A DNA stretch of 64,000 bases, taken from positions 124,001-188,000 of the forward strand of contig SZZY01000009.1 of NCBI GenBank assembly GCA_009830035.1. The letters run 5' to 3'. Positions 1-64,000 of this stretch are shown here, in pieces; the stretch's first letter is position 1, and every line of letters begins with the position of its first letter. The translations under genes were made by a program, and so were the position numbers. A model generated the notes under the pieces. That model made no database searches and had not been told where the DNA came from. It saw only the letters and a list, made by a program, of their open reading frames with translations. This DNA is from Pantoea sp. Eser. GTDB lineage: Bacteria > Pseudomonadota > Gammaproteobacteria > Enterobacterales > Enterobacteriaceae.

Positions 1-1775
1 CCTATGGCACCGCGATTCAGGGCCTGAAATCGGCGATGCTGGCGCGGGTGGGAGATGAGCACAATGGTCGCTTTCTGCGCGAAGAGCTGCAGCGCGTCGG
101 CTGTAATACCGATGCCTTAATCACCGACGGAAAACGCCTGACCGGCATGGTGATCCTCGGTATTAAAGATGAAGAGACTTTTCCGCTGATTTTCTATCGC
201 GATAACTGTGCCGATATGGCCCTGATGCCAGATGACGTGCAGGAAGATTTTATCGCCTCTTCGCGCGCGGTCGCGGTGACCGGCACCCACTTATCCCACC
301 CGCAGACCCGCGAAGCGGTGCTAAAAGCGCTGGATATTGCTCGGCGCAACGGCCTGCGTACCGCGCTGGATATCGATTATCGTCCGGTGCTGTGGGGATT
401 GACCTCGCTCGGCGACGGTGAAACCCGTTTCATTGAATCGTCGCAGGTAACGCAGCAGCTACAGGAAGTGGTGCATTATTTCGATTTAATCGTCGGTACC
501 GAAGAAGAGTTTCATATTGCCGGTGGCAGCACCGATACGCTGACCGCCCTGAAGAACGTGCGTCAGGCCAGTCAGGCGACGCTGGTCTGCAAACGCGGTC
601 CGCTGGGCTGCGTGGTGTTTGAAGGTGAGATCCCGGATAGCTGGCAGCAGACCCGACTGCACACCGGTGTGCGGGTCGAAGTGTTAAACGTGCTGGGCGC
701 AGGCGATGCGTTTATGTCCGGCCTGCTGCGTGGCTGGCTGAACGATGAGGGCTGGGAACAGGCGTGTCGTTACGCCAACGCCTGCGGAGCACTGGTGGTG
801 TCACGCCACGGCTGCGCGCCCGCCATGCCGACCAAAGCGGAGCTGGATGATTTCCTCAGCCGCGATAACGAGGTGAAACGGCCCGATCTCGACAGCCGCC
901 TCAACCATCTGCATCGCGTGACTACCCGCAAACAGCAGTGGCCGGAACTGAACGTGTTCGCCTTTGATCACCGCAAACAGCTGGTGGATATGGTGCGCGA
1001 AGCGGGCGTTGATGAGAGCAAAATTCCACAGCTTAAACTGCTGCTGCTGAAAGCGGCCGAGGAAGCGGCGCAAACCGCCGGGCTGGAGAACAAAAGCGGT
1101 ATTCTGGCGGATACCACCTACGGCCAGAAAGCGCTGAATGCCATTACCGGTAAACAGTGGTGGATTGGTCGCCCGATTGAACTGCCGGGTTCGCGCCCGC
1201 TGCGGCTGGAACATGGCAATATTGGCTCACAGTTAATCGACTGGCCGGCCGAGCATGTGGTGAAATGCCTAGTGTTTTACCATCCGCACGACAGCGCCGA
1301 ACTGCGTAAAGAGCAGGATGAGCAGGTACTGGATGTCTGGAACGGCTGTAACAAAAGTGGCCATGAACTGCTGCTGGAAGTGATTTTGCCGGAGAGCAAT
1401 CCGGATCGTAATGAAAGTTACTATTTTGATATTCTCAGCCACTTCTACAGCCTCGGCATTCAGCCGGACTGGTGGAAACTGCCGCCGCTGTCGGCCGAAA
1501 GCTGGCAGGCGATCAGCGGATTGATTGAACAGCAGGACCCGCACTGCCGCGGCATTCTGCTACTCGGTCTGGACGCACCGGAAGAGCAGCTCAAAGCCGG
1601 TTTCGCCGATGCGGCAAAAGCGCCATGGGTAAAAGGGTTTGCCGTCGGCCGAACGATTTTTGGTCAGCCATCGCGTCAGTGGTTACAGGGCGAGCTGGAC
1701 GATCAGTCGCTGATCGACACCGTAAAAGGCAATTACCTGCGGCTGATTGAGTACTGGCGCGCCGCCCGCGCCTGA
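1..1775 (+). CDS. iolC: 5-dehydro-2-deoxygluconokinase with fused C-terminal DUF2090 domain (5' end outside window)
   Basis: IolC phosphorylates 5-dehydro-2-deoxygluconate in cytosolic myo-inositol catabolism. The window opens inside the PfkB/ribokinase domain: the first codons read YGTAIQGLKSAML, the stretch after the usual sugar-binding N-terminus. The PfkB signature GAGDAF lies near nt 695-712 and supplies the catalytic Asp. From about nt 940 the protein continues into a DUF2090 aldolase-like domain (FAFDHRKQLVDMV onward), a fusion common in proteobacterial IolC proteins. The frame is open to TGA at 1773-1775 with no lesion. It lies head-to-tail with iolR and close to iolB and iolA, so the assignment is firm. 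Only the start is missing. Confidence 0.95.
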   Translation, partial: YGTAIQGLKSAMLARVGDEHNGRFLREELQRVGCNTDALITDGKRLTGMVILGIKDEETFPLIFYRDNCADMALMPDDVQEDFIASSRAVAVTGTHLSHPQTREAVLKALDIARRNGLRTALDIDYRPVLWGLTSLGDGETRFIESSQVTQQLQEVVHYFDLIVGTEEEFHIAGGSTDTLTALKNVRQASQATLVCKRGPLGCVVFEGEIPDSWQQTRLHTGVRVEVLNVLGAGDAFMSGLLRGWLNDEGWEQACRYANACGALVVSRHGCAPAMPTKAELDDFLSRDNEVKRPDLDSRLNHLHRVTTRKQQWPELNVFAFDHRKQLVDMVREAGVDESKIPQLKLLLLKAAEEAAQTAGLENKSGILADTTYGQKALNAITGKQWWIGRPIELPGSRPLRLEHGNIGSQLIDWPAEHVVKCLVFYHPHDSAELRKEQDEQVLDVWNGCNKSGHELLLEVILPESNPDRNESYYFDILSHFYSLGIQPDWWKLPPLSAESWQAISGLIEQQDPHCRGILLLGLDAPEEQLKAGFADAAKAPWVKGFAVGRTIFGQPSRQWLQGELDDQSLIDTVKGNYLRLIEYWRAARA

Positions 1776-1788
1776 TGCAGCCGGCCAG

Positions 1789-1823
1789 ACGCCACCCCCA
1801 GTGCCTGAGGATGGCGTTTTTTT
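1789..1823 (+). terminator. Intrinsic terminator of iolC
   Basis: Fourteen bases after the iolC stop, ACGCCA (1789-1794) pairs with TGGCGT (1812-1817), and the hairpin runs straight into seven T residues. The loop is rather long. Placement right after a stop codon supports a Rho-independent terminator separating iolC from iolR. Confidence 0.65.
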
Positions 1824-2084
1824 ATATCTCACACCGTTATCCTTCCGCTCGTCCGCCCTGCTAACCCCCACTCTCATCACCCTGACCGCCGCGAATCCGC
1901 GCCGTTTCCTGCTCGCGAGCCACGGGTTGCCTGTCCGGACCAACCAGGCAGAGACATTCTGTGAAGCAATTCATAAAGCCATGAAATAAACCGCTCTGTT
2001 GACGCAAATAAATGAAATTTTCCATCCATCTGGTACTATAGCGCTCATTATCCAGCCATTATTCTTATTACACAGGCAGAAGTA
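1824..2084 (+). promoter_or_regulatory. iolR upstream region
   Basis: Non-coding stretch between the iolC terminator and iolR. A -10-like TACTAT lies at 2034-2039 without a good -35. Just upstream, at 2012-2025, is ATGAAATTTTCCAT, an imperfect palindrome whose ATGAAAT half also occurs in the large inverted repeat upstream of iolA. That could be an autoregulatory IolR site (inference). Nothing else is recognisable here. Confidence 0.35.
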
Positions 2085-2927
2085 ATGACCAATAATCCCA
2101 CCCAACTTTCTTTATTGCAGTACGATATTCGTCGCCGCTACGAAACGCTGAGCAAACGTCTTAAACAGGTTGCGCGTTACATCCTTGATAACAGCAATAG
2201 CATTGCCTTTGATACCGTGGCCTCTATCGCCCAGCAGGCTGATGTTCCGCCATCAACCCTGATTCGCTTTGCCAACGCCTTTGGCTTTAGCGGCTTTAAC
2301 GAAATGAAACAGGTTTTTCGTCAGCACCTGATGGAAGAGACGGTTAACTACACTGAACGCGCCCGTCTGTTTCGTCAGACTTCAACCGGTGACAGCGCCA
2401 GTGCGCCTGAAAGCCCGGCTGAGATCCTCAACGTGTTTACCATGGTTAACAGCCAAGCGTTACAGCAGCTGGCGATGCAGGTTAATCCGGAGCAGCTGAA
2501 CAAAGCGGTGAAGCTGCTGAACGAGGCTGAGAATATCTATGTGATTGGACTGCGCCGTTCCTTCAGCGTTGCCTCTTATCTGGTGTATGCGCTGCGCCAT
2601 CTGGAACGTCGGGCCTTTCTGATCGACGGCCTCGGCGGCATGTTTACCGAACAGCTCAGCCTGGTGAATCCTAAAGATGTGGTGATTGCCATCAGCTACT
2701 CGCCGTATGCGCGTGAAGCGGTTGAGGTGGTTGAAATGGGTGCCAAGCACGGTGCGCATCAGATCGCCATCACTGACAGCCAGGTCAGCCCGCTGGCGGC
2801 CTTCAGCGACGTCTGTTTTGTGGTACGTGAAGCGCAGGTAGACGGCTTCCGGTCCCAGGTGGCATCCCTTTGTCTGGCGCAGACGCTGGCGGTTTCACTA
2901 GCGCTGAACAACGCGGAAACACCCTGA
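2085..2927 (+). CDS. iolR: RpiR-family transcriptional regulator of inositol catabolism
   Basis: 280-residue RpiR/HexR-type regulator. Residues about 1-80 form the HTH_6 domain (VASIAQQADVPPSTLIRFANAFG is the recognition region) and residues about 125-265 the SIS sugar-phosphate-binding domain (NIYVIGLRRSFSVASYL, VVIAISYSPYAREAVE). The gene is uninterrupted. Position between iolC and iolB/iolA indicates the iol repressor, which in other enterobacteria is released by an inositol-derived sugar phosphate. The ATG at 2085 follows a purine-rich GGCAGAAG. It converges on iolB across a strong terminator. Confidence 0.88.
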   Translation: MTNNPTQLSLLQYDIRRRYETLSKRLKQVARYILDNSNSIAFDTVASIAQQADVPPSTLIRFANAFGFSGFNEMKQVFRQHLMEETVNYTERARLFRQTSTGDSASAPESPAEILNVFTMVNSQALQQLAMQVNPEQLNKAVKLLNEAENIYVIGLRRSFSVASYLVYALRHLERRAFLIDGLGGMFTEQLSLVNPKDVVIAISYSPYAREAVEVVEMGAKHGAHQIAITDSQVSPLAAFSDVCFVVREAQVDGFRSQVASLCLAQTLAVSLALNNAETP

Positions 2928-2938
2928 TTCAGGCGATT

Positions 2939-2970
2939 AAATAAAGGCAGCCCGTTGGCTGCCTTTATTT
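2939..2970. terminator. Bidirectional terminator between iolR and iolB
   Basis: A perfect 14-bp stem (2939-2952 with 2957-2970) closed by the tetraloop CGTT. The core is GGCAGCC/GGCTGCC flanked by A/T-rich arms, so either transcript ends in a U-rich 3' arm. It lies between convergent iolR (+) and iolB (-) and serves both. Confidence 0.9.
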
Positions 2971-3008
2971 ATCGGCGGTGGGCTTAGTCACCGCCAGCGG
3001 TGGAGCGG

Positions 3009-3827
3009 TTACGGCTGACGCGGATAGTCGTCGCTGTTAACCCAGGCGTGATCTTTCTCCCAGGTAAACTTCCACAGCCGCACCGGTCCGGCCATCACGT
3101 TCAGATAGTAGTTGTTGTAACCCGCCAGCGTCGCCACCGGATGATAGCCACGCGGCACCATCACCACATCGCGATTGTAGGGCGCCATGCAGGCGTCCAG
3201 CGAGCGATCGTCGGTGTAAACCCGCTGCATTGCGAAGCCCGGTTCCGGATCGAAACGGTGATAATAGGTCTCTTCCAGATAGGTTTCGTCTTCGCTCTGT
3301 TCCTGGTCGTGCTTGTGGCTGGGATAAGAGCTGGTATCGCCCTCATTGGTATAAACTTCCACCACCAGCAAGCTGTCAGCCGGTTTATTATCCGGCAGAA
3401 TATTGTGTACCAGCCGCTGGTTACGCCCTTTGCCGCGATGCTCAACCCCCACATCTTCCTGCGCAATCAGCCGCGCAGGCAGATTGCCGTGACCCGGCGC
3501 GCTACAGACAGCCAGTTCCAGATCGCTGTCTGCCTGCACCTCGACTTCATCGTCATGCGGGACATAGACTGACCACGGCGGCACGCGCTCAAACGGTGAC
3601 ATGCGCTTACCGATGCCAGGGAATTCTGCGTGGCGGGTTTTAACCGAGGCCAGCCCGGCGACTAACACCAGGCACAGCTCTTTATCACCGCTGCTGAGGC
3701 GCAGAGTTTCACCCTTTTTCAGCAGATAAGCGTCGAAGCCGACATAACGCCAGCCGGCGCGCTCCGGTGTGACGTGCTGAATGCGGCCCTGGCTGTCAGG
3801 TGCTTGTGCTTTCGAAAGTAAAGACAT
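3009..3827 (-). CDS. iolB: 5-deoxy-glucuronate isomerase
   Basis: 272-residue IolB/KduI-family cupin that converts 5-deoxyglucuronate to 5-dehydro-2-deoxygluconate, the substrate of IolC. Metal ligands expected of the family are visible in YPSHKHDQ and in the following EETYYHRF segment. The ATG at 3827 is chosen because GGAGGAGG lies just upstream. An in-frame ATG at 3848 would precede that ribosome-binding site and is less likely. The frame is intact to TAA at 3009. It lies downstream of iolA on the same strand, separated by about 137 nt containing a strong hairpin. Confidence 0.93.
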   Translation of the reverse strand: MSLLSKAQAPDSQGRIQHVTPERAGWRYVGFDAYLLKKGETLRLSSGDKELCLVLVAGLASVKTRHAEFPGIGKRMSPFERVPPWSVYVPHDDEVEVQADSDLELAVCSAPGHGNLPARLIAQEDVGVEHRGKGRNQRLVHNILPDNKPADSLLVVEVYTNEGDTSSYPSHKHDQEQSEDETYLEETYYHRFDPEPGFAMQRVYTDDRSLDACMAPYNRDVVMVPRGYHPVATLAGYNNYYLNVMAGPVRLWKFTWEKDHAWVNSDDYPRQP

Positions 3828-3905
3828 CCCATTCCTCCTCCTCTGCATGATGTACGCGCTCGCCGCCGCAGTGGCCCGGATTTAACCGGGCCACTGAAAC
3901 CGCTA

Positions 3906-3937
3906 ACCGGCAGGCCATCGCAATACGGCCTGCCGGT
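3906..3937 (-). repeat. Intercistronic inverted repeat between iolA and iolB
   Basis: Perfect 11-bp arms (3906-3916 and 3927-3937; core CCGGCAGGCC) around a ten-base loop, with no U tract. It resembles a REP-like mRNA-stabilising or processing hairpin rather than a terminator. I did not find a second copy in the window. Confidence 0.55.
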
Positions 3938-3964
3938 CGGGCACCTCAAACAGAGTTCATTGAA

Positions 3965-5470
3965 TTAACTTAGCGTAGGCATACTGAATTCTGAAACGGT
4001 CTGCTGACCAGCTGGCCAGCGCACCGTGGCGGTTTTCATCCGGGTGTAGAAACGCACACCGTCCGGACCGTGGACGTTGAGCGCGCCAAATACCGAGCGC
4101 TTCCAGCCACCAAAGCTGTGGAAAGCCATCGGTACCGGAACCGGCACGTTCACCCCGACCATGCCCGCTTCAACGTTCTGGACAAATTCACGCGCAGTGT
4201 TGCCGTTGCTGGTGAAAATAGCGCTGCCGTTGCCGAACTCATGGCTGTTAACCAGCTGCAGCGCGCTGTCATAGTCCGGCGCACGCATGATGCTCAGCAC
4301 CGGGCCAAAAATCTCTTCACGCCAGATCACCATCTCAGAGGTGACGTTATCAAACAGCGTGCCGCCGACGTAGTAACCTTCAGCGTGACCCGCCACCTGA
4401 ATCGTGCGGCCATCCACCACCAGCTTCGCACCTTCCTGCTCGCCTTTATCGATGTAGCCGAGCACTTTATTCTGATGCGCCGCCGAAACCACCGGCCCCA
4501 TCTCATTTTCTTCAGCGCCTTTATTGATGCCAGGCCCGACACGCAGCGCTTTCACCAGCGGCGTCAGGCGGGCAATCAGTTTGTCAGCCGTATCATCACC
4601 GACCGCGACCACCACCGGCAGCGCCATGCAGCGCTCGCCCGCAGAGCCAAACGCGCCGCCCATAATGGCGTATACTGTGGCATCCAGATCGGCGTCCGGC
4701 ATCACGATAGCGTGGTTTTTGGCTGCGCCAAACGCCTGTACTCGCTTACCGTGGGCGCTGGCCGTTTTGTAGATGTGTTCTGCTACGCCGGATGAACCGA
4801 CAAAGCTCACCGCCGCTATGCGCGGATCTTTGTACAACTGTTCAGCATCTTCATTTGAGCTGTGTACCACGTTGAATACGCCATCTGGCAGACCCGCTTC
4901 GGTAAGCAGTTCCGCCATGCGGACCGCGGCAGACGGATCGAGCGCAGGCGGCTTCAGGACAAAGGTATTGCCGCAGGCCAGAGCGATCGGGAACATCCAC
5001 AGCGGTACCATCGCCGGGAAGTTGAACGGCGTGATGCCCGCCACGACGCCGACCGGCTGCATCAGCGAGTAACTGTCAACGCCACTGCCAACATTCGGTG
5101 AGTATTCCCCTTTCAGCAGATGCGGGATGCCGCAGGCAAACTCAATAACTTCAATGCCGCGGGTCAGTTCACCCAGCGCATCAGACCAGACTTTGCCATG
5201 TTCGGAGACAATCAGCGCCGCCAGTTCATCGCGATGTTGTTCCATCAGCGCTTTGAAGTTGAACAGCACACGGGCACGGCGCAGCGGTGAGGTTTTCGAC
5301 CAGGCCGGGAAGGCGTTGTGCGCAACCTCAATCACATGAGCCACTTCGTCAGCAGTACTCTGCGTCAGTTCACGTACCACTTTTCCGGTTGCCGGATCGT
5401 AAACCGGGATGGTTTCGTTGCTGGCGCTGATGGTGGTTTTACCGCCAATAAAGTTTCCTGCGATAGTCAT
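3965..5470 (-). CDS. iolA: CoA-acylating methylmalonate-semialdehyde dehydrogenase
   Basis: 501-residue aldehyde dehydrogenase of the MmsA/IolA type, which turns malonate semialdehyde plus CoA into acetyl-CoA and CO2 at the end of inositol breakdown. The catalytic cysteine lies in SAGERCMALP and the nucleotide-binding loop in FVGSSGVAEH. Length and both termini match the family and there is no lesion. The start is ATG at 5470 with AAAGAGG upstream. It is the first gene of the leftward iolA-iolB unit and is divergent from the IolI-like pseudogene across a 430-bp regulatory region. Confidence 0.95.
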   Translation of the reverse strand: MTIAGNFIGGKTTISASNETIPVYDPATGKVVRELTQSTADEVAHVIEVAHNAFPAWSKTSPLRRARVLFNFKALMEQHRDELAALIVSEHGKVWSDALGELTRGIEVIEFACGIPHLLKGEYSPNVGSGVDSYSLMQPVGVVAGITPFNFPAMVPLWMFPIALACGNTFVLKPPALDPSAAVRMAELLTEAGLPDGVFNVVHSSNEDAEQLYKDPRIAAVSFVGSSGVAEHIYKTASAHGKRVQAFGAAKNHAIVMPDADLDATVYAIMGGAFGSAGERCMALPVVVAVGDDTADKLIARLTPLVKALRVGPGINKGAEENEMGPVVSAAHQNKVLGYIDKGEQEGAKLVVDGRTIQVAGHAEGYYVGGTLFDNVTSEMVIWREEIFGPVLSIMRAPDYDSALQLVNSHEFGNGSAIFTSNGNTAREFVQNVEAGMVGVNVPVPVPMAFHSFGGWKRSVFGALNVHGPDGVRFYTRMKTATVRWPAGQQTVSEFSMPTLS

Positions 5471-5900
5471 GATGTTGCCTCTTTAAATGGTTAAGTTCCC
5501 TGCAGACTTAACTGTGCGGCCTGTCCCGCAGCCTGATCAGGCAAACCTGAAAGCGTGCTATGAAACTATTACAGTGGAACAAATTTTTCAAATAGATATT
5601 TTTAGAAAATTTCCTTTTAGCGGCACAGATCGCATTTTTCTGGTCACCAGAACGAAGGAGCCTGAAATCGGGTCAGAGCCAGCCTGTCAGGCCCTTTACG
5701 GCCGTTGACAAATCAGTCGCCGGGTAAAAAAGTGACGTTTTTTGCATGCGCGATCCGGTTTTACCGGTCCCAGGTGAAACGGAATATGGAATTAATGCGA
5801 GGCGGATCTAATAATAATTATTATTTCATTATTCATAAATAATGAAATAAACTTTCCACTTAGTTCCATCTTCCTTATTCGCTGTCACCAGAGTCGCAGC
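5471..5900. promoter_or_regulatory. Divergent iolA / IolI-like regulatory region
   Basis: 430 bp without a credible gene. It is distinctly A/T-rich relative to its surroundings, as expected for back-to-back promoters. TGGAACAAATTTTTCA (5576-5591) and the large inverted repeat at 5821-5850 are the only structured elements I can point to. No clear sigma70 pair could be fixed by eye. Confidence 0.5.
5821..5850. promoter_or_regulatory. Perfect 13-bp inverted repeat, candidate IolR operator
   Basis: Left arm TTATTTCATTATT at 5821-5833, spacer CATA, right arm its exact reverse complement at 5838-5850. The arms carry ATGAAAT, also seen upstream of iolR. Placement between two divergent inositol genes makes an operator for the local RpiR regulator plausible. 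Assignment to IolR is inference. Confidence 0.5.
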
Positions 5901-6717
5901 ATGGCCATCGATCCCACCCGCTTCTGTATTAACCGTAAAATTGCGCCCCGCCTCTCACTGGAGGCTTTTTTCCAGCTGGTCCAGCGCCTGGGGCTGAGCA
6001 AGGTGGAGCTGCGTAATGATATGCCGGGCGGCAGGGTCAGCGACGGCCTCAGTGCTGAACGGCTGCGCGCGCTGACCGACAAATATCACATTGATATCGT
6101 CACCATTAACGCCCTCTATCCTTTTAACCTCATTGATGACGATTTACTGACCCGGGCGGAGGCGTTGTTACAGGAGGCGCAACGGATTGGTGCCCGCGCG
6201 CTGGTGATGTGTCCGCTGAATGAGGGTATCTCCATATCGCCGCAGCAGACCGTGGCGGCAATGCAGCAGCTGGCTCCGCGCTTTGCACATTATGGGATTC
6301 AGGGGCTGGTCGAGCCGCTGGGGTTTCCGGTCAGCTCACTGCGTTCGGCAGTGCAGGCACAACAGCTGATTGCTGAGGCAGCGGTGCCGTTTAAGCTGGT
6401 GCTGGATACCTTCCATCATCATCTGTATGAGCAGGCTGAACAGGAGTTTCCGCTGGGCATTGAGGTTGAGCAAATCGGGCTGGTGCATCTCTCTGGGGTG
6501 GAAGATTTGCGCCCGACGGCGGAACTGACTGATTAAGGAACGGGTGATGTTAAGCGATCGCGATGTCCTGAACAGCGTGGTGCAGGTCAAACGGCTGGAG
6601 ATGCTGGGTTACAAGGGAATTTTCGCGTTTGAACCGTTCTCCAGCCAGCTGGATAGCTGGACGCCGGCTGAGATTGAACGCCAGATTCGTCACAGTATCG
6701 AACTGCTGCAGGCCTGA
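5901..6717 (+). pseudogene. IolI-like inositol isomerase, TIM-barrel, single frameshift
   Basis: Xylose-isomerase-like TIM-barrel protein. VLDTFHHH and the overall order resemble Bacillus IolI (2-keto-myo-inositol isomerase), fitting the neighbouring iol genes. The first 211 codons read cleanly to TAA at 6534-6536. Removing one extra T at 6533/6534 restores TDKERVMLSDRDVLNSV and then GYKGIFAFEPF to TGA at 6715-6717, the normal C-terminus. The lesion is therefore a single-base insertion in an otherwise complete gene of about 271 codons. The truncated product lacks the last barrel strand and is probably inactive. Family assignment is good; the exact substrate is less sure. Confidence 0.72.
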
Positions 6718-6783
6718 TTCTGCACAAATCATCGCGCGAACATAGCCCTAAACATAGACTTATCTGTGTCTGAAAAGACGTTT

Positions 6784-6807
6784 GGCCCCGGTCGGGGCCT
6801 TTTTTTA
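6784..6807. terminator. Intrinsic terminator between IolI-like and yhhS genes
   Basis: GGCCCCG (6784-6790) pairs with CGGGGCC (6793-6799) followed by eight T residues. It serves the rightward IolI-like gene, and its T run overlaps the yhhS stop codon. Confidence 0.85.
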
Positions 6808-8005
6808 CCCCTGATGCGTTTCTGTAGCCGGTTGCCTGAACTGCAGACGCAGAGTACAGACGCACGCCAGACAGACCAGCAGTGCCGTCAGCAGGTAAAC
6901 CTGAGAAACCCCGGCATAGCTCATGATCAGCCCGGCGACCGGCCCGGTAATGCCGAGCGACAGATCCATGAAGGCGGTGTAGGTTGCCAGCGCGCTGCCC
7001 TGATTTTGCTGCGGCACCACTTTCACTGCCACCACCCCCAGCGCCGGGAACACCAGCGAGAAACCGGCACTGGTAAAAAAGGCACCTGCTTTGGCCATCC
7101 ACGGATCGCCGGCGGCGGCCACCAGAAACAGCCCGATCGCTCCCACCGCCAGACAGAGACTGGCAACCCATAAACCGCCGTGCCGGTTGATGGCGTTCGG
7201 AAACAACAGCCGCGCCCCGACGAAAGCCCCGCTGAACAGCGACAGCGCAAAGGCGGCACCTTTCCAGCCTTTATCCTGATTAATAAAGGTGGCAATAACG
7301 CCGAAACCGGCAGAGCCCATCGCCAGAATCGCGCCGAAGCCAGCGATTTTCCCCAGCACCGCGCGGAACGGCAGCGGTCTGGCTTTACTGCCTTTGACGG
7401 CCGGACGCGGCAGTGCCCCGGCAATCCCCACCAGCCAGATGGCGATGATGATCCCCGACAGCCACAGCAGTCCGCCGAGCCGATAAATCAGCACGCCGAG
7501 CGGCGCGCCAATTGCCATCGCGCCATAGGTGACGATGCCGTTCCATGAGATCACCCGGCCAATGTGCAACGAACCGACCCGCGCCACGCCCCACAATGAG
7601 GTGCCGGTACCGGTGAAACTCTGCCCGACCCCGAGGATCAACCGGCCGATGCACAATAACGTCAGGCTCAGCAGCGGGCTATCGAGCGTCAGCGCCGCCA
7701 GCAGTATACAGACGCCGCTGATCAGACAACCCACCAGCCCAATCACCACCACCTTTTTGGGCCCCAGAGATCGGCATAGCGTCCGGCTCAGTAACGTCGC
7801 CACATATTGCAGGCTGATCACTAACCCGGCCCAGAAGGCGCTAAAGCCGAGGGTGTCGTGCACCCAGCTAGCCCGGCAGAATCGCCAGTGGCAGAACAAT
7901 AGTGGGATAACTGGCAAAGTTGTAGATCACGATAGAAAGGAGCAGCAGAGAAATTTTTACGCTACCGGATGCGGAAGTCGTCTCCGCTGCAGGTTGGTCA
8001 GCCAT
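6805..8005 (-). pseudogene. yhhS: MFS transporter YhhS-type, frameshifted and internally deleted
   Basis: Twelve-helix MFS carrier of the YhhS/YfcJ family. Conserved blocks GFSAFWAGLVISLQY, HIGRVISWNGIVTYGAMA and FSLVFPALGVVAVK are all visible. The original ATG is at 8005 (MADQPAAETTSASGSVK). The first 45 codons end at an in-frame TAG beside a frameshift near 7870, where LPGYVHD should read. A second small deletion near 7780 removes part of the signature loop after ATLLSR while keeping frame downstream, and a few residues are missing from ATFINQDKGW. Three independent lesions make function very unlikely. It is divergent from yhhT, also an inner-membrane transporter. Confidence 0.8.
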
Positions 8006-8289
8006 CAGTCATCGCGCACGTAGTTAGCTGAAAGGTAACGGTTAGCTGTTAAGTATCCCCGCTTTCACCGACAACGCATCCCGGCAGCATCGGTGGTTAT
8101 CATTTTCGTCACCCGCCCTAACGCTGCAAATGTCGGGGTCAGACCCATCAGGGTTTTATTCGGCTGGCGTGCCTGAAGTTGCGGTGGACTCAAATCCGGC
8201 GGCTATTTTTACGGTTTCTCTGATAAATCAGCTTGTTAATTTTACTTCAGCTACACTTTCCTCAGCCAATTTGTGTGACGGGAGAGGAA

Positions 8290-9576
8290 ATGAGCGAGCT
8301 GCAACGGGAAAAAATCGGACAAAATATTTTGATCAAACTGGCGATGCTGGTGATGATCCTCGCCGGCGTGCGGGCCGCGTCCGATATTCTGGTGCCACTG
8401 TTGCTGGCGGCCTTTTTTGCCATTGTGCTTAACCCGCTGGTCACCATGCTGATGCGGCGCGGTTTTCGCCGCGGGCTGGCGATTACGTTGGTTATGACGG
8501 TGATCTTCTTCGTCATCCTGCTGCTTGGCGCAGTACTGGCCAGCTCTATGAGTGAGTTATCCGATCTCTACCCGCAGCTGCGCGCCACCATGAAGCAGAA
8601 AATGACGGTGCTGCAGCATCTGGCGGCCGGCTTTCACCTCAACATCTCGACCGATGTGTTAATTCAGCGCTTCGACCCGAACACCATGATGAACCTGGCA
8701 ACGGTGGCGCTGAGCGGCTTCTCAGGCGCGATGACCAATACGGTGCTGCTGATCCTGACCGTGGTGTTTATGCTGTTTGAAGTGCCCCACCTGCCCTACA
8801 AAATGCGTAACGCGCTGGTTAACCCCAAGATCCGTATCGCCGGACTGCACAAAGCGCTGAAAGGGGTAACGCACTATCTGGCGCTGAAGACGCTGGTCAG
8901 TGTGATAACCGGTCTGGCGGTGTGGCTCAGTCTCTATCTGCTGGATGTGAAATTTGCGCTGCTGTGGGGTGTGGTGGCGTTTATCCTCAAATTCATTCCC
9001 AATATCGGCCCGATCATTGCCGGCATTCCGCCCTTTTTACAGGCGTTATTACTCAACAGCCTGTTTGATGCGGCGATGGTGGCGGCGCTGTTTACCGCCA
9101 TTCATATGGTGTTTGGCAATATGCTGGAGCCGCGCCTGATGGGCCGGGGGCTGGGTTTATCCACCCTGGTGGTGTTTCTGTCGTTAGTGTTCTGGGGCTG
9201 GCTGCTCGGTACGGTCGGTATACTGCTGTCGGTGCCGCTCACCAGCATTACCAAAATCCTGATGGAGACCACGCCGGGCGGCAGCCGGCTGGCGATTATG
9301 CTGGGTACCGGGCGACCGAAACGGGCGCGTTGGCAATCTGCTGATGATCGGCGTTCATCTCAAAGGCAAAACTGTTATCGGCGAAATGGCGCTCCAGTCG
9401 CTGCACATGCGGGCTGTGGCGCTTGTTCCGTAGCTGCTCAAGCAGCAGGTCGTTGCCGCTCATCTCACCGATCAGCAAATGAAAGCGCTTATCCTGCTCC
9501 AGAAAGGCAGCATCATTTTCAGCGTGCTGTTGCAGTTCCGCCGTCAGCACTAACAGGGCGGCGCGCTGCGCCGTAG
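8290..9576 (+). CDS. yhhT: AI-2E family transporter YhhT with aberrant antisense-derived C-terminus
   Basis: PerM/AI-2E exporter family protein. The N-terminal about 345 residues align along the whole of E. coli YhhT from memory (GVTHYLALKT, FIPNIGPIIAGIPP, GNMLEPRLMG, ILLSVPLTSI), with about eight membrane segments. The start is ATG at 8290 behind GGAGAGG. The family normally stops just after LAIMLGTGRPK. Here the frame runs on for about 80 further residues of charged, low-complexity sequence that is the antisense of a truncated gntR gene, so a deletion has removed the native stop. The membrane core is complete and may still work; the tail is certainly not native. Confidence 0.75.
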   Translation: MSELQREKIGQNILIKLAMLVMILAGVRAASDILVPLLLAAFFAIVLNPLVTMLMRRGFRRGLAITLVMTVIFFVILLLGAVLASSMSELSDLYPQLRATMKQKMTVLQHLAAGFHLNISTDVLIQRFDPNTMMNLATVALSGFSGAMTNTVLLILTVVFMLFEVPHLPYKMRNALVNPKIRIAGLHKALKGVTHYLALKTLVSVITGLAVWLSLYLLDVKFALLWGVVAFILKFIPNIGPIIAGIPPFLQALLLNSLFDAAMVAALFTAIHMVFGNMLEPRLMGRGLGLSTLVVFLSLVFWGWLLGTVGILLSVPLTSITKILMETTPGGSRLAIMLGTGRPKRARWQSADDRRSSQRQNCYRRNGAPVAAHAGCGACSVAAQAAGRCRSSHRSANESAYPAPERQHHFQRAVAVPPSALTGRRAAP

Positions 9577-9921
9577 TGCCGTTGCGCGCGGCAAATCCCG
9601 CCAGCATCCCTTCGAACGCTTCTCTGGCCTGTAACAGATCCTGCAGGCTGCAGGCTTCGCTCTCCTGCGGCGTGGCCGCCCCGGGCAACGGCTGAGAGAC
9701 ATAGACGCCGGTACCGGTACGGATATCGACCCAGCCGGTCATCTCCAGCGCAATCAACGCTTCACGCACTTGAAGACCGGCTGACCCCCCAGCTGCTTCG
9801 CCAGTTCACGTTCCGGCGGCAGCATCCCACCGGCGATAAACTCGCCGCGCTTAATGCCCGCCATAATGGCGTTGGCAATCTGACGATAGAGACGTTCGGT
9901 TTTTACCACTGGCAGCGCCAT
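9325..9921 (-). pseudogene. GntR/FadR-family regulator, UxuR/ExuR-like, 3'-truncated and frameshifted
   Basis: N-terminal winged helix (LYRQIANAIMAGIKRGEFIAG, PPERELAKQLG, VREALIALEMTGW) and FCD ligand domain (LQDLLQAREAFEGMLAGFAARN, HLLIGEMSGNDLL). The start is ATG at 9921. Two one-base insertions near 9770-9790 break the recognition helix: an extra G in a G run and an extra A. The 3' end stops abruptly at NADHQQIAN, where sequence changes into the end of yhhT. It lies divergent from a mannonate dehydratase gene, which points to a hexuronate regulator of the UxuR/ExuR group (inference from context). Confidence 0.75.
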
Positions 9922-10011
9922 CACCCTCTCCTGTTATCTGGCTGAGCCGATGGTGCAGTTTGTCATGCTGCGATCCGGATCACGGCCCCATTTTGCTGAC
10001 TATCGTACTCT

Positions 10012-10038
10012 TGGTCCACTGGCATGACTACTGGACCA
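10012..10038. promoter_or_regulatory. Inverted repeat TGGTCCA...TGGACCA, candidate hexuronate-regulator operator
   Basis: TGGTCCA (10012-10018) and its exact reverse complement TGGACCA (10032-10038) are centred 20 bp apart, just upstream of uxuA and between it and the divergent gntR. FadR-subfamily regulators bind TGGTnnnACCA-like palindromes, so this is a reasonable operator candidate. Its cognate regulator is now broken. Confidence 0.45.
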
Positions 10039-10059
10039 CATTACAGTTGAGGAGTAAAC

Positions 10060-11226
10060 ATGGAACATAACATGGCGATGGTACGGTCCGAACAATCCGG
10101 TCATCTCTGGATGATGCCCGTCAGGCTGGCGCAACCGGCATCGTAACCGCGCTGCACCATATTCCTAACGGCGAAGTCTGGCCGATCGAGGAGATTAAAG
10201 CCCGCCAGGCGTTACTGGCGGAAAAAGGACTGGTCTGTGGTCGAGAGTATCCCGGTGCATAAATCGATCAAGACCCAGCGCGGCGACTACCTTCGCTATA
10301 TTGCTAATTATCAGCAGTCGATACGTAACCTGGCCGCCTGTGGTATTGATACCGTCTGCTACAACCTCATGCCGGTACTGGACTGAACCCGCACCGAACT
10401 CGCCTGGACGCTGCCGGACGGGGCGAAAGCGCTGCGTTTTGACGCCGACGCCTTTGCCGCCTTTGAGCTGCATCTGCTGGAACGACCGGGTGCCGAACAG
10501 GATTACAGCGCTGCCGAGCAGCAGGCCGCCGCCATGAGCGAAGAGGAAAAAAACACCCTGGTGCGCAATATTATCGCCGGTCTGCCGGGTGCCGAAGAGG
10601 GCTACACTCTGGAGCAGTTCCAGGCGCAGCTGTCGCAATATGACGGCATTGATAAAGACAGGTTACGCGAGCATATGGCCACCTTCCTGCGCGCCATTGT
10701 GCCGGTAGCGGAAGAGGTAGGCATCAAACTGGCGGTACATCCTGACGATCCGCCGCGCCCGATTCTCGGCTTGCCGCGCATTATCTCGACTCAGGAAGAT
10801 ATGCAGTGGCTGAAACAGACTGTCGACAGTCCGCACAACAGTTTCTGCTTCTGTACCGGATCGTATGACGTTCGCGCCGATAATCCGCTGGTTGAGATGG
10901 CGGAAGCCTTTGCTGACCGGATCAATTTTGTTCACCTGCGCGCCACCAAACGTGAGAACAATCCCAACAGTTTCCACGAAGCCGCCCACCTTGCAGGCGA
11001 CGTCGATATGGTCGGGGTGATCAAAGTGATTCTGGCTGAAGAGCAGCGTCGGCGTCAGGCAGGCAACGGTCGGGCTATCCCGATGCGACCCGATCACGGA
11101 CATCAGATGCTGGACGATCTGCACAAACGCACCAATCCCGGTTATTCTGCCATTGGACGACTGAAAGGACTGGCGGAATTACGTGGTGTCGAAGTGGCCC
11201 TGAAACAGATCTATTTTAACCATTGA
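10060..11226 (+). pseudogene. uxuA: Mannonate dehydratase, multiple frameshifts and a nonsense codon
   Basis: UxuA dehydrates D-mannonate to 2-keto-3-deoxygluconate in hexuronate catabolism. The ATG at 10060 follows GAGGAG. Restoring frame recovers [30 protein letters not shown] and, from 10534, a long clean block with [39 protein letters not shown] and [12 protein letters not shown], the metal-binding core. Lesions are an extra T near 10069, an extra A near 10106, a small deletion near 10232, and TGG to TGA at 10384-10386 in PVLDWTRTELAW. Length would be about 390 residues, normal for the family. Clearly non-functional. Confidence 0.9.
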
Positions 11227-11559
11227 GTTAACCCGACTGGCCCTGGCCTGCTGCCGGCCGGGGCCGCGGTTACCGTTGAGCACGCCGCTATGCCGCAACA
11301 TTCTCCTGCGCCCGCCACGCTTTAGCGGCTGGCTTTGCCGCCAGCCGACCTGCCATTTCTGTCTCAATCCGTTTAAAATCATGTCTGAATGCCAGTAAAA
11401 GCAAATCATTGTCAACAAATGCATTCTCTGGACGATAATTGACCTTAATCAGTTCTGTTGATGGCGAAAACGCTAACCTGCATCGCCCGGAGACATGCTA
11501 TGCTGCGCCGATTGATTAGCACCTCCTCATAACGCCTATAACACTCAGAGGATTTTGCG
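11227..11559. other. Intergenic region, no gene seen
   Basis: 333 bp between uxuA and the EAL gene. A GC-rich segment just after the uxuA stop could fold but has no U tract. The remainder becomes A/T-richer towards 11560 and presumably holds the EAL gene promoter. I see no small ORF with a good ribosome-binding site. Confidence 0.5.
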
Positions 11560-13114
11560 GTGCCGATATTGCAACGAAAACGCGATTACGCCAGGCTGAT
11601 TATCATCGTATCCGGCGTGTTGCCCTTAATACTTGCCATTTTTTTCACCGCCCTCGATGCACGTCATACGGTCCACCAGCAGCAGGTGAGCGCCGCCAAT
11701 ACGCTTTTATCTCAGGCCGAGAAAATGAGTGACAGCGCCTGGGATATGATCACCTCACTAACACCAGTTTCAGAATCAGCCCTGCAGCGACTCGGTACGC
11801 TCAACGCCTATTTCCGTGCCATTGGTAAACTGGAATATGATCAAATTGCCTGCTCTTCCGCCTATGGGCTAAATTCTGGCTCGCTAGTAGAAATGATGAT
11901 GCGCGATGTGCCGGTGACCGGCAAAGCCTGGTGGAGTTTGTCGATAGCCGGGACCTACGCGGTACCGAATCGCCCGGCGGTGCTGTTCGTGCGTGAACTG
12001 CCGGGGGGCGAAGGTTTCTGGGCAGTGATTGATGGCCAGTATCTGATCGATTTTATGCGGGCGATTAGCAGCGCACGTGGCTATCACCTGAGTATGCAAT
12101 TTAGCGGCGGCGCGCCGATCGCTCATGGCTCGGCGCAACCCCCCGCACAGAACTGGTTTGAACCGCTGGTTTACCAGACTTCTTCCCAACGCTACCCGCT
12201 GAGCGTCACGGTGGTCGCGCCGCCGGGTGAACTGATAACGGCCTGGCGACAGGTGCTGTTTATCTTCCTGCCGATGGCGGCCATTTTTTCCATTCTGCTG
12301 ATGATCCTGACGTCAAACTGGCTACAACGGCGTATCTCATGGCGTGATGAGATCCGTCGCGCCATCGCCGCAGGCCAGTTCAGGGCGCACTATCAGCTGG
12401 TTTATGACAATCGACTGCAGCGGCGCAGAAGCGCTATTGCGCTGGACCATGCCGGATGGCAATGGCGTGCGGCCGGACATTTTTATCGGCGCTGCCGAAG
12501 CCGAAGGGATGATTGTGCCGCTGACCCGTCATCTGCTAGATCTGATTGTGGAGGATGTGCAAGGCTGGCAGGTGCCTGCACATTTCCATCTGGCGATTAA
12601 CGTTGCCGCCGATCATCTGCAGCATCCTGAGTTTGTCAGCGATATGCTGCATTTTGCCGAGCGGGTGAAAGAGAAGCAGTTCGTGATCACCCTTGAGCTG
12701 ACTGAGCGCAGCCTGATCAAAGATGGCGAAGGCGTGGCGCATAAACTCGAGCAACTGCGGCAGACCGGCATGAAGGTGGGGATTGATGACTTCGGTACCG
12801 GCAACTGTTCACTGAGCTATCTGCAGACCTTCGCGCTGGACTACCTGAAAATCGATCGCGGCTTTATCAACGCCATTGAATCGCTCGAGAGTGAAACGCC
12901 GGTGCTGGACGCCATCATTAACCTCAGCCATAAATTGCAGCTGGAGGTACTGGGCGAAGGAGTTGAAACCGCCCTGCAGTACCGCTATTTGCAACAGCGT
13001 GGTGTGGTATTTATTCAAGGCTACTACTATGCCCGTCCGATGGATAACGCTGCGCTGATCGCCTGGCATGCACAACATGGTCAGCGTCCGTTGCAGGATG
13101 ACGACCCTCTTTAA
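11560..13114 (+). pseudogene. CSS-motif EAL-domain cyclic-di-GMP phosphodiesterase, frameshifted
   Basis: Inner-membrane phosphodiesterase of the CSS-EAL type. The GTG start at 11560 follows AGAGG. Residues about 10-30 form the first membrane helix, residues about 35-230 the periplasmic domain with CSSAYG, and a second helix lies near residue 235 (VLFIFLPMAAIFSILLMIL). A frameshift at about 12410-12425 separates this from the EAL domain, which otherwise retains its catalytic motifs: EALLRW, INVAADHL, ELTERS, GIDDFGTG, LKIDRGF and EGVET. The sequence runs to TAA at 13112-13114. The lesion precedes the catalytic domain, so no active enzyme is expected unless the EAL part initiates internally. 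Confidence 0.85.
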
Positions 13115-13639
13115 CGGGCCGGCGGATTTCGGCCAACCGACAGCGCGAAACGTCGTCGTCCCTGGCTGCCGTTTTGCCAGCCTGAATCGGCCCGCAGCCT
13201 TCACCGCACTGGCTGTTGCTGCAGATCTTTTCGCCACCGCTCGCCTGCCCCGGAGAATGTGTCTGAATGTTTCAGTGCTGCTGACACTCGCAACCCACCC
13301 GCAGCAAATCGCCTGAAAACTAACCGAAGCGACAGAGCTGGCGGCATATCTGCTGAAAAAAGCGCCATTCGTCACGCAGAGTGATTATTTTTTCAGGGTG
13401 ATAAACAGGGTAAACTATCGGTCAGATGGCTCAGTTTTAGGCCAAACATGACAGATATAACCTGAAAACGGTATACTCTGCCGCTTAACGCAATAATCCC
13501 GGCACTAATTATTGTGTTGGCTGGCCGATAATATGCACCTGTTTAAGGCTATGCTTTAATTTCCTCAACGCCGCGGTCTGAACGATTCCGCTCGGTTCGC
13601 GCCGTTGAGGACTTTCATGTTCCATTACAGGGTAATTCT
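13115..13639 (+). promoter_or_regulatory. proP upstream region with leader hairpin
   Basis: 525 bp without a credible gene. A long inverted repeat lies at 13563-13575 and 13598-13610 (CCTCAACG pairs with CGTTGAGG; 12 of 13 positions pair) with a further GAAC/GTTC pairing in the loop, ending 29 bp before the proP start and lacking a U tract. It would form a stable structure in the proP leader. E. coli proP has osmotically and growth-phase controlled promoters, but I could not place their -35/-10 elements here. Confidence 0.5.
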
Positions 13640-15135
13640 ATGAAATTGCGTAGGAAACGTGTAAAACCAATTGGGATCGATGATGTTACTATGCCCGTTT
13701 ACGTAAAGCCATCACCGCGGCCTCTCTGGGTAACGCGATGGAGTGGTTTGACTTCGGTGTGTATGGCTTTGTGGCTTACGCGCTGGGTAAAGTGTTTTTC
13801 CCGGACGTCTCGCCGGGCGTGCAGATGATTGCGGCGCTCGCCACTTTCTCTGTTCCTTTCCTGATTCGCCCGCTGGGTGGGCTGTTCTTCGGTATGCTGG
13901 GCGACAAATATGGTCGTCAGAAAATCCTCTCCATCACCATTATCATCATGTCGGTCAGTACCTTCTGTATCGGCCTGATACCGTCCTATGCCTCGATCGG
14001 CATCTGGGCACCGATTCTGCTGCTGTTAGCCAAGATGGCGCAGGGCTTCCGGGTCGGCGGTGAGTATACCGGCGCCTCGATTTTTGTGGCCGAATATTCG
14101 CCTGACCGCAAACGCGGCTTTATGGGAAGCTGGCTGGACTTTGGTTCGATTGCCGGTTTCGTGCTCGGTGCGGGCCTGGTGGTGCTGATTTCCTCCATTA
14201 TCGGAGAAGAGAGTTTCCTTGAGTGGGGCTGGCGCCTGCCGTTCTTCGTCGCACTGCCGCTGGGGATTATCAGTCTTTACCTGCGTCATGCGCTGGAAGA
14301 GACCCCGGCATTCCAGCAGCACGTGGACAAACTGGAACAGGGCGACCGCGAAGGCCTACAGGATGGTCCGCAGGTCTCGTTTAAAGAGATTGCCACCAAA
14401 CACTGGCGCAGCCTGCTCTCCTGTATCGGTCTGATGATTGCTACTAACGTCACCTACTACATGTTGCTGACGTACATGCCGAGCTACCTGTCACATAACC
14501 TGCACTACAGCGAATATCATGGCGTGATGATTATCATCGCCATCATGATCGGTATGCTGTTTTTTCAGCCGATGATCGGCATAATGAGTGACCGTTTCGG
14601 CCGTCGTCCGTTTGTCATCATCGGCAGTATCGCCCTGATGATCTTCGCGATTCCGGCCTTTATGATGATCAACAGCGACGTGCTGGGGCTGATTTTTGCC
14701 AGTCTGCAGCTGCTGGCGGTGATCCTCAACGCCTTTACCGGCGTGATGGCCTCGTCACTGCCGGCGATGTTCCCGACCCACATCCGCTATAGTGGGCTGG
14801 CCAGTGCGTTTAACATCTCGGTGTTGATCGCCGGTCTGACCCCGACCCTGGCCGCCTGGCTGGTGGAAACCACCAGCAACCTCTACATGCCAGCCTACTA
14901 TCTGATGGTGGTGGCGGTAATTGGCCTGATTACCGGTCTGTTCATGAAAGAGACCGCCAATAAACCGCTGAAAGGTGAGACGCCAGCCGCCTCTGATATG
15001 GAAGAAGCGCGCGAAATCCTGCAGGAGCATCACGATAACATCGAGCACAAAATCGAAGATATCGACGAAGAGATCGCCCGCCTCGAAGCGAAACGTAAAA
15101 ACCTGGTGCAGCAGCACCCGGACATTAACGAATAA
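13640..15135 (+). pseudogene. proP: Proline/betaine:H+ symporter ProP, N-terminal frameshift
   Basis: MFS osmosensory transporter taking up proline and glycine betaine. The ATG at 13640 gives MKLRRKRVKPIGIDDVT, matching the ProP N-terminus, then frame is lost near 13695. The correct frame resumes at RLRKAITAASLGNAMEWFDF and continues unbroken to TAA at 15133-15135. It includes the MFS loop GDKYGRQKI, GGEYTGASIFVAEYSPDRKRGF and the C-terminal coiled coil (about the last 45 residues, EEAREILQEHHDNIEHKIED) that tunes osmosensing. Reinitiation at the ATG at 13738 would omit the N-terminal tail and start in helix 1, so function is doubtful but a single indel separates this from a perfect gene. Confidence 0.9.
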
Positions 15136-15143
15136 TCGTCTCC

Positions 15144-15173
15144 CTCTCCCGCCGGGCGGCGGGAGAGTTTTTT
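15144..15173 (+). terminator. Intrinsic terminator of proP
   Basis: CTCTCCCGCC (15144-15153), loop GGGC, and GGCGGGAGAG (15158-15167) followed by six T residues. It starts 8 bases after the proP stop codon. Confidence 0.92.
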
Positions 15174-15256
15174 CCCCGCACCGTTACCGCACACAAACCT
15201 TCATACCTCCCCGGCAAAGGGAGTAAACTGTTGTCACTTTTTTCACCTGCGTAAGA

Positions 15257-16240
15257 ATGAATATGTCTGATTATTCCCTTATCCAGCGCCCAAGAAGATT
15301 GCGCGCCAGCGCGCCAATGCGCGAAATGTTCCAGGAATCTTCCCTCAGCCTGAACGATCTGGCTCTGCCGATTTTCGTTGAAGAGGGCGTCGACGATTAC
15401 AAAGCGATTCAGGCGATGCCTGGCGTGAGGCGTATCCCGGAAAAACGTCTCGCCTATGAGATTGAACGCATTGCGAAAGCCGGTATCCGTTCGGTGATGA
15501 CCTTTGGTATTTCACACCATACCGATGCCACCGGCAGCGATGCTTGGAATGAAAACGGCCTAGTGGCGCGGATGTCGCGCATCTGCAAAGAGACAGTGCC
15601 GGAAGTGATCGTCATGTCCGATACCTGTTTCTGTGAATACACCAGCCACGGTCACTGTGGCGTGCTGTGCGATCACGGCGTTGATAACGACGCGACGCTG
15701 ATCAACCTCGGCAAGCAGGCGGTAGTTGCGGCCGCGTCGGGCGCGGATTTTATCGCCCCTTCTGCAGCGATGGATGGCCAGGTGCAGGCGATTCGTCAGG
15801 CGCTGGACGCGGCGGGCTTCACCCAGACCGCCATCATGTCTTACTCGACTAAGTTCGCCTCGTCGTTTTACGGTCCGTTCCGTGAAGCCGCGGGAACCGC
15901 GCTGAAAGGCGATCGTAAGACCTACCAGATGAATCCGATGAATCGCCGTGAAGCGATCCGTGAATCGCTGATTGATGCGGCGGAAGGCGCAGATTCGCTG
16001 ATGGTGAAACCGGCAGGTGCCTATTTGGATATCCTGCGTGACATCCGTGAGCGCACTGAGCTGCCGCTGGCGGCTTACCAGACAAGCGGTGATTACGCCA
16101 TGATCAAATTTGCCGCGCAGGCCGGTGCCATTGATGAGCGTAATGTGGTGCTGGAAAGCTTGGGTGCGATTAAACGTGCCGGTGCGGACTTGATTTTCAG
16201 TTATTTCGCGCTTGATCTCGCCGAACAAAAAGTGCTCTGA
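15257..16240 (+). CDS. hemB: Porphobilinogen synthase (delta-aminolevulinate dehydratase)
   Basis: HemB condenses two 5-aminolevulinate molecules to porphobilinogen in heme biosynthesis. All family hallmarks are present over the full 327 residues: the cysteine-rich zinc site [14 protein letters not shown], the substrate-binding lysine in [14 protein letters not shown], the Schiff-base lysine in [12 protein letters not shown], and the C-terminal [10 protein letters not shown]. Two ATG codons (15257 and 15263) are possible starts and the upstream ribosome-binding site is weak, so the first two residues are uncertain. It is intact between two damaged genes, consistent with an essential pathway. 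Confidence 0.97.
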
Positions 16241-16253
16241 TCCCCTCCTCAAT

Positions 16254-16292
16254 AAGACAGTGAATTGAATCGCTTCGATCACTGTCTTTTTC
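16254..16292 (+). terminator. Intrinsic terminator of hemB
   Basis: AAGACAGTGA (16254-16263) pairs perfectly with TCACTGTCTT (16279-16288), with an inner ATCG/CGAT pairing, followed by a T run to about 16291. Confidence 0.88.
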
Positions 16293-16317
16293 TTTGCCGT
16301 AAGGCACACACCAGAAC

Positions 16318-17289
16318 TTGGCTTCACAAAAAATAAAGGGCTCTGCGATCAAAGCACCCGAGATCGCTGCCGATGAGGCACAACGTTTATCGCAGTTGCG
16401 TGCGTTGAACATTATGAATACCCCTGCAGAAGAGCGTTTTGATCGTTTGACCCGTCTGGCACGCCGCCTGTTTGACGTTCCGATTGCCTTAGTCAGCCTG
16501 CTGGAAGCCGATCACCAATGGTTTAAATCTGCCCAGGGTTTTAAGCCCGCCGGATCGCCACGCAATATCTCATTTTGCGGCCATGCCATCCTGCGGGATG
16601 AGATCATGATCGTCGAAGATGCCGCCGCCGATGAACGCTTTCATGAGAATCCACTGGTGACCGGCGAGCCGCACATTCGCTTCTATGCCGGCTGCCCGCT
16701 GCGGGCGCCGGGCGGCGCGAAAATGGGCACGCTGTGCATCATTGGCCGCGAGCCGCGCCAGTTCGACGAGGAAGATCGGGCCACGCTACGCGACGTGGCG
16801 GCGATGGCCGAAGCGGAACTGGTGGCGTTTCAGGCCTCAACCTGCGATGAGCTGACGCAGATTACCAATCGCCGTGGCTTTATGACGCTGGGCGAGATGG
16901 TGCTGAACGAGTGCCGGATGAAGAACCGGCCCGCCTGCCTGACCTTTCTCGATCTGGATAAATTTGAGCAGATCAATGAGTCACTCGGCCATCGCGAGGG
17001 CGACCGGGCGCTGATGGATTTTGCTGATGCGATGAAAGTGGTGTTTAAACATTCTGATCTGTTCGCCCGCTTAGGCGGCGATGAGTTTGTGGTGCTGTTT
17101 AACGGCCTGCTGCAGCAGTTTGCCCGCTATTTAGCCCAGCAGTCGGTCAGCCTGAAGCCGCTACCATCTGCACTTCTCCTATGGCGTAGTGGAGTTTGAT
17201 GCGGCCCATCCGCGGTCGCTGGAGCAGTTAATGCATGACAGCGATGAGCAAATGTACGCAGTAAAAAACAGAAGCGCGCGGTGCTATAA
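16318..17289 (+). pseudogene. GAF-GGDEF diguanylate cyclase, frameshifted
   Basis: Cytosolic sensor with an N-terminal GAF domain (residues about 30-165, LARRLFDVPIALVSLLEADHQWF, FCGHAIL, GTLCIIG) and a GGDEF domain from about residue 170 (CDELTQITNRRGF, LDLDKFEQIN, LGGDEFVVLF). The active-site GGDEF motif is intact. After VLFNG there is a deletion and frameshift (about 17110-17165); the other frame resumes at YHLHFSYGVVEFD and MYAVK. A missing A in the run at 17262-17267 prevents the natural ending KQKRAVL at TAA 17287-17289. The only in-frame start is TTG at 16318 with no strong ribosome-binding site. The regulatory pair (this and the EAL gene) are both broken. Confidence 0.8.
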
Positions 17290-17315
17290 CGTCAGGCGCC
17301 AGTGCGCCTGAGTGG

Positions 17316-18338
17316 TTACTGCCGCGCCAGGTCGTCGAGCAGAGTCTGATTAAACTTCGCCGGCTCTTCCATCTGTGGCGCATGCCCCATCCCCGGGGAT
17401 TCGATTAACCGCGCGCCCGGAATCCGCTTCGCCACCTCTTTACCCAGCACCACGTAATCACCGAGCCGCGCTTTGACCACCGCAGGCGCGATATCGCTGC
17501 CAATCGCGGTGGTGTCGGCGGTGCCGATCATCAGGGTGGTGAGCACCGTTAAATCGCTGAATTCATAAAACACCGGTTGGGTGAAAATCATGTCGTAAAT
17601 CAGCGCTGAGTTCCACGCCACCTTCTGGTGTCCTGGCCCGCTGTTCAGGCCAGCCAGCATATGGACCCATTTGTCATACTCCGGTTTCCAGCGCCCGACA
17701 TAGTAGGTCTGCTGCTCATATTTCTTAATCCCTTCGGCACTCAGCTTCAGTTCGCGCTGATACCACTGATCGACTGACCGCCACGACGCGCCTTTGGCCT
17801 TCCAGTCCTCCAGTCCGATCGGGTTGACCAGCACCAGCTTCTGCGTCTGGGCCGGATACATCAGCGCATAGCGTGTCGCCAGCATCCCGCCGGTGGAGTG
17901 GCCGATGATCACCGCTTTTTCTACCCCCAGCTGCGCCAGCAGCTGATGGGTATTCTCTGCCAGCTGCTGAAAACTGTACTGGTAATGCGCCGGTTTGGCT
18001 GAACTGCAGAAACCAATCTGGTCGGGTGCTACCACGCGGTAGCCTTGCTGACTGAGTGTGCGAATCGTCTCCTCCTAGGTCGCGCCGCAGAAGTTTTTAC
18101 CGTGGATCAGCACCACGGTTTGTCCGTTGGCTTTTTGCGCCGGTTTCACATCCATGTAGCCCATTCTCAGCAGTTGCTGCTGGCAGGAAAAATTGAAATG
18201 TTGCAGAGGGTAAGGATAATCAAATCCTTCCAGCTGCTCGCCGTAAACGTTGGCGGCGAGTGCCGGTGCCGAGCTGAGTAAAGCCAGCGAGGTGAGCAAG
18301 GCGGCAAGCGGTTTCTTCAACGCGTATGTCGGGCTCAT
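17316..18338 (-). pseudogene. Secreted alpha/beta hydrolase interrupted by one amber codon
   Basis: 340-codon alpha/beta hydrolase with a typical signal peptide (residues 1-29, cleavage near APALAA). Motifs: VVLIHGKNF oxyanion region, GHSTGG nucleophile elbow with Ser, and GMGHAPQ catalytic His. The sole lesion is TAG at 18075-18077, where relatives carry a tryptophan (GATWEET). The frame is otherwise perfect from ATG 18338, which has GGAG upstream, to the stop at 17316. The amber lies in CCTAGG, one transition from a Dcm site. Exact substrate is unknown; relatives are annotated as proline iminopeptidase- or epoxide-hydrolase-like. Confidence 0.85.
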
Positions 18339-18700
18339 CCAAGGTTCTCCAGGTTAAAGATAAAGTTAAAGTAAAGGTGCGGCTTAAGCCTGGCATGAAG
18401 CGCCGAAAAGTGTATTGATGGGCTGTGCTATGACAGTGATTCCCTTGCCGCTGATAAGCTTCGTCACCGGTAAAATTGAGCTAAGCGAAACCGTTTAATT
18501 AAAATTACGCTTATTCACTCTACTAATTTCTCCAACTTCATCAACATAGCAATTACAAATAACCCATCTCCATTATCAAATGATTATTAAAACTGCGTTA
18601 CCGGAGATAACAATTCATTTCCTGATAAATCTTTACGTAACAAATGGGCAGAAAAAGATAAGTTATTTTAAACTGCGCCGAAGATAAAAAGGGGGATGTT
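18339..18700. other. A/T-rich intergenic region between divergent hydrolase and AraC genes
   Basis: 362 bp, markedly A/T-rich after 18480, with no ORF worth reporting. It must contain the two divergent promoters. I could not identify a convincing sigma70 pair or a mar/sox box by eye. Confidence 0.5.
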
Positions 18701-19198
18701 ATGAATGAGCGTAAATATAATGAAAGTGTGATCGTCTCTGTCACCGAGTGGATTGATAACAATCTCGATCAGCGGTTAAGCGTTGATGATATTGCGGAGA
18801 AAGCCGGGTATTCAAAATGGTATTTACAGAAATTATTTGCACTCTATCACAATGAAACACTGGCGCGTTATATTCGCAAGCGCAAGCTGGCTGCCTGTGT
18901 CAATGATTTGAAAAATAGCCGCACGCCAATTATTAGCCTGGCGCTGAAATACCATTTTGAAAGCCAGCAATCTTTCACCCGCTCATTTAAACAGGTGATG
19001 GGTTGTACGCCGAGCGTCTGCCGTCGGCGTCATCTGGATGAAGCGGCGCGCCAGCAGTTATCTGAAGCCGCCAATCCCTGCGCGTTATGCCGCTATGCTC
19101 AGCCGGAAACCCGTGAAAAAAGCGGCTGCGGAATAACCCAGAACATTAGCCTGTCTGCACATCACTATGGCACGGCAGAGTCCGTTCGCAGCCTGTGA
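18701..19198 (+). CDS. AraC/XylS-family regulator of the MarA/SoxS/RamA type
   Basis: 165-residue protein whose first about 110 residues are the two helix-turn-helix motifs of a single-domain AraC activator (VTEWIDNNLDQRLSVDDIA, AGYSKWYLQKLF, LKYHFESQQSFTRSFKQ). They are close to RamA/MarA/SoxS. The remaining about 50 residues, including CALCRYAQPETREKSGC, are an extension of unknown role absent from SoxS and MarA. The ATG at 18701 follows AAAGGGGG. It converges tightly with queH (3 nt between stops). MarA-type proteins control efflux and stress genes; target genes here are unknown. Confidence 0.85.
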   Translation: MNERKYNESVIVSVTEWIDNNLDQRLSVDDIAEKAGYSKWYLQKLFALYHNETLARYIRKRKLAACVNDLKNSRTPIISLALKYHFESQQSFTRSFKQVMGCTPSVCRRRHLDEAARQQLSEAANPCALCRYAQPETREKSGCGITQNISLSAHHYGTAESVRSL

Positions 19199-19201
19199 TG
19201 A

Positions 19202-19861
19202 TCAGATATCGTCCGGCTGATAATATTGCACACCAATCTGAATTCGCTCACGGCCCTGCGTGACGCGATGACGATTGGTGTCGCGCAGTGAATAAACGCA
19301 GCCGCAATATTCCTGCTGATAAAAACTTTCGCGCTTACTAATTTCAATCATCCGCGCCGATCCGCCGCCTTTGCGCCAGTTAAATTCCCAGTAAAGCAGG
19401 TCGGGATAATGGGCCGCCGCACGCACACCGCAATCATTAATCTGCTGCATATTCTTCCAGCGTGAAATACCCAGCGAACTGGTGATCACCGGAAAACCAT
19501 TTTCATGGGCATACAGCGCAGTACGTTCGAAGCGCATATCAAAGCACATGGTACAACGCTCACCGCGCTCCGGTTCCCATTCCATGCCGCGCGCCCGTTT
19601 AAACCAGTCATCACGGTCATAGTCGGCATCCACAAACGGCACGCCAAATTTTTCTGCAAAACGAATATTCTCCTCTTTGCGCAGCTCATATTCTTTGAGC
19701 GGATGAATATTTGGGTTGTAGAAATAGATGGTGCAGTCAATGCCGGATGCCAGCATCGCCTCCATCACTTCACCGGAACAGGGCGCACAGCAGGAGTGCA
19801 AAAGGACTTTTTTGTGGCCGCCAGGTAAGGGCAGCGGCTGGCGCTGATAAGGCTGAGACAT
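19202..19861 (-). CDS. queH: Epoxyqueuosine reductase QueH
   Basis: 219-residue DUF208 protein that reduces epoxyqueuosine to queuosine in tRNA, the non-orthologous replacement of QueG. The characteristic cysteines are all present: HSCCAPCS near the N-terminus, [10 protein letters not shown] in the middle and [10 protein letters not shown] near the C-terminus, expected to hold the iron-sulfur cluster and metal. The ATG at 19861 (MSQPYQR) is preferred because GAAGG precedes it; a TTG at 19873 would extend the protein by four residues. Intact. Confidence 0.93.
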
Positions 19862-20050
19862 AAGCACCTTCAATCATTGGCTGAAAAAACGCAGTGTAAT
19901 CGCGCACGCCACCGGTTGCAAAATTTCCCCGGCTGGCCACGCTTTTGTCTGTTTGTGCGCCTGCCTCAGCCAGCCCGCTGACCGCCAGGCCGCGCGCCGC
20001 CGCGCTGCGGGCGCGGTTTCCCTCTTTGACCAGGCTGCGGATGCGTAAAC

Positions 20051-20066
20051 TGTGACCGGTAACACA
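20051..20066 (+). promoter_or_regulatory. Candidate CRP site upstream of galP
   Basis: TGTGACCGGTAACACA matches TGTGA-N6-TCACA at nine of ten conserved positions, 66 bp before the galP start. A near-palindrome TATGTTTACATA follows at 20079-20090, containing a GTTTACA half-site like those of GalR family operators. Catabolite control of galP is known in E. coli; use of this site here is inference. Confidence 0.5.
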
Positions 20067-20131
20067 CTGCCATCGACTATGTTTACATAATATTAACAAT
20101 ATTGACAAAGTCTCAAGGCAAGGAGTGAAGC

Positions 20132-21524
20132 ATGGCTGTAGCAAAGAGATCGGGGGGTGGTCAGAACCGCTTTACCTGGTTCGTCTGTTTTATGGCCGCG
20201 CTGTCCGGCCTGTTGTTTGGCCTAGATATTGGCGTGATTGCCGGCGCGCTGCGGTTTCTCGCTAAAGATTTGCAGATCACGAATCATCAGCAGGAGTGGG
20301 TGGTCAGCTCCATGATGTTTGGTGCCGCATTGGGCGCGCTGGGTGCCGGCTGGATGTCATCAAAGCTGGGACGCAAGAAAAGCATGCTGGCCGGTGCCAC
20401 GCTGTTCGTGATCGGTTCGCTGTGGTCGGCGTTTTCACCGGATGTTAAATCGCTGGTCTGCGCCCGGGTGATGCTGAGCCTGGCGGTCGGGGTCGCCTCT
20501 TACACCGCCCCGCTCTATCTGGCCGAAATTGCGCCTGAGCGTATTCGCGGGTCGATGATTTCAATGTATCAGCTGATGCTGACCACCGGCATTGTGGTGG
20601 CGTACCTGTCCGATACCGCCTTCAGCTATAGCGGTAACTGGCGCGGGATGCTGGGCATTATCGCCATTCCGGCGGTGATTCTGTTTGTCGGCGTGCTGTT
20701 TCTGCCCAACAGTCCGCGCTGGCTGGCCGCGCATGGCCGCTTTAGCTTTAATGAGGCACAGCGGGTGCTTGATCGGCTGCGTAACACCAGCGAACAGGCC
20801 CGCCAGGAGCTGGAAGAGATCCGTGAAAGCCTGCAGGTGAAGCAACGCGGCTGGTCACTGTTTCGTTCTAACAGCCACTTCCGCCGCGCCGTGTGGCTCG
20901 GCATGCTGTTGCAGATTATGCAGCAGTTCACCGGCATGAACGTGGTGATGTATTACGCGCCGAAAATCTTCAATATCGCCGGTTTCTCCAGCACCCGCTA
21001 GCAGATGTGGGGCACCGTCATCGTTGGCCTGGTCAACATGCTGGCGACGCTGATTGCCATTTTTCTGGTCGATCGCTGGGGACGTAAGCCGATGCTTATT
21101 ACCAGTTTTCTGGTGATGACGGTCGGCATGGGTGTGCTCGGGACGTTACTGCATCCGGGCGTTGAGACCGACCTTCGCAAATATTTCGCCATTGCCATGC
21201 TGCTGATGTTTATCGTCGGTTTCGCGATGGCCGCCGGACCGGTGATCTGGCTGCTGTGTTCAGAGATCCAGCCGCTGAAAGGGCGTGATTTCGGCATTAC
21301 TGCCTCTACCACCACCAACTGGGTCGGTAACATGATTGTCGGTGCCACTTTCCTGACCATGCTCGATCAGCTGGGCAACGCCAACACCTTCTGGTTCTAT
21401 GCTGCGCTCAATCTGCTGTTTATCGTTCTGACCATGATGCTGGCCAGAGACTAAGCACGTGACGCTGGAGCATATCGAACGCAACCTGATGAAGGGGAAA
21501 GCTTTACGTGATATCGGGGCGTAA
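20132..21524 (+). pseudogene. galP: Galactose:H+ symporter GalP, amber codon plus frameshift
   Basis: Sugar porter MFS protein, closest to E. coli GalP by memory ([62 protein letters not shown]). The ATG at 20132 follows AAGGAG. TAG at 20999-21001 interrupts the conserved TEQMWGTVIVG (Glu expected). The remaining half continues in the same frame to about 21445, where loss of two bases destroys LVPETKH. The original ending EHIERNLMKGKALRDIGA is visible in another frame up to TAA 21522-21524. Two independent lesions, so inactive. Confidence 0.88.
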
Positions 21525-21539
21525 CCGCCCCGCCGGTGA

Positions 21540-22220
21540 TTACCATTGCAGCGTTTTACCGGTGTAATCAATGTAGTAATGACCGCCGCGGCCCTGCCAG
21601 GCGGTCAGCTGCCAGACAATACCGTCCGCACTTTCTTCAGCGGTTAACGGCGCAGCATCGCCTCCCATGTCGGTTTTTACCCAGCCCGGATGCAGCGTCA
21701 CCAGCGTCCCGGCCTGGGCTTCAACGTCTTCAGCCAGCGACCGGCTCAGCATATTCAGCGCCGCTTTGCTGGCGGAATAGAGCGGCATGTCGGCGCGCGG
21801 ATTTTCGTTCAGGCTGGCGAGCTGTGATGAGGTGACCGCCAGCACGCCCTTCTGCTTGCTGAGCAGCGGCAGCAAAATTTCGGCACTGCGTACCGGTGCC
21901 ACGGCATTGGTCAGAAACAGCTGAGCCAGCGACTGCGCATCACTTTGCGCCAGCGTCTGGTGTTCCGGACCATAGATGCGGGCATTAATCAGAATCGCAT
22001 CAAACGTCTGGCCGGCGAGCTTGTCTGCCAGCTGCTGTACCGCCGACGATTCGGTCATATCCAGCGCATGCCACGCGACGCCCGGCTGCTCAACCTGCGC
22101 CGGGATGCCGCTGCGATGAGTGGCGGTCACCTGCCAGCCCTGGGCGGCAAATGCCTGCACCACCGCCAGTCCAATACCGCATGATGCGCCGATCACTAAT
22201 GCTTTACCTTGCTGAGCCAT
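21540..22220 (-). CDS. SDR-family oxidoreductase
   Basis: 226-residue short-chain dehydrogenase. The N-terminal cofactor motif reads GASCGIG (usual GASRGIG), the LINAR stretch replaces the usual NNAG, SSQLASL supplies the catalytic Ser region, and YSASKAAL the catalytic Tyr-Lys. The order and length fit the csgA-like or CR-SDR short members. Intact with GAGGAAT upstream of ATG 22220. The Arg-to-Cys change in the cofactor loop could alter NADP preference. Substrate unknown. Confidence 0.85.
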   Translation of the reverse strand: MAQQGKALVIGASCGIGLAVVQAFAAQGWQVTATHRSGIPAQVEQPGVAWHALDMTESSAVQQLADKLAGQTFDAILINARIYGPEHQTLAQSDAQSLAQLFLTNAVAPVRSAEILLPLLSKQKGVLAVTSSQLASLNENPRADMPLYSASKAALNMLSRSLAEDVEAQAGTLVTLHPGWVKTDMGGDAAPLTAEESADGIVWQLTAWQGRGGHYYIDYTGKTLQW

Positions 22221-22474
22221 ATTGATTCCTCATTGAGGATGTCATCTAACAGCTTAACGGCAAATCTGCCTTGCCAGCGGCCACAGGTGCTATTTCGTCC
22301 GGCGAGCGCACAGCCGGTAAAATGCGCCCGGCGAGCAGGTAAATCAGCGAGGCCGTTTTCATTGATGGTTTTCCATCAATATTTCGCTTTATCTTTTACT
22401 TTTAACCGGTTATAAGATACCGATTACGTGGCAGGCCATGCGATGTTCGCCCGCTTTTTTCACGTGGAGTCTGA

Positions 22475-23494
22475 ATGAAAAAGCTCACCTTAGACACGGT
22501 AGCAAAAATGGCCGGCGTCGGCATCGCGACGGTCGATCGGGTGCTGAATGAACGTGGCGGCGTGTCGCTGGAAACCACCCGCAAAGTGCTGAAAGCGGCG
22601 CGCGAAGTCGGCCTGAAGCGACTGCTGCCGGAGGAGTATCAGCATCCGTGGCAAATAGAGGTGTTACTCAGCAACAACGGCTCCTCGTTTTTCCAGCAGC
22701 TGACCGCCCACTTCAGCGACATCGCCAGCCAGCTCGGCTATCGCCGTCTTAAGCTGCACAAAACCCTGGTGACCGAAGCGCAGCCCGAAAAGCTGGCGCA
22801 GAGTATTATTGCCCGCAGCGCCAATCGCGACGGCATCATTGTTTTCGCCCACCATTCGCCGCCGATCTATCGCGCACTGGCGCTGTGTCGCAGCCGTAAC
22901 GTGCCGGTAATCACCATCGTGACCGATCTGCCCACAGCCGATCGCCTGTGCCATGTCGGCATCGACCAGTATCAGGCGGGACGGACCGCCGGGTTGCTGA
23001 TGAGCAAAACCGCTCATCAGCTTGGCGATATTGTGATGGTCAGCGGCCGCTTCGATTACCAGGCGCACCGGCAGCGCATCGCTGGCTTCCGTGAAGTGAT
23101 GAGCCAGCGCGCGCCGCAGCGGCACCTGCGTGAAGTGCTGCTCGGCCAGGACGACCGCGGCACCATCCGCAGCCTGCTGGCGCGTAATCTGACCCAGTCG
23201 CAGGCGATTGCGGGCGTCTATAACACCGGCATGGGCAATACCGAAGTCAGTGAAACACTGCGCGCTCATCAGCTACTGGGCCGCTGTACCTACATCACTC
23301 ACGAGCTTTATTCGGTGACCCGCCAGCTGCTGCTGAACGATGAAGTGGCTTTTACCCTCGATCAGCACGCCAGGCAGCACGCCCGGTTATCGATTGACCT
23401 GCTGCTGCGGCATCTGGAAACCGGTTATCAGCCGGATGTCTATCAGGAGGGTAAAGTCGCGTTCCGGCTGTTTACGGCGGAGAATATGGTGTAG
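22475..23494 (+). CDS. LacI-family transcriptional regulator
   Basis: 339 residues. The LacI HTH is at residues about 3-25 (LDTVAKMAGVGIATVDRVLNERGGVS), with a periplasmic-binding-protein-like effector domain from about residue 60 (GIIVFAHHSPPIYRAL, VGIDQYQAGRTAGLLM, VYNTGMGNTEVSETL). The effector domain looks like the ribose/inositol-binding branch. The start is ATG at 22475 with GGAG five bases upstream; it ends in TAG. Intact. No obvious target operon lies alongside. Confidence 0.88.
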   Translation: MKKLTLDTVAKMAGVGIATVDRVLNERGGVSLETTRKVLKAAREVGLKRLLPEEYQHPWQIEVLLSNNGSSFFQQLTAHFSDIASQLGYRRLKLHKTLVTEAQPEKLAQSIIARSANRDGIIVFAHHSPPIYRALALCRSRNVPVITIVTDLPTADRLCHVGIDQYQAGRTAGLLMSKTAHQLGDIVMVSGRFDYQAHRQRIAGFREVMSQRAPQRHLREVLLGQDDRGTIRSLLARNLTQSQAIAGVYNTGMGNTEVSETLRAHQLLGRCTYITHELYSVTRQLLLNDEVAFTLDQHARQHARLSIDLLLRHLETGYQPDVYQEGKVAFRLFTAENMV

Positions 23495-23524
23495 CCCTCA
23501 CGCATTAAGGGGCTGGCACGGAGG

Positions 23525-24354
23525 TTACTGCGGCGGCTCCCGGCTCTCATCATCCGGACTCTTGCCGTCATCGCTGCCCTGGCTCTTCTCAACTTCCTGA
23601 GGATGGCCCATCGAGAGCGCAGTGGCGCTGGCCGGGTCAAACAGCGACAGGCTTTCAATCTGGTCGACCATAATCGCTTTACGAAATGACATCGCGTCTT
23701 TGGGCGTAGAGTCCAGCGTGATGCCGTGCTCGGCATACCACTTGCTGTAGTTATGCTCTACCGCCAGCTTTAGCGCTTTGCTGTCGCGATAGCCGATGAG
23801 CATCGGGCTCGGAACGATATTTTTGGTGCTCTCATACTCAAAGGTCGAGGCGTGCACCATTCCGATGTAGATGCGGCTGGACTTGAGCTTAATCCACGCC
23901 AGTTCACCCTCTTCCATGCACTGGAACAGCAGCTGTTCAACGCCGTTCGAGCGCGACAGTTGCTGATAGAGATCTTTACGTCCGGAGACGTTAAGTCGTG
24001 CACTGTGCCCGCCCAGTTCGAGCGATACAGGCGGAGCAGAATGGCAAACGTCAGCATGATCACAATCGGTGCTTGGATGCCGAGGAAGCTCCAGTTCATA
24101 AAATCCATCTGCCATTTGAGATGGACGCTTGGGATCATCTGTACCGCATTGGCGATAGCAGAGACGGCAAGCAGCAGTAACAAGACAATGCTGGTGGCAA
24201 ACACGCCCTGCAGAACAAAAATACAGCCATACAAGGCAACCAGAAAATAGACATCCCAGCCCGACGAGCGACGAATTTTAAAGCGGCTATTCAAATCGCG
24301 GCTGGTATACCAGTAACCACTGACCATTAACACCATCAATATTGCGGTACCCAC
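23525..24354 (-). pseudogene. Membrane protein of unknown function, frameshifted
   Basis: The first part (GTG start at 24354) shows about four hydrophobic helices (TAILMVLMVSGYWYT, VYFLVALYGCIFVL, FATSIVLLLLLAVSAIA, APIVIMLTFAILL). A frameshift at about 24000-24040 leads to a soluble C-terminal part (VSGRKDLYQQLSRSNG, WIKLKSSRIYIGMVHAS, AIMVDQIESLSLFDP) ending in a Ser/Asp/Glu-rich tail at 23525. The C-terminal segment resembles DUF6338-type cytoplasmic domains, but I do not recognise a named gene. Its start overlaps the end of the small upstream gene, with AAGGGAG inside that gene, indicating translational coupling. Confidence 0.6.
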
Positions 24355-24355
24355 C

Positions 24356-24553
24356 TCAGACTCCCTTTAACGTATTCACATGGCGCGCAAAATCTTCGTG
24401 CACTTCTTCACTGAGCGTGTTGACCGAGATATTACCGTTCTCGTCAATGATGATGCGCTCGCCTTCGGCGATGAAGTCGTTGATGTCCTGGCGGGTCATG
24501 ATTTGCAAAAATTTATCGGGACTGGCAAACAGCGATTTAACGAATTTGAACAT
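24356..24553 (-). CDS. Small protein of unknown function, coupled to downstream membrane protein
   Basis: 65 residues from ATG 24553 (MFKFVKSLFASPDKFLQIM). The remainder is acidic, with FIAEGERIIIDENGNIS. No signal peptide and no recognised domain. Its stop is one base from the GTG start of the membrane-protein gene, so the two form one transcript. An alternative start at 24604 would add 17 residues but lacks a better ribosome-binding site. Intact while its partner is broken. Confidence 0.6.
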   Translation of the reverse strand: MFKFVKSLFASPDKFLQIMTRQDINDFIAEGERIIIDENGNISVNTLSEEVHEDFARHVNTLKGV

Positions 24554-24836
24554 GGCGATCCACTTATCTGGCTTAAGAGAGAAAGCATGTGACCGAAACG
24601 ACACTCTCGCCTGGTTAATTTCAGGTGAAATTTCTTAAAATCAATTAATTAGCGAAGCGGCTACGGTTCATCTCCGGCCACATTTTGCTGAAATAGCCAA
24701 CATAACCAGTATATTGGCGGCGTCTGCCCTTTTTCAGCTTAGCAGTCTGTGACCGGGCTTCATCCCTTCTTCGCCGGTTAACGCTAAGCTCAATCTTTGT
24801 CAGCTTACTGTCACCCCTGTATTAAGGAAGATTCAG

Positions 24837-25359
24837 ATGAAACAACGCACGTTAGGTCGTACCGGTCAGCGCGTCTCCGAGATTGGCTTTGGCGCATGGG
24901 CGATTGGCGGGACCTGGGGAGAAGTCAGTCAGCAGGATGCCGAGGCCACGCTGCACGCGGCGCTGGATGCCGGCATCACCTTTATTGATACTGCCGATAT
25001 ATATGGTGACGGCCGCTCTGAAAAGATTATCGCCGGGGTGCTGAATCAGCGGGGCGGTGAACGTCCGTTTGTGGCGACCAAGCTGGGCCGGCGGCTCTCG
25101 CCGCACGTTGCTGACGGTTATAACGCCAGCAACCTCAACGCGTTCGTCGACCGCTCGCGCGAGAACCCGCAAACCGACACGCTGGATTTAGTGCAGCTTC
25201 ACTGCCCGCCAACCGAGGTTTATTACAATCCGGAGGTGTTTGCGGTGATGGATGAGATGGTTGCCGCCGGGAAAATTCGCCAGCAGGCTGCAGACTATGG
25301 CGGCGCTGCAGCAGATTTATCAGGCGAAGATCGCCCCTTACGTGCATCAGCGCTGGTAG
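24837..25359 (+). pseudogene. Aldo/keto reductase with large internal deletion
   Basis: The first about 147 codons are an aldo/keto reductase (LGRTGQRVSEIGFGAWAIGG, DTADIYGDGRSE, VATKLGRR with catalytic Lys, DLVQLHCPP) ending at AAGKIRQ near 25275. The next bases belong, in another frame, to the C-terminus of the same family (MAALQQIYQAKIAPYVHQRW, TAG 25357-25359). About 450 bp encoding the second half of the barrel have been deleted with loss of frame. The start is ATG at 24837 after AAGGAAG. Non-functional remnant. Confidence 0.8.
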
Positions 25360-25367
25360 TCGCGTGT

Positions 25368-26436
25368 TTACAACGCCTGGACGCACGCCCAGGCCGAGCT
25401 CCACGCCCACTGGAAGTTATATCCCCCAGCCAGCCGGTCACCTCCACCACTTCACCAATGAAATAGAGGCCCGGCACCGTCCGCGCCTCCATGGTTTTCG
25501 AAGAGAGCTGGGTAGTACCCACCCCGCCTAGCGTCACTTCGGCGGTGCGATAGTCGTCGGTCCCGTTCGGCTGAATACGCCAGGCGTGCAGCGTCTGCAC
25601 CAGCTCAGCCTGCTGCTTGCTGTTGAGCTGCTTCAGGGTGATATCCGGCACCACCTTCAGCGTTTGCAGCACTTCCACCAGCCGTTTCGGCAGAATTTTT
25701 GCTAGGCTGTTCTTCAGGCTGAGGTTTGGATGCGCCTCACGCTGGACGGTCAAAAAGGTGTCGAGCGGCGTGGCAGGCGACAGATCGATGGTGACGAACT
25801 CACCCGGCAGCCAGTAGCTGGAGATCTGCAACACCGCCGCGCCCGAGAATCCCCGGTGGGTAAACGGCACCAGCGCAGCGCGCGTTGGGAAGACGGTCAG
25901 ACCAAACTGTTCAGCAATTTTATAGCCAAACGGCGATGCGCCCAAGCCGGGCATCTACAGGCCGCCGCTGGCAATCACCAGCTTTTCCGCCTGAACCGTG
26001 CTGCCGTTTAGTTGCAGGGTGTAGCCGCTGTCGTCACGCTCAGCACTTCACTGCGTAACCGCAGCGTCACCTTGCCCTTTTCACACTCGGCCACCAGCAG
26101 ATCGACAATCTGCTGAGCGGAATCATCACAAAACAGCTGGCCGAGGGTTTTCTCATGTCAGGCGATCTGGTGACGATTGAACAGATCGATAAAGTCCCAC
26201 TGGGTATAGCGCGCCAGCGCCGACTTACAGAAATGGGGGTTATGTGACAGATAGGCTGCCGGTTCGGTGTACAGATTGGTGAAGTTGCAGCGCCCGCCGC
26301 CCGACATCAGGATCTTACGTCCCGGCTTTTTGCCGTTATCCAGCAGCAATACGCGACACCCGCGCTGTCCGGCCTAGGCGGCACAGAACAGCCCTGCGGC
26401 ACCGGCACCAATGATGATAACGTCAAACTGTTCCAC
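25368..26436 (-). pseudogene. yhiN: Flavoprotein YhiN (HI0933/BaiN family), three stop codons and two frameshifts
   Basis: NAD(P)/FAD-dependent oxidoreductase next to pitA as in E. coli. The GTG at 26436 starts VEQFDVIIIGAGAAG (FAD loop); GRKILMSGGGRCNFTN and FIGEVVEVTGWLG are family signatures. Lesions: TAG 26374-26376 (AAQAGQRG expected), TGA 26158-26160 (QIAWHEK expected), a deletion and frameshift near 26030, TAG 25955-25957 (GGLSMPGLG expected), and loss of one G from a G run in WLGGYNFQW near 25430. The intended end is TAA at 25368-25370. It is the most damaged gene of the conserved block. Confidence 0.9.
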
Positions 26437-26681
26437 GGCGGTTTACTCACTTAATCGCAAAGGCGCAGATATTGTAGTGATCTGCTCACTGAGACGCCAG
26501 CGTCAAAAATTTGCCGTAAATGTGTCATAATGTAACTGACTAATATCTGGGCCTTTTTACCCCTTTAACCCGGCTACGTTACTGCTAAAGGTCAAATCAA
26601 GGCTATATTTTCCTTTCCCATACAGCACGTTGTCGCGGATAATGCGCCGCGTTCATGTCCTCCAAAAATGGCGTAACGTTT

Positions 26682-28184
26682 ATGCTACATCTGTTTGCTG
26701 GTCTAGACCTCAGTACTGGCCTGTTATTAGTTCTTGCCCTGCTGTTTGTATTGTTTTACGAAGCAATCAACGGCTTCCACGACACGGCCAACGCAGTTGC
26801 GACGGTCATCTATACGCGTGCCATGCGTGCCCAGCTTGCTGTGGTTATGGCAGGCGTCTTTAACTTCTTTGGCGTGCTACTCGGTGGATTGAGTGTCGCC
26901 TATGCCATTGTTCATATGCTCCCCACCGATCTGTTGTTGAATGTTGGATCGGCTCACGGTCTCGCCATGGTGTTTTCTATGCTGCTGGCGGCGATTATCT
27001 GGAATCTCGGCACCTGGTATCTGGGTCTGCCGGCGTCCAGCTCCCATACCCTGATCGGCGCCATTATTGGTATCGGTCTGACCAACGCCCTGATGACCGG
27101 TACCTCGGTGGTTGATGCGCTCAACATCCCGAAAGTACTGGACATCTTCCTGTCTCTGATTCTGTCGCCGATTGTCGGCCTGGTGATCGCCGGTGGCCTG
27201 ATCTTTATTCTGCGTCGTTACTGGAGCAGCACCAAAAAGCGTGCCCGCATCCATATGACGCCAGCCGACCGCGAAAAGATCGACGGCAAAAAAAAGCCGC
27301 CGTTCTGGACCCGCATCGCCCTGATTGTCTCAGCGATCGGCGTCAGCTATTCGCATGGCGCGAATGATGGCCAGAAAGGCATTGGTCTGATCATGCTGGT
27401 GTTGATTGGCGTGGCTCCGGCCGGCTTCGTGGTGAACATGAATGCCTCGGGCTACGACATCGCCCGGACCCGCGATGCGGTTAATCATCTGGAGCAGTAT
27501 TATCAGCAGCACAACGCTTCGCTGACGCATATCATCCAGGTGTCGCCGCCTAAGCTGCCGACGCCGGAAGAAGTGCCATCCACCAGCCCGCAGGAGTTCC
27601 ACTGTGACAGCGCCCGCGCGTTACAGGCGGTTCAGCGCGCACAGGTGCTGCTGAATAACCTGCAAAGTTACGATCAGCTGACGGTCGAGCAGCGCGGCCA
27701 GATGCGTCGCCTGCTGCTGTGTATCTCAGACACGGCGGACAAAGCGGCCAGGCTGCCGGAAACGACCCCGGACGATCAGCGCTTCCTCAATAAGCTGAAA
27801 GGCGATCTGCTTGGCACCATCGAGTATGCGCCAATTTGGATTATCGTTGCGGTCGCGTTAGCGCTGGGCATCGGCACCATGATTGGCTGGCGTCGTGTTG
27901 CCACCACCATTGGTGAGAAGATTGGTAAAAAAGGCATGACCTATGCTCAGGGAATGTCAGCCCAGGTCACGGCAGCGCTCTCTATCGGCGTCGCCAGCTA
28001 TACTGGGATGCCGGTTTCTACCACCCACATCCTCTCTTCGTCAATCGCCGGTACCATGCTGGTTGACGGCGGCGGATTGCAGAGCCGGACCATCAAAAAC
28101 ATCGCCATGGCGTGGATCTTCACGCTGCCGGTATGTATTGTGCTGTCAGGTTCGCTCTACTGGATTGCCTTAAAACTGGTGTAA
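26682..28184 (+). CDS. pitA: Low-affinity inorganic phosphate transporter PitA
   Basis: 500-residue PiT-family phosphate (metal-phosphate):H+ symporter. Both PiT signatures are present, in [21 protein letters not shown] near the N-terminus and [18 protein letters not shown] after the central loop, and the C-terminal [19 protein letters not shown] is intact. Start chosen at ATG 26682 ([10 protein letters not shown]) by homology with E. coli; an in-frame ATG at 26655 would add nine residues and cannot be excluded. The hydrophilic loop around residues 240-370 diverges as usual. Constitutive phosphate uptake is retained in this decaying genome. Confidence 0.95.
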
Positions 28185-28199
28185 CGCCAGCGAGACCAG

Positions 28200-28224
28200 A
28201 GGGCGACGTAAGTCGCCCTTTTTA
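28200..28224. terminator. Terminator between pitA and uspB
   Basis: AGGGCGAC (28200-28207), loop GTAA, and GTCGCCCT (28212-28219) followed by a T run that overlaps the uspB stop codon. Serves convergent pitA and uspB. Confidence 0.88.
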
Positions 28225-28557
28225 ATGCCAGATCGCCATCGCCACCAGGCTGATCACCACCAGTCCGCACAGCGCGCTGGTCAGCATAAACTGTCCCCTT
28301 ACCCGCTCGCAGCGACGAATAAATTCTTCATCATGATGATCAAGATAGCGTTTCGCCCAGATATAGGTCACCAGCCGCACCTGCTTGCTGGGCTGGCCGT
28401 GAGAAGTGAAAAATCCCGCCCCGTCGACATGCTGATACAGCAGCGGATCGCAACCGCGTAATACCGCCAGCAACGCACGCAGAGAAGAAAAATAGCGCGC
28501 CATATTCACAATACACACCACACAAAGCGCCCAAAAAAGCGCAATAGTACTGATCAT
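28222..28557 (-). CDS. uspB: Universal stress protein B
   Basis: 111 residues, the same length as E. coli UspB and nearly identical in motif order: an N-terminal membrane helix ([22 protein letters not shown]), [37 protein letters not shown], and a C-terminal helix ([19 protein letters not shown]). The ATG at 28557 has GGAGGGGAG upstream; longer in-frame extensions have no support. In E. coli this membrane protein is sigmaS-dependent and affects ethanol tolerance. Divergent from uspA, as in E. coli. Confidence 0.95.
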
Positions 28558-28974
28558 ATTCTCCCCTCCTGGCTGGAGCTGCAGGAACAGACGCAGCGGG
28601 AAAACACTGAGCACGCCCACAGAAATAGTCAACCTCTGAATCACCCAACTGCGATAGTGTTCTGAACACCTGGGCGGTAATAAACCAGACCGCCTTTTTT
28701 CAGTGTAGGAGAAATGTTTAAATTTTTTCCAGCGATGAATTTCGTTTGGCGCGAGTAAAATTACCGCATCGTTGATCTTATTCACAAGCCAGGCGGCAAC
28801 GGCAGCATTTGCCTGCAGAGAAGGCTATACTCAAAGACATAACAACATGACCACCTGCACCGCAGGTACACACTTTGGTGGCGCTCATCGCCCGCTCGTG
28901 CAAAGGATTTCGCTAAGCTGTGATGCGGCAGGAACCCCGGATGCCATCCTTAATCTCGTGAAAGGAGTTTTATC
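28558..28974. promoter_or_regulatory. Divergent uspB / uspA promoter region
   Basis: 417 bp without a gene. A good -10 TATACT for uspA lies at 28826-28831 but I cannot assign a matching -35. The uspA ribosome-binding site AAAGGAG is at 28960-28966. The uspB side presumably carries a sigmaS promoter, as in E. coli, which I could not place. Confidence 0.5.
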
Positions 28975-29412
28975 GTGGCTTATAAACATATCCTGATTGC
29001 AGTAGACCTTTCTCCCGAAAGCCAGTTACTGGTGGATAAAGCCGTTTCGCTGGCCCGCCCTTACGACGCCAAAATTTCCCTGATTCACGTTGATGTGAAT
29101 TATTCCGATCTCTACACCGGCCTGATTGATGTCAACCTCGGCGATATGCAGAAGCGTATTTCTGAAGAGACGCACTCTGCCTTGAAAGGTCTGTCTGATT
29201 CCGCGGGCTCCCCGATCAGTGAAACCCTGAGCGGCAGCGGCGATCTCGGCCAGGTGCTGGTGGATGCGATTAAAAAGTATGACGTCGATCTGGTGGTGTG
29301 TGGTCATCATCAGGACTTCTGGAGCAAGCTGATGTCCTCGGCGCGCCAGTTGATAAACACCGTGCATATCGACATGCTGATTGTGCCGCTACGCGATGAA
29401 GACGAAGCCTGA
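28975..29412 (+). CDS. uspA: Universal stress protein A
   Basis: 145-residue UspA fold ([60 protein letters not shown]). It is the FMN/non-ATP-binding UspA type, lacking the G-2X-G-9X-G(S/T) loop. The start codon is GTG (28975-28977), where E. coli has ATG; AAAGGAG is well placed. Intact. Soluble stress protein induced at growth arrest. Confidence 0.95.
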
Positions 29413-29430
29413 ATGACCTGCAGGACCAAT

Positions 29431-29456
29431 AAAGCCGGCTGATTGCCGGCTTTTTT
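29431..29456. terminator. Terminator between uspA and rsmJ
   Basis: AAAGCCGGC (29431-29439), loop TGATT, and GCCGGCTTT (29445-29453) extending into six T residues (29451-29456). Symmetric enough to serve both converging genes. Confidence 0.92.
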
Positions 29457-29462
29457 ATGTCG

Positions 29463-30215
29463 CTAACTGACCAGCGGCGGATAGATATCGAAGCGATGGC
29501 TTTTGGTCACCACTGCCGCTTGGGTGACCACGCCCGCCAGCGGCGGCGCATAGTCGGGCCGCTTCACCACGATCCGCTTCTTTGCCAGCCGGCGGGCCGG
29601 TTCCAGCAGCGCGTCAGCATCCTCATCGGGACCGACCAGCGACTGAAACACCCGCATCTCCTTTTTAACCAGCGCGCTTTTCTGGCGATGCGGATACATC
29701 GGATCGAGATAAACCACGTCCGGCTGCGGGGTGATATCGCTCAGCGCTTCGGCGCTGGCGGCGTGAATCAGCGTCAGCCGCTGACGCAGCCAGCCGCCGA
29801 TTTCCGCATCCTGATAGCCGCGCTGTAAACCATCTTCCAGTAGCGCTGCCACCACTGGATGGCGCTCCAGCATCCGCACCCGGCAGCCCAGCGCCGCCAG
29901 AACAAAGGCATCGCGTCCGAGTCCGGCCGTGGCATCCACCACATCCGGCAAATAGTCGCCTTTAATACCGACCGCTTTTGCTACGGCTTCACCGCGTCCG
30001 CCGCCAAAACGGCGGCGGTGCGCCATCGCACCCGAGAAAAAATCGACAAAAATGCCGCCCAGCTTCGGCTCATCGCGCTTACGCAGCTCAAGATGCGTCG
30101 GGGTTTGTACCAGTGCCAGCAAGGCGTTCTTGTCGTGCTCCAGCTGCCAGCGCTGCGCTAAACGTGATAAGGCGACGTCTCCGGCGCCTGATTCATCGAG
30201 CAAACAGATTTTCAC
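29463..30215 (-). CDS. rsmJ: 16S rRNA (guanine1516-N2)-methyltransferase
   Basis: 250 residues. The SAM-binding motif [16 protein letters not shown], acidic loop MLERHPVV and catalytic-region motif [12 protein letters not shown] define RsmJ (YhiQ). The start is GTG at 30215, eight bases after the prlC stop, so the two are almost certainly cotranscribed as in E. coli. The E. coli neighbour dtpB is absent. Intact. Confidence 0.94.
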
Positions 30216-30223
30216 CTGATGAC

Positions 30224-32266
30224 TTATCCATGAATGCCGTAATGTTCCAGCATTGCGTCGAGCTGCGGTTCACGGCCGCGGAAGCGTTTAAACAGCTCCA
30301 TCGGCTCTTCGGAACCGCCGCGCGTCAGGATATTGTCGAGGAACGACTGGCCGGTTCCGCGGTTGAAAATACCCTCTTCTTCAAAGCGTGAATAGGCATC
30401 CGCCGCCAGCACATCCGCCCACAGATAGCTGTAGTAACCGGCCGCATAGCCGCCAGCGAAGATGTGGCTGAAGGCGTGCGGGAAACGGCCCCATTCCGGG
30501 CTCGGCACCACCGCAACGCGGCTTTTCACTTCACGCAGCGTCTCAAGAATCTGTGCCCCTTTGGCTTGGTCAAATTCGGTATGCAGACGGAAGTCGAACA
30601 GGCCGAACTCCAGCTGACGCAGAATGAACAGCGCCGCCTGGTAGTTTTTGGCCGCCAGCATTTTATCCAGCAGCGCCTTCGGCAGCGGCTCGCCGGTCTC
30701 GTAGTGGCCGGAGATGAACGCCAGCGCATCCGGCTCCCAGCACCAGTTTTCCATAAACTGGCTTGGCAATTCGACCGCATCCCACGGCACCCCGCTGATG
30801 CCAGAAACGCCCGGCACTTCGACCCGGGTCAGCATGTGATGCAGACCGTGACCAAATTCATGGAACAGGGTGATCACTTCGTCATGGGTGAACAACGCCG
30901 GTTTGCCCTGCACCGGACGGTTAAAGTTACAGGTCAGATAAGCGACCGGCTTCTGCAGGCTGCCATCGGCTTTACGCATCTGACCGACGCAGTCATCCAT
31001 CCAGGCCCCGCCGCGTTTGTGTTCACGCGCATACAGATCCAGATAGAAACTGCCGCGAAGTTCGCCGGTTTCATCGAACAGATCGAAGAACTTCACGTCA
31101 GGATGATAAACATCCACATCGGTACGCTGTTTCGCCGTGATGCCGTAAATGCGTTTAACCACTTCGAACAGGCCAGCCACCGCCCGGGATTCCGGGAAGT
31201 AAGGGCGCAGCTGTTCATCGCTGATGGTATAGAGATGCTGCTTCTGTTTTTCACCGTAATAGGTGAGATCCCACGGATTAAGCTCGGTAACGCCGTGCTC
31301 TTGCTGCGCAAAGGTGCGCAGTTGCTCCAGCTCTTTTTCACCCTGCGGACGGGCGCGTTCCGCCAGATCGTTAAGAAAGTCGATAACCTGAGACGGGCTT
31401 TGCGCCATTTTGGTCGCCAGCGATTTATCGGCGTAGGAGTCAAAGCCCAGCAGCTGTGCCAGCTCATGACGCAGCGCCAGCTCTTCTGCCATGATCGGGC
31501 CGTTATCCCATTTACCGGCATTCGGCCCCTGATCGGACGCGCGGGTCGCGTAGGCGCGATACATCTCTTCGCGCAGCGCGGCGTTATCGCAGTAGGTCAT
31601 CACCGGCCGATAGCTGGGGATATCCAGCGTCAGCAGCCAGCCTTCCTGACCTTTGGCTTCCGCCTGCGCTTTGGCCGCAGCCATCGCGCTTTCCGGCATG
31701 CCTGCCAGATCGTTTTCATCGGTGATCAGCTTGCTCCAGCCCATGGTGGCATCAAGCACGTTGTTGCTGTAAGCCGATCCCAGTTCGGAGAGGCGGGCAG
31801 CAATTTCGCCGTAGCGCTGCTGTTTATCTTTCGCCAGGCCAATGCCGGAGAGTTCGAAATCACGCAGCGCGTTATCGACCGCTTTCTTCTGCGCCAGATC
31901 CAGCGCGGCGTACTGGTCACCCTCTTTCAGGTTGCGGTACACCTGATACAGGCCTTCATGCTGACCGACCCAGGTGCTGTATTCAGACAGCAGCGGCAGC
32001 GTCTGCTCATAGGCTTCACGCAGTTCCGGGCTGTTTTTAACCGAGTTCAGGTGGCTGACCGGGGAAAAAATGCGGCTCAGACGGTCATCGCTCTCCGCCA
32101 GCGGCTGGACCAGGTTGTCCCAGCTATAGGGTGCGCCTTGCGCCACCACTTTTTCGACCATCGCGCGGCAGTCGTTCAGGACTTCCGTAACGGCAGGAAC
32201 CACATGTTCAGGCTGGATGGCAGAAAAAGGGGGAAGCGTAAAAGATGTCAGTAGCGGATTGGTCAT
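30224..32266 (-). CDS. prlC: Oligopeptidase A (M3 metallopeptidase)
   Basis: 680 residues, matching E. coli PrlC/OpdA in length and motif order. The zinc site is [13 protein letters not shown] (HExxH), with the third ligand region downstream in the [11 protein letters not shown] stretch. The cytosolic enzyme degrades signal peptides and short peptides. The start is ATG at 32266 with AAAGGA upstream. Intact. A sigma32-like promoter lies upstream, in line with its heat-shock control in E. coli. Confidence 0.97.
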
Positions 32267-32321
32267 AGCGCAGTCCTTTATTGATGTGTGGGGCGCGATG
32301 GGTCGCGCAACGCAATAAGTA

Positions 32322-32349
32322 ACATGGGGCTAAGTGTAGCGAAAATCAA
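32322..32349 (-). promoter_or_regulatory. Candidate sigma32 promoter of prlC
   Basis: On the minus strand, TTGATT (32349-32344), a 14-base spacer, then CCCCATGT (32329-32322). The latter is a perfect match to the sigma32 -10 consensus CCCCATNT. It lies about 56 bp before the prlC start. Confidence 0.55.
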
Positions 32350-32688
32350 TGGGGCCTGGCTTCGCTGAGGAAGAAACGAGCGGAATGCAATCGCCGATCG
32401 GCCGGCAGAATTTGCGTTGCATCAAAGCGCAGCCGCTGCGGTTAGGGTGTAATGCTGCCGTTGCAACAGCTGTCGGCTTTTCACCTGCAGCGTGCGGCCC
32501 CGGCGGGATTAGTTATCATGCTTTCGACCCATCGGCGGGACATCCCTGATATAATCGCCCGCTTAATGGTTCTCATGCTGTTCCTGCGTCGGTTGCTGTG
32601 CGTCGTTCTGTGGGTAATACGTGAGGTAATAATTGGTATAAATCGATTTCCCATCAATTAAAACCTTATACATTCAACAGGATAAACA
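32350..32688. promoter_or_regulatory. rlmJ upstream region
   Basis: 339 bp with no credible gene. A perfect -10 TATAAT at 32550-32555 and a second A/T-rich TATAAA near 32637 could drive rlmJ. No good -35 is visible for either. GC-rich sequence before 32520 has no recognisable element. Confidence 0.4.
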
Positions 32689-33524
32689 ATGCTGAGTTAT
32701 CGCCATAGCTTCTATGCTGGCAACCACGCTGACGTGCTGAAGCACACCGTACTGAGCCTGATCATCACCGCGCTGAAAGAGAAACCGTTCTTTTATCTTG
32801 ATACCCACGCTGGTGCAGGACGTTATCAACTGAGCGGTGAACACGCTGAGCGCACCGGCGAGTATCTGGAAGGCATCGCCCGCATCTGGCAGCAGCCGGA
32901 CGCGCCAGAACTGCTGCAACCCTACTTCGACGCCATCCGTGCGCTCAACCGTAACGGGACGCTGCGTTATTATCCCGGTTCGCCGCTGATTGCCCGCCAT
33001 CTGCTGCGTGAAGATGACCGTCTGCAAATGACCTAACTGCACTCCAGCGACTATCCGCTGCTGCGTAACGAGTTCAGCAAGGATAGCCGCGCGCGTAGAA
33101 CGTGGCGACGGCTATCAGCAGTTAAAAGCCAAACTGCCGCCGCCATCCCATCGCGGTCTGGTTCTGATCGATCCGCCGTAATGAGATGAAAAGCGATTAT
33201 CAGGCGGTGGTGAAAGGGATTCAGGAAGGCCATAAGCGATTCGGTACCGGCGTCTTCGCGCTGTGGTATCCGGTGGTCTTGCGTCAGCAAATCAAGCATA
33301 TGCTGCGCGATCTGGAAGCGACCGGGATTCGCAATATTCTGCAGATTGAACTGGCTGCCCGTCACGACAGCGACCAGCGCGGCATGACCGCATCCGGCAT
33401 GATTGTGATTAATCCGTCGTGGAAGCTGGCTGCCCAGATGAACGAACTGCTGCCTTGGCTGCATAAGAAACTGGTTCCGGCTGGCACCGGCCACTTTGTG
33501 GTCAACCAGATCGTACCCGAATAA
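32689..33524 (+). pseudogene. rlmJ: 23S rRNA (adenine2030-N6)-methyltransferase RlmJ, nonsense codon plus frameshifts
   Basis: Begins perfectly (MLSYRHSFYAGNHADVLKH, FYLDTHAGAGRY SAM motif). TAA at 33034-33036 replaces Glu in QMTELHSSDYPLLRNEF. A base is lost near 33095 (RARVERGDGYQQL), and an extra A at about 33180 disrupts the catalytic DPPY motif. The rest, KSDYQAVVKGIQEG to the normal end, is clean to TAA at 33522-33524. Three lesions, so loss of m6A2030 in 23S rRNA is expected. The 16S enzyme RsmJ next door is kept. Confidence 0.92.
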
Positions 33525-33587
33525 CTCTCTTCTCCTTTTACGCCGCACACTGCCGGTGCTGCGGCGTTGTACTGCAGGTCTGTCACC

Positions 33588-34406
33588 ATGTGGATCATAC
33601 TGGCTGGCGCGCTAGCCGCGCTGCAACCGGCCCGGCGGCTGGCATTATTATTACTGGCGCTCGCCACGCTGCTGGGGTTTTATCAGCACGTATTAGCGTG
33701 GCCCGCGCTGCTGCTGTTCGCGGTCACCGCCGGGGTCGTGGCATGCCGTATTTATGATAGTGACCATCATCGGCGGCAAATGCTGACTGAAGCGGTGCTG
33801 GTGCTGATCGCCATCGGGTTATTCCTCCATCTGTTCCCGGGTTTTGATAATCCACGCAAACTTGATGACGTGCAGGTCGGCGCCCGCAGTGTGGCTTTCG
33901 GCTTCTCGTTTAATTTCGATAAAGCGCTGATCCCCTTTGTGCTGCTGGCCTGTCTGCCGACGCTGTTTCGCGCCCCGGCCAGCCCGCCGCGCTATAAGCT
34001 GCTGGCCGCGCTGGCGCTGATCGCCGCCGTTCCGCTGCTGTTGTACAGTGCCGTATTGCTGGGAGGATTAGCGTTTGAACCGCACTTCCCGGCCTGGCTT
34101 GGCACCTTTATGCTCGCCAATCTGTTCTTTGTCTCGCTGGCGGAAGAGGCGCTGTTTCGTGGCTATCTGCAGCAGAAATTAACGCTGGCACTGGGCGGCA
34201 TACCCGCGCTGTTGCTGAGTGCGCTGCTGTTTGGTCTGGCGCATCTGAGCGGCGGTCTGTTGCTGGTTATCTTCGCGACTCTCGCCGGGCTGCTGTATGG
34301 GCTGGCGTGGCACTGGAGCGGCCGGTTATGGCTGTCGACCGCCCTGCACTTTGCCCTCAATATGACCCATTTACTGCTTTTCACTTATCCCGCACTGCAT
34401 CACTAA
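33588..34406 (+). CDS. CPBP-family intramembrane glutamic endopeptidase
   Basis: 272 residues, about eight hydrophobic segments. The CPBP/Abi motifs are all present: AEEALFRGYLQQ (EExxxR), FGLAHLSGG (FxxxH) and ALHFALNMTH (HxxxN). Related proteins process prenylated or bacteriocin-like peptides; the substrate here is unknown. The ATG at 33588 is preferred over a TTG at 33567. Intact. Its stop codon overlaps the original stop of convergent rnz. Confidence 0.85.
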   Translation: MWIILAGALAALQPARRLALLLLALATLLGFYQHVLAWPALLLFAVTAGVVACRIYDSDHHRRQMLTEAVLVLIAIGLFLHLFPGFDNPRKLDDVQVGARSVAFGFSFNFDKALIPFVLLACLPTLFRAPASPPRYKLLAALALIAAVPLLLYSAVLLGGLAFEPHFPAWLGTFMLANLFFVSLAEEALFRGYLQQKLTLALGGIPALLLSALLFGLAHLSGGLLLVIFATLAGLLYGLAWHWSGRLWLSTALHFALNMTHLLLFTYPALHH

Positions 34407-35314
34407 AGAGTAAACACCGCCAGATCATAGGCCAGCTCGGTAGAGGGGAAAATGGCCTAGCATTCAGCCAGCAAGCGGGGCATATCTTTCGCCAGATAGC
34501 GTGAACTGAAGTGAGTGGCGATTAGCCGTTTTGCACCGGCGCGCTTCGCCACTTCCGCCGCCTGCAAGGTCGTCGAGTGGCCGCGTCCGTTGGCCTTCTC
34601 AATCATCGCCGCTTCCAGCGTGGTTTCGTGCACCATCAGATCCACGTTGGCCGCCAGCTGCAATGCCACCTCAGTTGGCGCGGTATCACCAAAAATCGCC
34701 AGCGTTTTGCCCCGGGTCGCCGGACCCAGATAGTCCGCGCCATTGATCACCCGGCCATCCTCCAGCGTCACGGTTTCGCCCTGCTTCAGCTGCTGATACC
34801 ACGGGCCGCGCGGCACGCCTTCGGCCTTCAGCCGCGGCGCATCGAGAAAACCCGGCTTATCATGCTGCTCAATCCGATAACCCAGACATTCCAGCGTATG
34901 ATTCAGCAGCCAGGCACTGATGCGGAACTCACCGTCATCCAGCGTCCAGCCCGCCTCAATCTCAACAATAGTCAGCGGATAATCGGTGTAAGAGCCACTG
35001 ATCGACAGCGCGGTTTCAACGAAGAGTTTTAAGCCCCGGGGGCCATACACGGTCATCGGCGTGGTCAGCCCGACCATTGAACGGCTGGTGAGCAAGCCCG
35101 GCAGCCCGAAAATATGGTCGCCATGCAAATGGGTGATTAAGATCTTATCCAGCTTGCCCGGTTTCAGTTCGGAACGCATAAACTGTAGCTGGGTCCCCTC
35201 ACCGCAGTCGAACAGCCAGGTTTCGCCACTCTTCGCCCGGGTAAAGGCGATGGCGGTCACGTTACGCTGCAGGCTGGGCGCACCGCCGCCGGTGCCGAGA
35301 AAAGTAAGGTGCAT
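34403..35314 (-). pseudogene. rnz: Ribonuclease Z/BN truncated by an amber codon 18 codons before its end
   Basis: Metallo-beta-lactamase nuclease with the tRNase Z motif [14 protein letters not shown], the GDTAP metal loop, VHETTLE and ATHFSSRY. Start ATG 35314 with AGGGAAG. TAG at 34457-34459 ends the protein after LLAEC; the continuation AIFPSTELAYDLAVFTL to TAG 34403-34405 is in the same frame and matches the family C-terminus. All catalytic residues precede the stop, so partial function is possible. The amber sits in CTAGG, one C-to-T change from the Dcm site CCAGG (CAG codon). Confidence 0.85.
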
Positions 35315-35442
35315 GGTATGCTTCCCTGTCAGGGTGAGAAAAAACAGAACCCTATTACAATCATAGGCGCAAACTTTGCGTCAATTCGACCCGCAGCGTT
35401 ACACTCTATTCCAATTTTTCATGCAACCGGATGGATACTTCA

Positions 35443-36795
35443 ATGACCCGACATTTCGACTATCTCGCCATCGGCAGCGGCAGCGGCGGCATCGCCTCGA
35501 TTAACCGTGCGGCCATGTATGGCCAGAAATGCGCCCTGATTGAAGCCAAAGAACTGGGTGGCACCTGCGTTAACGTAGGCTGCGTCCCGAAGAAAATCAT
35601 GTGGCATGCTGCGCAAATTGCCGAAGCTATCCATCTGTACGGGCCGGACTACGGCTTCGATACTACCGTTAACCGCTTCGACTGGGCCGCGCTGGTCAAA
35701 AACCGCAGCGCCTATATCGATCGTATCCATACCTCTTACGACAACGTACTGGGTAAAAACAAGGTTGAAGTGATTAAAGGCTTCGCCCGTTTTGTCGATG
35801 CGCACAGCGTCGAAGTGAATGGCGAGATCATCACCGCTAATCACATCCTGATTGCCACCGGCGGCCGTCCCAGCCATCCGTCGATTCCGGGCGCTGAGTA
35901 CGGGATTGATTCCGACGGCTTCTTTGAGCTGGACGCGCTGCCGAAGCGTACTGCGGTCATCGGCGCGGGTTACATCGCCGTTGAGCTGGCGGGCGTGGTG
36001 AATGCGCTGGGCTCGGAAACCCACCTGTTTGTGCGTAAGCATGCCCCGCTGCGCAGCTTCGATCCGCTGGTCACCGACACGCTGGTGGAAGTGATGAACA
36101 GCGAAGGCCCGACGCTGCATACCGAAGCGATTCCGAAAGCGATCGTTAAAAACGACGACGGCAGCCTGACGCTGCAGCTGGAAAACGGCAGCGACTATAC
36201 CGTCGATTGCCTGGTGTGGGCGATTGGCCGTGAACCGGCCAATGACAGCCTGAATATTGCAGCGGCGGGCGTGGCGCTGGACGAGAAAGGCTACATTAAG
36301 GTCGATAAGTTCCAGAACACCAACGTGTCAGGCATTTATGCGGTCGGTGACAACACCGGCGCGGTAGAACTGACACCGGTGGCGGTGGCGGCTGGCCGTC
36401 GCCTGTCTGAGCGCCTGTTTAATAACAAGCCGGACGAGCATCTCGACTACAGCAACATCCCGACCGTGGTCTTCAGCCATCCACCGATTGGCACCGTTGG
36501 TCTGACCGAACCGCAGGCGCGGGAACAGTATGGCGACGATCAGGTGAAAGTGTATAAGTCGGCGTTTACCGCCATGTACACCGCCGTCACCCAGCATCGC
36601 CAGCCGTGCCGGATGAAGCTGGTCTGTGTCGGTGCCGAGGAGAAAATCGTTGGTATTCACGGGATCGGATTTGGCATGGATGAAATGCTGCAGGGTTTCG
36701 CGGTAGCACTGAAAATGGGTGCAACCAAAAAAGACTTCGACAATACCGTGGCGATTCACCCGACGGCAGCGGAAGAGTTCGTGACCATGCGCTAA
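35443..36795 (+). CDS. gor: Glutathione-disulfide reductase
   Basis: 450-residue flavoprotein. FAD loop [15 protein letters not shown], redox-active disulfide in [18 protein letters not shown] loop [14 protein letters not shown] with downstream Arg residues (VRKHAPLR), and the C-terminal catalytic HPTAAEE of the partner subunit. The ATG at 35443 ([11 protein letters not shown]) fits E. coli Gor; an upstream ATG at 35431 would add four residues. Keeps glutathione reduced in the cytosol. Intact. Confidence 0.97.
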
Positions 36796-36818
36796 GCCGC
36801 CGCGGCGTAGTGCTTCAG

Positions 36819-36847
36819 ACAGGCGACTCCGGTCGCCTGTTTTTTTT
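36819..36847 (+). terminator. Intrinsic terminator of gor
   Basis: ACAGGCGAC (36819-36827), loop TCCG, and GTCGCCTGT (36832-36840) followed by an eight-T run. Strong Rho-independent terminator. Confidence 0.93.
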
Positions 36848-36894
36848 GCCTGCGACAGGCACAGCGGTGCAGGCCTGCTCCGCCACGGTGCAAC

Positions 36895-37761
36895 TCAGCT
36901 AACCCGATCCAGCCAGCGCACATAAGCCTGATCCCATAACGCCGCGGGCGTCCCGGCCTTGCCAAGACCAAATCCATGCCCGCCTTTGCTGATCTGAATC
37001 AGCTCGACCGGCACGCGATTGCGGCGACAGGTGTCGTGCATCAGTTCGGTGTTAAACGGATTCGAGGTGTGGTCATCTTCAGCCTGCGCCAGAAACGTCG
37101 GCGGATACTGGCGGGTAACGTAGTTCTGTACCGACCAGTTCGCTTCATCCTGCGGCATGGCGTTTTTGCCGACCATCATCAGATGGGTATTGGTGTGCTG
37201 ATAAGGGGCTTCCAGCGTAATCACTGGATAGATCAGGCCGACGCTGTCCACTTTTGGCACCACCTCATCCAGCGGATCGATGGCCGGATAAGATTCAAAA
37301 TTGGGACGCGCGGCCGCCATGCCCAGCACGTGCACCTTCCGCTCAAACGAGCGCACCAGCCGAATTGCGCGTTGCGCATCCTGCAGCGGGGCAAGCCGGC
37401 CGGCCTGCCACTTCTCATGCGGCAAGCGGTAGCTGAGCACATAAGCGGTGTAGCCGTTGGCGTTCAGCCAGCGCGCCAACGGCTATGCTTCCCGTCCCAT
37501 GCCAATCCAGCGATAGCCGCCGCCGGCAGCAATCAGCACCACCTCACCGTTGGGATTTTCCGGTTTAAAGCGCTGGATCGCCGGGCTCACAATATTCGAC
37601 CACGAGCCGCTGGCATTAAAATGAAGTTCGCCTGATGGGCCGCCGCCGGGCGGATCATCCGGCCAGAGAGGAATAATGTCATCGCGGGCAAATAATGTGC
37701 CGGTGGTCATGGAGAGCCCAAGCGCTCCCGTGCCGAGAATAAAGCGTCGACGCGTAATCAT
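36895..37761 (-). pseudogene. Tat-exported alpha/beta hydrolase, amber codon and deleted nucleophile elbow
   Basis: Starts at ATG 37761 with a twin-arginine signal (MITRRRFILGTGALGLSM), so the ancestor was exported folded. ESTERASE-like features follow: VVLIAAGGGYRWIG (oxyanion region), then TAG at 37483-37485 in GREAYPLARW, in the same reading frame. After KVHVLG the expected GFSAGGH nucleophile elbow is absent, an in-frame deletion joining directly to MAAARPNFESYPAID. Catalytic-Asp and His regions (QAEDDHTSN, GGHGFGLG) persist. Two lesions, one of them catalytic. Confidence 0.8.
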
Positions 37762-37885
37762 GATGCCTGTTAAGTGATATCAAAACGCTCGGCCAGCCGT
37801 TGCGGCGGGCTGCAGGAAAAAGTGTGATGCAAGTCCGGTGCCAGACGCTGGCGATTATGTACGCAACGCAGTGCCAAAATCCATA

Positions 37886-37913
37886 AAAAAACGCGCCCGG
37901 ACGGCGCGTTTTT
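37886..37913 (-). terminator. Terminator downstream of the 112-residue exported protein
   Basis: AAAAACGCGCC (37887-37897), loop CGGAC, and GGCGCGTTTTT (37903-37913). Read on the minus strand it follows the stop at 37930 and ends in a T run. The symmetric arms would also work rightward. Confidence 0.85.
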
Positions 37914-37929
37914 GCCTTGACTGAGGGAA

Positions 37930-38268
37930 TTAATCTTCCTGCTGGAACTGGGCCATCACAGCCTGTTCACACTGCTGCTCATTGACCCGCAGTTTGGCGC
38001 GCTCGTCATCGCCCAGCTGCAGCCAGGCGCTGGCCACTTCACGCACGGTATATTCATCAAAACCAGGCTGATTCATCGCCGTCGGCGACTGGCTGCGCGC
38101 CACGTACGATTTCATCTGCTCAACATATTGATCGGCACTGGCGACCTGTTTTTCGCTGCTGACAATGTGACACAGCTGACTAGCATAGACATTCTGTTCG
38201 CTATCATCCGCCGCCAGGGCGCTGCCAGAGGCCAGTACGCTCAGCAGCAGTATGTGAGTCACTTTCAT
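37930..38268 (-). CDS. Small exported protein of unknown function
   Basis: 112 residues with a clear Sec signal peptide (MKVTHILLLSVLASGSALAA, cleavage after ALA). The mature about 93 residues are polar and mostly helical in character, with two cysteines (QLCHIVSS and QQCEQAV) that could form a disulfide. AGGAG lies seven bases before ATG 38268. I do not recognise the family. Own terminator follows. Intact. Confidence 0.75.
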   Translation of the reverse strand: MKVTHILLLSVLASGSALAADDSEQNVYASQLCHIVSSEKQVASADQYVEQMKSYVARSQSPTAMNQPGFDEYTVREVASAWLQLGDDERAKLRVNEQQCEQAVMAQFQQED

Positions 38269-38288
38269 TCTCTACTCCTGTTTTCGGG

Positions 38289-39530
38289 TTAAACCTTGTG
38301 CTGAAGGGCTTCCAGACGCTTTTTACGCCAGTTTATCAGGGGTGACACGGTTGTGCCGTGTATTACCACGCTGCAGACCACCAGGGTTAACGCCATATTG
38401 GTCATGATCTCCATCTGTGGCCCTTCCATGCCGTGCGTCCAGGCGTAGGCGATGTAGTTAAGACTGCCTATGCCGCGAATACCGAGCCAGCCAATCAGCA
38501 ACTGCTGCCCCATCGGCAGACCGGCGCGCAGCGTGACGCCGAGCACCACCATCATGCCCGCCGCCAGTAACCGTTCAATGGTGTCGCCAAACGACAGCGC
38601 GTCCCCGACCACAAAGCCTATCGACTTGACCATCCTGTTATCGCCCTGATGCGCCGGGCGCTTATTCGGATTGACCAGCGCCTCGGAAGGCAGCACCCGC
38701 TCATCCTCTGACAGATCCTCGGGCTGATGACGACGGAAAACACCCAGCTCAGCGCGGCGCAATTCCAGACCGGCCGCGAACGCCGCCAGGAAACCGGAGG
38801 CACCCAGCCACTGCACCAGCTAATAACTCAGTGCAATCAGCGACAGCGCCAGAAAATCGTTGGGCGCGACGTCGCCATTGGCGTTACGCAATTTGGTTGC
38901 CAGTACGCCAATTAACCGTCCCAGACAAAAACCGATCGCCAGCCCGCCGCCAATCGCCCAGATCACCTATTTTGCGCCCCAATGGGTCAGCAGCGATCCG
39001 CTCATGCTTTCACCATTGAACAGCAGCAACGGCAGCGCCGAGCCATCATTCATGCCGGCTTCGCTGGAGATGGCGACGCGCAGCGAATCGTAACCCTGCG
39101 CATCGTTGACCGAGATTAAGCTCGCCAGCACCGGATCGGTCGGGGCGACAATCGCGCCAAACGCCAGCGCAATCGGCCAGTCCAGACCCACCAGCCAGTG
39201 CGCCAGCAGCGTTATCGCCGCTACCGTCAGCAGCATGGCGGGAAAGGCCAGCCGCAGGCCGGTATGCCAGCAGTTATTCTGTAGCGGCAGACGCAGCTTG
39301 AGGACGGTGATAAACAGCGAGGCGGCCATGGTGATTTCAGTGATGTGCGCCACCGTTTCTGAATGGGTGACGATATCGATATGCAGCACGTCAAACGCCC
39401 ACGGCCCACATAACATCCCGGCGATAAGAAACAGGCCAAAAGAGGTAACCGGCCCCCGGTGTATCCAACCGGAAGCCAGTGACATCAGCAGCAGGCCGCC
39501 TGTCGCGGCTGTCCAGGCTAAAAAGCTCAT
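38289..39530 (-). pseudogene. CPA1-type cation:proton antiporter interrupted by two amber codons
   Basis: About 413 codons in a single unbroken frame apart from TAG at 38967-38969 (WGAK-stop-VIWAIGGG) and TAG at 38820-38822 (IALSY-stop-LVQWLG). The NhaP/CPA1 core motifs are present: FGAIVAPTDPVLASLI with the ion-binding Asp, SSEAGMNDGSALP (ND motif), and repeated hydrophobic helices. Start ATG 39530 with GGAG. No frameshift or deletion was seen, which is unusual here: only amber codons separate it from an intact gene. Substrate, sodium or potassium, cannot be told. Confidence 0.82.
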
Positions 39531-39592
39531 AATTCTCCGGATAATTTCGGGTTTATTAATAAGCCTGGCACATTTTTTGACGGCTTCGAAAA

Positions 39593-40790
39593 TCAGTTCT
39601 TAAGATGACGGCTGGCGAAGCGCAAGGCTGGCTGCACCAGCAAGGGTTGAGAGCGCCACCACACCGTTCCAGCCCAGTGCGCCAGCGCCAGGCTACCTAG
39701 CGCCGCACCGTTTGCCATGCCGATAAATACCACGGTAAACAGCAGCGCATTCAGGTGACTGCGCGCTTCCAGTGCCAGGCCATATACCAGCGTCTGGTGC
39801 GCCACCAGCGTCGCCTGCACCCCTAAGTCGAAACCGATGGTGCTGACCACAATCAACGCCAGCTGAGCTGGCAGCGGCAGTAACGGCAGCAGAAACATCA
39901 GGGCAAACGAGACGGTCACCAGCGCGGCACCCGCCTGGGTTACCCTGGCCGGACCGATACGGTCGGCGAAGCTGCCGGCCAGCGGCGCGGCCATCGCACC
40001 GGACGCACCGGCTAAACCAAAGGCCCCGGCGACAGCACTGTCGAGGTGAAAACGCTCACTGAGCATTAACGCCAGCGTTGACCAGAAGGCGCTGAAGCCG
40101 ACCGACAGCAACCCCTGAGCCAGCGCAGCGCAGCGTCTGGTGATAACGCCACAAATGCGCCAGCGACAGCAGCAGGCGCAGATAGCTGACCAACGTACCG
40201 GGCGTAAAGCGCGGCAGCACCCGCCAGAGCGTCAGGCTGATCAGCAGCACCGCCAGCGCCGCCAACATATACATGGTGCGCCAGCCGAAGTACTCAGCCA
40301 CCACGCCACTGACCACCCGAGACAGCAGAATGCCGACCAGTAAGCCGGTCATCACCGTACCGACCGTTTTGCCACGGCTGCGTTCCGGAGCCAGCGCCGC
40401 GGAAGCCGGCACGATATCCTGCGCCACCGTGGCGGTCAGGCCGGTCACGAAACTGGCGATCAGTAACGCGCTCAGCCCGCCGGAGAAGCCACACAGCAGC
40501 AACGCCGCCACCAGTAGTAATCCTTTGATAAAGATAATGGTGCGGCGGTCATGACGATCGCCGAGCGGAGCCAGCAGCAGAATACCGAGGGCATAACCCG
40601 CCTGGGTCAGCATCGGCACCATGCCGACCGCGCCGATGCCGACGTTAAACTGCTTGCTGATGATATTCAGCATCGGCTGGCTGTAGTAAATCGATGCCAC
40701 GCTCAGACCGGCGCCTGCCGCTAGGGTAAAAACCAGCGGAGCGGGGAGCGCTTCGTTCGAAGAGGTGGTGATAGTGCGGGTCGCTGACAT
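39593..40790 (-). pseudogene. MFS drug-type transporter, frameshifted in the middle
   Basis: The first six helices (ASIYYSQPMLNIIS, PMLTQAGYALGILLLAPLGDRHDRR, VGTVMTGLLVGILLSRVVSG) read from ATG 40790 to about 40130. Two bases are then lost from a GC-CT repeat in LRCAALAQGLLSVG, and the second half (VGFSAFWSTLALMLSERF, GPARVTQAGAALV, GVQATLVAHQTLVY) continues in the other frame to 39593. Family DHA1-like MFS; substrate unknown. Divergent from a LysR regulator, also broken, which probably controlled it. Confidence 0.8.
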
Positions 40791-40883
40791 AGTGTGATCC
40801 TCATAAATGCGTAACGCTATTAGCGCACACGGCGGCCATACGCGCTAGACTGCTGTCAGACAAAACTGTTATGCGTGGTGCGT

Positions 40884-41844
40884 ATGAGCAACCCTAATAC
40901 CAGCGACCGCATCGAACTGATGCAGACCTTTATCCGTATCGTTGAGAGCGGCAGTTTATCGGCCGCCGCCGCCCAGCTCGGTACCACCCAGCCGACCATC
41001 AGCCGGCGGCTGCAAACGCTGGAGCAGCGGCTCGGGCTGAAGTTAATCCTGCGCACCACGCACGCGCTTAAACTCACCGATGATGGCGAGCACTGTTACG
41101 CTCAGGCGCGGCAACTGCTGGCGACCTAGCACGCGCTGGAAGATGAGCTGACCGGTGCCAGCGACGATCCGGTCGGCACGCTGCGGGTCCATGCGCCGCA
41201 CACATTTGGTCAGGATCAGCTGATCGCCCCGCTGGTCGACTACCTGCGCCGCTATCCGCGGCTCAATATTGAGTGGATGCTGAATGACCGCACGCCCGAC
41301 TTTATGGCCGAGAATGTCGATTGCGCCATTCAGGTCGGGGCGCCGACCGATCCGTCAGTGGTAGCGATTCTGCTGGCAGAAGTGCCGCGCATTGTGGTTG
41401 CGTCGCCCGATCTGCTGGCCCACCAGCCGCCGATTGAGCAGGTTGAACAGTTGCGCGATCTGCCGTGGCTGGCGCTGACCAGTTTTTATCGTAACGAAGT
41501 CGCATTACAGAAGATTGACGACGGCCAGCCGGTTAACCTTGCAATTACCCCAAGGCTGAGCAGTGACAGTCTGTATGCGGTGCGTAAAGCGGCGCTGGCG
41601 GGGATGGGCGCGGCGATCATGTCGTCGTGGGTGGTAACAGCAGGATTTAGCCGAGGGGCGGCTGATTCAGCTGACGCCGCAGTGGCAGGCGCCGCCGTTG
41701 CCGATCTGGCTGACCTATCCGTGGGCCAGCTACTATCCGGCCAGGCTGCAGCATTTCTTTACAATGATGAAAGCGGTGATGCCGCAGCTGGCGGGCACCC
41801 GGCCGGCCACGGCTGCGCGCCGTCAGGCAGAGTCAGGGGAATAA
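40884..41844 (+). pseudogene. LysR-family regulator, amber codon and frameshift
   Basis: N-terminal LysR helix-turn-helix (MQTFIRIVESGSLSAAAAQLGTTQPTISRRLQTLE) ends at TAG 41127-41129, where a Gln or Trp is expected (LLATxHALEDEL). The effector domain continues in the same frame (GTLRVHAPHTFGQDQLIAP, FMAENVDCAIQVG) until a frameshift near 41640, after which QQDLAEGRLIQLTPQWQ to TAA 41842-41844 appears in another frame. The amber is in CCTAG, consistent with a Dcm-site transition if the codon was TGG. Divergent from the MFS gene. Confidence 0.82.
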
Positions 41845-41863
41845 CCTGCTGCTGTCGCGGGCG

Positions 41864-41891
41864 AAAAAAAAGCGGGTGCCTGTGCACCCGC
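41864..41891 (-). terminator. Intrinsic terminator of yqhA
   Basis: On the minus strand GCGGGTGC (41891-41884), loop ACAG, GCACCCGC (41879-41872), then eight T residues (41871-41864). It begins immediately after the yqhA stop. Confidence 0.92.
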
Positions 41892-41896
41892 CTTAA

Positions 41897-42394
41897 TCAG
41901 TGGCCTTTCTTATCGCCACGCGACATATTGTCCAGCCAGCCCATCACAAAGGCCGAGAGCACAAACGTCAGGTGGATAATCACGTACCACATCAGTTTGT
42001 CGTTAGCGACGTTGCGCGCTTCCATGAACACCCGCAGCAGGTGGATCGAGGAGATGGCCACAATCGACGCCGCGACTTTGTTCTTCAGCGAGCCGGAATC
42101 CATCTTGCCCAGCCGGCTCAGCTTCTCTTTGCTTTCGTCGATATCGAGTTTAGAAACAAAGTTATCGTAGCCCGACAGCATCACCAGCAGCCCGCCAAAC
42201 AGCGTCATGTCGACCAGCGACAGCAGCAGCAGGATCAGATCATTTTCCGCAATGCTGAAAATGTTGGGCAGCAGGTGGAAAATTTCCTGGAAAAATTCGA
42301 TGGTCAGAGCCAGCAGGCCAAGTGAAAGTCCAATGTAAACCGGAACCAGCAACCAGCGCGATGCATACATCAGGTTTTCGGTAAAACGTTCCAT
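41897..42394 (-). CDS. yqhA: YqhA/UPF0114 family membrane protein
   Basis: 165 residues with three to four membrane helices, close to E. coli YqhA from end to end ([83 protein letters not shown]). Two residues of the family segment LVMVMFSGY are missing (here LVMLSGY). Function unknown. Intact. It follows kdpD directly where kdpE would be expected. Confidence 0.92.
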
Positions 42395-42448
42395 AAATTC
42401 CCAACAATAATCAGACAGGTCGGGCAGTATAACTGATCAACTGTGAAG

Positions 42449-44825
42449 TTATTTCAGCCCTTCGTCAGAAATTTCCGGAACCGGCGGCAGCGGCAGCGAC
42501 AGACGAAATACGGCGCCGCCTTCCGGCCGATTCTCAGCCCAGATCTGCCCGCCATGACTCTCAATAATGGTCTTACAGATCGCCAGCCCGAGCCCGACGC
42601 CAGGCACGGCGGACTCTTTATCTCCCCGGGTGAACTTATCAAAAATCTGGCTTAAATCCGCCTCTGCAATGCCGGGTCCGCCATCCCAGAGCGCAATCTC
42701 CAGCCGCGTCCCGGCACGCCAGGCACGAATCCCGCGCGGCGCGCAGTTGCCGGCATACTTCAGGCTGTTCTCAATCAGGTTGGTAAAAACCCGATCCAGC
42801 AGGCTGCTGTCGCCCCTGATCAGCACAATGTCGTCCGGCAGGTCGAGTTGCACCTCGTGCCCTTTCAGCGACGGTGCCATGCTGCTCAGCGCCCCGCCGA
42901 CAGCCGCGATGCCGCCTCGCTGTGCGACAGCGCCATCCGCTCCAGCGCGTTGGCGATCAGCACGGTAAAGGTTTCCACCAGCCGCTGCTGCTCGGGGATC
43001 GTCAGCTGACGCAGATTTTGCGGCTCCACCACCAGCGGGCCACGGCAGTGCGCGCCGCTTTTTAACGGCAGGATTTGATACGGCACCGCCGGTAAGGTGT
43101 CGGTCCCGGCACCGGCCGGCTGGCCTTTGCTGTAGCTCCACTTCGCGATGGCGCGGTCAGGCTCACTGGCGGGCAGCGCATCGCCCACCGGTTGCAGTTC
43201 GCCCTGCTCGTCCGGCAGCAACAGCAAACAGCGCGCCTGCAAGGTGGCGTCCAGCACCCGCTGACTGGTGGCGGCGATATCCTGCGGCGTTAACGCGCTG
43301 CCGAGCGATTTGGCCATCTCATACAGCTGACGCGCCCGCTGCTCGCGGTAGCGCGCCGTCAGGTTGCCGACGATCACCCCCACCGCCAGCATCACGCCAA
43401 AGGTCACCAGATATTGCAGGTCGGAGACCGCCACCGTGCCGGTAGGGGCCACAAAGAACAGGCCGAAGGCGAGGATATTCATCACCGTGGCGATCACTGA
43501 CGGCCAGCGGCCATAGCGCAGCGCCACGATCACCACCGCCAGCAGATAGATCATCATGCATTTGGCCGGATCGAAACCGATCAACAGCGACTGACCGGCA
43601 ACGGTCACCGCGATGCACAGCACCAGAGCTATTATTACGCCGCGCAGCTGAATACGCCACTTGTCACTGCTGACCCGCCCGTCCGCCAGCGGATGCGGCG
43701 CGTCGTGCAGCGGCTCATCCAGCGCCACCACCAGCAGATCCAGATCGGGGCCGAGCTGACCGAGCCGCTCGGGCAAAACTGTCACGCCGCCGGCGCCGCA
43801 GCGGACGACGGCCGGTGACGATTTTGCCGAGATTGTGTTCGCGCGCGTAACGCAGCACTGCTTCCGCTTCGTCAGGCTCGGAGAGCGTGGCGGTCTCCGC
43901 GCCCAGCTCCTGCGCCAGTTGCAGGGTACGCAGAATCGCCCGCCGCCGCGCTTCCGGCAGTCGGTTCAGCCGGGGCGTCTCGACATACACTGCATGCCAT
44001 TCACTGCCCAGCCGCGCGGCGGTGCGCACCAGTTTTTCACTGCCGGTATCATCGCCGATGCACAACAGAATCGCATCGCGGGTGTGCCAGACGCGATCCC
44101 GTCCCTGTCCCTGCCGATCGCGCCAAGCGCGCATCTGATCGTCTACCCGGTCCGCAGTGCGGCGCAGCGCCAGTTCGCGCTGCGCGAACAGGTTGCCCTT
44201 GCGAAAAAAATTTTCAATCGCCCGTTCGGCGCGGTCGCCGATATAGACCTTGCCCTCTTTCAGCCGCTGCCGCAAATCGTCAGGCGGCAGATCGACCAGC
44301 ACCACCTCATCGGCGCTGTCGAAAAAGGGATCGGGCACGGTTTCCCGCACCTGAATACCGGTAACGCCGCCCACCACATCATTGAGGCTCTCCAGATGCT
44401 GAACGTTGACGGTGGTCAGCACGTCGATGCCCGCCTCCAGCAGCTCCTCAATGTCCTGCCAGCGTTTGGGATGGCGCGAACCCTGAACGTTGGTGTGTGC
44501 CAGCTCGTCCATCAGGATCACCGCCGGATGGCGGGCCAGTGCCGCATCAAAGTCAAACTCGGCATGGCGCGAGCGGCCGGTAGCCCGGCGCGGCAGCAGG
44601 GTTAAGCCGGTCAGCAGCTGCGCCGTTTCCGGCCGCTCATGGGTTTCTACCACACCGATTAGCATCCAGCCCCTGCGCCCGCAGCCGTTGCGCCTCCTGC
44701 AGCATGGCGTAGGTTTTTCCGACGCCCGCGCAGGCGCCAAAGTAGATTTTCAGCCGGCCACGATGGCTGTCGCGGTTGGCCTGCAACAGGGCATAGGGAT
44801 CGGGGCGCGTCGGTTCGTGGTTCAT
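42449..44825 (-). pseudogene. kdpD: Potassium sensor kinase KdpD, frameshifted, phosphoacceptor region deleted
   Basis: From ATG 44825 the cytosolic KdpD domain is clear (KIYFGACAGVGKTYAML P-loop, VVETHERPETAQLL, MDELAHTNVQGSRHPKRW), followed by a UspA-like domain (LVRTAARLGSEWHAVYVET), four membrane helices (MMIYLLAVVIVALRYGRWPS) and a GAF-like domain. Frameshifts occur near 44660 and 43790. At about 42885-42905, LSHSEAASRLSA joins GALSSMAPSLKGHEV: the HisKA dimerisation helix with the phosphoacceptor His (SHDLRTPL) is gone and frame is lost. The ATPase domain (IENSLKYAGN, GVGLGLAICKTI) remains. Cannot signal. Confidence 0.9.
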
Positions 44826-44841
44826 AGGGTACTTGTCAGCA

Positions 44842-45262
44842 TTACAGATCGCTGAGCGCCAGGTTGAGCTGCAGCACATTGACCGTCGGATCGCCGAGGA
44901 ACGGCATCAGCGGCCGGTGGGTCTGCTGATCAATCAGCGCTTCTACCTGGGCTAACGGTAACTTACGGCTGGCGGCGATGCGAGGGGCCTGCCAGAGCGC
45001 CGCGTCAGGTGAAATATCCGGGTCCAGTCCGCTGGCCGAGGCGGTCACCAGCTCCACCGGCACCGCCGTCGGTGCCTGCGGATTGGCGGCCCGCAGCGCG
45101 GCAACCCGTTCGGCGACGGCTTTATCCAGCGCCGGGTTACTGGCGGCCAGATTGCTGTCGCCCGAGGCCAGCGGGTTATAGGGCCGATCGCCAGTGGCAG
45201 AGGGACGACCCCAGAAATAACCGGGCTGGGTAAAGTTCTGCCCAATCAGCGCCGAACCGCAC
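44842..45262 (-). pseudogene. kdpC: KdpC remnant fused in frame to kdpB
   Basis: [37 protein letters not shown] and [18 protein letters not shown] are the KdpC periplasmic domain, running cleanly to the natural end NLALSDL at 44842. The N-terminal membrane anchor (about 55 residues) is missing, and the frame is continuous with upstream kdpB sequence. KdpC stabilises the KdpFABC potassium pump, which no longer exists here. Confidence 0.88.
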
Positions 45263-46212
45263 GTCATCAGCATCTGCTTACCGATGTGCACCACTTCCAG
45301 CAGTTTGGTCGGGTTAGAGTCGAGATCGACCATGTCACCCGCCTCTTTCGCCGCCTGGGTACCGGAGTTCATCGCCACCGCTACGTCCGCCTGAGCCAGC
45401 GCCGGCGCATCGTTGGTGCCGTCACCGGTCATCGCCACCAGCCTTCCTTCCGCCTGATACTGACGGATCAGCGCCAGTTTGGCCTCGGGCGTCGCCTCGG
45501 AAAGAAAGTCATCCACGCCGGCTTCGGCGGCAATCGCCGCCGCCGTCAGCGGATTATCGCCGGTGATCATCACGGTTTTGATGCCCATCTTGCGCAGCTC
45601 GGCAAACCGCTCTTTGATGCCGCCTTTGACGATATCTTTCAGCGCCACCACGCCCAGCACTTTCGCCCCTTCAGCCACCACCAGCGGCGTGCCGCCGGTG
45701 CGCGCCACCTCTTCAACCCGGGCGTTCACCTCGGCCGGAAACGCGCCGTGGCTGGCTTCAAGTATGACGACGTACCGCATCGACCGCGCCTTTACGGATC
45801 AGCCGATCCTGCACGTTAACCCCGCTCATCCGGGTCTGCGCCGAGAACGGAATGAAGCTGGCGCCCATGCCGCTGAGATCGCGTTCGCGCAGGTTAAACT
45901 GCTGTTTCGCCAGGATAACGATGCCGCGGCCTTCCGGCGTCTCATCCGCCAGCGAGGCGAGCTGCGCGGCATCCGCCAGCTGCTCTTCGCTGACGCCCGG
46001 TGCCGGCAGAAACTGGGTCGCCTGACGGTTGCCGAGGGTAATGGTGCCAGTTTTATCCAGCATCAGCACATCGACATCGCCCGCGGCTTCCACCGCGCGG
46101 CCGCTGGTGGTCGGGATCAGACAGACCACCAGCGCCACCAGCACCGTGACGCTGACCGGCGTCCCGCCCCACGCCGAGAACGGCCACAGGGTCACGGTCG
46201 CCAGCAGGAACA
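45258..46212 (-). pseudogene. kdpB: KdpB remnant lacking both ends
   Basis: P-type ATPase core: [11 protein letters not shown] (phosphorylated Asp), [26 protein letters not shown] and [18 protein letters not shown] are all present. Missing are the N-terminal helices, 24 residues between LIPTT and SGRAVEA (in-frame deletion), and about 180 C-terminal residues after GKQMLMT. A frameshift near 45770 splits the rest after VDAVRRH. Its left end joins an MFS gene in frame and its right end joins kdpC in frame. kdpF and kdpA have vanished. Confidence 0.9.
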
Positions 46213-47104
46213 GCAGTGCCGCGACCACACAGTGAGCGGCAACGAATGCCAGCCCGATGCCGTTAAAGATTGAGCCTGCCAGGCCAACCGCTTCTTTCGG
46301 TGCAGTATCGCTGATAACCGTCCAGGTACCGGCACCCGCCGCTACCCCTTTGCCATAAAAGGCAAATGACATCACGGCGATAATGCCGACGTTGCTAGGA
46401 TCACCGCCGCCAGTACCAGGCTGGCCGCCATCAGCATGCCGACGATATAGGGCGTTTTGCGTGCCCAGGAGACGCTCCAGCCGCGGGCGATCAGTTTATC
46501 CGAGATATAGCCGCCGCTGATGCCGCAGAGGAAGCCGAACAGCGCCGGCGCAATGGTGGCGAAGCCCGCTTCCATGATGTCCATCCCCCCGCGCCTGCTC
46601 CAGATAGATTGGAAACCAGGTAATTAAAGAAGTAGCTCAGCGCGATAATGCAGTACTGACCGAGGTAGGCGCACCACAGCATGCGGTTGGTCAGCAACTT
46701 TTTGAACATCGCTTTACTGACCGGCGGACGCGCTCTGAGGGTCTGTTCGGCGTCGATATCAGCCAGCACGCCGATACCGCCCAGCACGAAGAACGGCCAC
46801 TCCCAGCCGAAGCGCGAGACCAGCCAGCCCGACAGCGGCGAGAAGATGGCGACGGCGAAATATTGCGCCGAGCTGAACAGCGACGAGGCGCGCCCCCGCT
46901 CTGCGCCGGGGAACCATATAATCACCACCCGCGCATTGGCCGGAAAGCTCGGAGCCTCAATCAATCCCAGCAGAAAACGCAGGCCGAACATTAGCATCAG
47001 TGCGCCGGTCAGGCCGCTGGAGAACTCACCGACAGGAACAGGATCAGACACAGGATCCAGATGCGGACATGGGTAGTGCGGGTGGTAATTTTGTCTTTAA
47101 CCAT
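46208..47104 (-). pseudogene. GudP/GarP-like sugar-acid MFS transporter remnant
   Basis: ATG 47104 (MVKDKITTRTTHVRIW), then large deletions. Recognisable pieces are FGLRFLLGLIEAPSFPANARVVIIWFP, SSLFSSAQYFAVAIFSPLSGWLVSRFGW, MLWCAYLGQYCIIALSYFF, PALFGFLCGISGGYISD and [21 protein letters not shown]. The order and motifs match anion:cation symporters for glucarate, galactarate or hexuronate. Several frameshifts separate the pieces. The last helix merges into KdpB at about 46205-46215 ([12 protein letters not shown] to [10 protein letters not shown]). Confidence 0.75.
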
Positions 47105-47434
47105 GAGGTGAATTCCTTAAAAAGCGGCCAGTTATGCCGCGAGGTTTTTTTCAGGAATACCGCTGAGATTCCCCTGTTGAGGAAATATAGATAGGAGGCT
47201 AACCATTGGTCATTGTGCGGATGTTGAGATCGCTTGCGCTGATTTAGTTTAATTCTGGCAACTGCCACAAACAGCAGTGAGGCGCTGCACAAAAGCAGAA
47301 AAAGCCGCCGCGCTGTGCAGAAGAATGTGCGCAGGATCGAGGTATTAGCGCCAGGCGACAGCTATGGCTGCGCTATTTTTCCGCAAAATGTGGCCTCGCC
47401 TGCAAGTGTGAAAATGCCCGATTGTCAAACTCTG
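47105..47434. other. Intergenic region, no gene seen
   Basis: 330 bp between the MFS remnant and the truncated solute-binding-protein gene. An open frame from 47315 leads into the latter, but its first about 40 codons show no signal peptide and no family similarity, so I regard it as a chance extension across a deletion junction. Confidence 0.45.
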
Positions 47435-48004
47435 CCGCCTGGGGTGGTGTTTGTCGGTTCAGATGAGCGTGAATCCGGCACGCTGCAGATGGAGGCGCTG
47501 GCAAAGCAGGCCAACTACCGCGGCAACGTCGCCATCATGATCGGTAACCTGACCGACGCCGGTGCGCTGCAACGGACGCGGGATGTGGAGCAGGTGGTGG
47601 CGAAATACCCCAATATGAAAGTGGTGCTGAAGCAGACCGCCAACTATGCCCGCAATGAGGGCATGGACCTGATGCTCAACTGGCTGTCGAACGGGGAAGA
47701 TATCGATATTGTTGCCGCCAACAACGATAAAATGGCGATTGGTGCCACCATGGCGATCGCCCAAGCGAAACTGAAAAAAACCATTCTGGTCGGCGGCATT
47801 GATGCCACGCTGGATGGCCTGAAAGCGCTGGCGAGTGGCAAATTGGCGGTGACGGTGTTCCAGGATGCCGTGGGTCAGGGCAAAAAATCGGTAGAGGTGG
47901 CGCAGCAGATGATCAAAGGCGAAAAGGTCGATTCCCACCAGTGGATCCCGTTTGAGCTGGTGACGCCGCAAAACAGGCAGCATTATCAGGATAAAAATCC
48001 GTAA
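47435..48004 (+). pseudogene. Sugar ABC transporter solute-binding protein, 5'-truncated
   Basis: C-terminal two thirds of an RbsB-type periplasmic binding protein: GVVFVGSDERESGTLQMEAL, VAIMIGNLTDAGALQRTRDV, DIVAANNDKMAIGATMA and ILVGGIDATLDGLKAL. The signal peptide and first lobe (about 100 residues) are missing. No permease or ATPase gene accompanies it. Similar proteins bind inositol or xylose; with iol genes elsewhere in the window an inositol role is possible but unproven. Confidence 0.75.
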
Positions 48005-48049
48005 GGCTGGCAGGCGCGGCAGCGATGCCGTGCCTGCTCATCTCGTCTG

Positions 48050-48551
48050 TCACGCCTGATGCAGTAATTTCGCCATCACCACCACATCATGCAGACTTAC
48101 CGTCACGCAGCGCCGCCTGGCGAAGTACGCCTTCGCGCTCAAATCCCAGACGATGATAGAGCCGGAGCGCCCGCTCATTGTCGTGGAACACCTCCAGCTG
48201 CATGCGGGTGATGCCGAGCCAGTTACGGCGATAGTCGAGCACGGTGCGGATCAGCCGTTCGCCCACGCCGCGGCCGCTGAACGCCGGATCCACGCCCAGC
48301 CCGAAACTGATGCTGTGGCGGGTGCGCGATTTATTGTCCGCAAACAGCGTCAGTTCACCGGCCATCTCCCCGTCGATTTCCGCCACAAACGCGATATAAC
48401 CTTCGGCATCCATTTTCAGGAACTTTTTCTCCCAGGTCGCGACGCTGGGAAACGGCAGCTGTAGCGTCCAGGGGTAGACATCAGGATGACTGTAGAGCCG
48501 CTGATAGGCGGCGGCATCGTGAGGTTCTCGTCCCCGGATGGTAATTTCCAT
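48050..48551 (-). pseudogene. GNAT N-acetyltransferase YhhY-like, frameshift near the C-terminus
   Basis: GNAT fold resembling E. coli YhhY. Acetyl-CoA loop region SGRGVGERLIRTVLDY, the beta-4 strand ISFGLGVDPAF, and EVFHDNERALRLYHRLGFEREG. Loss of two bases near 48097 converts the natural end KYLHDVVVMAKLLHQA (TGA 48050-48052) to KSA-stop at 48087. Only about the last 14 residues are affected, so some activity may remain. ATG 48551 follows AGGAG. Confidence 0.7.
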
Positions 48552-48623
48552 ATTTTCTCCTGTTAGCCGAACGGGTGTGACGCACCAAGCTGTACCTCTT
48601 CATCGGACGGAAAGAGTACTGCT

Positions 48624-49836
48624 ATGTTGTACCGCCGTTTTGAACGTTTTATCAATATTTTTCATGACGCCCCCAGCGATTCGCCCCCTGCTACGGTCTG
48701 GTCCTTTTACGCTTACTACCTGCGCCAGGTCTGGCCGAGTTTTGCTGCCCTGCTGCTGGTCGGGCTGGCGTCAGCGCTGATCGAAGTGGCGCTGTTCAGC
48801 TACCTGAGCCGCATTATCGACCTGGTGAATCATTCGACGCCCGCCACCCTGTTCAGCGATAACTGGCCGCTGCTGTTGTGGATGGGCGCGATGGCGACCG
48901 GTCTGGTGATCCGTCTGGTGAACATGTCTGGCTGGATCATGTGGGTGGTGAACGACATTTCCGAAAACATCGGCATGGTACAGGATGGCCTGAACATCAT
49001 TTCTCAGCCGCTCAGCGTGCAGGATGCACCGGGCTCGAAGCAGCTGAAGGTGACGCGCGGCCAGATTCGCTATCAGGATGTGCGCTTTGACTACGGCGGC
49101 GGACGTCAGGTGATTAACCAGCTCAACCTCGACATCAAACCCGGCGAGAAGATTGGTCTGATTGGCCCGTCCGGCGCCGGTAAATCGACGCTGGTTAATC
49201 TGCTGCTGCGGCTGTATGACCTGAACGGTGGCCGGATTGTGATTGACGATCAGGATATCGCCACAGTGACCCAAGAGAGTCTGCGCAGCCAGATCGGCAT
49301 GATCACTCAGGACACCTCGCTGCTGCACCGTTCGATACGCGAAAACCTGCTCTACGGGCGTCCCGATGCCAGTAAAGCGGAGTTGCAGATGGCGATTCGC
49401 CGCGCCCGCGCTGACGAGTTCATTCCGCTGCTCTCCGATCCGCAGGGCCGCACCGGCCTTGACGCGCACGTCGGGGAACGCGGCGTGAAGCTGTCGGGCG
49501 GTCAGCGTCAGCGGGTAGCGATTGCCCGCGTGCTGCTGAAGGATGCGCCGATCCTGATCATGGATGAGGCGACGTCAGCGCTGGACTCGGAAGTAGAAGC
49601 GACGATTCAGGAGAGTCTGGAGTCGCTGATGCAGGGCAAAACCGTCATCGCTATCGCGCACCGTCTGTTGACCATCGCGAAAATGGACCGGCTGGTGGTG
49701 CTGGGTAAAGGCGGGATTGTCGAGACGGGCAGCCACGCTGAGCTGCTGGCGCGCAACGGTTTTTATGCGCGCCTGTGGCAAGCATCAGACCGGCGGTTTT
49801 GTCGAGCGTCGATTAATCGCAGCGTCGGTAAGGTAA
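48624..49836 (+). pseudogene. ABC multidrug-type exporter, transmembrane domain largely deleted
   Basis: ABCB-type half-transporter, normally about 600 residues. The N-terminal cytoplasmic region and first helix are present, then an in-frame deletion of about 190 residues after TGLVIRLV removes most of the membrane domain. The ATPase domain is complete: GPSGAGKST Walker A, LSGGQRQR signature, ILIMDEATSALD Walker B, and the AIAHRL switch His. An extra A near 49780 scrambles the end; the natural ending HQTGGFVERRLIAASVR stops at TAA 49834-49836. The polypeptide may be made but cannot transport. Confidence 0.82.
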
Positions 49837-50010
49837 GGCGTCGCGCCACAGCAGATGATCCGGCTGCCAGCCCGATTCGGGCCGCACGCTGCCGCTCTGT
49901 TCCAAGGTAAGCAAAAAAGCGTGGCGCAAAAAAGGCTGATCGTCAGGCAACAGCGCATCCCACTCGGCGGCGGCGATCTCCGCCAGCGAAGTCAGGTAAA
50001 ACAGCGACAT
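49837..50010 (-). pseudogene. N-terminal fragment of a DUF482/FemAB-like GNAT protein
   Basis: From ATG 50010 (GGAG upstream) about 55 residues (LAEIAAAEWDALLPDDQPFLRHAFL, SGWQPDHLL) match the start of peptidogalycan-type GNAT proteins (DUF482), usually about 380 residues. Sequence then abuts the end of the ABC exporter gene, so the rest has been lost by deletion. Confidence 0.65.
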
Positions 50011-50152
50011 GAAAAACTCCAGACAGCAACGGGCGAACGACCAGTCAAGCAGGTTTTCTGCGCCAGGGAAAGGGTGAAGGCACGCAATGTGAAGGCTGCA
50101 CAGCCTGTCCGCACGCCCTATACTGCGATTTTAACTCTGGACTGGAATCGCC

Positions 50153-50471
50153 ATGGATCGACTCGAGTGTGACCGGATGTTTGTCACAGTGCTGGAAACC
50201 GGCAGTTTTTCGGCGGCGGCGTTACGGCTGGGGGCTAGCAGCAGCCAGGCCTCCAAGCGGGTATCGAAGCTGGAACAGCAGCTTGGGGTACAGCTGTTCA
50301 AACGCAGCACCCGCGCTGCGGCGCGGTGAAATCGTCCGGTTGCTGGAGAACTTTGATATTCCGCCGCTCGGCCTGTTTGCTGTCTATCCGCCTGCCCGCC
50401 ATCTGGCGCACCGGGCGCGCCTGCTGATCGACTTTTTCGCCACCCATTTAAGCGAGGTGCCACCGGATTGA
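50153..50471 (+). pseudogene. LysR-family regulator remnant with large internal deletion
   Basis: ATG 50153 gives a LysR helix-turn-helix (MFVTVLETGSFSAAALRLGA, ASKRVSKLEQQLGVQLFKRS) to about residue 58, followed in another frame by the last about 40 residues of a LysR effector domain (FAVYPPARHLAHRARLLIDFFATHL). About 190 residues between are gone. Confidence 0.75.
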
Positions 50472-50570
50472 TTCCGTCCATAATGGAATAAATGGTTGTC
50501 TTTTAGGCTGGATTATCACGTATTCCGTCATCAGTTAAGCTACTGCTCAGATCAACAGAGGAGTGGCGTC

Positions 50571-51510
50571 ATGTTAGTAGCGGGGAAATGGAGTGGTGAC
50601 TGGCATCCGGTGCAGGCTACAGATAAACAAGGCGGTTTTGTCCGTCGGGATGCCGGTTTCCGGCACTGGATCAGCCACGATGGTTCAACTGACTTTGCTG
50701 CCGAACCGGACCGCTATCATCTCTATGTGGCGCTGATTTGTCCGTGGGCCTCGGCGGGCGCTGATCGCCCGTAAACTCAAGGGACTGGAATCGCTGCTTA
50801 GCGTGACGGTGGTCGAGCCGCAGCTCGGCGCGCAGGGCTGGCGTTTCGGTGAAGCGACCGCTGCCGACCGCGATCTACTGGACGGCGCACACTATCTGCA
50901 TCAGATTTACACCCGCGCCGCGCCCGACTTTACCGGCCGGGCCACCGTTCCGGTGCTGTGGAACAAGAAAACCGCCACCATTGTTAATAACGAGTCGGCT
51001 GACATCGTGCGGATGTTTAACAGCGGCTTCGGCGATCTGGCGGACAACCGCATCGATCTCTATCCCGCCGCGCTGCGTGAACGAATCGATGCCCTCAATG
51101 CAAGCCTCTATCCCCGGCTCAACAATGGCGTCTACCGCGCCGGCTTCGCCACCACCTCGATCAGCTACCAGCAGGCATTCAGTGAGGTGTTCAGCCAGCT
51201 CGACGAACTGGAGTTGATGCTCAGCGATGGCCGCACCTTTCTCCTCGGTGAACGACTGACCGAAAGCGATATCCAGCTGTTCGTCACCCTGATTCGCTTT
51301 GACGTGGCCTACCATGGCCTGTTCAAATGCAACCTGCGCCGGGTGCGCGATTACCCGTTGCTCAATCGCTATCTGAAAAGCATGCTGTCGGTCTCCGGCA
51401 TCCGTGAGACAGTCAACATTGAACACATCAAACAGGGTTATTACTCGATTACGGCGCTGAACCCGAACGGAATTGTTCCGGCTGGCCCGGATCTGAGTGA
51501 GTACGGTTAA
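50571..51510 (+). pseudogene. yqjG: Glutathionyl-hydroquinone reductase YqjG, single frameshift
   Basis: Omega/Xi-class glutathione transferase-like enzyme reducing glutathionyl-hydroquinones. ATG 50571 (MLVAGKWSGDW) follows GAGGAG. The catalytic Cys lies in ALICPWAS. One extra G at about 50755 shifts frame; removing it gives CPWASRALIARKLKGLESLLSVTVVEP, and the rest (TVPVLWNKKTATIVNNESADIVRMFN, ESDIQLFVTLIRFD, HIKQGYYSI) is clean to TAA at 51508-51510. A single indel in an otherwise complete 313-codon gene, so it could also be an assembly error. Confidence 0.85.
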
Positions 51511-51537
51511 TAAGCCCCCCCCTTTAAAGGAACAGCA

Positions 51538-52106
51538 ATGGCAAAAGCACTGGTGATATTTCTGCATGGCGTCGGCAGTAACGGCGACGATCTGGCACCG
51601 ATTGGGCGTCGCTGGGCGGCCTTATTACCGGATGTGGTGTTTGCGTCACCGGATGCGCCGGCACCGTTTGATGGCGGTTTTGGCTATCAGTGGTTCAGCC
51701 TCGCCGGCGTTACGCTAGAGAACCGCCCGGCACGGGTACGGGCGGCTCGGGCAGCGTTTGACGCCACCCTCAGTAACATTATCAGTCAGCACGGCTTCGC
51801 TGAACGCCGGCAGGATGTAGTGCTGGTGGGCTTTTCGCAGGGATCGATTATGGCGCTGGATGCGCTGGCATCGGGCCGTTATCCGCTGGCGGGCGTGGTG
51901 GCATTTTCAGGGCGTCTGGCGTTTGACGGCGAGCTAACGCCGCAGCCTCATTTGCCGGCCATGCCGATGAGGTGATCCCGTGGCAGGAGAGCGAATCCGC
52001 GGCTGCGCCGGTTGAAACCCTGTTTGAGCCGGCTACCGGCCACACCATTTCAGCGCAGGGCGCGCTACATGCCGCCGCGTTTATCGGGCAATGCACGCAG
52101 GATTAA
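51538..52106 (+). pseudogene. Carboxylesterase/phospholipase-like alpha/beta hydrolase, small deletion
   Basis: Abhydrolase_2-type serine esterase (LVIFLHGVGSNGDDLAPI, GFSQGSIMALDA nucleophile, GHTISAQG catalytic His). A short deletion with frameshift near 51958 removes the strand before the catalytic Asp (expected LIHGHADEVIPW; now PAMPMR-stop). The end continues in another frame to TAA 52104-52106. ATG 51538 has AAAGGAA upstream. Confidence 0.78.
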
Positions 52107-52125
52107 GTCTTTGCAGGATTAATCA

Positions 52126-52941
52126 CTACGACCAGTAGCGGGTTAATGTCTGCCACGCCTGCCGGGCAGCCACCTCAGGCGGCAGGCGTTTCAGCGTATC
52201 ATTAAACACCTCAATGCCAACCGGGCCCTGATAACCGGCGCTTTTCAGCTTATCCACAAAGCGTCCGATGTCGATAATGCCGTCGCCGGGCAGCAGGCGT
52301 TGATGACGCGCGATGTCGATCAGACTCTGCTTATCCTGCGGCGGAACGGCAGCCATATCACACAGTTGCACCTCGTAAATCCGCTCGGCAGGAATGCCAT
52401 CCAGCTGTGAAGCGTCACCGCCCAGCGCACAGATATGGAACAGATCGACCACCAGCCCGATGTTGGGCTGATCGAGACGCTGCAATCGCTGCCACGCCAG
52501 CGGCAGGGTGTTATCCACGCTGCACCACGCCATCGGCTCATACATGATGCGCATGTTGTAGGACGCCGCTTCCGACGCCATCCAGCGCAGGTCATCATCA
52601 ATCTGATCGGCGCAGCAATCCTCACGGGTGCTGGCCGGTGCCTGAATAGTGTCACACCCCAGCGCCTGGGCAATGTGAATAAACTGACGCAGCTCTTCGC
52701 GCTTCTGCCCGCGCAGCGCGCTGGGCGCGCCGGTAAAATCACGCAGTACCTGCAGATTGGTAAAGCCGGGTCCCTGCTGAGCGGCAATCCGGGCCAGCGC
52801 CGTGGCACCGCCGTCACAGGCTTCCACGTCCTCACGCCAGATTTCGACCTGATCGAAACCGGCATCACGCGCCGCCTGAAGCTTCTCCTCGGGCTCACCG
52901 TTTAACAACACCAGGTTAAGGAATGTTGGATTACGACTCAT
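52126..52941 (-). CDS. Sugar phosphate isomerase/epimerase-like TIM-barrel protein
   Basis: 271-residue AP-endonuclease-2/xylose-isomerase-like barrel (AARDAGFDQVEIWREDVEA, YEPMAWCSVDN with metal-binding Glu, LVVDLFHICALGGD with Asp/His, LPGDGIIDIGRFVDKL, GIEVFND with the last Glu). Metal ligands of the family are preserved. Relatives include hydroxypyruvate isomerases, inosose-processing enzymes and 3-dehydroshikimate dehydratases; I cannot choose. AAGGAG before ATG 52941. Intact among broken neighbours. Confidence 0.82.
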   Translation of the reverse strand: MSRNPTFLNLVLLNGEPEEKLQAARDAGFDQVEIWREDVEACDGGATALARIAAQQGPGFTNLQVLRDFTGAPSALRGQKREELRQFIHIAQALGCDTIQAPASTREDCCADQIDDDLRWMASEAASYNMRIMYEPMAWCSVDNTLPLAWQRLQRLDQPNIGLVVDLFHICALGGDASQLDGIPAERIYEVQLCDMAAVPPQDKQSLIDIARHQRLLPGDGIIDIGRFVDKLKSAGYQGPVGIEVFNDTLKRLPPEVAARQAWQTLTRYWS

Positions 52942-53079
52942 CTCTCTGCTCCTTAATCGTCCGGAATAATCGGTGAAGAATAGTCAGCTGCAACGCCGCA
53001 CACCTTGCGGCCTGGGGGCATCGCAGCTAAAACAGTATCTACCTCTTAAGCGGTATGGCAAGCCGCGATTCACGGTCGA

Positions 53080-53457
53080 TCAGGCCAGCAGCGTCATCAG
53101 TGCGAAACCGGCAAACGCCATCAGCAGCGAGCCGATGACATGTACCAGCGCACTGGCCATCGCCCAGAGGTACTTACCTGATTGTAGCAATACCATTAAT
53201 TCTGCCGTAAACGAGGAGAAGGTGGTCAGCCCGCCGCACAGTCCGGTGATGATCAGCAGCTTCCACGCCGGGTCAATTTCCGGATGGCGGACAAACCAGG
53301 CCATCGCCGCGCCAATAATCAACCCACCGATCAGATTGACCAGCAGCGTGCCGGGCGGCAGATTGGGAAATAAAGCATTGAAACGTACCGCGAACAGCCA
53401 CCGCAGCACACAGCCAGCAGAGCCGCCAATCATGACGGCGAACAACGGTTTCAACAT
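53080..53457 (-). CDS. crcB: Fluoride exporter CrcB/FluC
   Basis: 125 residues with four membrane helices, the size of a Fluc fluoride channel. Signatures GGSAGCVLRWLFAVRFN, TLLVNLIGGLIIGA and GLCGGLTTFSSFTAEL are present, including the central Asn and the TTFSSF motif lining the pore. AGGAGCAAGAC precedes ATG 53457. Intact, and preceded by a recognisable fluoride riboswitch, so fluoride-induced expression is expected. Confidence 0.95.
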   Translation of the reverse strand: MLKPLFAVMIGGSAGCVLRWLFAVRFNALFPNLPPGTLLVNLIGGLIIGAAMAWFVRHPEIDPAWKLLIITGLCGGLTTFSSFTAELMVLLQSGKYLWAMASALVHVIGSLLMAFAGFALMTLLA

Positions 53458-53515
53458 GTCTTGCTCCTGATTGCAGATTTCACGCCGGGCTGAGGAGAGA
53501 GGCAGAGATAAACCG

Positions 53516-53619
53516 CGCCTGACACCTCAGCTCCCGCGAAAGGATAAACCGAGTGTCAGGCGTCATCAGCCGGGGTAAAGTCCGCCGGCGGTTGGGAAAG
53601 GTGGCACGCCATCACCTTA
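53516..53619 (-). promoter_or_regulatory. Fluoride (crcB-motif) riboswitch with expression-platform hairpin
   Basis: Read on the minus strand, GGTGATGGCG (from about 53617) followed by CCACC, AACCGCC, and GGCTGATGACGCC ending near 53556. That is the order of conserved elements of the crcB/fluoride aptamer (GGnGATGGnnT, AACCGC, GCTGATGnnGCC). Immediately 3', CGCCTGACAC (53562-53553 minus) pairs perfectly with GTGTCAGGCG (53525-53516). It shares the GCC of the aptamer, so ligand binding and this hairpin would be mutually exclusive. It lies 59 bp before crcB. Mechanism of the platform (termination or sequestration) is inference; no clear U tract follows. Confidence 0.85.
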
Positions 53620-53753
53620 AGCGAAGGATAATACGATGCGACTCTCCGGCTGGCAACTGTAGTGGCTACCTCAGCTGTTGCCGCTGAAAACCCTGACGAC
53701 GGCGCGGCGGTCAGGGTAATGCTGGGGGTTGAAGGCAGCGACCCGGAGAGGCC

Positions 53754-54302
53754 ATGCGTACCCTGATTATTGATACTGACATTGGCGTCGACGATGCGTT
53801 TGCGCTGGCCTATGCGGCACGCACCCAGCGGCGGCTGGGCATCACCACCGTTTTTGGCAACGTGGCCGTGGGCCAGGCGGTAAAAAACGCCCGGCTGTTC
53901 TGCCAGAAAATGGCGATTGAGACAGAGGCTTATCGCGGCTGTTCCCGGCCGCTGACCCAGCGCCCGAGTACGCCCGCCACGCTGCACGGCGAAGATGGGC
54001 TGGGCGATGCGTTTGATAACAAGTTCAGTGAATTCAACATCTGGAAAGATCCGCACGCCGCCGATCAGGTGCTGAAGTCGGCGCTGAAGGTGGTGGTGAT
54101 ACCGCTGGATGTCACCCACCAGGTGCTGGTCACCGGCGATGAGGTTCAGCGGCTCAATCAGCCGGTTCTGAGCGCCATCTGCCGGCCCTATCTCGCGTAT
54201 AGCCTGGCGAAAGAGGGCTTTGTCGGCATGGCGGTGGACGCCGATGCGGTACGGTCACACTTCTTTCAGACCCTGACGCTGCCGGCGCATAGCAATCAGT
54301 GA
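53754..54302 (+). pseudogene. Inosine/uridine-type nucleoside hydrolase with internal deletions
   Basis: IUNH/Rih-family start (LIIDTDIGVDDAFALAYAA with the DTDxGxDDA calcium motif, ATLHGEDGLGDAFDN), then an in-frame loss of about 75 residues leads directly to EFNIWKDPHAADQVL. A second in-frame gap occurs after GDEVQRLNQPVL. The frame is open from ATG 53754 (GGAGAGG) to TGA 54300-54302, so 182 of about 310 residues would be made, without the substrate-binding strands. Judged non-functional. Confidence 0.8.
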
Positions 54303-54404
54303 TCGAAATGAATCACGCCTTTGATCAGTTCGCGGTTGTTGATCACCTGCGGCTCAAAGGTCTCCGCCAGCGTTGAAAAGTCGAGATGGTGATTAAGCAT
54401 CATT
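54296..54404 (-). pseudogene. C-terminal fragment of a zinc-type alcohol dehydrogenase
   Basis: About 35 codons (NHHLDFSTLAETFEPQVINNRELIKGVIHFDH, split here as NHHLDFSTLAETFEP and ELIKGVIHF) look like the end of a medium-chain dehydrogenase. It abuts the permease remnant upstream and overlaps the end of the nucleoside-hydrolase remnant. Short, so weakly supported. Confidence 0.4.
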
Positions 54405-55036
54405 TCAGCATGCTGCGGCTCATGGCAAGAATATTGCCCCACTCCGGCACATCCGGCTCCGGTCCGAGGCCGATAGAACTTAACCCGGCGGCGGTGAGAA
54501 TGCTGGTGCCGATACGCAGGGTGAAATAGACAATAACGTTGGGCAGCGTACCCGGCAAAATATGGCGCAGCAGGATCACCCGATCCAGCGCACCGGCGCA
54601 GTGCACCGCTTCAACGTAGGCCGCCTGCTTCAGCGACAGGGTGGAGGCACATACGATGCGCGCAAACACCGGCACGCTGAATACCGCGACGGCAATGATC
54701 ACATTGTTCAGACCAGGCCCAAGAATCGCCACCACCGCAATCGCCAGCAGCATGCCCGGAAACGCGAACAGCACATCCGAGCCGCGCATGATCAGCATAT
54801 CCACCCAGCGGCCGTAGTAGCCAGCCAGCAGGCCCAGTACGATTCCCACCAACATGCCGAGCATGACGGAGACCACGCCAACGTAGAGCGAGATGCGCGC
54901 GCCATAGATAATCCGGCTCATCACGTCGCGCCCCAGATCGTCGGTGCCCATCCAGTGCGCGGCGGAAGGCGGCGCCGACAGTGCAATCCAGTCCGGTGCC
55001 ATCTTTCGGCACCGCAACAGAGAGGGTTTCGCTCAT
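54405..55036 (-). pseudogene. Peptide ABC transporter permease (GsiD/DppC type), truncated at both ends
   Basis: ATG 55036 (MSETLSVAVPKDG, GGAG upstream) loses frame within 15 codons. From APDWIALSAPPSAAHWMGTDDLGRDVMSRI the other frame carries the DppC/GsiD permease core with about five helices (LYVGVVSVMLGMLVGIVLGL, VLFAFPGMLLAIAVVAIL) and the EAA loop (YVEAVHCAGALDRVILLRHILPG). The N-terminal helix is deleted and the C-terminus breaks at the dehydrogenase fragment. Last surviving gene of the leftward transporter operon. Confidence 0.8.
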
Positions 55037-55045
55037 CAGCGTCTC

Positions 55046-55954
55046 CTATTTCAGACGAATCGCGGGATTGACCACCGCGTAAAGCAGATCAACCAGCAGA
55101 TTGATGGCGATAAATTCAAACACGAACAGCATCGCCAGCGCCTGGATCACTGGCTGATCCTGCGACTTGATCGACTCGATCAACAACCAGCCCAGACCGG
55201 GCCAGTTGAAGACGCTTTCGACCACGATCGATCCCCCAGCAGAAAACCAAACTGCAGGCCAAGCATGGTGATCACCGGGATCAACGCATTACGCATCACG
55301 TGTTTCCAGGTGACCAGCAGCTGACGTAAACCTTTCGCCCGGGCGGTGCGTACTTAGTCCTCCTGCGCGACTTCAAGAAACGCCGAGCGGGTGAAACGCG
55401 CCATCACTGCGGCGACCGACGAGCCGAGCGTAATCGCAGGCAGGATCAAATCGGATGGCTGACTGAAGCCACTAACTGAGAACAGGCCAAACGGCATGGC
55501 GACGAACTGAATCAGCAGCAGTCCGAGCCAGAATGCGGGCATCGAGATCCCGCCGACCGCCAGACTCATCAGCGTCCAGTCGAGCCACTTTCCACGCCGC
55601 AACGCCGCGATAACGCCGAGCATCAGGCCCAGCAGAACCGACCAGCTGAAGCCAGCCACAGCGTGGGCATAAAGCCCTGCCGGATCACCTCTGTTACCGG
55701 CTGTTGAGTGCGATAGGTGACGCCAAGGTCGCCGCGCAGCAGGCCCGCAATCCAGTGAAGATATTGCTGCGGCAGCGGGTCGTTAAGGCCGAGATGCTGA
55801 CGGGCGGCTCACCGCCTCGATTGGCGCATCCGGCCCAGCATAGATGCGCGCCGGATCGCCTAGCAGCAGTTTAATAAAGCCAAAACCAGTGTAATGAGAC
55901 AACCAGCAGAACCGGGATCATTTCCAGCAGTCGTCGGAGGATATAGGCGAACAT
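55046..55954 (-). pseudogene. Peptide ABC transporter permease (GsiC/DppB type), multiply frameshifted
   Basis: ATG 55954 gives MFAYILRRLLEMIPVLLVVS, the usual first helix. Frame is lost several times up to about 55670 (GDPARIYAGPDAPIEAV visible). Then VLLGLMLGVIAALRRGKWLDW to AFLEVAQED ends at TAA 55354-55356, where Tyr is expected ([14 protein letters not shown] loop). One G is missing from a G run near 55230 ([13 protein letters not shown]). Native end NPAIRLK at TAG 55046-55048. Confidence 0.82.
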
Positions 55955-56044
55955 GGCGATCCTTTCGGTTGACTCAGTGAAAGCAGCTATGCACGGTTGC
56001 CCGCCGCCGCTGACGCTATCAGCGGCGGGCGGCCGCACACTCAC

Positions 56045-57592
56045 TTATTCAAACGCGGCCTGGTTAAACAGCAGGTTACCGTCCGGCAGCATCGAAACGC
56101 CGTTCAGCCCTTTGCGCTTGCCGACTAAGTTATCGGGCGTGCCGAGGAAGGAGGTGGGTGCCGCTTTCCACAGCAGGATCTGCGCCTCAGCGTAAGCAGC
56201 GGCGCGTTTTGCCGGATCGGCGGTGGCCAGTCCGCCGGCGATCGCTTTATCCACCGCCGGGTTGCGCTGTAATAGGAGACGTTATAGGAGGTCGGCACCC
56301 AGGATTCGGTGGCGAACAGCGGACGCAACGCCCAGTCGGCATCGCCGGTTGAGGTCGACCAGCCGCCATAATAGAGGTCAAACTCCGCCTGTTTGGGGTC
56401 TTTCACGCCCCACAGTTTCGCGTTGCGGCTACCGGAATCCATCGGGGTGACCGTGACGCGGATACCGACCGTCGCCAGTTGCGCCTTCAGGAACTGCGCA
56501 GCCCGGACGCTGGCCGTGGCATTGGTACACCACAGTTTAAGGTCCAGTCCCTGACCGTAGCCCGCCGCCTGCAGCAATTTTTTGGCTTCATCCGGCGCGT
56601 AGCGATAATTGGGCTCGCTCTGCGGCTGATAGAACTGCACACCCTCGGGCATGGCTAAACGGGTGGGCGTGCCCATCCCGGCGAAACCGACTTTCAGCCA
56701 CAGCGAGCGGTCGATGGCGTAGTTAATCGCCTGGCGGACCCGCACGTCAGCCAGCGCTTTGTGTTGGGTATTGATCGCCATGTAGTAGAGGTAAATGCTG
56801 GGATCGCGCTGAATAGCCAGCTTAGTGTCGCTCTGCACCGTGCCGATCAGGTCTGACGGCAGCGGATAGATCGCATCAACCTAGCCGAACTTCAGTGCCG
56901 CCACCCGGGTCGCATCTTCCGGACTCGGCGAGAAAATCACCTTGTCGACTTTCGGCCAGCCGGTTTTCCAGTAGCCGTCATATTTCACCATGCTGACGGT
57001 TTTGCCCGGCTGCCACGCCACAAACCGGAACGGCCCGGTGCCGACCGGATGCAGCCGCAACTGCGCCTCCTGCGGATACTGGCTGAGGATCGCCGGGCTC
57101 CACATCACCGCCAACGGATGCGCCAGCGTATTGATAAACGCGCCAAATGACTGGTTAAGATCGATCTGCACTTTATCTGGTGCCAGTACGGTAACGGTTT
57201 TAATCATGCGATACAGGCTATTACGATTCAGCCCTTTGCTCTGGTCGGCCAGGCGATCCAGGTTGGCTTTCACCACATCCGCATTAAAAGGGTGTGCCAT
57301 CCCGAAACGTCACGCCCTGGCGCAGCGTGAGGGTGAACTGGGTGGCATCCTCGTTGCTGGTGTAGCCGGTCGCCAGCTAGGGCGTTAGCGTCATTCGGGC
57401 ATCGAACTGGAACAGACGTTCGAAAATACCGCTCTGCACCGAGTAGCTGATGTTGTCGGAGGTATCGTGCGGATCCAGACCGGTAATATCGGCATACATC
57501 GAAATGCGCAAATCCTGTGCCTGCGCGGCGACAGTGGCCAGAGACAATAGCAATCCCGTGGCGAGAGCAGTGCGACGTAATAATGGCTTCAT
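56045..57592 (-). pseudogene. Peptide-type ABC solute-binding protein (SBP_bac_5), two amber codons and frameshifts
   Basis: ATG 57592 after CAGGAGACACC; signal peptide [19 protein letters not shown] to AQA. The mature protein starts [21 protein letters not shown], typical of GsiB/DppA. Lesions: TAG 57377-57379 (LTPxLATGY), an extra T near 57290, TAG 56881-56883 (KFGxVDAIYPLP), and a two-base insertion near 56260 (YYSNPAVDKAI). The rest, including VRVRQAINYAIDRSLW, is well preserved to TAA 56045. Both ambers fit Dcm-site transitions. Confidence 0.88.
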
Positions 57593-57614
57593 GGTGTCTC
57601 CTGGTATTGATGAA

Positions 57615-59198
57615 TTAACGCAACAAAGGGGTTTCGGCCACCCAGTGATCGGGCGCGACCTGGCGGTAACGGTTTTTTCTACCGTCTCTCCTACCCTGCG
57701 CAGCGGCGAGGGAATTTCACTGTCATCAAACTGACGAACCGGACGGCTGAGCGGATCGGCCACCGGCACCGAGGCCAGCAGCCGTTGGGTATAAGGATGC
57801 TGTGGCTGGTTAAACAGCGACTGACGCGGGCCAATCTCGACGATCTGTCCGAGGTACATCACCGCCACACGGTTGGCGATGCGTTCCACCACGGCCATAT
57901 CTTGCGAGATAAAAATCCATGCCACGCCGGTTTGCTGTTGCAGATCCATCATCAGGTTCACCACCTGTGCCTGTATTGACAAATCCAGCGCTGACACCGC
58001 TTCGTCGGCGATTATCACTTTAGGCCGCAGCGCCATGGCGCGGGCAATGGCGATACGCTGACGCTGACCGCCGGAGAATTAATGGGGATAGCGTTGCGCG
58101 TGCTCAGGGGCCAGACCGACGCTTTTCAGCAGTGCCTCAACCTGCGGCGTGGCTTCGCTGAGCGAGAAGACCAGCCCGTGCAACAGCAGCGGTTCGGCAA
58201 TGGTGAAGCCAACGGTCAGCCGGGGATTGAGTGAGGCATAAGGGTCCTGAAACACCATCTGTATTTCACGACGCAGCGGCTGAAACTGCGCCTCCTTCAG
58301 CGTGGCGATTTCGTTGCCCTGAAAATAGATGCTTTCCGCCTCGCTGGTCAGCAGACGCATCAGCGCCCGGCCACCGCGTAAACCCGATGCGTCAGCGCTG
58401 AGAAAATGCCGCTGCGGACCGGGAAGTACACTTTCAGGCCGCGCACGTCGAGCAGCGGCTGATCGTCATAACGGGCGGTTTGCTGGCTGCCGGCGGGCGT
58501 CGCGGCCAGGCATGCTCGCGTATATCACCCAGCTTTGGCACTGCGGCTAATAACGCTTTGGTGTAGTCATGCTGTGGCGCGCTGAAGATCTCCGCTACCG
58601 GGCCCTGTTCGACCACGTTACCGCGATACATCACCACCACCCGATCGGCGACTTCTGCCACCACGCCCATATCATGGGTGATAAACAGCACCGCCATCTG
58701 CTTCTGCTGCTGCAAATCGCGCAGGATATGCAGGATGCGCGCCTGAACGGTGACATCCAGCGCGGTAGTCGGCTCATCCGCCATCAGCAATTGCGGATCG
58801 CAGGCCAGCGCCTGCGCAATCATTACCCGTTGCCGCATGCCGCCGGAGAGTGCGTGCGGGTAACTTTTCATCACCCGATCAACATCCGCTATCCGTACCT
58901 GCTGCAGCAACGTTCGAGCCCGCGCTGTCGCCTGCACGTTGTCACACAGCTGGTGGTCACGCAGCGCCTCCGTCAGCTGGTCGCCTACCCGCAATACCGG
59001 ATTCAGCGAAGTCATCGGCTCCTGAAAGATCATCGCCATTTCGCGACCGCGCAGCTTGCGCCGTTGTTCTTCGCTGAGGGTGTTGAGATCGTGCTGTTTA
59101 CCGCTGCGTCCGCGGAAACTGACGCAAAGATTGTCAATGGTGAGCACCGGCGCAGCGGCATTCCGGGCTGTCGGGTTAAGAGAATAAGTGTCCGTCAT
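57615..59198 (-). pseudogene. Dual-domain peptide ABC ATPase (GsiA type) missing both Walker A motifs
   Basis: ATG 59198 starts a fused two-ATPase protein. First half: [18 protein letters not shown] jumps in frame to [15 protein letters not shown], deleting Walker [12 protein letters not shown]-loop, [15 protein letters not shown] signature and [13 protein letters not shown] remain. Second half: [18 protein letters not shown] breaks near 58380 and resumes at LMRLLTSEAES in another frame, again without Walker A. TAA at 58079-58081 replaces Glu in [12 protein letters not shown]. The end is frameshifted near 57665 (native stop 57615-57617). Cannot bind ATP. Confidence 0.88.
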
Positions 59199-59214
59199 CG
59201 TTGCTCCGGGGGCG

Positions 59215-59830
59215 TTAAAGCCAGATACGGCCTTGCGAATACGAGAGGAAGGGCGAGCTGTCAGCCGCCAGCCAGATTGGACCATCAAGATCGACATACT
59301 CCGCGCCGGTTGCCACCGGCAGTGCCGCCTCCATCGCCAGCGCCTCCGTCAGGCCGCCGCACTTGTCGAGCTTGATGTTGATCATTTCGTAGCGATGCCG
59401 CAGTGCGGCGATGTCCGCCACGGTATGGCAGCTTTCATCAGCGCAAAGGGGAATCGGATGGGGAAAATGCAGTAACTCGCTATCCTGAACCGCCGGTAAG
59501 GGCTGCTCGATCATGGCGATGTCATACGCCTGCAGGGCGGTGAAGAGCGAAGGCAGATCGAGACCGTGCCAGGCCTCATTGGCGTCGATAATCAGCGTCG
59601 CCTCGGGAGCAGCCGCGCGGATGGCCGCCACTTTCTCCACAATGTGCTGGTGGTCGAGTTTGATTTTCAGCAGCAGTGCGCCCCGTGATGCAGCGTCCGC
59701 GGCGGCACTCGCCGAGACCAATAAAACCGTCCTGTTCCAGCGTGACGCGAATCACCGTGACGGCAGTGCGGGTGCCGCGTGAAATCGCAAAGGGCTTCGC
59801 CAGCGGCAGCTCAGCCACCGCGATCTGCAT
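59215..59830 (-). pseudogene. dgcA: Enolase-superfamily racemase (dipeptide epimerase-like / DgcA), internally deleted
   Basis: ATG 59830 (AAGG upstream) encodes AELPLAKPFAISRGTRTAVTV, the capping domain of L-Ala-D/L-Glu epimerase-like enzymes. After GLGEC the sequence jumps to another frame. LKIKLDHQHIVEKVAAI (KxK catalytic Lys), LIIDANEAW, IEQPLPA, CADESCHT and INIKLDKCGGL follow, and then a second deletion removes GCMLCTS-type sequence before [13 protein letters not shown]. It directly follows a DUF1611 gene; that pair corresponds to the DgcN-DgcA D-glutamate route described in marine bacteria, the alternative being murein-dipeptide epimerisation. Confidence 0.7.
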
Positions 59831-59840
59831 GCGGCGTACC

Positions 59841-60837
59841 TTAGCCACGCTCCTGCAACAGTGCAGCGATGGCATCAATACCAAAACGCACCGGATCGGT
59901 GGCAGGCACGTCAAATTCTGCACTGACCTGCGCGCAACAGTCACGGGCCTGCGGTTCACCGTAACCGGAGGTGTTGATGGCGAATCCGGCCAGCTTCACC
60001 TCATCACTGGTCACGCTGGCCGCCCGCAGATTGGCCGCCACACACTCTGCCAAGCTGACCATCGGCTGATGCGGCAGGTGGCGCATATGCGGGCGTCCCA
60101 TCTCATGACACATCACCAGCCAGTGCGGTTGCGCGCCGTGAATCAGCCCCATGCTGACGCTTGCATAAGAGGGATGAAACAGCGAGCCCTGACCTTCGAC
60201 AATATCCCAGTGATCGTCTTCATTCGCCGGTGACAGCGCTTCGGCGGCGCCGGCGATAAAGTCAGCGATCACCGCATCAATTGCAATGCCTTCACCGGCT
60301 ACCAGAATGCCGGTCTGGCCGGTGGCGCGGAAATCCGCCTTCATGCCGCGATCGCGCATCGCCGCTTCCAGGGCCAGTAAGGTGTACATTTTGCCAACAG
60401 AGCAGTCGGTGCCCACCGTCAGTACCCTTTTGCCGCTGCGTTTTTTACCGCTGCCGACCGTCAGTGCTGGCCGCATATGGCGGATATCAAACAACGCCAC
60501 GCCCTGTTCTGCCGCCAGCGCCACCAGTTCCGGCTCATCGGCCAGACGATGGTGCAAACCGCTGGCCACGTTCAGGCCCGCTTTGATTGCGCCGGTCACG
60601 GTTTCAAGCCAGTGTGCCGGTAAATAGCCGCCGGCATTGGCGGCAATACCAGCGTTTTCGCACCGCGCGCTTTGGCACTGGCGATATCCAGCGTCTCAAT
60701 CCCCAGACTGACGGTACCGCCGGGCAGGGACATTCGCACTGTTCCGGACGCCAGACCTGAATGCCGCGCGCCGTTTTCGCCGCCAGCGGATCGGTGACAT
60801 CGCCAAGGAAAAGTAGATAGGGTTGAGGGATCAGCAT
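59841..60837 (-). pseudogene. dgcN: DUF1611 protein (DgcN-type N-acetyltransferase), frameshifted near the N-terminus
   Basis: ATG 60837 (MLIPQPYLLFLGDVTDPLAAK) then two frame changes near 60735 and 60640; the middle block SLPGGTVSLGIETLDIASAKARGA is in another frame. From 60599 the C-terminal 252 codons are clean: VLTVGTDCSVGKMYTLLAL (P-loop-like), VEGQGSLFHPSYASVSMGLIHG, MCHEMGRPHMRHL, GFAINTSGYGE. DUF1611 members paired with a dipeptide-epimerase-like gene were characterised as D-glutamate N-acetyltransferase. Non-functional here. Confidence 0.75.
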
Positions 60838-60925
60838 GACGTTTCTCTTTTTCAGACAGGTGATGGGCCTGAGCTGAATATTTCATGCGGATGACAGCGT
60901 GACGAATGCTTGTTCAATGCTGGGG

Positions 60926-60942
60926 TATAACCTGAGGTTATA
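60926..60942. promoter_or_regulatory. Perfect palindrome upstream of dgcN, candidate operator
   Basis: TATAACCT-G-AGGTTATA, a perfect 8-bp inverted repeat around one central base, 89 bp upstream of the dgcN start. Size and symmetry suit a dimeric regulator. The regulator is not identifiable from the window. Confidence 0.5.
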
Positions 60943-61085
60943 GTCAGAGGCGGCGCTTATGACAACAGCCGATAAGCGAATTAAAACAGCAGGGTTAGGC
61001 TAACCAGAGGGGCTGGAACAGAAGAAAAAGTGATAATCATCGGTCGATCCCTGACCGCGATTATCGAGGGTTTCTTGCGGAGCGC

Positions 61086-61163
61086 TTAGTACATCGCACC
61101 CGGCGGTACGTGTTTGAAGATCTCGACGCAAGCGCGGAACACGTAGTTAAAAATGCGTTTCAT
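61086..61163 (-). CDS. azuC: AzuC-like small protein (25 residues)
   Basis: Minus-strand ORF of 25 codons from ATG 61163 to TAA 61086-61088. The C-terminal part reads FKHVPPGAMY, matching the conserved end of E. coli AzuC (FKDVPPGNMFR), and the N-terminal half is basic and amphipathic (MKRIFNYVFRACVEI), as in AzuC, which associates with the inner membrane. In E. coli the transcript AzuCR is dual-function: the 28-residue protein binds GlpD, and the RNA also base-pairs with mRNAs. A CRP-like site and a TATACT box lie upstream. The ribosome-binding site is weak (AAGTG). Identity rests on a short motif, so moderate confidence. Confidence 0.6.
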   Translation of the reverse strand: MKRIFNYVFRACVEIFKHVPPGAMY

Positions 61164-61203
61164 GTGACACTTGATACAAAATTAGTTGAAGAAATACGCG
61201 AAA

Positions 61204-61253
61204 AGTATAACTTCAGCGCGTTTTATCGGCAATAAATTTTGAACCAGATCACA
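61204..61253 (-). promoter_or_regulatory. Putative promoter and CRP site of the azuC-like gene
   Basis: On the minus strand, TGTGATCTGGTTCAAA (61253-61238) matches TGTGA-N6-TCACA at nine of ten positions, within a flanking A/T context typical of CRP sites. TATACT (61209-61204) lies 28 bp further on and about 40 bp before the start codon. E. coli azuCR is under CRP control, so arrangement and identity support each other. Confidence 0.55.
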
Positions 61254-61256
61254 AAA

Positions 61257-61275
61257 TTGCGCTTTTTATGCGCAA
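61257..61275 (-). terminator. Probable terminator of mntP
   Basis: On the minus strand TTGCGC (61275-61270), loop ATAAAAA, GCGCAA (61262-61257), then four T residues. It starts 8 bases after the mntP stop and overlaps no coding sequence. Short stem, so moderate support. Confidence 0.45.
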
Positions 61276-61282
61276 AAAGCCG

Positions 61283-61858
61283 TTAAGCGGCCTGATCGAG
61301 ATGCTGCAGCAATATGGTCGCGCCGACAGCTATCAGCACCAGACCGCCGAGCACTTCCGCCCATTTGCCGAGTACCGGACCAATAAAGCGTCCCACCAGC
61401 ACGCCGGTGGTGGCCATAACGGTGGTAGCGGCCCCGATGGTCAGCGCGGTGGTAATAATGTTGACCTGCAGGAAGGCCAGTCCCACACCGACCGCCAGCG
61501 CATCAAGGCTGGTCGCTACCGCGGTGGTGGCCAGTACCATAAAGCCATGGCTTTGCGGCGCTTCACAGGGTTCAGCGACGGCGGTCTGACGGAAACCTTC
61601 CATCATCATCCGCCCGCCTAAAAATGCCAGCAGAATAAAAGCGATCCAGTGGTCCCACGCCATGATATAACGACTGGCGGCCAGGCCAAGCGCCCAGCCA
61701 ATCAGCGGCGTTAAGGCTTCGATTGAGCCAAAAATCAGACCGGTGCGCAACGCTTCTTTAAAACCAGGACGATGCAAGATGGCACCTTCGCCCAGTGCAG
61801 CAGCAAACGCGTCCATCGACATACCCAGTGCAAGAATTAAGGTGGCAATAAAGGTCAC
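61283..61858 (-). CDS. mntP: Manganese efflux pump MntP
   Basis: 191-residue six-helix Mn(II) exporter. The two inverted halves carry the ligand motifs [14 protein letters not shown] and [14 protein letters not shown], with the membrane Asp residues essential in E. coli Mnt[13 protein letters not shown] is also conserved. The start is GTG at 61858 behind AGGTGA. Intact. An MntR box lies about 140 bp upstream, but I see no yybP-ykoY manganese riboswitch, unlike E. coli. Confidence 0.95.
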
Positions 61859-61991
61859 GATTTATTCACCTAGGGCGACAAAGCGGCAATTCAAGCTGTA
61901 TTCACCACACAAAGTGTTCAGTAATAAAAAAGTGCGCACACTCTACCACGCAACCGCAAAGATAAAAAGACAGTAAAATCATGGATTTAAG

Positions 61992-62007
61992 TATAGCAAA
62001 GGCTATA
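61992..62007. promoter_or_regulatory. MntR box upstream of mntP
   Basis: TATAGCAAAGGCTATA with flanking A/T, essentially the enterobacterial MntR operator (consensus core TAGCAAAGGCTA) known from mntH and mntP promoters. It is on the promoter side of mntP, 134 bp before its GTG. The surrounding 61859-62175 region holds no gene. Confidence 0.75.
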
Positions 62008-62175
62008 ACTTTTATCATTCGCTATGTTTCGCGCTAAGTCGATGGTGGCAAAGCATTTTCTGACGGTTTTCCGGCCGGATTTCGGGCTTGTCTGGCCGCA
62101 GCGTCTGCATTCCCTGATTGAACCCCATCGCGGATTGCCGGAAAATGCCCGTCTTATTATTACGGGATGCCAGTT

Positions 62176-62418
62176 ATGAATAACCCTTTTGAAACTTTAA
62201 TCGTGCCTGGCGGCATTTTGCTGTTGGGGTTTCTCTCTGCCCTGCTGCTGCCTGCGCCAGCCTTTAACCTGTCAATGGCACAACACCTGCAGCAGATGCT
62301 GCATTTGCAGGATCTCAACCAGCTCTACACCCTGGTGTTCTGCATCTGGTTTTTACTGCTGGGCACGGTGGAGTTTTTTGTGATTCGCTTCGTCTGGCGT
62401 CGCTGGTTCAGGAGCTGA
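62176..62418 (+). CDS. Small two-helix inner-membrane protein of unknown function
   Basis: 80 residues from ATG 62176 (MNNPFETLIVPGG, GGGATG upstream). Two hydrophobic helices (GILLLGFLSALLLPAPAF and LVFCIWFLLLGTVEFFVI) are separated by a polar loop (QHLQQMLHLQDLNQLY), with a basic C-terminus (WRRWFRS). It resembles enterobacterial about 80-residue membrane proteins of unknown function (DUF1158-like, from memory). Overlaps the end of the convergent mocR remnant by a few bases. Intact. Confidence 0.72.
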   Translation: MNNPFETLIVPGGILLLGFLSALLLPAPAFNLSMAQHLQQMLHLQDLNQLYTLVFCIWFLLLGTVEFFVIRFVWRRWFRS

Positions 62419-63842
62419 GTCGGGCGGTATGCGCATCGACCAGCGCTTTCAGGCGTGTGCGCTACGCGCATAGCCGTCTCGCGGTAACTGAGCCGCACCG
62501 AGCAGCAGTCCGGCGCAGCGTTGTTCGTCGCGCTGATACCAGATCGACAGCGGTGACGGGGCCATGCCATGGGCTAGCGCTTGCTGCGCAATCAGCTGAT
62601 CCGGCGTACCGGCCGGCAATCTGACAATAACCGACAGCCCGGCACGTTGCACCGCGGGAAAATGGGGTTGCAGAGCGGCCATCATCTGCTCCAGTCGTTC
62701 ATGGTAGACCCGCTTCATACGCCGCATGAAGTGCCCTTCCCGCAGGAAAACCTACCGCATAATGGAGCAGTCCCGACGACGCCGGTGCTAACAGCGCACT
62801 AATCATTCGCAAAGCGCGAGACCAGAGCGGGAGGCACCACCATAAAGCCGAGCCGTAATCGCGGCATCAGCGATTTGCTGAAGGTGCCGATATGCAGCAC
62901 CCGGCCTTCACTGTCGAGCGCCGCCAGCGCCGGTGCGGCCCGGTGACCGGACTGCAGTTCGCCCAGATAATCATCTTCAATGATCCAGCGCTGCTGATGG
63001 CTGGCCCAGTTAAGCAACACATGGCGGCGTGCCGGCGACATCGTTACGCCGAGCGGCGCCTGCTGGCCCGGCGTGACCAGCGCAAACGCCGCATCCGGTG
63101 CCCGCGCCAGACCTTCCTCAACCTGCAGGCCTTCGGCGTCGACCGCAACCGGCCTTACCCGCAGGGTTTCCACCGCCCGCCGGGCGACCATAAAGCCCGG
63201 ATCTTCCAGCCAGGCCTGTTTCCCCTGAAAATCCATTGCCAGGCCAATCAGGCCCATCGCCCCCGGCATAGCCGTTAGTGATAAAAATTTGATCGGCATG
63301 ACAGCGCACCCCGCGCGCGACGGCCAGCCAGGCAACCAGTGCCTGGCGCAGTGCCGGCGTGCCGCGCGGATCGGGGTAACTGGCCGGTTTACCGACCAGC
63401 GCCCGCGTCTGACGTTGCAGGATGCGTAGCCAGACTCTGGCCAGGAAGCTGTCGCTGACGGGAATGCCTATCTGGAACGTCAGGGGCGGCGAGTTGTAAT
63501 CCTCTTCGCCCTCGCGCAGTGACAGCGGCACTACAGCTTGCACACCAGCCGTTTCACTCAGCATCGGCAGGGGTTCACAAAGGTGCCGGCCGCGCCCCGG
63601 GTCTGCAGAAACTGGCGATCCACCAGCATGTCATAGATGGCGCGCACCGTACCGCGTGCGACGCCGAGCTGGGCCGCTAAATCACGACAGGAAGGAAGCC
63701 GTGCGCCCGGCGGCAACCGCTGATCGATTATCGCCTGTTCAATCTGCTGCCGCAGCTGCTCACTCAGACCCCGCGGCTGGCTGCGTTTCAGCGTTAGCGT
63801 GGCGAAGAGCGATGGGCCAGTTAAATCGTCATTTTTTGGCAC
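62408..63842 (-). pseudogene. MocR/PdxR-type GntR-aminotransferase regulator, three or more frameshifts
   Basis: GTG 63842 starts a GntR winged helix (LSEQLRQQIEQAIIDQRLPPG, LPSCRDLAAQLGVARGTVRAIY). The aminotransferase-fold domain follows in pieces: PLTFQIGIPV, PDPRGTPALRQAL, GFMVARRAVE, RWIIEDDYLGEL and the PLP-lysine motif GTFSKSLMPRLRLGF. Frame changes near 63560, 63270, 62760 and probably near 62465, where TRLKALVDAHTARLSS would be the true end. Divergent from a carboxymuconolactone decarboxylase gene, the likely target. Confidence 0.82.
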
Positions 63843-63901
63843 TTTTACTGTTCCATGGAAAAACCGACAATCGCCTCAATCCACCTCAATGAGGCAAAAA
63901 A

Positions 63902-64000
63902 ATGAGTGAACGTATCGATTTTCATCAAGCTGCCCCAGCCAGGATGAAAGCGCTCGGCGGCATCTATCACTACCTGACACAAACCGATCTGCCGTTATCG
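63902..64000 (+). CDS. Carboxymuconolactone decarboxylase-family protein (3' end outside window)
   Basis: ATG 63902 with GAGG upstream opens a frame to the window edge: MSERIDFHQAAPARMKALGG then IYHYLTQTDLPLS. This is the characteristic N-terminus of AhpD-like carboxymuconolactone decarboxylase-family proteins, before the CxxC motif. Divergent from the MocR remnant, an arrangement seen often for MocR targets. Only 33 codons are visible, so integrity is unknown. Confidence 0.7.
   Translation, partial: MSERIDFHQAAPARMKALGGIYHYLTQTDLPLS

Follow-up and report, generated by a model that had tools for sequence, protein, structure and literature searches.

How the RNA and protein halves of dual-function RNAs evolve is a question on which the azuC locus bears; to our knowledge few bacterial dual-function RNAs have been characterized in detail. 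The question is raised here by a locus on the minus strand of a stretch of 64,000 nucleotides (the window), which the original prediction had described as an AzuC-like small gene with a CRP-like site, as in the catabolite-controlled dual-function RNA AzuCR of Escherichia coli. Homology and a CRP-type promoter pattern support this description in part, but the RNA part differs from its counterpart by a 3' hairpin that E. coli lacks. In E. coli K-12 the AzuCR peptide is reported to bind and activate GlpD, and the RNA (azuC/azuR, formerly IsrB) to repress cadA and galE by base pairing (PMC8672173, PMC10746267, PMC9977716). We consider it somewhat more probable than not that the locus in the window is an Erwiniaceae azuC whose RNA has gained a putative CsrA-type hairpin.

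The azuC ORF and its promoter

The ORF (61163..61086, minus strand; 25 codons plus stop, MKRIFNYVFRACVEIFKHVPPGAMY) is present in the window and gives a full-length match to the NCBIfam model NF033642 (stress_AzuC; E 1.2e-4). Its score of 21.6 bits fails the curated cut-off of 30 bits, whereas all of the eight relatives scored singly, out of 58, passed it (32.7-47.5 bits); at E values up to 1 the model matched 59 of 59 ORFs. Thus, by NF033642, the window ORF is a divergent homologue and not an equivalog. The suggestion that gene callers normally miss such genes therefore holds for the window copy, which lies under the NCBI cut-off, but not for the relatives that were scored. The peptide has the K-[DH]-V-P-P-G core in common with its E. 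coli homologue, and its first 18 residues are predicted to form an amphipathic helix, the maximal moment of which was equalled by 2.1% of 2000 shuffles. The Pfam search returned no family matching the peptide, while the three Rfam matches between 58000 and 64000 were all far under their gathering scores and none was relevant. The window's own genome contains a single azuC copy.

In a scan of named genomes, confirmation as a relative was obtained for 58 out of 76 pattern matches. Record titles place 53 of these relatives in Pantoea, Erwinia, Mixta, Winslowiella or Izhakiella. Pantoea and Erwinia belong to the Erwiniaceae, as do the other three genera according to a taxonomy look-up. The remaining loci are L104, L105, L123 and L137, the titles of which are other or vaguer than these genera, and L140 from Biostraticola, which is placed in the Bruguierivoracaceae. 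In L104 (titled Enterobacter cancerogenus) and L123 (Enterobacter ludwigii) the azuC locus is of the Pantoea type and includes mntP, dgcN and the hairpin; the titles of both records look misassigned. None of the 58 relatives has an interrupted azuC frame, which comprises 25 codons in 57 and 28 from the ATG in L137. Pooled over 54 distinct ORFs, a set without L137 and L140, pN/pS was 0.236, which is below every one of 200 column shuffles (mean 0.82, minimum 0.42; 60 sampled pairs each, stop codons skipped), although, as the azuC sequences are related, the comparison is a contrast and not a probability. The substitution pattern indicates that the ORF is under protein-level selection. The original prediction was to be given up if relatives lacked the ORF or conserved it without codon-level constraint; because the ORF is conserved, and with such constraint, it stands on this point, as does the claim of a 25-codon minus-strand AzuC-like ORF, for which conservation and the full-length NF033642 match now speak. 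The AzuC homology of the ORF and the 3' hairpin described below are both firmly supported at the sequence level, and the AzuC part of the locus is a divergent member of an already known family.

The distribution of azuC was explored with an 18-row AzuC profile, which at E values up to 1e-4 matched 88 of 295 genomes of the window's GTDB family, in 47 of 154 genera, with one match each. In an order-wide search of 394 genomes, 163 had some AzuC match at E up to 1, and the 19 strongest matches (E below 1e-8) were all in the same GTDB family; outside it, the best match among these genomes had an E value of 0.003 over 15 residues. The window peptide found no match in phages and the locus DNA none in plasmids, and the seven pattern matches in viral contigs included no confirmed relative. 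The E. coli AzuC peptide, searched against plasmids, matched six E. coli entries labelled as plasmids, of which three have the size of a chromosome, and, weakly, one other entry. If the peptide of the window is translated, GlpD might be its target as in E. coli. The gene glpD was found in all 88 azuC-bearing genomes; it is, however, also present in 110 genomes without azuC, and so the co-occurrence says little.

Upstream of the ORF, the claimed CRP-like site and TATACT box were both found. The CRP-like operator (TGTGATCTGGTTCAAA; 61238..61253, minus strand) is centred at about -48.5 from the predicted start, and the sigma-70 promoter TTGCCG-17-TATACT (61204..61232, minus strand) would direct transcription from about 61197. 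TGTGA-N6-TCA lies upstream of azuC in 58 of 58 relatives, with TGTGA and TCA invariant, and the distance from its centre to the first base of the -10 box is 36 nt in 52 relatives, 37 in four, 35 in one and 45 in one. The -10 box reads TATACT, TATAAT or TATATT in 56 of the 58. Taken alone, the promoter pattern is not beyond chance in a scan of the window, where one was found and 0.5 expected by shuffling. The azuR gene of E. coli MG1655 has a CRP-like site at the same spacing, with its centre 36 nt ahead of the -10 box, and a second at about -18.5, whereas only the first was seen in the part of the Erwiniaceae alignment examined. The 5' UTRs are similar, that of E. coli azuR being annotated as 42 nt and that in the window predicted to be about 34 nt. 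In the ribosome-binding region (61168..61181, minus strand) the window has CAAGTG where close relatives have CAGGTG, and it lacks the AGG/GGA/GAG core that 54 of 58 relatives have. The end of mntP is followed by a terminator-like stem (61257-61275, minus strand), the T run of which overlaps the azuC CRP-like site.

The sign of any CRP control can be approached by analogy. CRP is reported to repress E. coli AzuCR (PMC8672173). VcdRP of Vibrio cholerae, like the RNA predicted for the window locus a CRP-linked small RNA with a short ORF (29 residues in VcdRP), has a CRP site upstream of -35 that is reported to be repressing (PMC8672173). Repression is therefore the better guess for Erwiniaceae azuC. 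VcdRP differs in being 306 nt long, in a peptide that is reported to bind citrate synthase and in a putative Rho-independent terminator at its 3' end (PMC8672173).

The ORF may also carry information beyond the protein. GTA encodes the Val ahead of Pro-Pro in 39 of 49 distinct ORFs followed by the hairpin and in 19 of 29 E. coli-type ORFs, while an earlier conserved Val of azuC is GTA in four of 49. Besides the peptide, ACGTACCGCC in the azuC RNA itself may therefore be constrained, a signal which shared ancestry inflates. The GTA-CCG synonymous preference (61102-61111, minus strand) is common to Erwiniaceae and E. coli-type azuC, and is a possible RNA pairing segment.

The conserved 3' hairpin

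Just 3' of the azuC stop codon, and outside the range 61086-61253 to which the original prediction referred, is a 41-nt element (61031-61071, minus strand). It reads ACCCTCGATAAYCGCGGTCAGGGANNGACCGRTGRTTATCA, or differs little from this, and is shared by the window and 51 of the 58 relatives. An alignment of the upstream region and the 3' RNA part had been proposed as a check on the resemblance to AzuCR; the promoter is indeed conserved, but the 3' part carries a hairpin absent from E. coli, where azuR has a terminator-like stem straight after the ORF without the 41-nt element. The element is missing at L108, L109, L111, L126, L133, L137 and L140, indicating that azuC does not need it. With these seven loci left out, the alignment comprised 52 elements (51 relatives and the window), of which 30 were distinct.

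The element begins with a near-invariant ACCCTC lead (61066..61071, minus strand), a possible pairing seed, in which CCCT is invariant in 52 of 52 elements; in 26 of the 52 transcripts as predicted, its probability of being unpaired exceeds 0.8. The lead is followed by a conserved 13-bp RNA hairpin with one bulged base (61032..61065, minus strand). Its stem forms in 96.4% of alignment cells, and six of the 13 pairs have changed on both sides (52 elements, 30 distinct). Shuffles reached the values of the hairpin in 0 of 500 cases for paired cells, in 0 of 500 for compensatory pairs and in 4 of 500 for further pair types, and in slid versions of the stem 12.8-57.6% of cells were paired. RNAalifold alone returned 12 pairs, omitting an inner pair that fails in four of the 30 distinct rows. 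The clearest compensatory changes are the replacement of GGTC/GACC in the inner stem by CTTC/GAAG at two P. eucrina loci, and of TAA/TTA by TAG/CTA in L118 and L124. Eight elements folded singly had z-scores from -1.9 (L107) to -3.8. Because of G-U pairs, folding favours the sense strand over its complement in 29 of the 30 distinct elements, and thus the hairpin is a feature of RNA in the azuC sense. When searched for with a covariance model, the element was detected in nine of 295 genomes, once each and always directly after azuC. An alternative fold, in which ACCCU would pair with AGGG, was unsupported, as the variable base of the ANGGA motif in the hairpin tip changes to A, T or C while CCCT is fixed.

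After the hairpin the sequence is pyrimidine-rich, G-poor and weakly terminator-like (61011..61030, minus strand; G 13% over 60 nt). At L137 and L140, neither of which has the element, other hairpin-like sequences follow the ORF when read by eye and unfolded: L137 has ACCC in the loop of such a sequence and L140 has ACCCT ahead of a terminator-like stem. ACCCU may be older than the hairpin. VcdRP has a conserved 3' run of four cytosines (PMC8672173) that can be set beside the C-rich lead of the element, a comparison of features and not of homology.

The open-access literature searched, including that on azuC in Pantoea, yielded no description of the added hairpin domain. In the paper on Hfq-dependent sRNAs of E. 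amylovora no mention was found of the terms searched for (PMC4070566). The locus was not linked to the published list of P. ananatis sRNAs, the table of which gives coordinates without neighbouring genes (PMC6749038). The same peptide gene and promoter geometry have been kept, at one copy per genome where found, and one enteric branch has gained a structured 3' RNA domain.

Explanations for the hairpin tip

The tip of the hairpin (61048..61052, minus strand) carries the motif A-N-G-G-A, AGGGA in the window, which has the pattern of CsrA/RsmA-type sites. The A and the GGA are invariant in 52 of 52 elements; N can be any of the four bases, most often G, and the bases that follow vary. In minimum-energy folds of the 30 distinct elements the GGA is unpaired in all 30 and all five bases of the motif in 20, while the other ten folds pair one or two motif bases, mostly the A. 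Predicted loops have 7 nt in 18 of these elements, 5 in eight, 4 in two and 8 in two. In full-length predicted transcripts the mean unpaired probability of the five tip bases is above 0.8 in 45 of 52, the lowest value being 0.20. The element contains a single GGA in 45 of 52 cases, and elsewhere in the azuC transcripts GGA occurs in the 5' UTR in five of 51 and in the ORF in two of 51.

CsrA usually uses two sites. The hairpin loop bound by RsmE is ANGGAN, with contacts to A and GGA and a variable N, and the SELEX consensus is RUACARGGAUGU, mostly in six-base loops on short stems (PMC7652899). An A-N-G-G-A tip, as expected of CsrA/RsmA-binding RNA, is present in all 52 elements, with the GGA exposed in the folds of the 30 distinct ones, and as in RsmZ- and CsrB-type hairpins its A and GGA are fixed and its N is free. 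The six-nucleotide loop, which is preferred and not strictly required, occurs in none of these folds, and two sites per RNA, likewise a preference, are not the rule: in contrast with RsmZ- and CsrB-type sites, the element usually has a single site, mostly in a 7-nt loop, on a 13-bp stem, and forms the 3' part of a coding small RNA. The genome of the window carries both csrA and the CsrB RNA, and several predicted loops of the latter hold GGA. In E. coli, CsrA binds several sRNAs that act by base pairing, as well as one 3' UTR that was tested, but FnrS and CyaR gave CLIP peaks with negligible direct CsrA binding, so leads of this kind can fail; the main text of this CLIP study names neither azuC nor isrB (PMC5694010). 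We conclude that recognition by CsrA, inferred from the motif and its predicted exposure, is the best single explanation of the constraint on the tip.

A mechanism consistent with these patterns can be proposed. A CRP-controlled promoter would drive a short RNA of roughly 165-190 nt which, after the stop codon, would carry the lineage-specific 41-nt domain, ACCCUC followed by the 13-bp hairpin with its A-N-G-G-A tip. CsrA would most likely bind this tip and thereby control the stability, availability or pairing of the RNA, such that azuC would be subject to CRP at its promoter and to CsrA after transcription. In its fullest form, to which we hold only tentatively, the proposal is that azuC in Erwiniaceae is a peptide-coding RNA with a built-in CsrA site that joins CRP, Csr and a carbon-metabolism peptide, and that its RNA half could act on CsrA, by titration or recruitment, or form base pairs through ACCCUC. 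Base pairing with the targets of E. coli AzuCR was explored through duplex scores, by a method that gave overlong duplexes: the score of E. coli azuR with cadA was reached by 0 of 300 shuffles and that with galE by 196 of 300, while scores of the window RNA with eight galE copies (its own and those of related genomes) were reached by 1 to 220 of 300. If CsrA does bind, the meeting of the CRP and Csr networks on one peptide-coding RNA could be studied in a simple system, and azuC would illustrate how a small-protein gene already in place can acquire a function at the RNA level.

It could be argued that the hairpin is only a terminator or a 3'-end stabilizer of the azuC mRNA, such as a ProQ-type end, and that the tip has been kept for folding or through short divergence. 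The hairpin is at the expected 3' end, the window element folds with a minimum free energy of -16.6 kcal/mol and the tail is pyrimidine-rich, with at least four consecutive T within its first 12 nt at 26 of 52 loci; E. coli azuR has its terminator-like stem in the corresponding place, and ProQ is reported to stabilize AzuCR (PMC9977716). The other 26 loci, however, have no such T run, and a scan of the window for terminators did not pick out the hairpin. A terminator, moreover, needs neither the invariant A..GGA nor the ACCCT lead, yet both are among the invariant columns. We regard a purely terminating or stabilizing role as possible, although the less expected outcome.

The window copy and its surroundings

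A further explanation concerns the window strain itself, in which azuC may be decaying: the peptide would have lost its production or its use, and the RNA part alone would remain. The window peptide has Cys in place of Tyr12, which is present in 56 of 56 relatives of 25 residues (L137 and L140 not counted), and Ile in place of Thr15, Ile15 being found in none of the 56. These changes, the CAAGTG for CAGGTG before the start codon and the splitting of the neighbouring dgcN over three frames speak for decay. The ORF, promoter and hairpin are nevertheless intact: the -10 box, CRP-like site and hairpin element match those of close relatives, with no difference between the element and its counterpart in P. 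agglomerans L085. Compared with L083-L085, the azuC ORFs of which differ among themselves only synonymously, the window differs at two codons non-synonymously and at one or two synonymously, which is too little to test, and frameshifts of the dgcN type may be assembly errors. The protein half may be decaying in the window strain while promoter and hairpin are intact, but that the RNA part alone is left seems to us somewhat unlikely.

The location of azuC, which the original prediction placed between mntP and a dgcN remnant and held to be unlike that in E. coli, was borne out. The manganese efflux pump gene mntP (61283..61858, minus strand; PF02659) is the upstream neighbour and lies outside the unit, whereas E. 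coli azuC is between yecJ and yecR, and many E. coli-type copies adjoin yecJ. The end of mntP is within about 0.4 kb upstream of azuC in 45 of 58 loci and at about 1.7 kb in seven Erwinia-type loci; at six of the 58, mntP was not found within the flanking sequence examined. In Mixta L107, L112 and L125 no mntP was found near azuC, and azuC with its hairpin is within about 1 kb of a DUF1158 gene, the next gene upstream. On the other side, dgcN was found downstream of azuC at 15 of 58 loci, two of them without the hairpin, and the downstream gene is thus not constant.

This variation bears on the possibility that the 3' element, an inverted repeat in intergenic space, is a DNA operator or the leader of the next gene and is unrelated to azuC. 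A leader would be hard to reconcile with the changing downstream gene, and a DNA operator is disfavoured by the strand bias in folding described above. The element went undetected away from azuC in the 295 genomes, although 22 first-look candidates were scored per genome, out of thousands in most, under strict filters, and weak copies elsewhere could be missed. We consider both readings very improbable. That the ORF resembles AzuC by chance, as its shortness and its score under NCBI's cut-off might suggest, has a negligible probability and is counted as refuted by the conservation of ORF, frame, promoter and selection across the 58 confirmed loci.

Several genes near the locus appear broken. 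The split dgcN (DUF1611; 59841-60837, minus strand) is uninterrupted at the same place in P. agglomerans L085, and ABC-transporter ATPase-like and GntR/aminotransferase-type genes at 57377-59297 and 62449-63842 also seem to be broken into short ORFs; the stretch thus looks pseudogenized or poorly assembled. An inverted repeat, TATAACC-TGA-GGTTATA (60926-60942), occupies a similar place in several Pantoea loci with dgcN downstream, and is perhaps the operator of a dgcN operon.
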